A stretch of 64,000 nucleotides of DNA from Limnoperna fortunei. Taxonomy: Eukaryota > Mollusca > Bivalvia > Mytilida > Modiolidae. Position 1 is the first letter of the stretch. Every line of letters begins with the position of its first letter. This document shows positions 1-64,000 of the stretch, piece by piece. The DNA is taken from assembly GCA_944474755.1 (NCBI GenBank), contig OX104120.1, positions 22,617,242-22,681,241 on the forward strand, given 5' to 3'. The notes under the pieces were generated by a model. That model saw only the letters and a list, made by a program, of their open reading frames with translations, was not told where the DNA came from and ran no database searches. A program made the translations under genes and the position numbers.

Positions 1-2879
1 AAATCATATTCTTGTCCAATGTCATTATATAACTGTGAACTCTTTGTCTTGTGAATGCTGAGGTCTATTCAAATTAATTGTTAATTTATGATGCATACCA
101 GTAGCCCTGTTATAGAATATACAAAACATGATACTCCCTTTCTTCCACATGCTGCAATTATTGGGCCTATCCTCACCAATGATTATATTATTGTTAGCAG
201 AACGATCATGCATGCAAGTCATTTTACCTGGGACAGTGTAGTCTAGATGGTAGAGACTCAGACTCCAGTTGACCATTTGTGATGCATCCTAGGTCTATTC
301 GGCTTATATGGATAATCCAGCCAAGACGCCGCTCACTCAACATGACAAAGATTGATATTGACTTTATCCTATTAAGGATATCGGTTTTTGGTTACCTTGC
401 CTTTCCATGTGATAAAGTGTGCTTGAAAGGTGTTTAACTTTGACTTATTTGGTATAAATGTGCATAGATTAATCTAGAAGTAATTTAAGTATATGATGTC
501 TTAACTAACCATTGAAAATATGTAACCAACGTTTTTCTGCTGCAATAGAAATTACAGGTAATAATCTTGATCTAAAAAACATTGGGGAAAATAACATGAC
601 GTGCCACTGCATTTAATGGCGGATAAAAAAATTTCTGTCGAGAACTTGAGAATGCCGTTTTTTGTACTCTGTTGATACTTCTAAACATCTTGTATGTGAG
701 CCACTCTGCGGCCTTCCAAGCCAGAACTTGAATTATACCTATGATTAACATTGAAGTTGCTGAAACAATAACTCATAAATTTATAAACCAGGCTGTGAAA
801 TTTAACAAGGGGCAATAATGTTCATTATTTTTTTTTAAAAGTTATAATGTATTTTTATACCTGTGCTCCCAATGGAGCATAGGGGTATATACCGTTTTAG
901 GTCTGTATGTGTGTGCATCTGTTTGTCACATTTTTCTCAGTAATGGTAAGTGATACAATTCTGAAATTTTGTTAGTTGTTTTGTATGATCATGCCATTGT
1001 GGGGTTCATTTTCAGATCTCTCCTATTCCAATTTCTATTTATTGACTTGCACATTTCAGTGGTTCTTAACCATTTTCCGTGACATAAACAATAGTATGTG
1101 ATGCAATTACAAAATTTAGTCCTTAGCTTGTATGATCATACCATATTGTGGAATTTTTTTAAAACTTCTCAGACTAATACTTCCTTTTTACTGTAACCCA
1201 TAGAGATAACCAAAAATAGACGCCCAGATTCCCCAATTTTTTATTCCTGGCAGCAATTTTTTGTTTTTTGTTTTTGTAACATGAGTATAATCTAAACAAT
1301 TTTTAATATGAAAACCCAAAGGGCAATCGAGGTTAAGTATATTGTTAGTTTGCTCAAGTTTCAAAGGTGCAGATGTTTTTTTTACATTTACCACAATGTG
1401 TGCCAAGACCTTCATTTAGTATGAAAATAATGAAAAGGTCTAAGTTTTTAAATTAAGTCGATCACAGATTCTTTTTATCTATAACTCTGAATCAAGCCTT
1501 GTTTAATTGACTAGAAACCACTAACAAAGGGAATAACCTAACATTGTACATATATCTTTTCTATGTATTAGAATTAAAGGAAAACAACCATATCATGTAG
1601 GTTTTTTTTATTCAGTATAGATATTTGTTAGTCCGAGAATCCTCTGCCATCCAACGCTTTTTCGGACTGCTGGTAGCATGGGACAGAGAGAAATCCATAG
1701 ACAAAACAGCAGATTCTGTGACACTGGTCTGACGCGGCACATTTCACAATCTAATATCCAATATAAAAATTTGACAGTTCAGCTATATATAAATCGCTTC
1801 TCTACTTATTTATCTACATAATTTATGCTAATTTGAATCCATTTCTTATCTCATTTTCATCACTAACCCTACGTTCCAACATTTACTTTCTTTTTTAACA
1901 GTTTAATGTTAACTTCCAAAAATTCTTGAGACTTTGAAGATAACCAAAGCATTATGGGAGCTGATTAATGCAAAGGAAACATAAAATTATCTCATCCATG
2001 TTTACCCATTCCTCCATACTATTTACAGTGTTAGGGTTAATGAGTTAACAAGTTCCAGGATTCATTGCAGCAGCAGAAGGATTCACATGATTAGTTGTTT
2101 TGTACTGAAAGTGAATGTAGGAAATATGGACTTGTGATGAAAACAAGCTTAGAAAAGGAGCTTGTCTGAAGATCAAAATTGATGAAAGTAAAATGTACCT
2201 CTACATTGAAAATGATTGAATACATCTCAATGATTGAACACAGAGAATAATAATTATCATCAAATTCTGACTTTAAATGTGCAATAAATAATAATACCGT
2301 AATATAATAAATAATTATAAATGGTTGTATACAATAAAACTAAATGTAAAATGTAATCCAAAACATAAACATGACTTATCTATAAACTGCTGATGGTTAT
2401 AAATCTCACAACTGAAAAATACAGAATTTGAAAATATTTGTCCAGTTTCTTGGCATTTTGCTCTTCTTTTTTCAGCACGTTTTATTTGCTGAGGAAGCAG
2501 GAGTATTTACCTTCAACATGCAACTGGCAATCCTTGTCAGACATAGGTGACAACTGAGTGAACTCGGGTCTGAACTCACAATCCCTGTTAACCACATGAG
2601 CTTACAGCTGTTAATGAATATATTGATAGAATCGTTGAGACATTGTCAAGATTATGTTTTTGACATGCATTCAATTAAAATGTAGGCTTCCAGCAATAAT
2701 AAAACCCTTCCTTGTAGTTGTTATTTATAAAAATAAATGCACACAAATATTCTGACTCTTTTTTTTATTTCAAATTCCCTCCAAAATTAACAAAAAATGA
2801 AATTTTAAAAATAAAAAATTCATAAAACTTCCAAAAATGTACATATTTTCTATCAAATCTTTTAATACAATACTAGTAA

Positions 2880-3500
2880 CAAATTAAAGAACCTTATTGA
2901 GCATGCTCACATAACCCACGTGCCTATACAACTTTCCAGTTTCATAAATTGTGATCAGTAGTTTCTGAGGAGAAGCACTTTGGAGTCAATTTATATATAT
3001 ACATGTATTTTGAGGAATTTCTATGTTCAAAGTGCTCAACTCCTATAAAAAATATCAGATCATAACTTTCTGTCGATATGCTCAACATATGGTGTCCTTC
3101 ATTCCTACCAAGTTTCATAAAACTCTTTATCAGTATTTTTAGAGGAAATACAGGTTGTTTCATACATACATTTTGAGAAATTTCTTATTTCAAAGGGACA
3201 TAACTCGTACTAAAATATCTGATCATAATATCCTGCCAAAATGCACAACTATATATTCCTACCAAGTTTTATAAAATCCTTATCAGTATTTTGTGAGAAG
3301 AAGAAATTATGAGTTGTTTCATACATGTATTTTGAGAAATTTTTAAATTGAAAGGAGCATAACTCCTACATAAAAATATCTTATCTAAATTTCTTGCAGA
3401 CATGCACAACAATTCTACCAAGTATTATAAAAGTCTGAGCAGTAGGTTCAGAGGTGTTGCACTTACAAGAATAGTACTGACAGACCCATCAAAAACTTTA
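2880..3500 (+). mobile_element. GCATGCTCACATA-family repeat, copy 1
   Basis: Starts accttattgagcatgctcac and has repeated modules of the type tgagaaatttctaagttcaa...cataactcctac...accaagtttcataaaa. Shared with 29620-29995 and 42750-43590. Confidence 0.75.
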
Positions 3501-4607
3501 TATAATGTCTTCATATATAAAAATATCAAATATGTCTTCATAAGTAAATAACATGTTCCTGTATTCAAAACAAATATTACATTCAGATAACATTTTTTAA
3601 CAACTTATTTATGACCACGCATGTGAACACAAAATATCTTTGAACAGCTTAATTGGAACTGAATAGACCTTGAATGGGCTCAGTATAAATTTTTGCAGAA
3701 TAAAGTCACTAAAATAAGTTATTTAACACTACATATTGAAAACCAAAACCTAATGCATACATTCCCTCATTACTACATACACATATTCATTTATACACAT
3801 GATTAAAGTTTCAATCATATCTACAAATTTTTAATTTAAACTTTTTATAAATATATAATCATATAAACAAATTTTATATTTACATCAGGATTTCATTGAA
3901 TGGCAAAAAATAATACATAATAAGACTCATGGATACCTACATGTAAATTGTTTTTATTTATAGTTTATAAATCTGAAGATTTCAGCTTGTTGACACAAAT
4001 TTCAGAAATAAACTTTGAAGTTAGAACTGGGTAAACAAGAAATCAATTAAAATTGCAAGTCAGAAATGGTCAGGTTGCACATCATGTGCCTTATTTAAAT
4101 GAACATGATTTATTAAATGAGGAATGTTTCAAAAGTAGTTGGTCTGTGTGAAATTGGTTATGCAAAATGGATATCATCTTATGTAAAATTTGTGCTTAAA
4201 TTCAGTGGTTTCATAGATCTGGGTTAAAAGCTCTAGGTGGAATTGATTACATAAAATAGGTACTCTTTCCTCCCACCTGCCCAACTTCACCGTACAAATG
4301 CATGAATGCTACCTAGTTAAAAATAGTTCATTCATTTGTTTGAGATTTAACACCACTTTTTATTAAAGGGAGGGGCTGAACAACCAGGTAAAACTTGGAG
4401 TTTCATTTTGAAAATTGGCAATTAGTGCCCAGAAGAGTCGCTGTCAAGTACACCTTGCATAAAATTGGGCTCGGGACTCAATACCGATTAGCCACAGAGT
4501 CACCCATCTAAAATAGATACCATAATAATATTTATAATCAACACTGTTTGACCTTTATTATGTTTATAACAAATTCATACACATTTAATTTCATTTGAAA
4601 ATATGAG

Positions 4608-6066
4608 ACAGCTATGTCCACATTGTCCGTCGTCGTCGTCGTCGTTAACTTTTCTTCAAAAATCTTCTCCTCCAAAACCACTGAAGGGATTGCTTTGAAA
4701 CTTTGCACACATCATCAGTAAAATGTCCTCTACCAAGTTTGCCCAAATCATGGCCTCAGACCAACCAACATGGCCGCCATGGCTAAAAATAGAACAGGGG
4801 GGTCAAAATACAGTTTTTTGGTTATAGTTCAAAAAGTATAACAGATACAGGAAAACCGAACAGACCTTCCTTCTTCAGCATCTAAAGCTCTACAAAACAC
4901 TCTATTGGGTCAAAGTTGTATGATGACTCCTTGTAGGAGTTATTGCCCTTTAATTGTCAAAATTGATGATTTTTGCCATTTTTGCCTCAAAATCTTGAAA
5001 ATTATTAGAACTAGAGAAAAAGTTAGCATTGCTTAATTGTTCTGCTCTATGAGGGCTACAAAAATGACTTAAGGGTCAAGATTGTCTGATTAACCGTTTA
5101 AGAGTTATTCCCCTTGAACTGTTTTTTTTAATCGGTTTTAATTGATTTTTAAAAATCTTCTCCTCTGAAACAACTGAAAGTACTGCTTTGTACACATCAT
5201 CCGTCAAATTTCCTCAACCAATTTTGTACCAACCATGGCTGCAGATTAACCAACATGGCCACCATGGCTAAAAATAGGACGGAGGGGGGGGGGGTAAAAT
5301 ACAGTTTTTGGCTTATATTTAAAAAAGTGTAACAGATGCAGGAAAACCGAAGAGACATTCCTTCATTTGCATCAAAAGCTCTAAGAAACACTCCATCGGG
5401 TTGAAGTTGTATGAGGACTCCTTATAGGAGTTATTGCCCTTTAATTGTCCAAATTGATTATTTTTGTCATTTTTGCCTCAAAATCTTAAAAATTTTTATA
5501 ACTAGAGAAAAAGTTAGCATTGCTTAATTGTTCTGCTCTATGAGGGCTACAAAAATGACTTTAGGGTCAAGATTGTGTGATGAAGCGTTTAGGAATTATT
5601 CTCCTTGAACATTTTTTTAATCAATTTTACTTGATTTTAAAAAATCTTCTCCTCTTTAACCAATAAAAGGACTGCTTTGAAACATTGCAGAAACATTGCA
5701 CACATCATCTTTAGGACGTCCTCTACCAAAATTTTGCAAATCATGACACCTGACTACCTACATAGCTACGTTGGCTTAAAATAGAAAAAATGAAAAAAGG
5801 GGGGGGGGTGGGGGTGGGAGTCAAGAGAGTATTCGACTGATAGTTAAAAAAGTATAACAGGTACAGCAAATTTGAAGTGAACCTCCCTTCTCCCTCTAAG
5901 CATCAAAAGCTCCTCCTTATAGGAGTTATTTCCCTTAAAAGGTCAAAATTAATGATTTTTGCAGAAGTGTTGGGCAATTCCTTATAGCAACTAAAAGCTG
6001 GATAAAAAAGGTTTGTTTGGTTTCAGGTTCAGGTGAGCAATACAGGCTCCTGGGAGCCTCTAGTTT
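4608..6066 (-). mobile_element. related tandem-core element with about 490-bp units
   Basis: Its right end (caggctcctgggagcctctag) is the inverted form of the start of the 13779-15957 element. Inside are about three 490-bp units, each with aaaaatcttctcctc, a CATGGC...TAAAAATAG stretch, G-runs and ggagttattgccctttaatt. A gtcgtcgtc run marks the other end. Confidence 0.75.
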
Positions 6067-6504
6067 CTGACAACTGTACTTAAGGGACATAACCCTTAGT
6101 CTAACTTGGAATAACTATATAAAAACTACCTTTGAATTATTTCATCAAACCTAGAGCGGTTTCAAGTGCTAAATTGACAAAATTATTGGACAAATTGTTT
6201 TCTACAGATAACAAACAAAACAGAAAAATATATATACAGAATGAATCAATCAGTTTCAACAATTTTTTTTCTAAATTGCTAATCTACTCTAAACCTTTAC
6301 CTAATAGTAAAAAATTCCTCCTGCAAAATTATAACTGCCTTCCTTCATTCAAATCGTTTGTTATGATTGTGGTTTATTTGAATGGTGTTGAATGCCACTT
6401 ACAGGAATTTTTTTGGTAATATACTTGGTGCGGAAATAGAGTTGAGCACGCCTTGCCTAATGTCAGGCTCAAATTCACAACCTCATTGTTGACCAATTGT
6501 GGAT

Positions 6505-6940
6505 AATTTTTATACCCCTGCAAACTTGTTTGGGGGGGGGGGGGGGGTTTATAGGAATCACCCTGTCTGTCCGTCTGTCCACATCCCTTGTAAGCACTTC
6601 TCCTCCTAAACCGCTTGACAGATTTTGATGAAACTTTACATGAAGGAAGTACATCATATGTAGATGTGCATGAAGAATTTTGGTCGCTGTCCGATATTAT
6701 TCAGGGGAGATAATTGGACTTAGACTTTTAAAATATAGTATTCAGTGTGAGACCTCGTAAGCGCAACTCCTCTTAAACCGTTTGACAGATTTTGATGAAA
6801 CTTTACACGAAGGAAGTACATCATATGTAGATGTGCATGAAGAATTTTCGTTGCCGACAGATATTCAGGGGAGATAATTGGACTTGAAGCGAAGCGGGGG
6901 GTATCCCTTTGTGAGCGTGCTCACAGTCCACACTTGTTTT
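6505..6940 (-). repeat. tandem-module repeat with poly-G, ACAAGTGTGGACTGTGAGC end
   Basis: Two modules of about 150 bp (gattttgatgaaactttaca, ggaagtacatcatatgtaga, aggggagataattggactt). On the minus strand it starts acaagtgtggactgtgagcg and ends after a run of 16 C. Downstream of GNPTAB. Confidence 0.7.
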
Positions 6941-7429
6941 TGTTTGTTTGAATGGTATTCAATGCTCTTTTTAGCCATTTTTCAGCTATATTATGGTGTC
7001 CACTTTTGATTGGGGGAGGAAGACCGAGTACACGGAGATGTTGTATGATTTAACATCACGTCTAAACAAAATACAAGCTTTACATTGATTGGTGTAAAAG
7101 TTAATGTACATGAACTAATATGGATGGCGATATGAAAGGCTAATTATGAATGCTCTCCCTTTATTTGGACAGGGGGAGATGATATGAATGAATGATGGCA
7201 GTTCTAACATAACCGAGTTTAAAAATCTTAAAATTGTTTCTAAAAAAAAAATAATAAATTGCACTTGCCCTGGATACTTACACCTGAATAGACATATATA
7301 TAGGTAAAGATGTTTAGAAAAATACATTATTTTAGCAGATATTTTTTTAACAAAAACACAATTTCACAACAAAAAATTTGAGTACAACATACAAGAATAA
7401 AAAACTGGAAGACAATATTCATATTTAAC

Positions 7430-7875
7430 ATATGTAAAAATATAAAACGTCTTTTATTCTTGCCTTAATCAGCATTGTTGTACGTTTTGTTAATCAAATG
7501 GGGTGTCCCAGAAACACATACAAGGCACTTTTATACAGCCACACCACTGATATTATTTTTTCATGCCATAAGCTTCATGTTAAATTAGATTCAAACATCA
7601 CAGCACATATAAAAATAAAACATTGTTCCCTGGTATGTACTTCTGGAACAGCCCAAAATGTATATATTTTATGTGTTTTTACTTTTTAAAAATTTTAACA
7701 AATAATTTTAAAATGTATTTTAACACTTTCCAATATGACTAGTTTGTAATTTTTTGAAATATTCTACTACCTAAAATATGTGTGATTCCAAGGCCAATAA
7801 GACTACAATAGAAATAATTAGTAGCACCAGTATGACCATTAGAACATCAGGTGTAATCATCCAGAGCAGTAACCG
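7430..7875 (-). other. probable GNPTAB 3' UTR with candidate poly(A) signal
   Basis: A minus-strand AATAAA lies at 7453-7458, about 420 nt after the stop, with a T/G-rich stretch beyond it. The sequence in between has no coding signal. Another AATAAA at 7160-7165 would make a longer UTR. The end cannot be fixed without transcript data. Confidence 0.5.
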
Positions 7876-7950
7876 TCATACGGTCATAATTCTTCCTTCT
7901 TCAGATGTAGAGGATCTGTCACGCCTGTATTTTTTCTGCAAGGCTTCAAT
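7876..7950 (-). CDS. GNPTAB: GNPTAB last coding exon: cytosolic tail and stop
   Basis: Residues 1004-1027 plus TGA at 7876-7878. [15 protein letters not shown] matches the basic cytosolic tail LIALKRKIFPRRR of vertebrates, with a similar short end after it (24 residues here). The acceptor is TTACAG. It is separated from the membrane exon by a 3.4-kb intron that is largely mobile DNA. Confidence 0.93.
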   Translation of the reverse strand: MEALQKKYRRDRSSTSEEGRIMTV

Positions 7951-10900
7951 CTGTAATATGATCATTAGACAAAGTTTATTTGTTAATCATATATTCTTAC
8001 ATAGATCTGTACTAGGACAAGCATCTTTCATTATTCATTATTTGTATTTATATCTACAAATTGCCTATAAAATGAAGACTATATATCTATGTATAATGGA
8101 ATACAATTTAAAAAAGTTCATTATTTAGCAAATAAAAGATTAATTGGATGTCTGCTTAACATCCAGCAATAAATATTTCTGCTATAATCAGGATAGGATA
8201 CGATAAATCAATTGGTAAAGAGATGAAGCATTAGGAACACAATTTTGACTGCCGCTGGAAAAGTATGCATCATTTAGTAGAGACAGAGAAATTATAAATG
8301 AGCCTTCTCTTATTGAAATTTACAAAAGGGGTCTATCCTGCAAGGAGCACGCCCCTATCCATACAAGTTACCCACTTTGATACGGGGTCAGACTTATTAA
8401 TTTCGCATTATGACCTGACAACAACAACAGGGCCTCCACTATCTGCCAAATGAGGATGTGCTGGGCTGCTGCGTGGGTCAACCACTGGTAACCCATGGCA
8501 CAGGATGGCCATCTGGAGACATACTTGGCAGTTTTGTGTGTCAGTCACTTGGAACCCAGGCACTGGGCCGCCAACTGTCAAGCACTGGACACCCAGGCAC
8601 AGGGCTGCCACCTGGGGACATGTTCAGCAGCTCTGTGGGTCAAGCACTGGACACCCAGGCACAGGGCTGCCACCTGGGGACATGTTCAGCAGCTCTATGG
8701 GTCAAGCACTGGGAACCCAGGCAAATGAACATTGAGGCAAACCTACCCTATTTTGTAAGGTTTTGTTTTCTAGGTTTTATTTGGAAACACAAAAAAAATC
8801 CCAACACAAAACATGTTAAAATACCATATATAATCTTAGTACCGTAAAAAGCTGTGTATAGTCCGCACCCCTTTCTTGGGCCAGAAAATTGGGGAAAAAT
8901 TCGTGTATGCATGTACAATCCGCACGTAAAAAAATTAAAAAAACGTCTCAAGATGAAGACATCGAGTCCGACTTGGTCACGCTTTTTAACAATTTTTTTA
9001 CTGTTATATGTAATTTATTCTCTCTTAAAATATCATTTATGTTTATATTTTTATTCATTTCTAGTGATTGTAATAAATTAAATAAAAAATTACATTCTCA
9101 TAGCGTCTATTTAGATCGTTGTTAAAACGGATACTCACACATTTCGAAATCAAAACAATTTGTCAACTTTCATTTATCAATGAAAACAAAAAAAAACCAA
9201 AAAGATAACACGTTTTATTTTAATCCCTTAATGATTGCAATCAAAACATCGATCTTCAAACATTTGAGGTTACATAACGACGCCATTTGCATTGTACGCA
9301 ATACAGGTCACACATCCACTATTTTCGTATCCTTTTAATTTTTATTCGTCCTATATAATTATTATAACATTACTAAAAATAATTTAAGTACAAAATAATA
9401 TCATTACAACTTATTTATATGGAAGTTTGTAAAAGAATCATGTTAGAATAGTATGAAAGTACCGCATATAACACAACAACAAAATGGCGACCGCCATTGA
9501 CAACATTCAACGGGACGAAACACACTCTATCGAGTCTGTATTTAGGCCAAAAAAAAAAAATTATTAGCTTCTCAGGCCCCGCCGCGTGTCCCATTTACCC
9601 GCCGCATTCGTCGTTTTTTATCATACCAAAAAAAAAAATTAAAAATCGGCAGTTCCGCATCCCGCCCGGAAATTTTTCGCGTCTGTTTCCGTTACCGGTA
9701 AAATTTATGATTTTAACAATCATCGAAACGTTTTCTTTAACACGATTTATCACGTGGTGTGGTGATTTAAATATACATCGTTTGTTTAACTCCGTCAGCA
9801 TCGCATCGTCTTTGGTGTCATGCCAAGTCCTCTAGGGAGGAAAAATAATACCGTGGACAATTCATTGCGATTTTATGACGGAGTACGCTTGGGGACTTGT
9901 TAGAATCAATTAATGCCAACGCTGCAGCAGCCATTGTCAAATTTGAAGGCTACACAGCCGATGCCGGCTTCATTGCGAGGTCCATTATGCCATTGCAGGA
10001 ATGCGAGACAACTCGGACCGTAATAGGACAAGTCGGACCGTGTTATTCATATACGGTCCGAGTTGCCCTATAATTGATGTTCCAAGAAATCTAAATTGTC
10101 ATGTAAAAAAATAAAGTTTTTGTTTGTTATTGTTAACTGCAGACGTTTATTTTATTAACTGTACAGCAGTTGACCAGACTGAAATTTGTTGTTTAACGTG
10201 AAATTTACTATGTATCAGAAAAAAACATAAAACAAAAAAAAGCTTCAACATATATTTATTTTAAAATAAGGGAATTGTGATATCAGAGTATGGTATCATG
10301 TCGTCACCATTTTTTCACATCTTGACCAAGCTACTCATTTGGAATCACAGAAATTTCTATCTAATTAAGTTTCACTAAATTAACTTATTTGAAAACACAC
10401 AAGCTCAAATTCTTTCAGATCTTAAAATTGAAACAACATGATTACCGATCACATTAATTGAAGCCACAATTATTATAGATAATTGTGAGTGTTTTCTGAA
10501 TTCTTAAAATTTAATGTTGTTATTTGTGTCGCATTTCTCATCTTAACATTTAACTTTTATATAATTAAATCGGTATAATTTACATTCGAGTAGAACTATT
10601 TCAATTTACTAGAAAAAAATTTATAACGTTATATGAATAAATATTATAAACAGGACTATCATATTTTAATATTTTAATGACATTATGAGAAATAAATGCG
10701 GTCAGAGTTGTCCTATTTTCTACGGGCCCAGCTGTCCTTGCTACAGTCCGAGTTGTCTGCGTTCCAAGTTGTTCGGTTACCAATTACAGTACATATATCA
10801 AAAAGAAGACAACAAATATGTATACAAAAAGTTGGTATTAATTTCCCATTAAAACAGAATTCTTCAATTTCTTGTTTTATATACCAGTGTATAAGAACAG

Positions 10901-13900
10901 ATGCTATATTTTAATAATTCAGACATGATGAAAGTTTCCACAAGTACATGCCAGAAAAAAAAAAAAGAGCCACCCTGCCTCATTAAAAAATATGAAAAAT
11001 GGCCTGAGAAGCAACAATTTTTTTAAGAAAAGAAAAGGAAAAAAAAAAAAAAGACTCCTCCCTGCCTCATCAAAAAATTTGAAAAGTGGCCTGAGAAGCT
11101 AATGATTTTTTTTACATGGCCTTATGTATAATCCACACCATTCCTTTCCAACTTAGATTAAAAGAAAAAGACAGCGGACAATACGACCCTAAATACGGTA
11201 TATTGTTGAGGAGATACACACACATATAGAGAGAAAAATAGTCTTAGTATAGTTTTGAAGGAGATTCACACACATTCACAGTAATTTTCCGTTTAACAGG
11301 TTCTGTGAATAAAAAATCTTAGGCATATCCTCACCTTGTCTCCAAAATATGAAGAAATAGTAAACAGAACTAATAACACTACAGCAATATGTGTGAAGAA
11401 TTTTAACCAGTCACGTAACTTCTTCCTGAAAAATGAAAAAGAAGCAGTTTTAATGCCAGAAGCTGATATGATATTAAATTAAAATACATTGCTTTTATGT
11501 TAAGTCAAAATGGCAAAACCTCATATGACTAATTTATACCTAACATATGGACACTCAGGTGGCCTCCAGAAGGGAAGAGAAAGCAGGGAGACCTAAGACA
11601 ACTTGGAGGCGAACCATGGAAGCTGAAATTAAACAGATTGATGACACCTGTAGAGAATTAGAAAAGAAGGAACAGAATAGACAGAGAGATCACTAGTCCT
11701 TGTTATGCCCCAAGGCACATAGGTCAGGGAGGTAGGTAATACCCAACAAAGTGTTTTAAGCATAACGTTTATTTTTTGGTTTTTGGTCATGTCCATTATA
11801 TGCAGCATTTATACATAACTTTTGTTATAAGAAAAATAACAAACTAATCTTTTTGTATGTGTGTAATTCCTCACAACTTGATAACCACAACCCTTATTAA
11901 ATCTTTTATCAATTTACCATTGACGTAGCTCGTCCACATGTAGAAACCTGTTCCTGTAGTCTCTAGGTAACTCAAACTGAGACTGGATTGGGAGTACAGA
12001 TTCATAGTAATCCTGTAGTATTGCTTTGACCTAAAATTAAGGCAATATAAATATATGTTAACAGCAGAAGCTGTTAGAGCCTCTATTGTTTACCAGGTTT
12101 ATATAAGAAATGAAGAAGGCATTTGAAAACATTTTCCAATAGGGTCATATGTTAAACAAGTCATGTGGTGGTGGTCTTTTTGAACAACCAAATACATACA
12201 CTTTGTAGAGAACCATACAATAACCAATGTAGGGCTTAAATTGGTTCAATGGTTTAAATTAAGAAAAACAACTTTACACAGGTTTCCATGTCCTGCAGTG
12301 GCAGCCATTTTGGATTTCTGACTATAATAAAAAAAACTAATTTTTGTAGAGTAACGTCCAAAAAACGTCTATATATTGTATGTCTTTAATCAGCTTTGCG
12401 GTTTCTGAAGAAGGTATTTTAACATTTTACTAAGTCATGCAGTGTCAACTTTTGAAAGTCTGAAAAAAAGACTTTGTTGAGAACCAGTCAAAAAATATAG
12501 TGACTTGGTTTTGATTAGGGTAGTTTTTTCATCAGAAAACATTAAAATGTACAAGTTACAGACATCGACAATAATGGAGAATGCAGATGAAAGCAAAAAG
12601 TGTCAAAACTCACATGACTTCTTTCATATTTAATATAAACAAAATTGATCAAATACAAAAATGGCTGGATTTCGTTAAAAATTAACAGTCAGTTGACAGG
12701 AAGTAGGTGAGCGACAGACCTGAAATCGAAGCCCACATTATGGGAGGCCATGCTGATGCTGCATATCAAATTTCAAGAGAATGTGATTAGTAGTTGCTGA
12801 GAAAACTGTTACAAAAAATTTTTTCCTGCCCTCCCTCCCAAAATTCACCATACTATAACCCGGATTTTCACTCTGTGAAAACCGGCCAAAAACAATGTTA
12901 CCTAAGAGAAGTTACAATCAAAAGCTTAAACTTAAATGAGAAAGCATTCATTTATGTACTATGTCACATAGTTTAATCAGAAAAATGACCACTCTCCTCT
13001 AATACCTTATTTTTTAATTAGAATTTAAATAATATTTTAGGAAGTCATGTCCAATGGATACATCAGATTGTACTTATATTTATACTTTGGTTTTACTAAG
13101 GCTTTATCCCCATGGGGACAGAATGTAGTTCAACTTTTAGTATCTATCAGGAGGAATAAAATGTATTTCTATCTGAAATAGAATTTGAAGGTAGTAAACC
13201 AAATTATAACTGGCATTCAGAGATGTAATTCTGGTCCTAGAAAGGTCCTAAATCAATGATTCTGAAGTAGTATTTTAATCATGTTTGGTACATGCAAATT
13301 GTATAATTTTTTTTTTTAAGTATATTTTCTTAGTTTTTAGCTCATCGTATTACAATTTTTTCATATTTCAAAGCCACAATTATTACTTAACAGTGTTAGT
13401 GCCATGACATTATAGAACAGAGACATCAATAGTTTACTTACAGTATGGGCGTCTGGCCTTGAGTGTTCTATGTTATCATTCAGACAAATAAACTTTCTGC
13501 AATGTAAGTGAATGAATGTATGGATACTTGTATGAAGTTGTATAATGTAAATATGTGTTATTCTAATGCACCGAAGCTATGTAAAAGTTGTTCAAAACAT
13601 GTAAATTCTTTTTTTTTTTTATATGTAACTACATATATTTTAATCTAATTTGCAAGAACTATTACTGGAACAACTTAAAATAAATTGAACCATGAAATAC
13701 TTGAAGATAAGTGGAACACATTAAAAAATCTTTATTTCAATCATTAATCATAAGATTGCTTCATCTGAATGCTTTAACTAGAGGCTCCCAGGAGCCTGTA
13801 ATCGCTCACCTGGAATCCAAATGACTTAAACTATATTAAAATTTTTGAAATTAACAGTTTCAGTCTAGTTGTTATAGCTTTTAAGTTACTGTGCAAAAAC

Positions 13901-16900
13901 TAAACATTTCTTCAAAAAATTTGTTAAATACAATAACTCCTATAAGGTGCCATCCACAATTTCTGAAAATTAAATGGTTTTTAGGCATTGTCCTTTAGGG
14001 TACTTTAGAAATTTACAGTTTTACTCTACTAATAGGTGTGTTATAGACTAATTTATAATTAAAAAACTGTTCATATGTCCAAATTCATAATGAAAGGGCA
14101 ATAACTCCTATAAAGAGTCATCTTGCAATTTTTGGACTAAGCAATCATTTGTAGGGCTTCTATTGCTGATCATTTGTGCAATTTACAGTTTTAATCTAGC
14201 TACTATAGTTTTCAAGTTACAGGACAAAAATGGAAAATTTCTTAACAAAATTGTCATTTAAGGGCAATAACCCCTATAAGGAGTCATCTGAAAATTTCAG
14301 ACCAATTAAATGAATTGTAGGGCTTTTTTGCTGATCATTTTTGCAATTTATTATTTCACTCTAGCTGCTATGGTTTTTAAGTTACAGGACAAAAACGGAA
14401 AATTTCATAAAAAATTGCAATTTAAGGGCAATAACTCCTATAAGGAGTCATCTGACAATTTCAGACCAATCAAGTGAATTGTAGGGTCTTTATTGCTGAT
14501 CATTTGTGCAATTTACAGTTTCAATCTAGCTGCTATAGTTTTCAAGTTACAGGACAAAAACGGAAAATTTCATAAAAAATTGCAATTTAAGGGCAATAAC
14601 TCCTATAAGGAGTCATCTGACAATTTCAGACTAATACAGTGAATTGTAGGGCTTGTATTGTTGATCATTTTTGCTATTTACAGTTTTACTCTAGCTGTTA
14701 TAGTTTTAAAGTTACAGGACAAAAACGGAAAATTTCATAAAAAATTACCATTTAAGGGCAATAACTCATATAAGGAGTCATCTGACAATTTCAGACCAAT
14801 CAAGTGAATTGTAGGGTCTTTATTGCTGATCATTTGTGCAATTTACAGTTTCAATCTAGCTGCTATAGTTTTCAAGTTACAGGACAAAAACGGAAAATTT
14901 CATAAAAAATTGCCATTTAAGGGCAATAACTCCTATAAGGAGTCATCTGACAATTTCAGACTAATACAGTGAATTGTAGGGCTTGTATTGTTGATCATTT
15001 TTGCTATTTACAGTTTTACTCTAGCTGTTATAGTTTTAAAGTTACAGGACAAAAACGGAAAATTTCATAAAAAATTACCATTTAAGGGCAATAACTCATA
15101 TAAGGAGTCATCTGACAATTTCAGACCAATCAAGTGAATTGTAGGGTCTTTATTGCTGATCATTTGTGCAATTTACAGTTTCAATCTAGCTGCTATAGTT
15201 TTCAAGTTACAGGACAAAAACGGAAAATTTCATAAAAAATTACCATTTAAGGGCAATAACTCCTATAAGGAGTCATCTGACAATTTCAGACTAATACAGT
15301 GAATTGTAGGGCTTGTATTGTTGATCATTTTTGCTATTTACAGTTTTACTCTAGCTGTTATAGTTTTAAAGTTACAGGACAAAAACGGAAAATTTCATAA
15401 AAAATTACCATTTAAGGGCAATAACTCATATAAAGAGTCATCTGACAATTTCAGACCAATCAAGTGAATTGTAGGGCTTTTATTGCTGATCATTTTTGCC
15501 ATTTACAGTTTCACTCTACCTCGTATATTTTTCAGGTTGTATTGTAAATACCAAAAATTTTGTCAAAAATCGTCAAAAAAGGGCAATAACTCCTACAAGA
15601 AGCCAATACACAACTTCGCACTAATAGCAACTATTGTAGACCTTAATGTGCTGATCAATTTGAAGTAACGGTTTTCTCTATAGCTATTATAGTTTTTTAG
15701 ATAATGATCAAAAACCTGTGTTGACCCCCATGTTCTATTTTTAGTAACAGCGGCCATATTTGTCTGTTGATCAACACCCTGGGTACAAACTTGAAACTAG
15801 GAACCCTAAGGATGATTGTGGCCAAGTTTGAAAAAAATTGGCCCAGTGGTTTCAGAGGAGAAGATTTTTGAAAAAGTTTACGACGGACGACGGACGACAG
15901 ACGACGGACGCCAAGTGATAGCAATAGCTCACATGGACCTTCGGTCCAGGTGAGCTAAAAATTGCAAAAAATTCTTTTTTAAGTCTTTTTTGTTCACCTG
16001 CATGTACACATTATGGACAGCTACTTTGTAATGTGGAAAACTTATCATTAACTTTCTGTTATTACTGAATCACATTCAAAACACTCTTCAACAATGTGTG
16101 TATTAGAAGGGTAGTACATCAAAATGGAGCACAGAACATGCATATGGAAGGCTGAACATTAATGGAAACTTACTTGGGACTTTTACGTAAATCATCCAAT
16201 TGTCCTACAACTGTAGAAACATTACTTTTTATCATTTTGAATGCAATCTCTGTGTCATCAAGGGTAGTAAATCTGAAATAAAAATAAAAAACAATAATCT
16301 CTAAACAACAATGCATTAAACGTCCTACTTGTTCACATCTTGAAACAGTTATCATCCATATACATGTCGTATACTGACTCAAGGGTTTGATGTTTAGTTA
16401 CCTCCCTTCCTTAGTAATTTTTAGTTTTTTCTTTGGAAATATGCCATTTAAAAACGTGAATGTCCTGCGTGCTGTATTGAAAGGATGACTACTGGATCTT
16501 TAGGGTAGCCTGGTCCTTTGCTTGCTCTTTGCTGTGTTCATATTCTGTACACGCTAATGCACATGTGCATAATTCATATATTTTTTCCACAAAATGTATG
16601 TTATACATAAATTAACTATTTATTTATGTGAAGAAACACTGAAACTGAGTACATGTATAAAACATCTAAATTGGTTACATGTTAAATGTGGTTCACATCC
16701 AGAAATCAAGTAGAAATGTAGGATTCAAAACTTCACAACATTCTGTCATTTGTTGAAAAATGCACTATTCATCTACCCAAGTCTAGTGCAGAATACATCT
16801 TTTTCATTTTAACTTTCTGGAAAATTAAGCATGGTAACTAATTGTTTCCATTTTTCTAATGTAATTAACTTACTTGTGTTTTGGCTTTGGTTTGAAATTG

Positions 16901-19900
16901 GATTTAATTAAGTCGACCATTTTATCACAGTTGATAAACAAGGATTTTGTTGTTTGTGGCTAAAATAAACAAATAAATACCATTATATGCATTTTGTATA
17001 TAAAAATTCCTTGATAAATTGCTTGGTCTATATCTTGGTTTAACATCCAGCAAGAACTATTTCATCTCCAGTTTATTCAGGATGAGAAAAAAAGTTAAAA
17101 ACAGAAAATCAATTGCCAAAGGAGAATTGAGATATACAGAATCTAACACCAATAGGTGGGCATGATGGGAAAATCTCAGACACCCAAATGAACAGATTTA
17201 TGGTCCCCAAGGAGGCTCTGCCAAGGTGGACACAAAAAGAAATCTGTCACGCACATGTCTGAAGGATGAAGAGCAAATCAAAGTCCTCCCGACATTTTTA
17301 TGTCATTCTGGAAAAATATGACACAGACATCAGAATATAATGTTATAAAAATAAGGTTTACACAATGAATGAGTGATTGATGTTTATCTAAGCAGTATTT
17401 CATCTATTATAGATAGATATACAGTAGTCCCCCCTCTGATACGATCCCCTCGCCAGCCACCACCCGCCTCATCCGGTCAAAACCCTGATGCATTAAGTGT
17501 TTCTAACGTAAAATTACCTCTCGCTAACGACCACCCCTCAAACGCGACCAGCGACCACATTTTCTTGACACAACAACGTAAATTCCCCTCACAAACAACC
17601 ATTTTCACTGACTGGATGTTTATTTTGGAATTCTCGAATGGAACGTGATTTGGTTTTATTATCGTAAACCAGTTCGGTAACAGTTCAACGACCGGTAAAC
17701 TAGATGTCGAAATCGCGTAAAAGAAAGATGTTTAAGCTGGACTAAAGGGGAAAACAAGTAGGATATTGTAGATCAGTTTGATTGTGGCATTACGGAAATC
17801 TGGTTTCTTACAAGAAGACTGAAATTTTCAACAAGGAGATAATAGTACAATGTACCAACATAATCATAAATCAAAATTTACAACAAACGATGTCAAAAAC
17901 TTGGGAAACTGGAAACAGACAGAAACCTGGATTTTTCCAAACTAAATGGAACCTTAATAAACTACGAAGTGGAACCTGGGCAGACAATAAAAGTGATAAA
18001 AATAATGATTATGCAGATGAAACAGGAACAGAAACTTTCACTGATAAGAAGACTTGGAATTTTTATATTATCATTACACATTTTTAACAGATAAAAACTG
18101 CATGAATTCTTTTTATTTTTATTTATACTGAATAATAAAATACAAATATTTATTATGTGTGATTCTTGATCACTTTACAGTTCTTGTTGCTTATCAACCG
18201 ACCAAGCTCTATAAACCTGTGTTAGTGTGTTTATATCCCCTCAAGAAAGACCACCCCCATTATAAGACCACTTTCATGACTCAGATGGGGTGGTCTAATA
18301 AGAGGGGGACTACTGTACATTTGTAATCGTCACAAGAAAACACATATTTTAAATACAAAAAATATACAAAGTACCAAAATAAGGGATTGCATATTCCACT
18401 GCATTACCAAAGCAAAATAAACCATTCTGTTCATATGTTATAGAAGTTAATAAAAGAACTTAAGCTGTCCTTACCATTTCTTGGTCATAGTAGGTCTCTA
18501 ATGCTGCAGGTTGCCTTTCTAACTTTTTATCATCTGGTAGGTATTTAGAACAATTCTTTAAAATGTCCTCAAGTCCAGTTAAAGTCTACAACAAAAGTGA
18601 AAATAAAACCTTTAATAAGGAAAATGACAAATATAATAAATGAAAGGACTGGTTGACTGATTGATGTTAATGTTATTGGAGCAATATTTCAGCTTTATTC
18701 AGGTCCAGACCTTGAGCTTTTGTTACTGGTCCAGACTTTGGGCTTTTCTAGAAACTTAACCCTTGTTCAGTCAATTAGTAATACACTTTAGTTTTATAAT
18801 ATAAGAATGGAATCTTCAGATAAAAAGGCAAGTTAAGAACAAAAGTATATATCAGCTGGCATGTATCACCGTTTCAAGTAAGAACTGAAACACATTTCAT
18901 TGTAGTCTAGAAATAGAAACCCAATTCCACAATGGTACTGGGTTCTATTTCAAGGTAGCATTAGATCTCATTACAAAATGCAAATCAACTGCATTACAAG
19001 GTAGATATGAACCTCATTCTATGGTGGCTATGAGCCCCACTAATGGAGGCAATAACATCATTCAAAGTTGGCACTAAACCCTACTTCAAGGTGGCACTAA
19101 ACCCCATTCCAAGGAGGCACTGATACCGATTCTAAGGTTAGACTGAACCCTATTCCTAGATGGCATTGAATGGAATTTCTTTCTACAGTGGAAATAAACC
19201 TCTTTTCAAGGTGGTACTGAAGGCATTCCTAAAATGGTAATGAACCCCATTCCGAGGTGAAAATGAAGCCTATTCTAAAATTGTAACAAAACCCATTCTA
19301 AGATGACATGAAATTCTGGTCTTTTCATCCACGGATATCTAAGTTATATTAATTTGAATACATTTATCTGCATGTTCATAAAATTCTAACATGGTGAGAG
19401 GAAATGGTATTAATCAAAACTGTTTATTTTAAAAAATAAAAAGCAACACATGTTAAATAGATTAAATTATATCATAAGGAAACTATAACATTGACTTAGA
19501 TAACAGAAGGACTGTCCAAAAGATATATTTTGTCAAACTAGCCCAATATTATGACAAAATTGTTCCCATTTTTGTTCCTATTAATTAATTAATCAAAATA
19601 ATGATGATAACAGTTATTTCAAACTAGTTATTTAAGTAATAAAGATATCATCATATAACTCGATATCAGTGAGATGGTATCCATCTCTGTGGGCCCTGCT
19701 GACCTTGAGGTAAAGGTCAAAGGTCACCAGCCATGTAATGTGACACATCACCTTGATATTATCTACCTACATACCAAATATCAAAAGCCTACCTCAAAAG
19801 ATAAAAAAGTTAAAGCTTGGACACAATAAGCTACGGACAGACGGACAGACAGACTGATACACAAAGTGGAGAGGCCCTAATAATAATTTCTGTATTGAAC

Positions 19901-22900
19901 TAGTTATTGGTCCTTGGCCAGCTGTCTTAGATGTGGAACTATAAATATGCCAATACAGAAATCATTACATAATAATATCATAATATGTCTGCCATAAACC
20001 GTAGTATAAAAATTTCCAGCTGTGGACATTAACAGTTTAGATACTTACAGGAAGATCTAAAGGAAGTTCATACAGTACTGTTGCTAATGTTCTGATTTCT
20101 CTATCTGATAAAACCCTGAAATTAATATTAATAATTACATAGATTTAGAAAAGAACAAATATAAATTTAACCCACTGATTACACAAAACTTGCAATCCAA
20201 AGGACAGGCAAAACCATTTAATCATTGAAACAAAAAAAAAATAAAAAAATAAAAGAGAAAAATTAAGAGCTGCATGTGAAAACAGGCACTCTGGAAAGTA
20301 AGCATTTTGCACATTATTAATGACACCTGTCAGGTAAGTCTTTATAGATACAATGAAAAATCAACTATCGAAGTTTCAGTATTATAGAGATCAACTCTGT
20401 GACACTTACCTTGTATATATCTACAAGCTCATATACTGATAATGTTGACCACAAATTTTAGTAGTTTGCATTGAGAAATTCTGAAGAAATCAATGAAGCA
20501 TGTTTTTATGATGGTATTAATGTTTTATTAATTTATGATTCATAAGATCTATGAATTTTGCCAGACATGTGATTGAATTCACATTCTCAGGGAAATGTCA
20601 GTTGACGGTACAGATGAATGAGGTTTATATAGATATTTGTGAAGTCTATAGTGAATTTGTGCATCACTACAATAGTATTTACAATCTTATGAAGTATTAC
20701 CTTAGAGCTTTCTCTGTGTACTACATACCTTGATTTATCTGTATCCATCTGGTCAAAGATTTCCTCTGCTGTGATGTTACGTGTTACTCCTACTACATAC
20801 CTTGATTTATCTGTATCCATCTGGTCAAAGATTTCCTCTGCTGTGATGTTACGTGTTACTCCTACTACATACCTTGATTTATCTGTATCCATCTGGTCAA
20901 AGATTTCCTCTGCTGTGATGTTATGTGTTACTCCTACTACATACCTTGATTTATCTGTATCCATCTGGTCAAAGATTTCCTCTGCTGTGATGTTACGTGT
21001 TACTCCTACTACATACCTTGATTTATCTGTATCCATCTGGTCAAAGATTTCCTCTGCTGTGATGTTACGTGTTACTCCTACTACATACCTTGATTTATCT
21101 GTATCCATCTGGTCAAAGATTTCCTCTGCTGTGATGTTACGTGTTACTCCTACTACATACCTTGATTTATCTGTATCCATCTGGTCAAAGATTTCCTCTG
21201 CTGTGATGTTACGTGTTACTCCTACTACATACCTTGATTTATCTGTATCCATCTGGTCAAAGATTTCCTCTGCTGTGATGTTACGTGTTACTCCTACTAC
21301 ATACCTTGATTTATCTGTATCCATCTGGTCAAAGATTTCCTCTGCTGTGATGTTACGTGTTACTCCTACTACATACCTTGATTTATCTGTATCCATCTGG
21401 TCAAAGATTTCCTCTGCTGTTTTGTTAGGTGTTACTCCTACTACATACCTTGATTTATCTGTATCCATCTGGTCAAAGATTTCCTCTGCTGTGATGTTAC
21501 GTGTTACTCCTACTACATACCTTGATTTATCTGTATCCATCTGGTCAAAGATTTCCTCTGCTGTGATGTTACGTGTTACTCCTACTACATACCTTGATTT
21601 ATCTGTATCCATCTGGTCAAAGATTTCCTCTGCTGTGATGTTACGTGTTACTCCTACTACATACCTTGATTTATCTGTATCCATCTGGTCAAAGATTTCC
21701 TCTGCTGTGATGTTACGTGTTACTCCTACTACATACCTTGATTTATCTGTATCCATCTGGTCAAAGATTTCCTCTGCTGTGATGTTACGTGTTACTCCTA
21801 CTACATACCTTGATTTATCTGTATCCATCTGGTCAAAGATTTCCTCTGCTGTGATGTTACGTGTTACTCCTACTACATACCTTGATTTATCTGTATCCAT
21901 CTGGTCAAAGATTTCCTCTGCTGTGATGTTACGTGTTACTCCTACTACATACCTTGATTTATCTGTATCCATCTGGTCAAAGATTTCCTCTGCTGTGATG
22001 TTACGTGTTACTCCTACTACATACCTTGATTTATCTGTATCCATCTGGTCAAAGATTTCCTCTGCTGTGATGTTACGTGTTACTCCTACTACATACCTTG
22101 ATTTATCTGTATCCATCTGGTCAAAGATTTCCTCTGCTGTGATGTTACGTGTTACTCCTACTACATACCTTGATTTATCTGTATCCATCTGGTCAAAGAT
22201 TTCCTCTGCTGTGATGTTACGTGTTACTCCTACTACATACCTTGATTTATCTGTATCCATCTGGTCAAAGATTTCCTCTGCTGTGATGTTACGTGTTACT
22301 CCTACTACATACCTTGATTTATCTGTATCCATCTGGTCAAAGATTTCCTCTGCTGTGATGTTACGTGTTACTCCTACTACATACCTTGATTTATCTGTAT
22401 CCATCTGGTCAAAGATTTCCTCTGCTGTGATGTTACGTGTTACTCCTACTACATACCTTGATTTATCTGTATCCATCTGGTCAAAGATTTCCTCTGCTGT
22501 GATGTTACGTGTTACTCCTACTACATACCTTGATTTATCTGTATCCATCTGGTCAAAGATTTCCTCTGCTGTGATGTTACGTGTTACTCCTACTACATAC
22601 CTTGATTTATCTGTATCCATCTGGTCAAAGGTTTCCTCTGCTGTGATGTTACGTGTTACTCTTACTACATACCTTGATTTATCTGTATCCATCTGGTCAA
22701 AGGTTTCCTCTGCTGTGATGTTACGTGTTACTCTTACTACATACCTTGATTTATCTGTATCCATCTGGTCAAAGATTTCCTCTGCTGTGATGTTATGTGT
22801 TACTCCTACTACATACCTTGATTTATCTGTATCCATCTGGTCAAAGGTTTCCTCTGCTGTGATGTTACGTGTTACTCTTACTACATACCTTGATTTATCT

Positions 22901-25900
22901 GTATCCATCTGGTCAAAGATTTCCTCTGCTGTGATGTTACGTGTTACTCCTACTACATACCTTGATTTATCTGTATCCATCTGGTCAAAGATTTCCTCTG
23001 CTGTGATGTTATGTGTTACTCCTACTACATACCTTGATTTATCTGTATCCATCTGGTCAAAGATTTCCTCTGCTGTGATGTTACGTGTTACTCCTACTAC
23101 ATACCTTGATTTATCTGTATCCATCTGGTCAACGATTTCCTCTGCTGTGATGTTACGTGTTACTCTTACTACATACCTTGATTTATCTGTATCCATCTGG
23201 TCAAAGATTTCCTCTGCTGTGATGTTACGTGTTACTCCTACTACATACCTTGATTTATCTGTATCCATCTGGTCAAAGATTTCCTCTGCTGTGATGTTAC
23301 GTGTTACTCCTACTACATACCTTGATTTATCTGTATCCATCTGGTCAAAGGTTTCCTCTGCTGTGATGTTACGTGTTACTCCTACTACATACCTTGATTT
23401 ATCTGTATCCATCTGGTCAAAGATTTCCTCTGCTGTGATGTTACGTGTTACTCCTACTACATACCTTGATTTATCTGTATCCATCTGGTCAACGATTTCC
23501 TCTGCTGTGATGTTAGGTGTTACTCCTACTACATACCGTGATTTATCTGTATCCATCTGGTCAACGATTTCCTCTGCTGTGATGTTACGTGTTACTCCTA
23601 CTACATACCTTGATTTATCTGTATCCATCTGGTCAAAGGTTTCCTCTGCTGTGATGTTACGTGTTACTCCTACTACATACCTTGATTTATCTGTATCCAT
23701 CTGGTCAAAGGTTTCCTCTGCTGTGATGTTACGTGTTACTCTTACTACATACCTTGATTTATCTGTATCCATCTGGTCAAAGGTTTCCTCTGCTGTGATG
23801 TTACGTGTTACTCCTACTACATACCTTGATTTATCTGTATCCATCTGGTCAAAGATTTCCTCTGCTGTGATGTTACGTGTTACTCCCATTAGAAAATAAT
23901 AATAGGAAAATGCAAACTGCATGTCATCTGAACTACGAACTTTATGTGATGAGGTAGCATCCCACTCCTCTGGAAATCTGAAAACATATACTTCATATAG
24001 TTTAATAGTAAAGTAACTAGTCCTGTCATTTTACAAGAGTAAAAGTACAATCTAATTAAATTATATTTCTTAGCTGCTCTCAGTTTGTTTTTTGGGTTTA
24101 TTTGTTGTGCAAAAAGCAACTGAAGATCAAATTTTAACAAGGAACCTGTAAGCTAATGCTCACTCAGTATACCACCACTATTCACATCATTGAATTCACT
24201 AAGTCGGTAAACAGGAAGTAGATATGAATCAGACTGAAATCAGTACTCGCAATATAGGACCACATAGTAAGGCTACGAACTGTTACGAAAGTTATCTTGC
24301 TGACAAAAGGACAGAAGGACAGAGGTAAACCAGTATACCCCCTCTTCTTCGAAGCAGGGGTATATTTATACTGGTAAAAGTATAGAACAGGTTCAAATAC
24401 AGAAATCAAAGAAAACATTAATGTTTGAAAAAGGTCATATCATTGAGCCAGGGGAAGTTTTTAATTTCTTCAGGGATCAACATTAACTGTAAAACCTACT
24501 TGTCCATTCAGACAAGTAACAGTCAGGTTTTACTTGTCCGAAAGTACAAAGTACTTGTCCGAATTAAACAACCCATTTTGGTGACTGGAAGTGGTGTGGA
24601 TGTCACAAATTAATGCATTACTTTGTTAAAAATGTGAGCGTATACTCTCTATTCTGTAAGATGTATTGCCAGTTACAAAATTTGTCCAGCAATATCAGGA
24701 TTAGCCTTACAAAATTTGCATATCATGCCACTGTCAGTATCCTCTATGCCCTCAAACTCCGACTCCCACGATTTAATGAAAAGCCTACTTCTTTTTTGTT
24801 CATATTTTTGTTTTGCCTCCTTATTGGCAGTTTTTCTTTTTTGCGGAACTCCACTAAAAAATTTTGACAAGGTTAACTGTTCTGCCATATTTCAATTTTG
24901 ACTCAACTGCATCGAAATTCGGCTTTTATATTAATTTTTTTCTGAACCTGACACTGACAAGTGGCACGAAATGTCAATTAAGATGACACGACGTACGTAT
25001 TTAAAATTATAAACTGTTGGCCAAATTTAACAAGTTATGAAAATTTTATGACAGAAATCGAACTTCTTTCCATTTATTTGTATCAATAAAACGACAATTA
25101 ATTCATTCATTTCATTATTTTATTGAAATAAATTGTTTTAGTCTAAAACATCCGACAGTTGTATCGTAGTTATTTTAGAACATTTTTCCAGAAAGGCCGA
25201 TATAAAATTAGCATCAACGATTTCATTGGATGATTATTTATAATAAGTAAGAAACGGGATTTCATTGGTTATTGTTAAGTGACGCGTGTTTATTTTTAGA
25301 AAAGGGGAATTTTGGTCGCAATGCAGGGTTTTATTTTTAACACAATTAATGCGAGAATCGCCGCTTAAAGGACTTTTTAAAAATTTACGATTGTTCTAGA
25401 TAAATTTGATTTTATTTTCACTTGTCCGATCGGGCAACTGAAACAAGCTTTTTACTTGTCCGAATTGTATTTTTACTTGTCCCGGACAATCGGACTACCG
25501 TTAATGTCGATCCCTGTTCTTATGTGGAAAACCAAAAGCCCCTGTGGACCTGGTAGGACAGATAGGTCAAAATTTTTTAATCTGCCAATTTAAATTTTCA
25601 TGCATATTTTCTATCCAAAAAAGTCTCATTTCAGTGGGCAACTTATATACATAGCAAAATTGAAGTGTAATAAAGCATGTTGCCATGTGTAATAAAAATC
25701 AGAGAAAAAAAGTTATTCAAGATTTTGTACAGCTTCAATAATACAAGAAGCAAGAAAGGAATCGTATTTCCTTCTAACATGAACATATACACTACAGCCA
25801 AAACGGATTACGCCAAGTCCGTGAGTCCATGATGGACACCGATTGTAGTACGCGGACATTCCTGATGGACAGAAGTTCATCATTCGCGGGCACTTAAGAT

Positions 25901-28900
25901 ATGATGTCCCCAATGGATCCGCGATTTCTCCCATATGTCCGCGAACATAAACGTAATTGTCATGGACTGAATTCGATAAATACTTTATTTGAAGATAGTG
26001 TATATTGTTCCTGTCATTAAACCATTCAGTTATGTATTCATTCTTTCCAGATCGTCAGTTAAAACATGTTCATGAAGGGTACTTTATTAATTATTTTACA
26101 TAATAAATATTTTCATATTAATTTGTAAAAAATGGGTAACAAAAAACAGATATAGTAAACTTTTATACAATAAAGGTGTGTTTAAACTCTTATAATATAA
26201 ATAGGTGTTAATAAAACGCTGGCGTAAAACACCTTTCCTTATGGTGCCCCGAGGAATTAGGATACCTGTCGTCCACCGGATGCAAAATAGAACGGTCCAT
26301 TGATCAAGGAACACCTGCGATTTTATTGTGGGGTCAACTAATATACGCGTGTATAAATGTGTGTAAGAGTTGAAAGGTATGAATTACGGTAAATTTCATA
26401 ATTATAATAAAAAAATGTCCCGCTGGCTTCCTGTTCAGGTGACTGGTGTTAATTGATGAAGGTAACCAACACGTGGACTTTCCGTGTAATTAAAATACTA
26501 CGCCGACCGGAAAGTTTTATTGTCTCAAACGCATTGGAGCAATATTTTTTCGCACACGTTTTCAAAACTTTGGCAGTCGTAGGTTTAGTGGAATATTGTT
26601 AAAAAACACATATTTACTTTAACTTTTTTAAAGGAATTTTGTACAATTAGTTGCAACCTCGAATTTTGATGTCGTCAGCCAGCGACACGTGTCACTTATA
26701 GTTTTTTGCTCCTCCCATTCATTGCGTGATTCCCGCCTTACCTATTGATATTTTGGTAATAGTGTGTTAGTTTTGGCACACCTATCTGTCCATTAATCTA
26801 ATCTCATCAGGTATTCAAAGAGACCAATAATTGACACATGATTTCTCACTCTGTGCATGTCCAATTGTTATAGAATTTACACAAACAATAGAATTTGTTG
26901 AATGAACAATTATGTAAAACCAACATAAAATAAAGACGTATGAGTAATGAGGTTTCTAAAATGTTACTGCCTTTCTGCAACAAATACTTTCATTACGAAT
27001 TTCTGCAGTTACAAGATATGCCTTGTACAAGTGCCGTGTTTTATCGCGGCAATACCGCGAAGTCCATGAATAGACGATTCTGCAGTCATTTTGGTCACGG
27101 AACGTTCGCGGACAATTATCACTATAAAAATTGATTGCCGCGTCGCGTTCGGCCGTGTTTATTCGCGGACTTTGCGGAATCCATCTTGGCCGTAGTGTAC
27201 ATGTATAACACATATATAGATTACTGACTCTGCTGACATGTCCCCATTAAAATCTATTTGCCACCATCAATTTAGCAACTGATGCCAGGAAATCTTCAAA
27301 TACAATATTGTTTTATCCTAAATGCTCAACTATAATCAGTGGGACCATTTAAAATGGTGGAATGTGCAGGTGTTAGCCCTCTATTTAGTTTAGTTAAATG
27401 GTCGCCTGGGTGACTAAATTGACATTTTGGCGACTAAAAATCACTAAAAAGTTGCCAATTGGCATATTCCCATTTTTGTTAGTGGCGACCGGAAAATCCG
27501 GACAAAAATCTTTTCCAAGCGACTTTCTTCTAGAATTTAGTTATTTGTCACTTAATTCAAACATCTATCGGATTTTGTTCTTGTTTGTCCAAACTGTCAT
27601 TTCACTCCCCTTTTAAAAAGATACCTCAAAAATTCCGCAAGCATGGCAAGTAACAATCCCTGTTAACAGGGTTATCACATGCTTATAACATTGTCCTTTT
27701 GGCTACCAAAATAATATTTTTGACAGCTACCAAAATTTCGACTTGGCTAGTAAATTTTTGAGGTTGGAAGCCAGAAGGCTACCTGATATTAAAAGGTACT
27801 TTGACAACTGGGTGTACCCAAATCCTGGCCTAGAAAGCCTAAACATCAGTGTTTCTGTCAACTCCTTCCAGACAGAATTTATGATTACAATGAGTTAGAG
27901 AATCCTTGACTTATGATGATGCTGAGGAAGTTACTGCTGAACTTAGTCTGGTTAGTGTTTTAATCAAGAATACACCTTTGGACATTCAAAATGGATAAAG
28001 AGATAAATATATTTTAAAATAATAAATTTATAAAATTTTCATACATATATCTAAATATTATTAAAAAATCAAAGAATGTGTCCATGGGACACAGATGCCC
28101 CAGCTAAATGAAGTCCCAAACAGGAAGTAGTTGTCCAACAGGTCTGAAAGTCGCTTAGGATGTACAACTTGTGATACTGAACCACCCTGCCAAATTTTAA
28201 ATTGTTCTCATGTACAATTTCTGAGAAAAGCTTGATGGAAATTCGTACTAACAGACAGATGTATGTATGTACATGTACTAATGAAGTCCCAAACAGGAAG
28301 TAGTTGTCTGACAAGTCTGAAAGTCACTTAGGACATACTGAACCACACTGCCAAATTTCAAATTTTTCTCATGTACGGTTTCTGAAGAAAGCCTGACTGA
28401 TGTACAGATGGACGTAAGTACGGAGAGACATGAGTAAAACTTAATGCCCCCCCCCCTTTGACATGTCGTAGCGGGGGCATTAAAAAGGGAAATAATTATA
28501 TTAACTTACCTTGAGTGAAGTTCTTCCATTACCAGCTTATCAATAAAATGAGGCATATGTCCAGGAACTTTTCTGGCTGTATACCCAAACTCCCTGTTGT
28601 AAATCTTGTTAACATGACGAAGAGAATCCCCAAATGTGTCCAGAAGTCTTCTTCTGGGAATGTGTATTTCATCTGCATACTGCTTTTTAACCATTTCTTT
28701 CTTCTTTGTCTGAAATTTTTGAATGATCAATGCAGAAGATGTACATAATTCAAAATTCACTCTACCATCAATTTTTTACATGGCGCACCAAAAAACCCCA
28801 AAACATATGTTGCAGATGATTGGTATAACTATCTACCTGGGTAAAAATGAGAGATTGTACATAAGTGATGAAATGATATATAATGGTAACGACATCTCCT

Positions 28901-31900
28901 CAACTTAAAAATTTTAAATAGATAACAAATGAAAAACTTTATAGGAATGTTGCATCTGTAACTGATAGAAACAAATTTCTAGATTTATTCAGATGCATAA
29001 ACACACCCATTGGGGAATTTTCACAGTGATCTCCAAAAACAATAAACTAATTTGAAGGTTTCACATAAATTGTTTAAACAGTTATTCCTCATATTCTAAC
29101 CTCTAATAACTGTCCAAATACATTATGCTTCTCCCATGGAAAATGTCCTTCATTTGTATATTTTCCTCCAGACTGAAGAATCTCCTCCACAGTCTGGTAT
29201 GAGTTGATGCCCCTGACAACTTCCTGCATATTTCCATAGTGATCCATTTCTATGATGGGAATTTCCACATAGCTTTGTAACTTTCTACTTCCTGCTTTCA
29301 GTATCACAGAATCATTATTCTGTGGATTTTTCAAGTGTTCTTGATACTTTAACCACAAAATCATCTGTTGTATTTTAAAACCTTTCTCTGTTAATTCACC
29401 TGAAAATAAAACATTGCTCTTGTTTTAAGCTAGAAATTGTTGAATACCGGCATTCTGTACTTGGAATAAATATATGCAACTCTTTTTAGAAAACAACAAA
29501 AAAGCGAAACAAAGTATAGTTTTAATAATAATGTTTATGAAAATCTTAACAACGTCATCAGCACTACAAAGTTAATAAAAATACATGACATCAATATTAA
29601 CAATTTGAAAGTTAATTAGAGAACCTTAAGGAGCATGCTCACATACCCCACACTCTCACATACCTATCCAGTTCCATAAAATTGTGATCAATAGTTTCAG
29701 AGTATAAGTGCATACCAATTATTTCATACATATATTTTGAGAAATTTCTAAGTTTAAAGAAGAATAACTTCTACAAAAAATATGGTATCACAATTTCCTG
29801 TCAGAATGCATAACTATATATAGTGTCCTTCATTCCTCCTACAAATAATATTCTATAAAAATTTCCTGTTGAACAAGTTTCATAAAATTCTAATCAGTAG
29901 TTACAGAGAAGTTGTGCTTACAAGAATGAATGACAGACAGACATGGACTGAGGGACCCGTCAAAAACATTATGCTTCTTCCTTGTGTGGGGTATAATTAC
30001 ATTTTTTTTGTTTAGATAATGGCAAAATATAGCTCACTGAAATTGCTATGAAAACCATGCATAATTTTAAAGTTGTATTTAATGAGTCGTATAAAAATCA
30101 ATGTTATGGTCTTCAAAAACTTTCAATATATCATCACTACACCATGGCTTTGCTTTGCATAGGATATCTATTTAAATGTGATTACTAAATATTAGAAATA
30201 TTAGAAGTCGATTGGTTTTTAATAGTTTTTTTAGAATTGACAACATGAAAAAAAAAACAAAAACTGACCTTCACTATATCTGAAAATTATAAACTAATTA
30301 CTACAAAATTATTTGGTCCCAATTGTACAGAGCAGAGGTGTCTTCTATTCAGAAAAAAGAGTTAAACAAAACAAAATGCCAGGGTAAGAAGACAAGGATG
30401 TGAAGTAGCAGTTGAACATGCTGTAGATACAGGACCCATGAAGTTTACTGACAGTCACTATGTAATAATCAAAGGTGGTTTTTTTTTAACTTTCAGTAAT
30501 TCTAATGAATATTGTCAGTACATTTGGCCATTTGTCTATAATCTCTAATTTTGAACATAGAAATGTTTACTCTGAATTATTTTTCACACATGAAATGTCC
30601 AGAAATTTGTCTAAAATCAGCTTTTAACAGTAAAAAAACAATTAACCTGCTACCCCACATGTTAAATCATATAACTCATGGGTAAGTCTTGAGAGGATCC
30701 AAATGCATCCATTAAATTCAAAATGGTGTAAAGCATTTGAATGACCTAGAGAAAAAATAATTTTAGGCACACAACTTAAAATGCATAATTTCGGATGTTT
30801 AAGCTGTAATGCAAATTTTTAGGATCAAATTCTGGATAAATACAGAAATGCATGGATAGTAAACATCTCTGGAATATAGGCAGGTATGGTGCTTAAAACT
30901 ATGATGCATACTCCATGAACCAAATCATACCTTCCTCCTTCTGCTTGACCATAGCATCATACTGAATCTGAAGAAAATCAGGCAGATCTACAGCTGTCAT
31001 GTTTATGTTCTGTGGTAACACTGTTTGGTTGACTTGTTTTGGCTTTATTTTTCTGTATAAATGCAAAAAATAAAAATCAAAGCAAAAAAGTTATAATTAG
31101 TAATAATAAATTCACAAAACCATTTATTTACTACACAATACATAAATGATACTGATGTTTACTATAAACAAGTAAGGTATCTTTAATGGACTTAGTGGCT
31201 CAGAGGTCTAGTTACTATGGTTGCAATTTTATTTGACCTATATCAAGGTTTACTTGACTTAAACTTAAATGGATTCCACATTCCAGCTGCCTACTCTGCG
31301 CAAAAAAATGTTTATCAGTGAAACTCCCAAAATTTCTAATTTTCCTATAATCCCAACACAAGCAACAAGATTATGGGGTGGATAAAAAGTCACACTGTGA
31401 GTCTGCTCTTTAAAGAAGCAACACAAATGTGCATTTAACACATCTTCTTGGTATTATAATAAATTTTACCACATCATTTGAAAATAGCTCGACAAACAGC
31501 AAAGTTAAGAGCTGGAAATGAATCTGCTCAATGCTGCATTTTTGATTTTGCCCTTGGAGGTAGTGACCCAAATATTGCAACATTTCATAACTGTGATGCT
31601 CACTTGTGCCACATGAATGCTGGACAGATGTATGGAAAATGCTATAACTATTTGTTTATCTGAATTTCATTCAAGGAGCATAAAAACTTGATGCTATGAT
31701 AGCTATTGCCAAAAAACAAAAGAAGCATAAAACCTCCAACAAGTGTGGACACAGAAAAACGTCTCGCCTGAATTCCGCATCAGTAACGAAAATAAATTTC
31801 GTCATAAGCATTACGTTAATAGCATTAATTATGAGCAGCGGCCTGTATACCAAATATTGTCAGCATACTATGCATAGTTACAGAGGAACTGTCCTAATAC

Positions 31901-34900
31901 AAAAACTTTAACGTAGTCGCTGGACCGTGAAATTGAGGTCAAGGTCAGGTGGAACCTACCAGACAGTCATGTACTATTAATCAGCAACCTATATACCAAA
32001 TATTGTCATCCTACCATGCGTAGTTACAGAGGAACTATCGTAACCCAAAAACTTTAACGCAGTCGCTGGACCGTGAAATTGAGGTCAAGATCAGGTGACA
32101 CCTACCAGACAGTCATGTACTAGTCATCAGCAACCTATACACCAAATATTGTCATCCTACCATGCGTAGTTACAGAGGAACTGTCGTAACCCCAAAACTT
32201 TAACGTAGTCGCTGGACCGTGAAATTGAGGTCAAGGTCAGGTGACACCTACCAGACAGTCATGTACTAGTCATCAGCAACCTATACACCTAATATTGTCA
32301 TCCTACCATGCATAGTTACAGAGGAACTGTCGTAACCCCAAAACTTTAACGTAGTCGCTGGACCGTGAAATTGAAGTCAAGGTCAGGTGACACCTACCAG
32401 ACAGTCATGTACTAGTCATCAGCAACCTATACACCAAATATTGTCATCCTACCATGCGTAGTTACAGAGGAACTGTCGTAACCCAAAAACTTTAACGTAG
32501 TCGCTGGACCGTGAAATTGAGGTCAAGGTCAGGTGACACCTACCAGACAGTCATGTACTAGTCATCAGCAACCTATACACCAAATATTGTCATCCTACCA
32601 TGCGTAGTTACAGAGGAACTCTCGTAACCCAAAAACTTTAACGTAGTCGCTGGACCGTGAAATTGAGGTCAAGGTCAGGTGACAGGTGACTGACTGGCAA
32701 GTACTCATCATAAGCTACCTCTGGACCAAATTTGATGGACCTAGGGCTTGGGCTTACAAAGATATGAAGCAAGATGTCAAGTGTTTACGCCGCCGCCGAC
32801 GCCGCCGGATTCCCATACATATGTCTCGCCTCCAGCGACTTTCGTCGCAGGCGAGACAATAAAATCGACAATTATTTGCTCAAAATATTCAGCACTGTCC
32901 AAAGTAAAATTTGACCTTAATTAGAACAGAAGTGTAGGTTTGGTGCAATCGATTGTTGTCTATTCAAAATTCTTCTTTGAGGAAATAATTGTTGATTTCA
33001 AAAAGTAATTTTACGGATCTGCAAAAGGAGCATTAGCTCGACCATACCGGTAAGCAGTTTTTATTTGTCAGGCAAAAAATCTCCACCAAATTACACTGGC
33101 ATTGACTTTAAGGTAATTAATGCTACATAGTCTTTTCTTTATACACAGAGCAGATCTGGCCTCTTAATACAAACAAGCTAAAATAAGACATTATTAAACG
33201 TCAACTATCACTTCCAATTTCAGGCACTTAAATTGTTTTCTAAATTGAAACAACTTTATTTAAAATTCTACATACATAACTACCTGTATTAATTAGACAC
33301 TTACATGAGTTCATCAGGCACATCATAGACCACAGGTAGTTCTATTTCCTTCTCAGTAATGTTAGAAGTTTTATTGACTTTGTGCTCAACCATTGTAACA
33401 TTGGTAGTTTTATTTTCCTGTCTGGTGTCAACTTTAACTGTAAAGTTGTACTGAAACAAGTTATAAGATGAATAATACAGCTTATTATTAAAACAAGTGT
33501 GGACACAGAAAAACGTCTCGCCTGCATTCCGCATCAGTAACGAAAATAAATTTCGTCATAAGCATTACGTAAATAGCATTAAATATCAGCAGCGGCCTGT
33601 ATACAAAATATTGTCACCATACCCTGCATAGTTACAGGGGAACAGCCGTAACCCAAAAACTTTAACATAGTCGCTGGACCGTGAAATTGAGGTCAAGGTC
33701 AGGTGGAACCTACCAGACAGTCATGTACTATTCATCAGCAACCTATATACCAAATATTGTCATCCTACCATGCGTAGTTACAGAGGAACTATCGTAACCC
33801 AAAAACTTTAACGTAGTCGCTGGACCGTGAAATTGAGGTCAAGGTCAGGTGACACCTATCAGACAGTCATGTACTAGTCATCAGCAACCTACACACCAAA
33901 TATTGTCATCCTACCATGCGTAGTTACAGAGGAACTGTCGTAACCCAAAAACTTTAACGTAGTCGCTGGACCGTGAAATTGAGGTCAAGGTCAGGTGACA
34001 CCTACCAGACAGTCATGTACTAGTCATCAGCAACCTATACACCAAATATTGTCATCCTACCATGCGTAGTTACAGAGGAACTGTCGTAACCCAAAAACTT
34101 TAACGTAGTCGCTGGACCGTGAAATTGAGGTCAAGGTCAGGTGACACCTACCAGACAGTCATGTACTAGTCATCAGCAACCTATACACCAAATATTGTCA
34201 TCCTACCATGCGTAGTTACAGAGGAACTGTCGTAACCCAAAAACTTTAACGTAGTCGCTGGACCGTGAAATTGAGGTCAAGGTCAGGTGACACCTACCAG
34301 ACAGTCATGTACTAGTCATCAGCAACCTATACACCAAATATTGTCATCCTATCATGCGTAGTTACAGAGGAACTGTCGTAACCCAAAAACTTTAACGTAG
34401 TCGCTGGACCGTGAAATTGAGGTCAAGGTCAGGTGACACCTACCAGACAGTCATGTACTAGTCATCAGCAACCTATACACCAAATATTGTCATCCTACCA
34501 TGCGTAGTTACAGAGGAACTGTCGTAACCCAAAAACTTTAACGTAGTCGCTGGACCGTGAAATTGAGGTCAAGGTCAGGTGACAGGTGACTGACTGGCAA
34601 GTACTCATCATAAGCTACCTCTGGACCAAATTTGATGGACCTAGGGCTTGGGCTTACAAAGATATGAAGCAAGATGTCAAGTGTTTACGCCGCCGCCGCC
34701 GCCGGATTCCCATACATATGTCTCGCCTCCAGCGACTTTCGTCGCAGGCGAGACAATACTAATAAATCTCTCAGAATATCAGTGATACATAGAAGTTTGA
34801 TGTCATTGGTGTACAAGGTGTTTTATCAGAAGAAACTGATAAAAACTAATTAAATGCACTGAAATATTTAATCAAAATTCTGTTTGTTAATTGGGATTTA

Positions 34901-37900
34901 TTGCTGATGTTTTAGCTTTATCTTGGTTTCCAGTTTTTATTAGGTGATGAGTCTGGAGTACCCATTGAAAATCCCTGAATTTTTGCCAATAAACGGGCAA
35001 TAAAATCGAAACTTAGATAGGAATTCAGACTGAAAACTTTGTATTAAAACAGTGGTTTTGGTGGCTGAGTGGTCTAAGTACATGTAGTTAATCATATCTA
35101 CTATTAATCACTGGGATATGACTACTTGGGTTGTAAGTGCATGACTGACCTGTGGCAAGGTGTGCTAGACTCCAAACATAAACTGACATGTGTTCTCCAT
35201 TTTTCTGCAAGCTGAGGTTTGTCAATAATTTCCCAAATACAATGCAGGGCTTTTTCGGGCCCATTTGGGAAATGCCATTTCAACTGAATTGGGAAGTTGT
35301 ATTGACGTTTTATTTTCTATTTTCACTATATAAGACCAAAAAGTTAACGTAATTAATGATTATCTAAATTAAGCAAGTACTAACACACACAATAGAATGC
35401 AATGCATGAGTTAAAATAACATGATTTTGTTGTCTCATTGACAATATAGTGGTTTTACAAATCTAAGATGCAGGGGCTTGGCCTTGGGTTTAAATACTAC
35501 TATTAGCAGGAGTAGGAGTAAGAGTGTTTAAAGTACCTAAATAAGCAAAGTAATATTTAAAACATGTAACATATACATAACAATAAACATAAGCTCTCAG
35601 GAGCTTTTATACTGTTAGAGGAAGCAGAACAAGTTGAATTTCCCATAGGGATAAGGCCTTATAAATGGGAATGACAACCATCCTCTTTGTTGGAAGGGAC
35701 AAGTATTCCGTGCAATTCCAATTTAGAACTGGTTTGAGTACTGCCATCAGACTTGATAACAAAGTTCACACATTGTCATTATCGTCTGCCAGTTTCATCC
35801 TTCTGGCAAATTAAAAATATGCATCAGTTCTATTTTACTGCTTAAAATAGACTCTTTTTACAATTTGGAATAATATTTCCCGTTTTGACATGCCATTGTT
35901 CAAATGCAACAAACTCATAGATCAAATTCCTGTATCAATAAAGTCCATTTGCGACTGAAACACATGGTTACTAAAACAAAGATAAAACACAGAACGGTTT
36001 GGAAAAGAAGTGAAATAATTCCAGATTTCAACGATCTTGAAAAACTCGCATTGATTGGGAATTTCTTGCTGATTTGGGAAAAAAATATGATTTTTCTCAT
36101 TGGGAATGGGGCAGAATAACAACCCCATAGAACCCCTGAAAAAGCCCTGCAATGATACCTGATAAATGGCTAAAATTTATATTAAACTGTCCCAGCAAGT
36201 AAAACTAATTGATATTTTGCAGGAACTATAAGGACAACTGTTAAAAACCAGTAAAAAAATAAAAATCTTCAAAGTTTGGGTCAAGGAATCAGCGAAACAG
36301 AAAAAGTAATACCTCAAATTTTTCCGATACATTTGCACAATGACCTTTCAGATGGAAATGTAGGTTTGTCTCATGACCTTTATTGAATACCATGGTGATG
36401 ACCCTGAACTTGTTTGCCACAGCTACAGCCCTAACAGCATTAGATTTCTGATATTCAGCAGATTCTATAGTCCCTTTATCAGTAGTTATGTTTGTCAAGT
36501 TGAAATAAACAACAAATTCTCCTGCAAATAAAATTAATTGTTTTCAATTATATATTCTTACTTGTTACACACATAAATGATTGTTTACCTACATAAAAAC
36601 AAATATATAATTATTCCACTGAAGGCAATTTTATTGAACACCAACAATGTTCACATGAGCAACAAAAACATAAGATAAAAGCCATGAAAGTCTAACGACC
36701 TACTGACTGGATAAATTTCAGTGATAAATGCCAGTATGTTATTGACTATTTATCAGGGATACACATCAAAACTAAAATATACAAATTACATATAAAAAGG
36801 CATTAAATATATCCATCTGTGGGGTCAAATACCACAAGTGTTTTAAAATAATAAAAAAATTACGACAATTAAAAAAATGGAATATACTGGTAACATTGGA
36901 ACAGTAGGTGGTTTTTATGTTACAAAATAAGACAAGTAAAACAAGTGCTAAAGTGCTACAAAATACGCCTTTCGAACAATTGCCATTACTGGTATAAATA
37001 AAGGGCTATAACACTTAAGTGGCTGAAGCAATTTGTGTGGTTAACAATTTTGGATATAATGCTCATAAACATTTTACCCAAGTTTCATGTAGATCGGTCA
37101 ACAACTGTTTGCGTTAGAGAGCAGAAAAGGCAAAAAAGCCATTTTTGTTATAAATAAAGGGCCATAACTCTGAAGTGGCTAAAGTAATTTGACTGGTTAT
37201 CAAACTTGGCCGAGATATAATGCCCATAAATATTTTCCCGAAGTTTCATGAAGATCGGACAACTGTTTGAGTTCTTTATTGTCAACAACTGTTTGAGTTC
37301 TTTATTTTCCCCAAGTTTTATGAAGATTGGAACAACAACTGTTTGAGAGCAGACAAGGGGAATTTGCCATTTAATGTATGAATAAATAGCCATAACTCTT
37401 AAGTGACTGAAGCAAATCTGCTGGTTATCAATCTTTGTCGAGATATTATGCCCGTAAACATTTTCTCCAAGTTTCATGAAGATCAGTCAACAACTGTTTG
37501 AGTGGACGCTGCCCCCATGGGTGTTTCCATAATATGGCCCGTTGTTGACAGGTGTATTAAAATGGAATATACTGGTAACACTGGAAGAGTATGTTGTTTT
37601 AACTACTTAAAAATAATTCAGGTAAGCTTAATATTATGTTTTCTTTTCAGTATGAAGTGCATCCAAGTTCATAGGATGAGATGGTGGTGACGAGCATTAC
37701 ACTGAACTGAACATTGGAAGTACAATACATGCAGTGTGCAAAATAAGCCACATGCCCGACGCCAGAGGCATGTAAAAAGCGACTCGAGCCTCTCAACATC
37801 AACAGGAAGAACGCCCCAGTGGCATGTTATTTATAATTACTCACTCGGACCTAATAACTTTAACATGAAGAATGCCCGAGTTGTGTTGTGCAATCGATAA

Positions 37901-40900
37901 ACCATTTTGATCACTTGACCATTCAATCAATGTTTTCTTTTTATAATTTGAGTATTTACATGCACAAAAGTTGAAAATCCCTTATCCAAAGGACACTCTA
38001 CGTGGAAGAAAACGTGCACACTTAAGTTAGGTAAGGAGATAATCATCATTATTTTATTTTCTTCTAATTTAGTAAATTAGAAATCCTCAGGTAACTTTTC
38101 TGTTCATAGTCGGGGAAATCAAGAAAGTTCTGATAACCATATTTTTTAGTTTTAATTAAGAGTTCACCCAACATCGTGTTTACACACCAGAAATGCACGA
38201 ACAGTATTTGTAATTTCTATTATGTTGTAAATACAGTATTTGTACGTTTCTAATTTTTCGCATTTGTATTTGTCTTTTCAGAATGACTTAGCAGGATGTT
38301 ACTCTGTCACTTCAGATGATGATAATGAGATGAGTGAGTACATGGTCTTCAGCATGTTAAACAGTTTCAACCGGGACACAACTGGACACTGTTATTAATA
38401 AAAATAAATGAATAATAACTTTATTTGCTTGTTATCAAATTTCACAATAAATTTTTTGGGCTGTCTTTGGGCCTGTAAGTTCCTTCATGATGTAGGCCAG
38501 AAGGGCCTGTACTCATAAATTCTTATTGCACAGACTGTACATGTATATATAACTTTGGAAGAAAAAATTTATTATACATGTATTAAGAAGCATGTTTATG
38601 AATAATCAATAAAATATATATACATGCATGTTTTATATATACCTTTTAAAATTTTTAGTACAAACACTGAAAACCCAATTGCATTCAACTTATGCTTTTT
38701 TCTTTGAGAAGAAAGCCATCAATATAACTTCCAAAAATTTGACTGAAAATATCACTGTTTGTCTTTAATTAGAGTTTTTCCATTTTATGTTATCTTCTGT
38801 TTATTTTGGATTATCTTTTGCAGAAATAATAAATTAAAATTTGTTTATTGTCCAAGGAAGTCTGCTTTTTCTTAAAATATATATTTAAACTGATGTCAAA
38901 AATTTTAGATATACTATTAGTAATCCTTAAACTGATGTCTAAAACTTATGATATACTACTGGTAATCCTTAAACTGACACCTAAAACCTGAGATATACTA
39001 CTGGTAATCCTTAAACTGACGTCTAAAAGGAGATATTCTGTTGGTAATGCTAAAACTGACGTCTAAAATGAGATATACTATTGGTAATGCTTAAACTGGC
39101 GTCTAAAACTTGAGATATACTACTAGTAATCCTTAAACTGACGTCTAAAACGAGATATACTGTTGGTAATGCTTAAACTGACGTCTAAAACTTGAGATAT
39201 ACTATTGGTAATGCTTTAAACTGAGGTCTAAAACTTGAGATATGCTACTGGTAAATTAAACCAAAATTGACCAATCTTCATGTTTGGTGTCCCAGATGTC
39301 GTTGTTTTTCAATGGAGAAGACCTCTGTAATGTTCAGCAAACATTGGAAAAACTATATAACTATTAACTTATTTTACATAAAATTACATTTTGTGTTAAC
39401 TCGACTCATTAGCTATCAATTGATTTAATACAGCTGTATTTCTTGTTAAAAAAAACAAAATTAAATGATAACTTCAATTATGGGTCAGATACCTTAAACT
39501 GATGTCTAAAACTTAGATATACAATAATTGTCTCCATTCAAAAGCAGAAACTTGAAGTGCTTCAATTATTATTAAAATTTAGACAGTAGCACATAGATAT
39601 CCAATCAGATTTGAGGTTACATTACTTCCCAAGACATACCTTTAGGAACATCATAGTGTTGTACATTCTTCTCCAGGTTAAACCCAACAAGTGTGTTGTA
39701 ATTTTTTGTCCCACAGTCACCTACATCATATCCACATGGCTGGATGTTACAGGTCTAAAAGAAATAAGCATTATCTCTAAGAAATATAAGTCAACCATAC
39801 CACCAACATGGCTGAACATTACAGGGCTTCAATTAAAAAGTATAAACTACAAGATTATGAATGTTTTCTACTCATTAACTCAAATTTACATCCCTTTTTA
39901 AAATTTGTTGTTTGAATTACAACAAACTATTTTTCATAGAAAAGAACTAAGGACTATTCCAATTAAATATACATCCTAGTTACTTTACAGTTGGGAAAAA
40001 AACATAACATGTTAGAGGAACAAGTAACAGCACCTTGAAACACATTACCATCAGAAAAAAATAATCAATGTTCTAAACCACTCCAAGATAAAAACATGTA
40101 TACTGAATTTGAAACATTTTTCAAATATAATATCCAATTTTTTCCTTAAATGTTTCATTTCAACATATATTTTGAATTGTTTTTTTTAATTTTGTTATTA
40201 ACTATTCAAATAACATGAAAGGAGTTTGAAAGCAAAATAATTAAAAATTATTCACTAACAGATTAAGTGAAAAACTTCAAAAGCACTGTACCGGTATATA
40301 AGACAAAATACAAAAGTAATAGTAATGTTATAAAGTGACTTACACTATCACAATATCTATCTGCCAGCCAGGAATTAGCACAGCCCTTGTTACAATGTTC
40401 TATAATAAAGAATAAAGTGAATGGCTCATAAACCTTGGTGACGGTTACACAATATATGACATTATTTTTTATTATTTTTCTTCTTTCTAACCATATAATG
40501 AATTCATTTAAGAAATAATTCAAGGAGGCAGTGGTTTATCACTGTTTTACAAAGGGATGACCATTGATTTCACATTATTTTATGCCAAGTGACCATAAGG
40601 GATAAATAATGACTTAAAGGGCCATCCTAAGGTAAAACAATGATAAACTATAGCCTCAATGAACTATTTTAATTCAAATATGACAATAACAGTACATTTA
40701 GGATATTTATGGTACCAACATTTCCGTCATTAACTGGCTGTTCTGGCACAATGTTGATTATAAGTCATTGAAATATTGGACAAATCTTGCTAAGATGTTG
40801 CAATAAAATAAGTTAATTGATAACCAAGTTGCTCATATATAAATAATTATTTTACAATGATTGTGGTCTCAAAGGGTTAATTGCATATTAATCTACATTT

Positions 40901-43900
40901 TTAATGCATTTGCCTACACACTTTTCTTTTAACACATTTTTAAATAACATAAAGTAATGTATACACTTATTTTATATTATGAAATTAACATTTTTATGTC
41001 ATCTAATCAAAATCTACATTATATTAAAGTGTTTGCATTAGAATATAAGTTATATAAGGTCAGAAAACAAAATATGTGAAAGGTATAAATTATTTTAAAA
41101 CAATAATACAGTAATCCCTCTAAACTTAAAAATCTAAAAAAACTAGACAAAGTTGATCTAGCGATCACTGATACCCCCGCTTTTGTAAAAATTTCTAACG
41201 TTATTCGTGGACTATGACCTTGAAATTTGACAGATTTCCCCAAAAATCGATAGGCTTCTTACCAACCTGATATATAACAATATCCCACAGTTTCATTCAA
41301 ATCGGATGCAAACATTTTGAGTTATTGTCCGAAAACGTTTTTTCTATAAATTTCTAGTTTTTCACGGACTGCGACCTAGAAATTTGACGGATTTCCCCCA
41401 AAATCAATATGCTTCTTTCTAACCATATAAATAACAATATCCCAGTTTTATTCAAATCGGATGCAAACTTTTTTAGTTATTGTCCGGAAACAATGTTTTT
41501 GTTAAAATTCCTAACGTTTTTCGTGGACTGTGACCGTGAAATTTGACGGATTTCCACAAAAATCAATAGGCTTCTTACACACCTGACATATAACAATATC
41601 CCAAAGTTTCATTCAAATCGGATGTTAACTTTTTGAATTATCATCCGGAAACCAAATGTGGACAGACGATCAGACGGACGGACGGACGGACATGAGGACC
41701 ACTATATACCCCCGACACTGTCGAGCGGGGGGATGGGGGGGGGGGGGGGGGGGTATAAATATCGTTGATACATTCTAAAAAACCTTGTATCATCTATATA
41801 TGTGACACAAGATGTATATTGTCGGAACTACTTCTCGACGTCACAATGAATGGTATAATCGATGATTCATTTAATGACTTGCATTCTATGAATGAAATAT
41901 GACGTCATAATGCGTCTGACGTTACGGGCTATATTTTAAAAACAAATGCTTTGTTGAATGTAAAATTTTAAATTGTAAACATTCAGTTTAGTTCTGCTTT
42001 TGTATACTTCTTAATTTTAGATAAACTTATTACATACGTTAAAGTGTAAGTACAACTACCTGTATCATGTCTCAACAGTTGCATACATTCCGCATCACAA
42101 CTCGAAGATGCACATGTTGTAGTCATATGAAAGCACACAACTCTCAACGAGATACAGGTAGTTGTACCTACACATAATGTATGTTATGTATATATATAGA
42201 TCTGAATTTTTATACTCAAAAGATCTATGTTATCCAAATATCAGGAGGTTATACAATCATTCAAAGGTCAGAGGTTTTCTGAATATCAAAAGGTAATACT
42301 GACCATCAGGATCTGTGTACCATCCAGCAGCACCCCCACCCCACTGTCCTGCTCCATGCTGGGCATTACCTGTAAAGATACATCACAAAAAAACATATAA
42401 AAGAATTCGACTAGATAGATTTTTATGTAATTTTCACTATATGTTTCTGTAATATTAGTGTAATCAGTTTTATTGACAAGAATTTATATTGGAAATTGAG
42501 TGGATCATTTTCTGTTTCTTTTTAATTGTTTTTCTATTAGACAGTTCTGAAATCCAAATCAATGGAATTATAATTGTTTTAACGCTACAATGAATAACCC
42601 CTTTTCATCAATTATAATATAAATATTTAGCTTGTCAGCTCTATGTAGTCATACAAACAAATTGTTTACATTCAATGACAACGCTACAATGCAGGTTGCT
42701 TCCCTGCTAATAAAAGTGTCTTTTTTCTGACACTTATCAACAATAATAAATAAACAACCTTAGTGAGCATGCTCACATACCCCAAGCACTTACATACATA
42801 TCAGGTTCAATAAAATTGTGGTGAGTAGCTTCAAAGTAGAAGCAACTATGCGTAGATTCATACATATTTTTTGAGAAATCTCAAAGTTTAAACAAGGATA
42901 AATCCTACAAAAAATATCCAATCATAACTTCCACACAACTTGTATGGTACACATTATTTCTAGCAAGTTTAAAAAATTCTGTTCAGAAAGTTAAGAGAAG
43001 TGCTTACAAGTTGCTTCATACATATATTTTGAGAAATTTCTAAGTTCCAAGGACATTAACTTCTACAAAAAAACCTGATAACTTCTTGTCCATATGCACA
43101 ACAACATATGGTGTCCTTCATTCCTACCAAATTTCTTAAAATTCTGATCTGTAGTTTAAGAGGATAAGCACTTACAGGTTGTTTCATATATATATTTTGA
43201 GAAAGTTCAAAGAAACATAACTCCTTCAAAAAATATTTGACTATACTTCCTATTGATATACACAACAAAAAACTTGGTGTCTATTATTCCTACCAAGTTT
43301 CATAAAATTCTGATCAGTAGTTTCAGAGAAGAAGTGCTTACAAGTTGTTTAATAAATATATTTTAAGAAGTTTCTAAGTTCAAAAGGGGAATAACTCCTA
43401 CATAAAAAATATCTGAACATAATTTCCTGTAGATATGCACAACTACATATGGTGTCCTTCATTTCTACCAAGTTCCATAAAATTCTGATCAGTAGTTACA
43501 TAGCAGTTGTGCTTATAAGAATAGAACTGATGGATCTCTAAAAACAACACAACCTTGGCAACTATGTTGTGTGGGTGTTGTTACAAGAAATGCACTAGAT
43601 CTATTAACGGCAAAATATCATTTAATGAAATCCTACCATGACAGTCTCCACCATCCCATTCACATTCTGATGTATTACATGCTTTGTCACAGTAGCCATC
43701 TTTAATCCATGACGATGGACATCCTTCATTACAACTAGGGACCGGCCATGTCAGGTATACCTAATACAACCATGAAAAAAAACTGGATAAACAATAAATG
43801 ACAGCCATTTATAACATTCTTACTACATTAATATTAGATTATTTAACATAATATAATTCAGCATTGATGCGTAAAGGATTATAAGAAACAGCTTTAAGTG

Positions 43901-46900
43901 GTAAATTCTTTGTATCATTTACTACCAAAGTTTATGTTATGTCTCCAGACCTTACAACCTGTGTTACAAGTCATAAAAACATCAAGCAATGAAATCAGTA
44001 ATAGAGTTAAAGTTCTATTTAAAGTCCCTGACATGAGCCAACATAGTCAATCAAGAACTGTGTACCTTTTAAATTTCTCACGATCTGATTCAAGAAGTTT
44101 GTCCATGTCCAAATATTATGACAAATATATCCTACACAACATGCTAATTTGGTCAAAAGTATTATGAAATACTACATAATGTTATGTAAATTTATAAGAA
44201 ATTTACATTTCCATTGAAAGTACTATTAATAAACACATAACCACCATCATGGCTCAATCAATTGAAAATACCAGGAAATTCTGCATAATGAGCATCAAAG
44301 TGACAAATAAATTCTAAAAAACATTACTACTGAATAACACATAACTGACTACCATGTCCATCAAATCAATAAACTGTTATGTCTCTTTGAAGGTCACATA
44401 ACAAATAAAATGAAAAATAAGCAGCAGAAAACAACTGGTACATACGTTTCCATGACCATGATCACTAACCTTAAACCCATCACTGTATGTATAGAAGTCA
44501 TCTGGCCACACATCTTTTCCAAACATCACATCATCATTCATGTAAATAAACTTCTGTGATAGGCCAGGTATACGATGGAGGTGGGACTCAATGGCAGGAG
44601 AACTGAATGTGGGAAGATGTGACTTATTGGGAAATATTTCCTAGAATACAAATCATTAGCATTTAGATCTTTTTAGTACTTTTAGATATTTTTATGTTTG
44701 CTATGGTCTGTTGAAATTTAATAGGATCTATTATAATTATGTATTTCCATAAGTAAATTCCATAGTATCAAATGTTTTTCATTGAGTATTTCAGGAGTTA
44801 CATAAAGCATTTTTCTTATGATAAACTCTTTACTTGACAAGTCACTATTCCTTTTTAATATTGCATGTTTTTTTTTTCAAAGTTTGACAACTTTCATCAA
44901 ATTAACAAATGTAAGCTTTGATGTTACTGCTTTCTAACCCTACCAGTATTTTTTCTTGCCAATTATTTATATATGCCAATCCAGAACATTTTTTACCTCG
45001 TGTGTAACAATAGATAGTCGACTACTTTCCATATTCATCCAGTACGGAATCTGACCATTGGTCACAACATACACATGTCTGATCCAAGGAGCAAATCTTT
45101 CCAAGGACCTCAATGAATATCTCAGTTCTTCGTTGTCTTCAAACCGACTTGCAGATATATCGGAATCTTTTCTGAACTGAAGTAGAATATGAACAAACAG
45201 TGTATTTAAGATACTACTGATTTTTTTGGAAACCATTTATAACAAGTGTGGACTGTGAGCGTCTCTTTCAAGTCCAATTATCTCCCCTTAATGATATCCG
45301 ATGTCAACAAAAATCTTTCATGCACATATACATATAATATACTTCCTTTATGCTAAGTTTGATTAAATTTCATCAAGCCGTTTAGGAGGAGTTGCGCTTC
45401 CAAGGGATGTGGATAGACGGACAGATAGACAGTTTTATTCCAATATATCCCCTGGGACCATACTGGGAGGGTTCCCAGTGCTCGACCCACAGAGCAGCCC
45501 AGCGCGTCCCCGGGTGGCGGATAGGGGAGACCCTCTCGTTGGGGGGTTGTCAGGTCATAATACGGAAAGCCTGACCGCGGACCGTAGTGGGTAAAGTGTT
45601 TGGAGAGTGCCACGCTCCTTGCACGATAAAGACCCCTTTTGTAGATTTCGAAAAAGAGTAGGCTCATTGCAGCCGCTACAAAAGGCTAAATTTTCCGCCC
45701 CTACCCAAAACACCATACTTTTCCAGTGGGAGTCAAAATTGTATTCCCTGTGACCCATCCCACCCCCATTTTCCGTTGATTTATTGTTTGTTAACTTGTT
45801 CCCGTCCCGAATATAGCTGAAATACTGCTCGCTGGACGTAAAGCAGACAACCAATCAATCAATCAACCTATATATCCCCCCCCATCCCCCCCCCCCAAGT
45901 TTGCGGGGGTAAAATAACATGTATCTCTGCTCCACTGATTTGACGTGGAATATCAGTTTTGACTTGTAATCACTAGTGTGTCAACAGTGAGGATGAAAGT
46001 TGGAGTCTGACTTCTGGCAGGTGGTGCTCGAATCCAAGCGTTACTGACAATGATTGCCAGTTTTGCTGCAGAAGGTTGGGGGTTTGGAAAAGACACTCTC
46101 TTGTCCTCACCCAATTAAAACTAGATGCCATGAAAAAAACATTATGTAAAACATACAAACCATCTAATTTGTTTTATCTTAAAATTCAATTTTTGCACAT
46201 AAAATATAACAGGATTTTTGGCAACTTTGGATGAAAAAGATATAAGAAAAAATCAGGTATTTATTTTTATTTTTTATTTTAAAATTTTATTAAAATTTGT
46301 GGTTGATATGAAAATACTTACTGCTATTAAATAAACACTCAGTATTCATAAAAAATACACAAATAAATGGGTTGTAATTAGTACTAATACAAACTAGCCA
46401 CAAGTATTTACAAAGGAACTTTTATATACTGTTGCCTGCATAAATATTGGCAAAATTTATTTGGTGTGTTTTTAATTGACCACAAAACTAATTAATTTCA
46501 GAAAAACTAAACCACACCACAGTAAGATACTGCTTGCTGCTTTTTATTTTAATACCACAAAGCTCACAATAACACTGTATAGCTGCTACATGCCAAGTTC
46601 AGGGATGTTTTTGCATGTTTCAAGTGTCAATTTATGAGAACTTTCTAAATCCCATCACAGACAGTTACACATGATCTTATACTGCATATTAACAAACAAA
46701 AACATCCCACCCAAAGTAGATCCTCAAATTGTTCTTACTTACACCTCTTAGATCCCACCCCAAGTAGACCCCCATACTTGTTCTTACTTACACCTCTTAG
46801 ATCCCACCCCAAGTGGACCCCCATACTTGTTCTTACTTACACCTCTTAGATCCCACCCCAAGTAGACCCCCATACTTTTTCTTACTTACACCTCTTAGAT

Positions 46901-49900
46901 CCCACCCCAAGTGGACCCCCATACTTGTTCTTACTTACACCTCTTAGATCCCACCCCATGTTGACCCCATACTTGTTCTTACTTACACCTCTTAGATCCC
47001 ACCCCAAGTATACCCCCATACTTGTTCTTACTTACACCTCTTAGATCCCACCCCAAGTGGACCCCCATACTTGTTCTTACTTACACCTCTTAGATCCCAC
47101 CCCAAGTAGACCCCCATACTTGTTTTTACTTACACCTCTTAGATCCCACCCCAAGTAGACCCCCATAGTTATTCTTACTTACATCTCTTAGATCCCATAC
47201 AAGGCTGGCAGCACTAAATGTTGGCTTCTTGCCATCAATGGTAAAATTGTCAATCTGAAATATGAAATATACACATCTTCAGTGTATATACATTTTGAAT
47301 AAAGCAGAAAAAAATTCAGAAATAATTCATGGATGGTCATATTTAAATAAATTTCACAAAAAATAGAAACATCCTACACTGTTGGAAATTAGATTTCTTT
47401 TTTGTGTACATACGAGATACATCTAATTACCGATGGCTACCACTTAGAAAACGAACAGTACAACAGCCCTTAATGAAAAATTGTAACCGAATGATATACA
47501 AACGCTTTTTAAATAAGTTTTAAAATTAAAATTCTTTGAAAATTTATAAACATTTTGTTATAATCATTTTTTTAAATAAATTTATACTCTGCAATTGAAA
47601 GAATATAGTTTTTTATACTTTGATATTTCACCAGTACAATGAATGCATGCTTCTGAGCAGATGCTTATACGGCTCATCCGCTAAAGTGACTAAAGCCCTC
47701 AAAATCCTAAAAAAATTCCCTGAATTTGTAGATACTGCCTTAAATTTGTGATACAAATGAACAAAAATGTTGTTGAAATTGACATAATTATCTTGTGCGT
47801 AGCTTTGCAGATCAAAACTGACAACAATCGCCATTCTGATGTTTTGTTATGAAAATTAGATCAAACAAACTGGCTTAATGTGCTTGCTGAGATGGCACCT
47901 TGTAATAAGAATTGAGTACCAATGCCAAAGAGTTGATTGTAAAATTAGATGGAAATGGAAGTAGTGGAAGAAAAATTGTTGTCCTGCTTGGCATTAACCC
48001 TTTTACTTTCAAAGTTTCTGAAGTGCTTTGGCTCCGTTATTGTGAAGAAAACGCACAACATAGTGGACCGCCCAATAAATTTAATGACAAGACGGACAGG
48101 CAACTTTTACAGTTAGTGAAACAGCGTCAAAAGAATTGGAGAGATCTTACAAACCTTTTAAATTAACTGGTGCCATTAAATTTAGCGAATAACTGTGAAG
48201 GGGAGGTTATAGGGATTCAAAAGAAGGGTTGTAAATGAGAAATTATTCATCAGTGATAGGAACCCTTTTTATAAGTGTTGTGGAAAGCTTCGTAAATAGT
48301 TACCGAAACAAGATTAACTTTACTGACAAAAATTGCAAAAACAGCAGAGTGCATATTTGACAAAAAACGGTAAACAAAGGTTTGAATCTTTCTTTAACAA
48401 AGAGTGATAAAACCGCTGGTCCTGTCGTGAGTATCATGTTTTGGAGCTGTATTACATTTGACGGTGTTGGCACATTTGTACCAGTCAACAGAACAATAAA
48501 TTCACATAAGTATACTGCTATCCTGGATGAATTTCTTTGGCCTGTTGTGACCAAAGTTTTTCCAAATAAACCATGGATATTTCAGGACAATAATGCTACC
48601 CCCCACCGCTCAGGACATACTATTCGTTCGGACCATGACAACAATATTCTGCTCAAAGCCCTGATATTAACATTATAGAAAATATCTGGAGATTGATGAA
48701 AATTTGTTTACAGAAGGTGATTCACAGAAATAAAAAAACAAGGATGACTTAATAGGTGAGGCCAAATGTATTTGGATGTCCATCGTTTCAACCTTCATAC
48801 AATCTATTTACCAGTCTATTCCAACTAGAATTTGTCGTGTTTTGAGAGCAATTGGGCAATAACAAAATATTATGGTAAGTTGTTTTTATTAAACAAAAAT
48901 AATGCTTGTTTATTAACTTTTGTTCAACAAAATGGTTGTATTCGTGTATAATGACATCGGCCATTTTGAGGTTTTTTAAGGAAGTAAATCTTCAACATAG
49001 TACAGAACATACTGTAATACCACGCTACACTTACATTCACTAGTCCATCAAAACTTTCTTTTTGAGACACTTTGATAACAGCCAGTCCTTCATCATCATG
49101 AATTTTAAACTGAAAAAGATCAAAGGAAAATGGATTTAATTGTTGCTTATAAGATAGAACCCTCTGTACAATAAACATTGTCTCATACCTTAAGCAAGGC
49201 ACTGTACTTGGAAAATGTACAGCAACACAATATTTTCTTCAGTAAATTGCCAATTTCTGGTACAGGTGACCACTCATCTGTACTTGTATCATCCAATCAA
49301 AACGCTTAAGAAAGTTTGTTATGGTAACATAACAGTAATCTTCTTTAACATTCTTGCTGGGCCAATGGATGTTGGATATAAAACAATTGAGAGTTCACCA
49401 GATATCACGATGTGATAGTAGTTGTTTTACCGGAAAAAAGGTACATGTATAGGTAGGGCTAACTATGTAAACCAATAGCCAAGAGAGGTCAGCAAAAAGG
49501 TACATGTATAGGTAGGGCTAACTATGTAAACCACTAGCCAAGAGAGGTCATCAAAAAGGTACATGTATAGGTAGGGCTAACTATGTAAACCACTTGCCTA
49601 GAGAGGTCAGCAAAAAGGTACATGTATAGGTAGGGCTAACTATGTAAACCACTAGCCTAGAGAGGTCAGCAAAAAGGTACATGTATAGGTAGGGCTAACT
49701 ATGTAAACCAATAGCCTAGAGAGGTCAGCAAAAAGGTACATGTATAGGCAGGGCTAACTATGTAAACCACTAGCCTAGAGAGGTCAGCAAAAAGGTACAT
49801 GTATAGGTAGGGCTAACTATGTAAACCACTAGCCTAGAGAGGTCAGCAAAAAGGTACATGTATAGGTAGGGCTAACTATGTAAACCACTTGCCTAGAGAG

Positions 49901-52900
49901 GTCAGCAAAAAGGTACATGTATAGGTAGGGCTAACTATGTAAACCACTAGCCTAGAGAGGTCAGCAAAAAGGTACATGTATAGGTAGGGCTAACTATGTA
50001 AACCACTAGCCTAGAGAGGTCAGCAAAAAGGTACATGTATAGGTAGGGCTAACTATGTAAACCACTAGCCTAGAGAGGTCAGCAAAAAGGTACATGTATA
50101 GGTAGGGCTAACTATGTAAACCACTAGCCTAGAGAGGTCAGCAAAAAGGTACATGTATAGGTAAGGCTAACTATGTAAACCACTAGCCTAGAGAGGTCAG
50201 CAAAAAGGTACATGTATAGGTAGGGCTAACTATGTAAACCACTAGCCTAGAGAGGTCAGCAAAAAGGTACATGTATAGGTTGGGCTAACTATGTAAACCA
50301 CTAGCCTAGAGAGGTCAGCAAAAAGGTACATGTATAGGTAAGGCTAACTATGTAAACCACTAGCCTAGAGAGGTCAGCACAGTTGGTACATGTATAGGTA
50401 GGGCTAACTATGTAAACCAATTGCCTAGAGAGGTCAGCACAGTTGTTTTTGCTACCTACTTTAGTAATTCCTTTCCTGAGTTTTTCTGGAAGTTTGTCTT
50501 TTATTTCCTCTGCTGAATACTTTGGTGGAAATCCTGCCATTATTATTGTGTCTTTCAACATAACACTACTGTGAATAGTCCAATCTGTGGTCTAAAAATT
50601 GACAATAAATAAAAGCTAACACTGATGAATGTGTCCAACACTTAAAGGAGAGATTTCTTCTCTACCAGATCAGAGATGATTTAAATCTTAACCTGGTGTG
50701 AATGATGTTTTGTTGTTTTGAATCTTTCGTATTCCACATTTTAAAACAGTAGTAAATCAAGAAACATGATTCTCCTTTTGAGACACATGTCTCAAAATGA
50801 ATGACAAATTATAAAAGTCAGTAGGTATAGGTCAATAAATATGCAGGAAAACTGAATGATACATGTTCAGAATGATTCATGCATCAAAGCAGAACTAGAG
50901 AACAGGTAATTTAGTTTATAACAATATGTTTAAAATTGATTTGATGTGATGTGAAATTATTTAAAGAGACATAGGCAGAGCACTTAAATCTTAATCCTTT
51001 TTCCTTTCATAAACTTTTCAATTCTTGGAAATATCTCTAGATAAAGCACTTTATCTGTGATTTCTGTGCATGCATCTAAAAAGTTGACCAAAATGTTTAG
51101 ATATCTTTCAGTGAAGACATAGTATTTTGAGAAATAAAAGATGAACTTGTGGGTAAATTAAATGTGTAAATGATTCAGAGATTGATAGCCTTAAGCATTA
51201 TTTGCATTTAGCTAATTGTTTACACTTCATAACCAAATACATAATTAATGGCATTATCAGTAAGGACAAAAAGAGTGAACTACTTTAAACATTTTTATTC
51301 AAGTGAACCAATTTCCTTATAGTTATAAAAACATGATTTATGCTAAATGCAATATAAGGAAAAGAAAAAACATTTTTTGTTCTTGATATCATAATCAAAT
51401 GGATTTATAAGCAATATTTGTTTTTGTCAATAATGTATAAGGGGTCATCCATAATTATCAACATTTTTCACAAGTTTGCAAAGAGCACTCTTTTTGAAAA
51501 CCCCCTCCCTCCCTCCAAAAGAGTACATCAACATTTTTTGCAAGTCTGCACATCCACATTCCCGGAAGTTTAAAGAATGTACCGAAAATGTTGAAATTGA
51601 AATCCCCTCCCCCTATACTATAGTGCTCTTTGCAAATTTGTGAAAAATGTTGACAATTATGGATGACCCCTAAAAAGAAAGGAAATGTGTTATCAGCAGT
51701 CAAACCAGTCCTGAGGGCAGATAATCCATACGTTAGGGCAGATAATCCAATACTGTTCAATAATCATGAAAGACAGCGGCCACACATATTAATCAATCAA
51801 ATCAGTTGATATACAAAAGTTATTATTTTTTAAATATGCATTATTTTGCTGATTAAAATGACAAAAATTAAGTGTGGATTATATTATCTTATGTATGAAA
51901 ACACCTGAATCCCCAAATTTTTTAGATTTTTTAAATCTTAATGTATAAGAGTTTTTGCAGGTTAAATCTTAAATAGTAAAATTGACGACTGAATAAGTAA
52001 AAATTCTTCCTTTATCATATTTAAAAAAAAAAATATTTTGAGTCTTTAGTCTAATTTGTTTATTTGTGGTTCACTTGCAGTTAAACTATCAACCAAACAA
52101 ATTTAACAAAATATCAGTGAAATGGTATCCATCACTGTAGGCCCAGCTGACCTTGAGTTCAAAGTTCAAGGTCAAAGGTCCTGGTAAGTGACACATAGCA
52201 TTGATATTATCTACTCACATAAATGATATCAAAAGCCTACCTCAAAAGATCAAAAAGTTATAGCCCCGACAGGATAAGTTTGTTAACGCCAGAATGATCA
52301 CTATAGGGCGGGTGTCTGCCACTACGTGGCAGGGTCCTAATAAATTTTAAAAATTCAACGGAAAGTTTCTGTATAGAGAAGAATTTTTCCTGGTTTTCCT
52401 ACTTTAATTCTTATCATAGTTGCATAACAGAAATCTAACTGTTAAAACAAAATGTAAGTGCAATACAAACAAACAATACTGCCATATAGAATTATCTGGT
52501 AGGCCAAGACTCCAATGAGCCTCTAAATGCTCACCAAAACTGTGACATTAGATGCAGTTTGAAACACACATATTTAAAATTTATGGAATCCATCAAATTT
52601 AGTTTTCAGATTTTCAACATTTATATTTTTTGTCAAAATAAGTTAAAATGTTCATGTAAGGTATATTTTGAGTTTATTTTTAGGAGAGACTACTGTTAAA
52701 ATCTAAGCTGATTTTGCTCAGAAACAAAACTAGATAAGATATGTGAATAATTTTTTATTTGTAGTTCTGGTGACCAACTAAGGTTGGACAGTAGGGCTAT
52801 CTGACTTATTTTTGTAAAGTCGTATAATCAAAGGATCATCTATACCACTTTCAAATTGGTACAGTGATTTAACAGGAAAAGACAGAATGGTATAATTTAT

Positions 52901-55900
52901 GCATAGAGGTCAGCAAAGTGATGGCAATTAGGTCACCCCAAGTCTGAGAAGGGCTGAGAAGAAAATCATACCTTCAGAATTTTGAAAGTACAAGTTTATA
53001 TTCCTCTGATTGTAGTTACCAGCGGAAAAGCCACAGACACAGAAGAGTTCCAATTTAAAAACACGCGGGTAAAGGGAGATAACTCTATTATTATAGGTGG
53101 CGTTCCTATCGATAAATTTTACAGAAAAGTGTCGATATTTAAATTAATTTAAACGATTTTATATACATCCTTGATTCAAACAAACAAATTCATTAAACAA
53201 TTTAACATTCAGTGCATAAACTTATTTTCTTAAAACAGAAAAAGCATCATGAGTTGCTATGCAAAAAGACACATTTATGGGGGAGGAGTTTTGGAAGTTT
53301 TCCATGACGCATATCACCTGGTCTATTTTTAACTGACACAAACGCATCCTACAGAATTTCATTGGTTAAAAATAAAAAAAATTTAAAGAAAATACCATAA
53401 GGAATCCCCGAAGTATAAATAAAATGAAACTTTGTACAATAAGTAAACTAGTTAGACAAAAATTGATAAATAGTTTTAACACATATTGGAATAAAGAAAA
53501 GATAAATTTAGTTTTTTCAAATAAAGGGAAATTAGATACTTATTTTAGTCTTAAAAGCTGCTTTGGGAAAGAAAAGAAATTATTTATAAAAGATTTTTCT
53601 ATAAGGCAATCTATTTGTAAACTAAGGATCAGTGCACATCCACTTAATATTGAAGCTGGGAGATATAAAAACTTACCAAGATCAGACAGAAAATGCAGCA
53701 AATGTAGTAATGAAGATATTGAAGATGAAAAACATTTTATGATAGATTGTATTTTTTATGAAAATTATAGAAAACCTTTTTTTGAAAGCATATCTCATTA
53801 TAACCAGAATTTTAAAAATATGAGTAATGAAGCTAAATTCATATGGCTCCTTACTAATGAGGATGAAAGAATTTTAAAAGAATTGGGTGTTTTTATAAAA
53901 ATGTGCCTACAATATAGAGGTAAAAATTAGACATCACAAATTATTATTGTTATTATTATTATTGTTATTGTTAACATGATATATTTGTAACAAAATATAT
54001 TTTAAGGTGCTCTGACCTGTCCTGTGTTTAATTATATATATTGTATAATTATCATAATCATTGTATCTGATTTTATTGCCTCTTGAGGGCCCTTGATTCG
54101 AAATAAAGCCATTCTATTCTATTCTATTCTATAAATATTTCCCATCACCCTTCGTGGTTATTTTAACAACAACTTCTAATCTTGGACACTCAAATGCTAC
54201 AAATGGAGGGATGGAATGTGAAGATATCTGCAACTTTTCTTGAAAGAACGAGGTAAGTTTTGTGTGTGTAACTAAAATTTTTAACAAATGTATAAAATAT
54301 AACTGTTTAAATGGTGTTTTAATCAAATTTTTGCTCGTCTGCATTTTGTCAAGCGGTTACCTGACGCACACCTGGATGAAGCTAAGGTAGTAAGGATGAA
54401 GCCAAACGCAGCTACCTGGGTGGAATGTAACACATTTTTTGTGAATACTATTTATTGTTGCCTTATATTTGCGGATACATAAATAGATTAACATTAAACA
54501 TTTTTTATTAGGAATTAAAAGTATAACTGATATAGAAACAAACTTCAGTTCATTACTGATATTAGCTATGTTATTTAAATTTAAAATAAAAAAAACCAGT
54601 TACATAAATGTCATCTCTTTATAGACGGTATGACCAGCATTCACCTACAGTGGTACTAGAGGCCACCAAGCCAACTTTCCCTGGACAACTGACAGAATGA
54701 CAAGCATTCACATACAGTGGGTACTTGAGGCACAATGCTGACTTTCCCCAGACAACCAACAGAATGACCAGCATTCGCATACTGGATGGTCCTCATCTGA
54801 GGTAATATTAAACCTTAAAGAAGATATGATATCAGAAATTACAGTGTTAAAATTTGCATGATATATCTGAAAATTGTCAAGATCACCAGAAATGTATTGT
54901 TTTACCAGATATGTAATAGATAACCTCCCATACCCGAGTAAAAAATCAGTCTGTAACTGCAAATTTAGAACAGTCGGTTAAAGTACGTAAAGTAGAATCA
55001 TGGTGGAATTTTGAAGTAAGTATTAAACTATCAGTAGCCTGGATAAAGGAATAACCCAGTCCAAAGATGCACCATACTCAGTTTTTAAGGTCCCAGCGCA
55101 TCCCTGGGCGGCAGATAGGGAAGACCATCTCATTGGGGGTTGTTGGGTCATAATATGGTAGCCTGGCCATGGACCATAGTGGGTAACGTGTTTGGAGAGT
55201 GCCACGCTCCTTGCACAATAAAGACCCCTTTTGTAGATTTCGAAAAAGAGTATAGGCTCATTGTAGCCGCTACAAAAGGCTAAAATCTCTGCCCCTACCC
55301 AAAACTCCATATTTTACCAGTGTCGGTCTAAATTGGGTTCCTGTGTCTCATCCCACCCTCATTTTCCATTGATTGTTCGTTAACTTGTTCTCGTCTTGAA
55401 TATAGTGGAAATACTGCTGTGCTCACTGGACATAAAGCCAAATCCAATCAATCAATCAGTTTTTAAGGAAATTAAAAGATCATAACTTTTACCATCGCCT
55501 ACAACTACTACAACCACATAATAACACAACACTACAACTTGAAATTTTTCATACAAAATGTTGAGAACATGACAAACACTGTCAGCATAAGTACTGCAAT
55601 AGATGAAAATACAGATTTTTCTGGGGTTTTTTTCAGTTGGAAGAGATAAAAAAGTTTTGAAGCTTGGAACAGAGTCAGAGAGTTTGAAAATTGATCAAAA
55701 TGTGAATTAGGTGGCAGTTGTCCTATCGTATCTGCAGTATTATAAATGCTGCTACCTACATCAGCTGAAAGGTTTCTTTGCCTACAATCTGTCAGAACAG
55801 AATTATCAACATTATCAGTGTGATCTAAAATAGAATTTATAGTGTTGGTGACAAGACTGACTGTGTTGTGGTGTTGCAGTTTGAATTGTAGTGCAAGAAA

Positions 55901-58793
55901 ACCATTTTTATCCTTTCCAGAACCTACAACAGAATAACTCTGGTTTTTATCAAGATTATCGAAGCTAACCACCATATAGTTGTTGGGAGTTATGAACTGA
56001 TTTTTTGTCTCCAATTCCTTACAACAATTGGTTATAGATAGATGCAAAGTATCCTGGGAAATTCTGTCCAATTCTAGCATTGATTGGAAGAAAAACTGAT
56101 GAAGAATTTTATTAAAATATTATCTGTGATGTCAGTTAAAATTAATTGCAATTTCAACACACTGAGAATTGTGGGTATTAAAAATGCAACTAGAAATAAA
56201 CAGTCACACCTGCATGAAACCAATCAAAAACTCGATTTCATACACGACTTGTTAGGTAATATTCCAAAATCGATTGTAAATAAACAAATGGAGAAAGACA
56301 TGTTTCATATACCACGTGGGGGCCTTGGTGGCCGAGTGGTTAAGGTAGTTTGTATACTATTGATCTTGTGGTCTGTCAACAGATTTCGGGTTCAAGTCAC
56401 ATTGCGGGAAGGGTGTACTCGAATCCAATCTTAACATGGTCCATGGTCTCTGTTAGGGTGGACCTTAATTTTGTATCAACTTGATTTGATTTTTTGAGAC
56501 ATAGCTGAAATTAAAAATTCTACTTGAAGAAAGAAACAATTACATGTATGCAAATTGATGTCAGATTTTTTATGGTTGATTTGGATATTAAAAATTGACA
56601 TAGAACAATGGAATGTCAGAACATACATATACCAACACAACAACAAAATAAAGTAAACTGAAAAAAAAAAACGCAATAAATTAATTCAATACAAAGTTAG
56701 TACTAAATTTGGTTGATCTGCGTAGCTAGAAATTAATAATTAAAATATTTTAATTTATTGTACTGCATCAACAACAAAACTAAAAAAAAAAGCAAAATAA
56801 AATAAATCAATGTCAACTAGACGAATATCTATGAACGTGTGCCAATATATCTGTTGCTGTTATGCTAAATGGCTAGAATCTGATAATTACAATTAAAAAT
56901 GTGTGGAATTCATGATTATTTAACACAAACAAATTTAGGGTCACTGCTGAAGCCAGTAAACTACATGTACAGCCAGGCATGGTAACTTCCCATTTTGTCT
57001 ACTCTTGAAAATTTTTTAATTCCCATTTAGTCTACTGATAATGTTCAAACTTGGTTGTTAAATAAAATGATGGTGTATTATAGTTTGTGTATTGGTGTTT
57101 TATATATATTTTGCAATAAAGTTTTGTTATGATTGAAAATTGAAGACTATTTCATGAATGTTTGTTATATAATTTTAATGAACTAATTTTTGCATTAAAC
57201 TTACTTTCTCATATAAAATTCATAGAGTATACGAAATGGGACACTATAATTGTAGACAAAATGGGAATAGACCAAGTGGGCATTACCGTGGCCGTGGTCG
57301 TGGGTATTGTAAAGTTTAGCTGGTCTGCTACATTTCTATGAATAAACAGGAAAACGTGTTTTTCTGTATCCGATATATATTAAAATATTGTGTACTGCAG
57401 CTGTATTGATCAAGGTTACGTATAAACAAAACAGAAATGAATTTATCCTTAACCGGGACGTCTATGACATGAAAATGGTCGAAAAGGAAGGACTTCCTGT
57501 CATCGTCTCGTTTGTAAAATCCCTAAAGGGTGACGGGAAAAATATGATAATAAGTGAAAGTTTGGCCCCTTTTCTTTCTATTTTAGCCACTTTTATTAAT
57601 AGGCAGTAGGATGCATTTGTGTCAGTTATAAATCTGCTCGAGATTTACCCGCCATATTTATTTTCGTCAATAACAAAAAAACAAGTCGCACGGATACCGG
57701 CTTCGTAGAAAAGAACAAACCATTATCGAGAGATAAGAACTATTTTGTTAAGTTGAAAAATATTTGTTTCAACACAAAACCATAAAATTAAACACACTTC
57801 TGTTTATTTTTAAAGTAATATTCAACGCCAACTTCTACTCGGTGTCCGTAAACAAACTAATGACCATTACCGACTTCAACGCCACCTATAATAATTTTGG
57901 GTTGTCGACCTTACTTTTTTGGTTTTTACATCAAGCGGATGGAGGTAGAAAACTAGGTCGCTGCACTTCCACTGTACTACTCCCTTATTTCTAATTCAGT
58001 ATTAAAGCAAATACTTACAATAAAACCTCGTCTTATTGTGGTATTTAAGCCATGAATCACCAATGACTGTCCAAGTATGTCTGTCACTGGAAAATATAAC
58101 CTCAATGTTACACTTGTAAATCAAGGTGATAACATAATCATCATTTTATCCTTTCAAGACAGGACAACACATCATCACAAATTCGCAAAATAAAATAAAG
58201 TTAAGAAAAAGATGAGGACATGACAGGAAAACTGTTTTGTGATTTAAACCATTAAAATGATCACAATGCAGAATGAACAGAACCAGGCCCACTATAAAAC
58301 ATTGTGTTTTAGCCATTAAACAATATATTTTTTCTGTCTAAAATCCAACAGATTTTTCCTTTGTTTGTGTATGGACACTTTAAATGAGCAACAAAAATTA
58401 GAAGGCTGTCATATATTTTTTTTTTTTTTAAATCACCACTGAACTTTATCCGTTTGTTAATTATAGTATAGCAAAACCAATACATGTGTTATTTATAGGA
58501 TGTTGTCTATGAAATTAAATACTCCACATTAATTGTTCCTTTTGTTCTGTTTATTCTACAAAATATTATTTTTAATTTTAACAGTACACTCACTGTTTGT
58601 ATCATCAGGAAAAATAACTACAGTATAATTAGCATTGGCATCAGTATCCATGGAAACTGTAAACATTTTTTCTGCCTGAACAAAGACTTTATACTGTAAG
58701 GACAGTTTGAGTAAGGTCATCTCCTTTGGCAACACAGGGTCAAGGATGATCATACTTGTCCCAAGACAGTTGGTAAATATGCACTTAGCATCA
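7876..58793 (-). CDS. GNPTAB: GNPTAB, GlcNAc-1-phosphotransferase alpha/beta precursor (25 exons, 5' end outside window)
   Basis: Transfers GlcNAc-1-phosphate from UDP-GlcNAc to mannose on lysosomal enzymes in the Golgi, the first step of the mannose-6-phosphate tag. Exons (join, minus strand): 58594-58793, 58019-58086, 50460-50591, 49035-49109, 47183-47254, 44997-45176, 44470-44640, 43637-43760, 42304-42369, 40344-40399, 39640-39754, 36313-36521, 33305-33450, 30931-31052, 29101-29399, 28510-28709, 23825-23977, 20049-20115, 18475-18585, 16874-16959, 16174-16272, 13442-13496, 11918-12030, 11335-11425, 7876-7950. All use AG/GT sites and compatible phases; the sum is 3085 nt, 1027 residues plus stop. 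Order of parts: N-terminal Stealth region, CR2, two LNR repeats, DMAP1-binding-type segment, cleavage site, CR3, EF-hand, CR4, membrane anchor. Residue numbers in the exon entries count from the first full codon in the window. The N-terminus including CR1 is missing from the window. Identity rests on near-identical stretches to the known animal family, recalled rather than searched. Confidence 0.97.
8320..8500 (-). mobile_element. SINE-like (AATC)n family, copy 4 (inverted head fragment)
   Basis: Read on the minus strand it contains gctccttgcaggatagaccc in place of the family's gctccttgcacgataaagac, plus tgacccacgcagcagcccag and tggcagatagtggaggccc. It runs directly into the 62-bp tandem repeat. 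Confidence 0.6.
8455..8726. repeat. 62-bp GC-rich minisatellite
   Basis: About four units (gcactggacacccaggcaca...gttcagcagctctgtgggtcaa). Two are nearly identical and two diverged. The unit resembles the GC-rich head of the SINE-like family, suggesting the array grew from such a copy. Open frames here are by-products. Confidence 0.8.
8839..11201. mobile_element. putative DNA transposon with TACCGTA ends, filling the last intron
   Basis: Left end taccgtaaaaagctgtgtat and inverted right end taccgtatttagggtcgtat, each followed closely by a GTCCGC motif. The inside has a relatively CpG-rich stretch (9480-9850) with a short well-started frame at 9484 ([20 protein letters not shown], then stop). 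No transposase is recognised. It contains a second TIR pair (10003-10760). Confidence 0.5.
10003..10760. mobile_element. nested TIR element, GTCCGAGTTGTC ends
   Basis: Left end gcgagacaactcggaccgta and right end inverted gcagacaactcggactgtag, extending imperfectly for about 60 bp with repeated CGGACCG/GGACAA motifs. AT-rich interior without an open frame. It sits inside the larger 8839-11201 element. Confidence 0.6.
11335..11425 (-). CDS. GNPTAB: GNPTAB exon: C-terminal transmembrane segment
   Basis: Residues 973-1003. [10 protein letters not shown] is followed by a hydrophobic run, [17 protein letters not shown] (about residues 982-1000), the second membrane anchor of the family. Phase 2 in, 0 out, donor GTGAGG. 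Confidence 0.95.
11553..11740 (+). pseudogene. LINE polymerase C-terminal fragment
   Basis: In one frame it reads [20 protein letters not shown] and ends [12 protein letters not shown] after one stop. This GRPK-TWRR...LCPxxHR pattern is the recurrent C-terminus of RTE/Jockey-like reverse transcriptases in animals. It is a short dead fragment in the intron between GNPTAB exons 11335-11425 and 11918-12030. Confidence 0.65.
11918..12030 (-). CDS. GNPTAB: GNPTAB exon: C-terminal lumenal helix region
   Basis: Residues 936-972. [20 protein letters not shown] and [18 protein letters not shown] match [20 protein letters not shown] and LPREYRNRFLHMHELQEW. Phase 0 in, 2 out, donor GTAAAT. Confidence 0.98.
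13442..13496 (-). CDS. GNPTAB: GNPTAB exon: Stealth CR4, part 2
   Basis: Residues 917-935, only 55 bp. [18 protein letters not shown] matches KFVCLNDNIDHNHKDAQT. Phase 2 in, 0 out, donor GTAAGT. The intron before it is almost filled by a tandem-core repeat element (13779-15957). Confidence 0.97.
13779..15957 (+). mobile_element. tandem-core element, 165-bp units in 330-bp dimers
   Basis: Starts ctagaggctcccaggagcct, then gctcacctgga; ends ggaccttcggtccaggtgagc. The core has about ten 165-bp units, each with gggcaataactcctataagg. From about 14455 to 15450 two unit types alternate (gaccaatcaagtgaattg and gactaatacagtgaattg). Confidence 0.82.
16174..16272 (-). CDS. GNPTAB: GNPTAB exon: Stealth CR4, part 1
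   Basis: Residues 884-916. [20 protein letters not shown] is the CR4 signature, almost identical to [20 protein letters not shown]. Phase 2 in, 2 out, donor GTAAGT. Confidence 0.98.
16874..16959 (-). CDS. GNPTAB: GNPTAB exon: pre-CR4 region
   Basis: Residues 856-883. [20 protein letters not shown] matches [20 protein letters not shown]. Phase 0 in, 2 out, donor GTAAGT. Confidence 0.94.
17422..18315 (+). mobile_element. pogo-like element with decayed CENP-B-type transposase start
   Basis: Inverted ends CAGTAGTCCCCC... flanked by TA on both sides (17420-17421 and 18316-18317), as in pogo/Tc1-mariner. From ATG at 17704 it reads [13 protein letters not shown], then, after a frameshift and stops, [11 protein letters not shown], which resembles the CENP-B helix-turn-helix of pogo transposases. 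The remainder (17782-18087) is an open but unrecognised frame. Confidence 0.7.
18475..18585 (-). CDS. GNPTAB: GNPTAB exon: linker after EF-hand
   Basis: Residues 819-855, phase 0 to 0. [19 protein letters not shown] and ALETYYDQ match DLTGLEHMLINCSKMLPAD and TQESYYDP of vertebrates. Acceptor TAG, donor GTAAGG. Confidence 0.96.
18915..19310. repeat. degenerate about 22-bp tandem repeat
   Basis: Many decayed units of the type ccccattccaaggtggcact (gaaccccattccgaggtgaa, aaaccctacttcaaggtggc and others), in the intron between exons 18475-18585 and 20049-20115. Confidence 0.7.
19655..19890 (+). repeat. dispersed repeat, family with 52108-52345 (copy 1)
   Basis: Contains tatcagtgagatggtatcca, ctgaccttgag, gacacatcaccttgatatta and atcaaaagcctacctcaaaa, then gacggacagacag. 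Non-coding. Confidence 0.72.
20049..20115 (-). CDS. GNPTAB: GNPTAB exon: second half of EF-hand
   Basis: Residues 797-818. [20 protein letters not shown] is nearly identical to the vertebrate EF-hand F-helix. Joined to the previous exon, the 12-residue loop reads DTDKSRVLSDRE: acidic positions 1, 3 and 12 are kept, but the usual Gly at position 6 is Arg. Phase 2 in, 0 out, donor GTAAGT. Confidence 0.97.
20730..23897 (-). repeat. 72-bp minisatellite, 44 splice-donor-bearing copies, in frame
   Basis: Forty-four near-identical 72-bp units. On the minus strand each unit is about 62 bp of GNPTAB exon (ending TCAAG) plus 10 bp of intron start (GTATGTAGTA). The unit length is a multiple of three and no unit has a stop in the gene frame, so the array reads through as 24-residue repeats containing [19 protein letters not shown]. 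The opposite strand is open too (a 1042-codon shadow frame). Variants (T, V, R, H, P changes) cluster in the exon-proximal copies; the distal copies are nearly uniform. Confidence 0.98.
23825..23977 (-). CDS. GNPTAB: GNPTAB exon: start of EF-hand; 3' end is a 72-bp donor-containing array
   Basis: Residues 745-796 when the first donor (CAAG|GTATGT at 23825) is used. [20 protein letters not shown] then FSYYYFLM matches vertebrates; [17 protein letters not shown] is the E-helix and first half of the EF-hand loop. The same donor recurs every 72 bp in 44 copies down to 20729. The exon end is therefore ambiguous between 23825 and 20729, every choice stays in frame, and each extra unit adds 24 residues. 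Phase 2 in, 2 out. Confidence 0.93.
24180..24382 (+). repeat. short repeat with a TATACCCCC...GGGGTATA hairpin end
   Basis: Ends ggacagaaggacagag then tataccccctcttcttcgaagcaggggtata, a hairpin end like those of the tandem-core families elsewhere in the window. Confidence 0.55.
24471..25516 (-). mobile_element. hAT-like element, deletion derivative with transposase N-terminus
   Basis: Ends are cagggatcaacattaact and, inverted, cagggatcgacattaacg. The flanks carry the same 5-mer, ttctt, on both sides. ACTTGTCCG motifs cluster at both ends. On the minus strand, 24673-24888 encodes [20 protein letters not shown] and GMICKFCK, the start of a hAT-type transposase with a TTF/BED-like C-x2-C. The rest of the transposase is absent. 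Confidence 0.75.
25790..27197. mobile_element. TIR element with CACTAC ends (1.4 kb)
   Basis: Left end cactacagccaaaacggatt and inverted right end cactacggccaagatggatt match over about 37 bp, with flanking ta on each side. CpG-rich subterminal GTCCGCGAA motifs occur at both ends. Inside I see no transposase. The superfamily is uncertain (CACTA-type ends but a TA flank). Confidence 0.65.
28068..28485 (+). repeat. tandem-core repeat ending 25 bp from a GNPTAB donor
   Basis: Two modules with agtcccaaacaggaagtagt, tgaaagtc-cttagga and accac-ctgccaaattt, then a hairpin end (aatgccccccccccc / gcgggggcatt). The end lies only about 25 bp inside the intron that follows exon 28510-28709. Confidence 0.7.
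28510..28709 (-). CDS. GNPTAB: GNPTAB exon: alpha/beta cleavage site and Stealth CR3
   Basis: Residues 679-744. [20 protein letters not shown] contains an RRLL|D sequence exactly where the human precursor is cut by site-1 protease (RQLK|D); the cut would fall between residues 701 and 702 (about 28640/28641). [20 protein letters not shown] is Stealth CR3. Phase 0 in, 2 out, donor GTAAGT. Confidence 0.98.
29101..29399 (-). CDS. GNPTAB: GNPTAB exon: DMAP1-binding-type helix and pre-CR3 spacer
   Basis: Residues 580-678. [20 protein letters not shown] continues the DMAP1-binding-type helix pair (compare DITLKGYNLSKSALL in vertebrates). [16 protein letters not shown] matches LGFLPWEKKKYFQDLLDEE just before the alpha/beta cleavage site. 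Phase 1 in, 0 out, donor GTTAGA. Confidence 0.93.
29620..29995 (+). mobile_element. GCATGCTCACATA-family repeat, copy 2
   Basis: Starts accttaaggagcatgctcac, has two core modules and ends cattatgcttcttccttgtgtgg. Short version of the family. Confidence 0.75.
30931..31052 (-). CDS. GNPTAB: GNPTAB exon: spacer and start of DMAP1-binding segment
   Basis: Residues 538-579. The second half ([20 protein letters not shown]) resembles the first helix of the DMAP1-binding domain that vertebrate GNPTAB carries in its spacer. Phase 2 in, 1 out, donor GTATGA. Vertebrates have a much longer spacer here. Confidence 0.9.
31738..32861 (+). mobile_element. pearl/HINE-like element with six 146-bp tandem units, copy A
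   Basis: Starts acaagtgtggacacagaaaa with gtctcgcctg nearby and ends in a hairpin (gtctcgcctccagcgac / gtcgcaggcgagac). The centre is about six 146-bp units with core gtcgctggaccgtgaaattg. No coding capacity. The architecture (unique ends, tandem core, terminal hairpin) resembles bivalve pearl or Helentron-derived elements; family is inferred. Confidence 0.8.
33305..33450 (-). CDS. GNPTAB: GNPTAB exon: spacer with glycosylation sequons
   Basis: Residues 490-537. [19 protein letters not shown] corresponds to MQITVEVDTREGPKLN of vertebrates and has sequons NFT, NKT, NVT, then NKT and NIT further on. Phase 0 in, 2 out, donor GTAAGT. A tandem-repeat mobile element begins only about 40 bp upstream of its 3' splice site (at 33493). 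Confidence 0.94.
33493..34757 (+). mobile_element. pearl/HINE-like element with seven 146-bp tandem units, copy B
   Basis: Same ends and core as 31738-32861, with about seven units. Its start lies some 40 bp from the 3' splice site of GNPTAB exon 33305-33450, so it supplies the sequence just beyond the branch-point region of that intron. Confidence 0.82.
35045..35230 (+). mobile_element. tRNA-headed SINE, diverged
   Basis: A box TGGCTGAGTGG at 35055-35065 and a weak B-box GGTTGTAAGTGC about 75 bp later, followed by tgtggcaaggtgtgctagac, as in the tail region of the copy at 56318. Confidence 0.45.
35245..36149. mobile_element. hAT-like non-autonomous element with CAGGG ends
   Basis: Left end cagggctttttcgggccc, right end inverted cagggctttttcaggggt, with 5-bp direct duplication caatg on both sides (35240-35244 and 36150-36154). 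No transposase is visible inside. Lies in the GNPTAB intron between exons 33305-33450 and 36313-36521. Confidence 0.72.
36313..36521 (-). CDS. GNPTAB: GNPTAB exon: spacer, beta-rich region
   Basis: Residues 420-489. [16 protein letters not shown]... and [20 protein letters not shown] align with ECLPYFSFAEV... and ANKWKTIHLIMHSGMNATT of vertebrates. Several N-glycosylation sequons (NLT, NIT, NVS) are present. Phase 1 in, 0 out, donor GTATTA. Confidence 0.94.
36990..37535 (+). repeat. tandem-core repeat with AACAACTGTTTGAG motif
   Basis: Three related modules, each with ggccataactct-aagtgg, ttatcaa-ctt-g-cgagata, tttcatgaagatcgg and caacaactgtttgag. Non-coding; intron of GNPTAB. Confidence 0.7.
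38870..39260. repeat. about 42-bp minisatellite
   Basis: About nine units with taatccttaaactgacgtct and aaaacttgagatatactact. A lone unit occurs at 39491-39525, about 115 bp from GNPTAB exon 39640-39754. Confidence 0.8.
39640..39754 (-). CDS. GNPTAB: GNPTAB exon: LNR repeat 2, second half
   Basis: [15 protein letters not shown] completes the second LNR module. It is followed by a beta-rich stretch ([20 protein letters not shown]) matching the vertebrate LYKVILLPNQTHYIIPKG. Phase 0 in, 1 out, donor GTATGT. Confidence 0.96.
40344..40399 (-). CDS. GNPTAB: GNPTAB exon: LNR repeat 2, first half
   Basis: [18 protein letters not shown] corresponds to [18 protein letters not shown] of the vertebrate protein. 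Phase 1 in, 0 out, donor GTAAGT. The LNR module is split between this exon and the next. Confidence 0.97.
41195..41760 (+). repeat. 165-bp tandem modules ending in a G-rich hairpin
   Basis: Three modules with aaatttgacggatttcccc, gcttcttac, tttcattcaaatcggatgc and ttattgtccggaaac, then gacggacggacggac, a tatacccccgacactgtcgagcgggg hairpin and a G-run of about 19 at 41734-41752. Confidence 0.75.
42030..42187. mobile_element. fold-back MITE
   Basis: An imperfect inverted repeat of about 49 bp per arm. The best core is gtacaactacctgtatc at the left, matched by gatacaggtagttgtac at the right, around an unpaired middle of about 60 bp. Confidence 0.65.
42304..42369 (-). CDS. GNPTAB: GNPTAB exon: Gly-rich linker between LNR repeats
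   Basis: Phase 1 to 1, 66 bp. Reads [20 protein letters not shown], matching in place and composition the glycine-rich linker between the two LNR modules of vertebrate GNPTAB (which ends near GQPWQFGGG). Acceptor CAG, donor GTCAGT. Confidence 0.92.
42750..43590 (+). mobile_element. GCATGCTCACATA-family repeat, copy 3
   Basis: Starts accttagtgagcatgctcac, has about five core modules, and ends with a hairpin-like aacacaaccttggcaactatgttgtg. Lies between GNPTAB exons 42304-42369 and 43637-43760. Confidence 0.75.
43637..43760 (-). CDS. GNPTAB: GNPTAB exon: LNR (Notch-type) repeat 1
   Basis: Residues 300-341. [20 protein letters not shown] is followed by [20 protein letters not shown]. This is one six-cysteine LNR module with the Ca-binding W-D-G-G-D-C ending. 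The exon ends in phase 1 before GTAGGA. Confidence 0.98.
44470..44640 (-). CDS. GNPTAB: GNPTAB exon: end of CR2 with NDDVMFG motif
   Basis: Residues 243-299, phase 0 to 0. [17 protein letters not shown] and [20 protein letters not shown] are almost identical to vertebrate GNPTAB; the paired Asp of NDD belongs to the catalytic core of the family. Donor GTTAGT. Confidence 0.99.
44997..45176 (-). CDS. GNPTAB: GNPTAB exon: Stealth CR2 core
   Basis: Residues 183-242, phase 0 to 0. [19 protein letters not shown] and [15 protein letters not shown] are the near-invariant Stealth CR2 signature shared by GNPTAB and bacterial capsule Stealth phosphotransferases. Acceptor CAG, donor GTAAAA. This is the strongest single identification in the window. 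Confidence 0.99.
45241..45915 (+). repeat. same family as 6505-6940, interrupted by a SINE-like insertion
   Basis: Starts aacaagtgtggactgtgagc, has one module, and resumes after 45869 with tatatccccccccatccccc and caagtttgcgggggta. The interruption at 45453-45869 is flanked by a 10-bp duplication atatatcccc. Confidence 0.75.
45453..45869 (+). mobile_element. SINE-like retroposon with (AATC)n tail, copy 1
   Basis: GC-rich head (gggaccatactgggagggtt), a middle with aagaccccttttgtagattt, and a tail atatagctgaaatactgctc ending in caatcaatcaatc. The 10-bp target duplication atatatcccc (45443-45452 and 45870-45879) shows it inserted as a unit. Confidence 0.8.
46702..47195 (-). repeat. 49-bp minisatellite duplicating an exon end and its splice donor
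   Basis: About nine to ten 49-bp units directly downstream of exon 47183-47254. On the minus strand each carries GGGATCTAAGAGGTGTAAGT, a copy of the exon's last bases plus the donor GTAAGTAAG. Since 49 is not a multiple of three, use of a distal donor would usually shift the frame. The lowest-coordinate unit (from 46702) is diverged. Confidence 0.95.
47183..47254 (-). CDS. GNPTAB: GNPTAB exon: TIDGK...WDL segment before CR2
   Basis: Residues 159-182, phase 0 to 0. [19 protein letters not shown] matches the vertebrate MTIDGKELTISPAYLLWDL. Its 3' end and the donor (AGAT|GTAAGTAAG) are the template repeated in the 49-bp array immediately downstream. Confidence 0.95.
47912..48860 (+). pseudogene. 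Tc1-like transposase relic
   Basis: Two blocks of a Tc1/mariner transposase. The first (47912-48166) has the N-terminal helix-turn-helix region, with [19 protein letters not shown] and [19 protein letters not shown]. The second (48382-48720) has the DDE-domain stretches [27 protein letters not shown] and, in another frame, [11 protein letters not shown]. The middle contains stops and frameshifts, so it is dead. It lies antisense to GNPTAB in an intron. I could not define its terminal repeats. Confidence 0.8.
49035..49109 (-). CDS. GNPTAB: GNPTAB exon: region before CR2
   Basis: Residues 134-158, 25 codons, phase 0 to 0. Acceptor CAG, donor GTAAGT. Reads [20 protein letters not shown], comparable with the vertebrate SEASVALLKLNNPKDFQEL stretch. 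Confidence 0.92.
49434..50446 (-). repeat. 59-bp minisatellite at the 5' end of an intron
   Basis: About 17 units of 59 bp (plus-strand core gtacatgtataggtagggct) begin roughly 15 bp inside the intron after exon 50460-50591. Units differ at only a few sites (cacta/caata, cctag/ccaag). The two copies nearest the exon carry cagcacagttg in place of cagcaaaaagg. Confidence 0.97.
50460..50591 (-). CDS. GNPTAB: GNPTAB exon: GFPPKYS segment
   Basis: Residues 90-133, phase 0 to 0. [19 protein letters not shown] and KLPEKL match the LMQDLAFLSGFPPTF...KLPENL region of vertebrate GNPTAB. The donor is GTAGGT. A second GT four bases on (GTAGCA) would break the frame. The 59-bp minisatellite begins about 15 bp into the following intron. 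Confidence 0.95.
51441..51670. mobile_element. PIF/Harbinger-like MITE
   Basis: A 230-bp element with long inverted ends starting ggggtcatccataattatca (about 50 bp per arm), flanked by taa on both sides, which fits the TWA target sites of PIF/Harbinger elements. Confidence 0.75.
52108..52345 (+). repeat. dispersed repeat, family with 19655-19890 (copy 2)
   Basis: Contains tatcagtgaaatggtatcca, gctgaccttgag, gacacatagcattgatatta and atcaaaagcctacctcaaaa, and ends in a hairpin (gtctgccactacgtggcaggg). Confidence 0.72.
53424..54132 (+). mobile_element. 5'-truncated LINE: C-terminal ORF end, 3' UTR and (ATTCT)n tail
   Basis: A 168-codon frame (53424-53930) has the end of a non-LTR retrotransposon polymerase: [20 protein letters not shown], then a zinc-binding C-x2-C...H-x4-C unit ([19 protein letters not shown]). 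A 3' UTR with a (TTA/TTG)n stretch follows, and the end is a short ATTCT tandem at 54111-54132, as expected for target-primed integration. The 5' break is not defined; no reverse transcriptase core is present. Confidence 0.82.
55090..55460 (+). mobile_element. SINE-like (AATC)n family, copy 2 (5'-shortened)
   Basis: Shares ggcagatagggaagacc, gagtgccacgctccttgcac, aagaccccttttgtagattt and the AATCAATC tail with 45453-45869. The head is lost. Confidence 0.78.
55532..56080 (-). CDS. hypothetical nested ORF, 182 aa, C-terminal hydrophobic anchor
   Basis: An uninterrupted 182-codon frame on the same strand as GNPTAB, inside the 7.4-kb intron between exons 58019-58086 and 50460-50591. It starts [20 protein letters not shown] and ends with a hydrophobic stretch, [20 protein letters not shown], followed by CMKNFKL and stop, the layout of a tail-anchored or type II membrane protein. 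I do not recognise the family and see no transposon signature in the protein. An acceptor-like CATCAG lies 18 bp before the ATG, so it could also be a terminal exon of a nested gene or a retrocopy. It is not in phase with, nor needed by, GNPTAB. Confidence 0.45.
   Translation of the reverse strand: MLELDRISQDTLHLSITNCCKELETKNQFITPNNYMVVSFDNLDKNQSYSVVGSGKDKNGFLALQFKLQHHNTVSLVTNTINSILDHTDNVDNSVLTDCRQRNLSADVGSSIYNTADTIGQLPPNSHFDQFSNSLTLFQASKLFYLFQLKKTPEKSVFSSIAVLMLTVFVMFSTFCMKNFKL
56318..56480 (+). mobile_element. tRNA-headed SINE
   Basis: A perfect pol III A box TGGCCGAGTGG at 56329-56339 and a B-box-like GGTTCAAGTC at 56389-56398, about 50 bp apart, in a tRNA-Ser/Leu-like context (gtggttaaggtag). 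It does not fold as a functional tRNA as far as I can see. Confidence 0.65.
56700..58018. other. intron sequence with two unexplained plus-strand frames
   Basis: Frames at 57388-57609 (73 codons) and 57764-57994 (76 codons) on the plus strand have no recognised domain and are short. The stretch from 57280 to 57990 has fewer homopolymers and more CpG than its surroundings, like the interior of a TIR element, but I could not find its ends. Confidence 0.35.
56980..57275. repeat. inverted pair of TCCCATTTTGTCTAC
   Basis: cttcccattttgtctact near 56987 and inverted gtagacaaaatgggaata near 57254, with a related tcccatttagtctact at 57022. Probably the ends of a small non-autonomous element. Confidence 0.45.
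58019..58086 (-). CDS. GNPTAB: GNPTAB exon: N-terminal lumenal region
   Basis: Residues 67-89. Acceptor CAG, donor GTAAGT. Only one frame is open and its phase (two bases in, zero out) fits both neighbours. It reads [15 protein letters not shown], with one N-glycosylation sequon (NTT). Similarity to vertebrates is weak here; the call rests on splice sites, phase and position. Confidence 0.85.
58594..58793 (-). CDS. GNPTAB: GNPTAB exon: N-terminal lumenal region after CR1
   Basis: Residues 1-66. The exon opens after CAG and closes before GTGAGTG. It includes [17 protein letters not shown], which aligns with the LTHC...MLVLDPALP stretch of vertebrate GNPTAB, followed by a hydrophobic strand, YTVVIFPDD. 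Phase: one base completes the codon of an upstream exon that lies beyond 64000; one base is left over at the end. Confidence 0.93.
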
Positions 58794-59066
58794 CTGAAAT
58801 ATACAGACAATAAGCAATTATCTTTACATCAAATAACAAACCAAAAATAAACATTTACTGATACAAAAATATTTAATTTTTTTACATTTGCTTTCATTAA
58901 AAGTGAAAGACAAAACACACATTAATTCACATTTTACGGGACAATAAAGCAAAGAGTAAAAAAAAAAACCAAGAAATAACAGATTTTAAAATTCAATCAA
59001 ATGGATATACTGTATCTAATAATTTAAAAGATAACATTGCATCCTCAGCTCACCTCCCTTAAGCTT

Positions 59067-59416
59067 GGAACAATTGTGGATGCAGAAAAATGTCTTGCCT
59101 ACATTCCGCATCAGTATTGAAAAAAAATTACTTCATAATCAACATGTAAATAGCATTAAATTGTCATCATTTAAAATATACAATGCTTGGTTACAGAGGA
59201 ACTGCCCTGATCCATAAACTTTAAGGTAGTTACTGGACTGTGAAATTGAGGTCAAGGTCAGGTGACAAGTGACTGACTGACAAGTACTAATAGACCAAAT
59301 TTGATGGACCTAGGGCTTAAGATTACAAAGATATAAAGCAAAATGTCAAGTGTTTATGCCGCTGCCACTGTATTTCCATATATATATATCTAGCCTATCA
59401 TCAGAGGCAAGACAAA
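59067..59416 (+). mobile_element. diverged single-unit copy of the 146-bp-core element
   Basis: acaattgtggatgcagaaaa start, one partial core (actgtgaaattgaggtcaag) and a decayed hairpin end (tctagcctatcatcagaggcaagac). It shows the family without core amplification. Confidence 0.7.
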
Positions 59417-59435
59417 AATCATATATACATATATA

Positions 59436-59590
59436 TTATTTATATCAGTTATCTTACTAATGGCTGCTATATAAGTAGTTACATCAGTTATCTGACTAAT
59501 GGCTGCTATATAACATTAGTTATATCGGTTTTCTGACTAATGGCTGCTATATAACTAGTAAAAGCAGTTATCTGACTAATGGCTGCTATT
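59436..59590. repeat. 41-bp minisatellite, block 1
   Basis: About four units with core cagttatctgactaatggct followed by gctatataac. The same units resume at 60758-60890 and, degenerately, at 61350-61390. Confidence 0.85.
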
Positions 59591-59659
59591 TATCAATTAT
59601 GGACTTTTGACGAGGTCAATACATTATATATGGACCTGTTAGGCCTATATTGACCGAGG

Positions 59660-59864
59660 ACTCAACCCTTGCACCAACCCTAAAAAAGACTATAATATGT
59701 CTACATATGTAATATATAAATGATGGACTTTTGACTCTGTCAATACATTATATATTCCTAACAGGTCCATATATAATGTATTGACAGAATCAAAAGTCCA
59801 TCATTTATATATTACATATGTAGACATATTATAGTCTTTTTTAGGGTTGGTGCAAGGGTTGAGT
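59660..59864. repeat. large near-perfect inverted repeat (fold-back)
   Basis: Arms of about 95 bp run from actcaacccttgcaccaacc to the inverted ggttggtgcaagggttgagt, with only a short spacer near 59760. The same TGGACTTTTGA...CAATACATTATATATGGACC stretch also occurs just left of the arm (59598-59630). Confidence 0.85.
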
Positions 59865-60100
59865 TATTTTTTTCACGATTTTGTTATGTACATATATCCG
59901 GATCTAAATTTAGTAACATAGCGTCAATAAACGTAAAAATAGATACATAGCGTCAATATAGGTAAAAATAGAAACATAGCGTCAATATACCAAACAAGGC
60001 AAGGCTTTGATTTCAAAGTAAAGAAATACACTAAATATCCTTAAAACCATGTGACTAAATAATCCAATGAAAATGTAAGAATCATAAACCATATGTAATA

Positions 60101-60745
60101 TTATATAATTAATGACTTTGATATAGGTCGCTATCAGGATTTATCAGCCAGAGAAAATATAATATTCACCAAGCCGCTAGGCGAAGTAAATATAAATGTT
60201 TGAGGGCTGATAAATCCTGATAGAAACCATATATCAAAGTTATTAATTGTTTTATTACATGAATAAAACCACCATCTATCTAGATCAGAAAAACAGAGGA
60301 TGCCTTTTCTACTGGGGTCCCTGCTTACATTTTGTAATTGTTATAGTTACCCTTAATAATTTTTTATTTAATACTGCATTTTGATATCAATTTGCTAATA
60401 AACCTGAAATTCCAGCTTCAAATATTGAGGAGATTATAAATGAATCAATATATCGCAGAGTCAACGTTTCTTGCATTTATTGTAGACACGCACAATGTCT
60501 TTGTAGCAGACGTCAATGAATTTTGTACAATACAATTAATACAATCGATATGATTGGACAAATGCATTTATTAAGATGGCTATTCTGATTGGCTAAAACA
60601 TAAAAACCAGGTCGATATCGGATTCCACTTGACTACTATGCAGCGGAATCGTGTATCGTAAAAACATTTTATGTAATTTAAGTACTGTTACGATTTATCG
60701 TCACCCAAAAGTTGTTCTTAGACCAATAAAAAACATGCAATATTC
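60101..60745. mobile_element. hairpin-bearing element, copy 1
   Basis: Contains an inverted repeat (taatgactttgatatagg / ...tatatcaaagttatta, and aggatttatcagcc / ggctgataaatcct) followed by a unique tail with GAATAAAAC-CACCATCT and AGACCAATAAAAAACATG. A diverged copy follows at 60895-61345. Confidence 0.6.
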
Positions 60746-60757
60746 TATTCATGTAAT

Positions 60758-60890
60758 AAATAACATTAGTTATATCAGTTATCTGGCTAATGGCTGCTAT
60801 ATAACACGAGTAATACCAGTTATCTGACTAATGGCTACTATATAACATTAGTTATACCAGTTATCTGACTAATGGCTGCTATATCACATC
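60758..60890. repeat. 41-bp minisatellite, block 2
   Basis: Three units of the same sequence as the block at 59436-59590, separated from it by the fold-back and the first hairpin element. Confidence 0.85.
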
Positions 60891-60894
60891 AGTA

Positions 60895-61345
60895 ATATAC
60901 AATTAATGACTTTGATAGCGACCTTTTTTATCACCCCTTAAAAATGTAATGTACATTTTTGCTGGCAAAGAAATCCTGATAGCGACTATATATTGAAGTC
61001 AGAATTGTTTTATAATAATGAATAAAATCACCATCTTCCTTCCTCAGAAAAACAGAGGATGCTTACATTTTGCAATTGCTGTGATGCTGGTTACCGTTAA
61101 TATTTTCTGTTACCACTGCATTTTGATATTGAAGTTTCACTATCATCATATTTCAAATAATTTTATTCTTACAGTTTTTAACAGTATAAATAATTACAGA
61201 TGATTCAATGACCACTAAAATTTATAGTTATGTTGTCATGAAAAACAGGCTTGGACTGGTCAAAACCAGGTCAATATTGGATTCCGTTTGACTACTGTGA
61301 AAGTTGTTTTTAGACCAATCAAAAACATGAAAAATTCTATTCATG
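60895..61345. mobile_element. hairpin-bearing element, copy 2
   Basis: Shares order and motifs with 60101-60745 (taatgactttgatagcgacc, gaataaaatcaccatctt, cagaaaaacagaggatgc, agaccaatcaaaaacatg) but is shorter inside. Both copies interrupt the same 41-bp repeat array. Confidence 0.6.
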
Positions 61346-62535
61346 TTATAATATCAGTAATGAGACTAATGGTCGCTATACATGCTATATGACCATGAAT
61401 GTTGTGTAACTGTAAACCCCACCCTTTGATGTGGTAATTTTTTGTTCAATTAACACTTTCATTACTGAAAGCTTTTTCTGCAAGTTTCCATGGCCGATGT
61501 TTGATTTCTGCATGCATTTTGCTTGCCTTGAATTATTTAGCCATGATCTCAACGTGACACATAAAAAAACGTAGAATAAGATGGATACTTCTTCCCGACC
61601 TGCACCCCCATTTTTTAAAGGTCAATTAGAAGTTAATGTAATTTTCCCACAAAACTAATTTCTGACCAAATAAAAATAGATAATGCACATCAGAAGTCCA
61701 TAAAATAATTTTTATCTTACACATGTACTTTGGTGTAATTCTTTCCAGTAGGAATTGACCAAAAACTGAAAATTGTGCAGCCAACACAGGTAGTTTAAGA
61801 ACAGTGATCCCTGTGTGTTAACTGCAGGCAATACTCAGAAGCAAAAAGTTAATAATCATTGAAAAAGTATCTGTTTGTCAGACATTCATTCATAATGAAA
61901 CCGGTACAATAATACCAACAAACAACAAACACTAGCAGAAGCTTTACAAAGACACCAATATATGGCAATAAAAGACTGGGAAGTTCTCTTTAACATAATT
62001 CAGCAGATTATTTATAAGAAACAGTAATCACTGTAGTGACACATCAGAAGATATTATGTTTATATTAGACAACATCTTTAGATTCAAGATTTAATAGCAA
62101 CCATCACAGATGTAAGCTACATATATACGGAAACAAGCATGCGCAAAAAAGGAAATGTGATTCATATGAACAAACCCATTTCAGATTGTAGCTCAGCTAT
62201 TTGGAGAAAATATTGAAGGGGGACACTAAAGTCAATTTTTAAGTAGGCTTAAAAATAACAACACAAATTATAGACAAACTTTTTGCAAACTCTAAAATGC
62301 TCCATTTAAATGACATTCATGTGACCTCATCAACACCTTAGAGAAAGATGTCATGTGAAATGTAGAGGCACTGTTAAGGTGTTTAGAAGTAACGTCATGA
62401 TACATAAATTGTGCAATACTCACTTTTAGGCCATGTCTATATTCATATTAAGAACTCAATGTAACAATGTAACAGCAATACTAAAGTAGTTTTATTGAAT
62501 ATTTATAATTAGACATCATTCTTACACTTTAAAGT

Positions 62536-62932
62536 AGGGACCATACTGGGAGGGTTCCCAGTGCTTGACCCCCAGAGCAGCCCAGCACATGCACCTACCC
62601 AGATGGCAGATAGGGGAGACCATCTCATTGGGGTAACAGGTCATAATTCTGAAAGCCTGGCCATGGACCGTAAGGGGTAACTTGTTTTGAGATTGTAACA
62701 ATAAAGACCCCTTTTGTAGATTTCGAAAAAGAGTAGGCTCATTGTAGCCCTACAAAAGGCTAAATTCTCCTCCCCTACCCATACTTCATACTTTTCCAGT
62801 GGCAGTCAAATTTTGATCCCTATGTCCTATCCCTTTTCCCATTGATTTATTGTTTGTTAACTTGTTTTCGTCCAGAATATAGCTGAAATACTGCTTGCAA
62901 GACATAAGCAAAATCCAATCAATCTATCAATT
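62536..62932 (+). mobile_element. SINE-like (AATC)n family, copy 3
   Basis: Full-length relative with gggaccatactgggagggtt at the start, aagaccccttttgtagattt in the middle and caatcaatctatc at the end. Confidence 0.8.
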
Positions 62933-64000
62933 ACACTGCATAGCAATTTATTAATTGGATTCCAAATACTGCAAGCAATAGATACTTGCTAATTCTTGAG
63001 ATATTTTTCTTATAAACTGAATAATTGTTTTAACGTGTTAAAAAACTAAACTCTAAAAGCTAGCACACATAAATAAAGTCTGAATATATTAAAACATACA
63101 ACAATTGAATGACCCGCCAGTACCATTATCAGCACATAAACATGCAGTACAATGCTCTCACTTAAACAAAACATTGTCTAGCAATATACACTGATCTGGC
63201 ATAATACCCATAACCTACACGTAATCTTACCCAACTATCTTTCTATTAATCAGATAAACATAATAAAAGAAACTGTCTTCATTACTTTTGCATCACTTAA
63301 TTTATAAGAACAGAATAAAAAATACTGTTTATATATCTAAATACCTACACACAAAAATCCATGTAAAATATTTATCAATTACATAAACAATGTACTCAAA
63401 CACTAACTTTTAAAATATAATGGGTAGTCACACATGCAGTAGGGCACCTGTAAACAAAGAAAACAAAAAAAAGCAAAAAGAACTAGACCTTGTTTTCATA
63501 ACTAAAATAAATCTCTCCCTTTCACTTGCACATTAGGGTCAAATATGTACACATGATTATCATTAAACTCATGCAAAGAATGATGCATTTCTGAACTTTC
63601 AAGCATTTAGGTGTTAGGAGTTTAAGTTTTCACAAAACAGTAACCACAATACACAATTTATAATGATGATTCATTAATGGTTTTTTTAACAAAAAACAAC
63701 CAATACATGTGTCATAAATTTGTGTATTGCCACACCCTGCAAAAATGAAAATCATGCCTTTCATTTTATATGAAACTGGTCAATTAACAAGAAAAATTAA
63801 AATTAATTTAATATCTTTAAAGACATGTGTTTTTTTTTAGTGGTATGAGTGAAAGGTGTAATGGTACTTGTTTGTATATATTCTATGGAACTAAATTTAT
63901 ATGAATAATTTTACTAATGGGGAGAATATTGAAATACTGCATTTTAACAGGCAATACATCTTTTTAAAAACAGCCCTAAAAAATATCTATTCCAGTCAAA

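Follow-up and report, generated by a model that had tools for sequence, protein, structure and literature searches.

A minisatellite of 44 splice donors at a GNPTAB exon end in Limnoperna fortunei, probably spliced at its first donor

Which 5′ splice site is used when an exon ends in 44 tandem copies of its own donor, and does the choice reach the protein? The question arises at an exon of GNPTAB in Limnoperna fortunei, within a 64,000-nucleotide stretch of DNA (the window, whose numbering is used throughout). A minisatellite that begins inside this exon and runs into the following intron (array 1, Table 1) was described by TRF with a period of 72, 44.0 copies, 98% matches and 0% indels. A unit-by-unit listing confirmed what a first-pass annotation of the sequence had reported, namely 44 tandem 72-bp units with exon ends at 23825, 23753 and so on to 20729, one donor per 72 bp on the minus strand. 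Each unit consists of the exon's last 62 nt and the intron's first 10 nt, and a GT donor is present in 44/44 units. As a repeat, array 1 is far beyond chance. The same annotation had called the donors identical and strong. They are identical in 43 of the 44 units (AAG/GTATGT, the slash marking the exon end), unit 5 being the sole exception; their strength is middling, with a predicted U1 pairing of -6.3 kcal/mol vs. -4.5 to -10.1 kcal/mol across the 20 resolved donors of the gene.

By sequence comparison, the gene on the minus strand is GNPTAB. The reference used for the gene model was P0002, an unbroken protein of 1,169 aa encoded by a 4,567-nt contig. Its Pfam set (PF17101, PF11380, PF17102, PF17103, PF00066 and PF18440) comprises what we take to be the Stealth regions, Notch repeats and EF-hand region that together denote GNPTAB (GlcNAc-1-phosphotransferase alpha/beta). 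The array exon joined to the next exon matched GNPTAB in the PDB (7s6n, E=1.9e-26), and the best-matching named protein in the array exon was from Mytilus galloprovincialis (88%). The coding sequence of P0002 is spread over ~59.8 kb of the genome, from 67649 (in flank L009) to 7879. Junctions were resolved with a script that demanded a GT or GC donor and an AG acceptor; 22 of the 24 tried were resolved, all of them GT-AG, and two between 16.2 and 12.0 kb were left over. The resulting model contains 21 consecutive exons of 56-299 nt, in which the two terminal exons have unrefined outer boundaries and P0002 residues 74-141 are unplaced. Spliced comparison with P0002 placed the array exon and its two neighbours exactly where they had been annotated.

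Table 1. Features of the GNPTAB donor arrays and neighbouring exons (window positions)
Feature	Position	Strand	Basis
GNPTAB exon of 153 nt when ending at donor 1; donor in phase 2, within the EF-hand loop (DTDKS-R/VLSDRE)	23825..23977	minus	spliced comparison with P0002; PDB match
Donor 1, the 5′-most; the used one going by the P0002 protein	23815..23830	minus	spliced comparison; ends of partial proteins
Array 1, 44 tandem 72-bp units	20719..23886	minus	TRF and unit-by-unit listing
Unit 5, sole unit with altered donor ACG/GTATGT (exon end 23537), synonymous in the gene frame	23527..23598	minus	unit listing and spliced model
Intron under donor-1 use, 3,709 nt, containing 43/44 donors	20116..23824	minus	spliced model
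Next GNPTAB exon, 67 nt, finishes the EF-hand loop (VLSDRE...)	20049..20115	minus	spliced comparison with P0002
Preceding GNPTAB exon; 4,532-nt intron before the array exon	28510..28709	minus	spliced comparison with P0002
GNPTAB exon whose donor heads array 2	47183..47254	minus	spliced comparison with P0002
Array 2, 10 donors GRT/GTAAGT, spacing 49 (48 once), exon ends 47183 ... 46743	46704..47197	minus	TRF and spliced model

P0002 carries the source label 'lgn', which presumably denotes the Logan assemblies of public reads. Because its 4,567 nt encode what spans ~59.8 kb in the genome, the contig represents spliced RNA. When compared with the 21 spliced exons, P0002 was identical at 911 of 918 residues with no gap, and its sequence MDTDKSRVLSDRE contains exactly one unit followed by the next exon (VLSDRE). 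Going by this comparison, donor 1 would be the donor used if the animal that gave rise to P0002 carries array 1. That animal may carry one-unit alleles, in which case P0002 would be uninformative on donor choice at this array and at the second array described below. A paralog or second haplotype was also considered as the source of P0002 and was rejected, as 42/42 matches of the exon-pair query in the 1.335-Gb assembly map to the GNPTAB locus alone. The 72-bp unit likewise matched this locus in 44/44 cases.

Two protein searches were made for products of other donors. The first considered candidates of ~920-2,935 aa and returned 25 proteins including P0002 (P0002-P0026); the second, in the range of ~135-430 aa, scored the best-sharing 7,994 candidates and returned 19 partial proteins. 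The unit-unit junction KSRYVV was found in 0 of these 44 proteins (P0002-P0045), and no transcripts with differing unit numbers were found among proteins in the two size ranges. Since P0002 stands for 4 members clustered at 90% identity, isoforms with a few extra units could be hidden behind it. The 12-residue EF-hand loop was uninterrupted in all 25 long proteins. Among the 19 partial proteins, 18 have a reading frame that stops no more than 6 residues from DTDKS, as expected with an intron there, which suggests that donor 1 occupies an old intron position. Thirteen of these 18 end in R, fitting the common donor GTAAGT in this phase (AGG TAA).

The reading that we favour, with a probability of roughly 0.76, is that array 1 is a real and unusually long minisatellite of the mirage type, probably spliced at its first donor, without a role at the protein level. 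A tandem duplication would have captured the exon's last 62 nt together with the intron's first 10 nt and subsequently grown to 44 copies, with the working exon end staying at the 5′-most copy. The upstream acceptor would then pair with the nearest donor, donor 1, through exon definition; recognition across the exon is expected here because both flanking introns are long (4,532 and 3,709 nt). The other 43 donors would lie within the 3.7-kb intron and be spliced out with it, and the array would be tolerated as a neutral element homogenised through unequal exchange. Animals bearing the array would thus be expected to splice like P0002, with exon definition as the probable reason.

Data from human cells bear on this mechanism. 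In the available part of PMC9225289, the upstream donor is preferred at near-equal strength when the flanking introns are long, and in minigenes with two identical donors and 365-nt flanking introns the upstream donor was used exclusively. The same source reports that the stronger donor dominates in 86% of events, that short introns favour the downstream donor, and that the upstream preference is confined to donors of near-equal strength, the downstream donor prevailing (~60% of human events, and the majority in all four intron classes) when strength is left unmatched. By analogy with the human cases, exon definition may select donor 1 of array 1, whose donors are identical. The first-pass annotation had envisaged either a ladder of protein isoforms or a strict first- or last-donor rule; the one-unit P0002, the absence of a second unit from all 44 retrieved proteins and the minigenes (PMC9225289, in the part available) favour a first-donor rule, and the ladder is unsupported. 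A last-donor rule, which would produce a 3,249-nt exon and 1,032 additional aa, was rejected, as there was no such protein among those retrieved. An RNA structure hiding the later donors was also considered and rejected: a two-unit fold was little better than that of shuffled sequences (z -1.13), with 27/200 shuffles as good.

GNPTAB contains a second donor array. In array 2, each unit joins the last 14 nt of the exon to 35 nt of the intron; 3 sites set the native first unit apart, and the last unit diverges. Use of any of the nine extra donors would introduce stop codons, with a frameshift as well in seven cases, so no protein ladder is possible there. P0002 matches the first donor of array 2 despite the better predicted U1 pairing of the copies (-4.9 kcal/mol for the native donor vs. 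-5.9 kcal/mol for the nine copies). Because the copies pair better, the upstream preference reported in the available part of PMC9225289 leaves array 2 unexplained, and something more would be needed. If the animal behind P0002 carries these arrays, the data suggest that this GNPTAB tolerates donor arrays at its exon ends without their being coding devices. A different role could be exerted in the RNA, where U1 bound to the extra donors would prevent premature polyadenylation within the long intron or adjust the efficiency of splicing, leaving the protein unchanged. Array 1 places 43 U1-type sites inside the 3.7-kb intron, and U1 suppression of polyadenylation has been described generally (PMC3826338, in the part available). 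Such arrays, however, head only 2 of the 20 resolved GNPTAB donors, and we regard a role of this kind as highly improbable.

Minisatellites that repeat splice donors have been described before. Canestro 2002 is said to be the founding paper on mirages, and Turri 1995 reportedly described the minisatellite of IFI6 (6-16) as a splice donor. The IFI6 unit is ~12 bp long, compared with 72 bp in array 1. In amphioxus, mirages repeat exon-intron boundaries in tandem (PMC3087553) and are reported to leave regular splicing undisturbed (PMC3087553; PMC3902484); as far as the available parts of these sources go, the genes concerned are Adh3, the globins BflGb6 and BflGb9, troponin C and PGBD5. The units of array 1 likewise span the exon-intron boundary and copy the splice signals, and unit sizes overlap (72 bp in array 1; 10-72 bp in amphioxus Adh3 and 150-160 bp in the globins). 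In contrast, array 1 has 44 copies vs. 6 and 3 in two BflGb6 haplotypes, occurs in another phylum, and is in frame and open throughout. The likeness to human IFI6 (also 6-16 or G1P3) is that a minisatellite supplies repeated donors, from which, in the available part of PMC4526556, three mRNAs are produced. An intragenic tandem duplication bearing on splicing is also known from potato RdRp, where it led to intron gain (PMC4974935, in the part available); array 1, unlike that case, made no new intron and lengthened an existing one with copies of its own 5′ edge. The suggestion that no gene of this design had been described does not hold, given the IFI6 and amphioxus precedents in PMC4526556 and PMC3087553.

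IFI6 also provides a precedent for a short and leaky ladder, in which donor 1 would dominate and donors 2 and 3 would be used at a low level, adding 24 or 48 aa with little or no function. Its two downstream repeat units are used for splicing (PMC4526556, in the part available). In array 1, donors 1-4 are identical, and use of donor 2 or 3 would give an exon of 225 or 297 nt, inside the size range of the modelled GNPTAB exons. Set against this, one unit is what is seen in the retrieved GNPTAB proteins, a second being present in 0/44, although a cluster representative could mask one, and in the exon-definition minigenes of PMC9225289 (in the part available) identical donors were spliced exclusively at the upstream site. 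We therefore consider a short ladder unlikely.

A longer ladder with a function can be weighed against the reading frame. As first annotated, the unit is a multiple of three and free of stops in the gene frame, which holds for every one of the 44 units, and use of donor n would add 24 x (n-1) residues, from 0 to 1,032. The modelled part of the protein accordingly measures 918, 942, 966 and 1950 aa for n = 1, 2, 3 and 44, and these four models are stop-free. The units are open because the donor GTATGT reads through as RYV, thereby escaping the in-frame stop that GTAAGT would cause at this phase. If many donors were used, GNPTAB could carry up to 1,032 extra residues together with N-glycosylation sequons, in a manner dependent on allele length. 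Each step would add half an EF-hand and a sequon, and a fast-mutating minisatellite would become an inherited means of adjusting an enzyme of lysosomal targeting, a scenario that we would credit with only a very small chance. The use of many donors is itself very improbable: more than one unit was seen in none of the 44 retrieved proteins, donor 44 would need a 3,249-nt exon, and array 2, which is built alike, cannot be coding.

An open frame is, moreover, frequent by chance. When units of 62 exon and 10 intron nt were composed at 19 GNPTAB donors, that of array 1 included, 15 were open, and the in-frame openness of array 1 is thus no sign of selection. When all duplications of 30-150 bp that span a donor of this gene were enumerated, 12.5% proved to be in frame and open. 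The possibility that array 1 consists of coding repeats under selection was examined separately and rejected, as 6 of 8 single changes among the units alter an amino acid (synonymous expectation, 21-27%), with no sign of constraint among these 8 variant types, a sample of low power.

The distribution of changes within array 1 bears on its history and on its length in the assembly. The consensus is found unchanged in 30 units, and the other 14 (units 2-6, 8, 11, 13, 15-18, 35 and 42) have one to three changes each. Twelve of these 14 are among units 2-18, and no difference separates units 19-34 from one another, a pattern that points to a recent expansion. The first and last units also equal the consensus and do not display the mirage-type sign of boundary units left out of homogenisation. 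A run such as units 19-34 is of a type that assemblers can miscount, and the true array could in principle be much shorter than 44 units. Against an artefact of this kind, the 3.2-kb array lies within a chromosome-sized contig (78.5 Mb) and was probably exceeded in length by the reads; the variant pattern across units 2-18 is irregular; and minisatellites are frequent here, with 31 arrays (period ≥20, ≥2.8 copies) making up 20.9 kb of 200 kb sampled from the same contig. We consider a miscounted array scarcely to be expected.

The locus offers a natural experiment on how 5′ splice sites are chosen, with 44 donors, 43 of them identical, in frame, such that use of a later donor at array 1 would show up both as mRNA and as protein. 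Array 2, out of frame in the same gene, serves as a built-in comparison. With the two arrays together, it can be tested directly in an invertebrate whether, as exon definition has it, the acceptor's nearest donor prevails, and to what extent donor copies can accumulate free of cost. They also take mirage-type minisatellites beyond the amphioxus cases in the available parts of the sources cited above, and suggest a search in other minisatellite-rich genomes. Within GNPTAB, random positions were drawn for the ten arrays lying in the gene span; donors were hit by at least one array in 31% of trials and by at least two in 5%, and the occurrence of two donor arrays in this gene is therefore at most a weak excess.

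A second array of GNPTAB exon ends and donors, headed by the donor of exon 47254-47183, contains nine donors in addition to the native one. Stop codons result from all nine of these extra donors, and the copies pair better with U1 than the native donor does. A third GNPTAB donor, that of exon 50591-50460, is close to a minisatellite yet outside it, with the 59-bp array starting 21 nt downstream of the exon end. Minisatellites made up ~10% of the 200 kb sampled on the same contig.

Features of GNPTAB and of the sampled contig sequence
Feature	Sequence	Position	Strand	Remarks
Exon-end donor array	window	47197-46704	-	10 donors, spacing 49 bp (48 once)
59-bp array	window	50439-49435		17 copies
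35-bp array	L029 (sampled stretch)	6554-10000		~99 copies; reaches end of stretch
First exon	L009 (flank)	67649-67437 (window-relative)

In 18 partial proteins recovered by protein search (P0027-P0044), the reading frame stops at one common position within the loop of the EF-hand, as would be expected of a conserved intron. The terminal residue is R in 13 of them, matching the expectation for a GTAAGT donor.

If the 72-bp units of the first array (23886-20719) were translated, each 24-residue unit would add one N-glycosylation sequon (NIT, or NKT in unit 35) together with an EF-hand loop cut off after its first half. The next exon would complete the loop of the last-used unit only.

Relative to the GNPTAB protein P0002, the first exon is two residues short, and begins VYTQQC vs. 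MYTPQC; a later MRDD may be the translation start.
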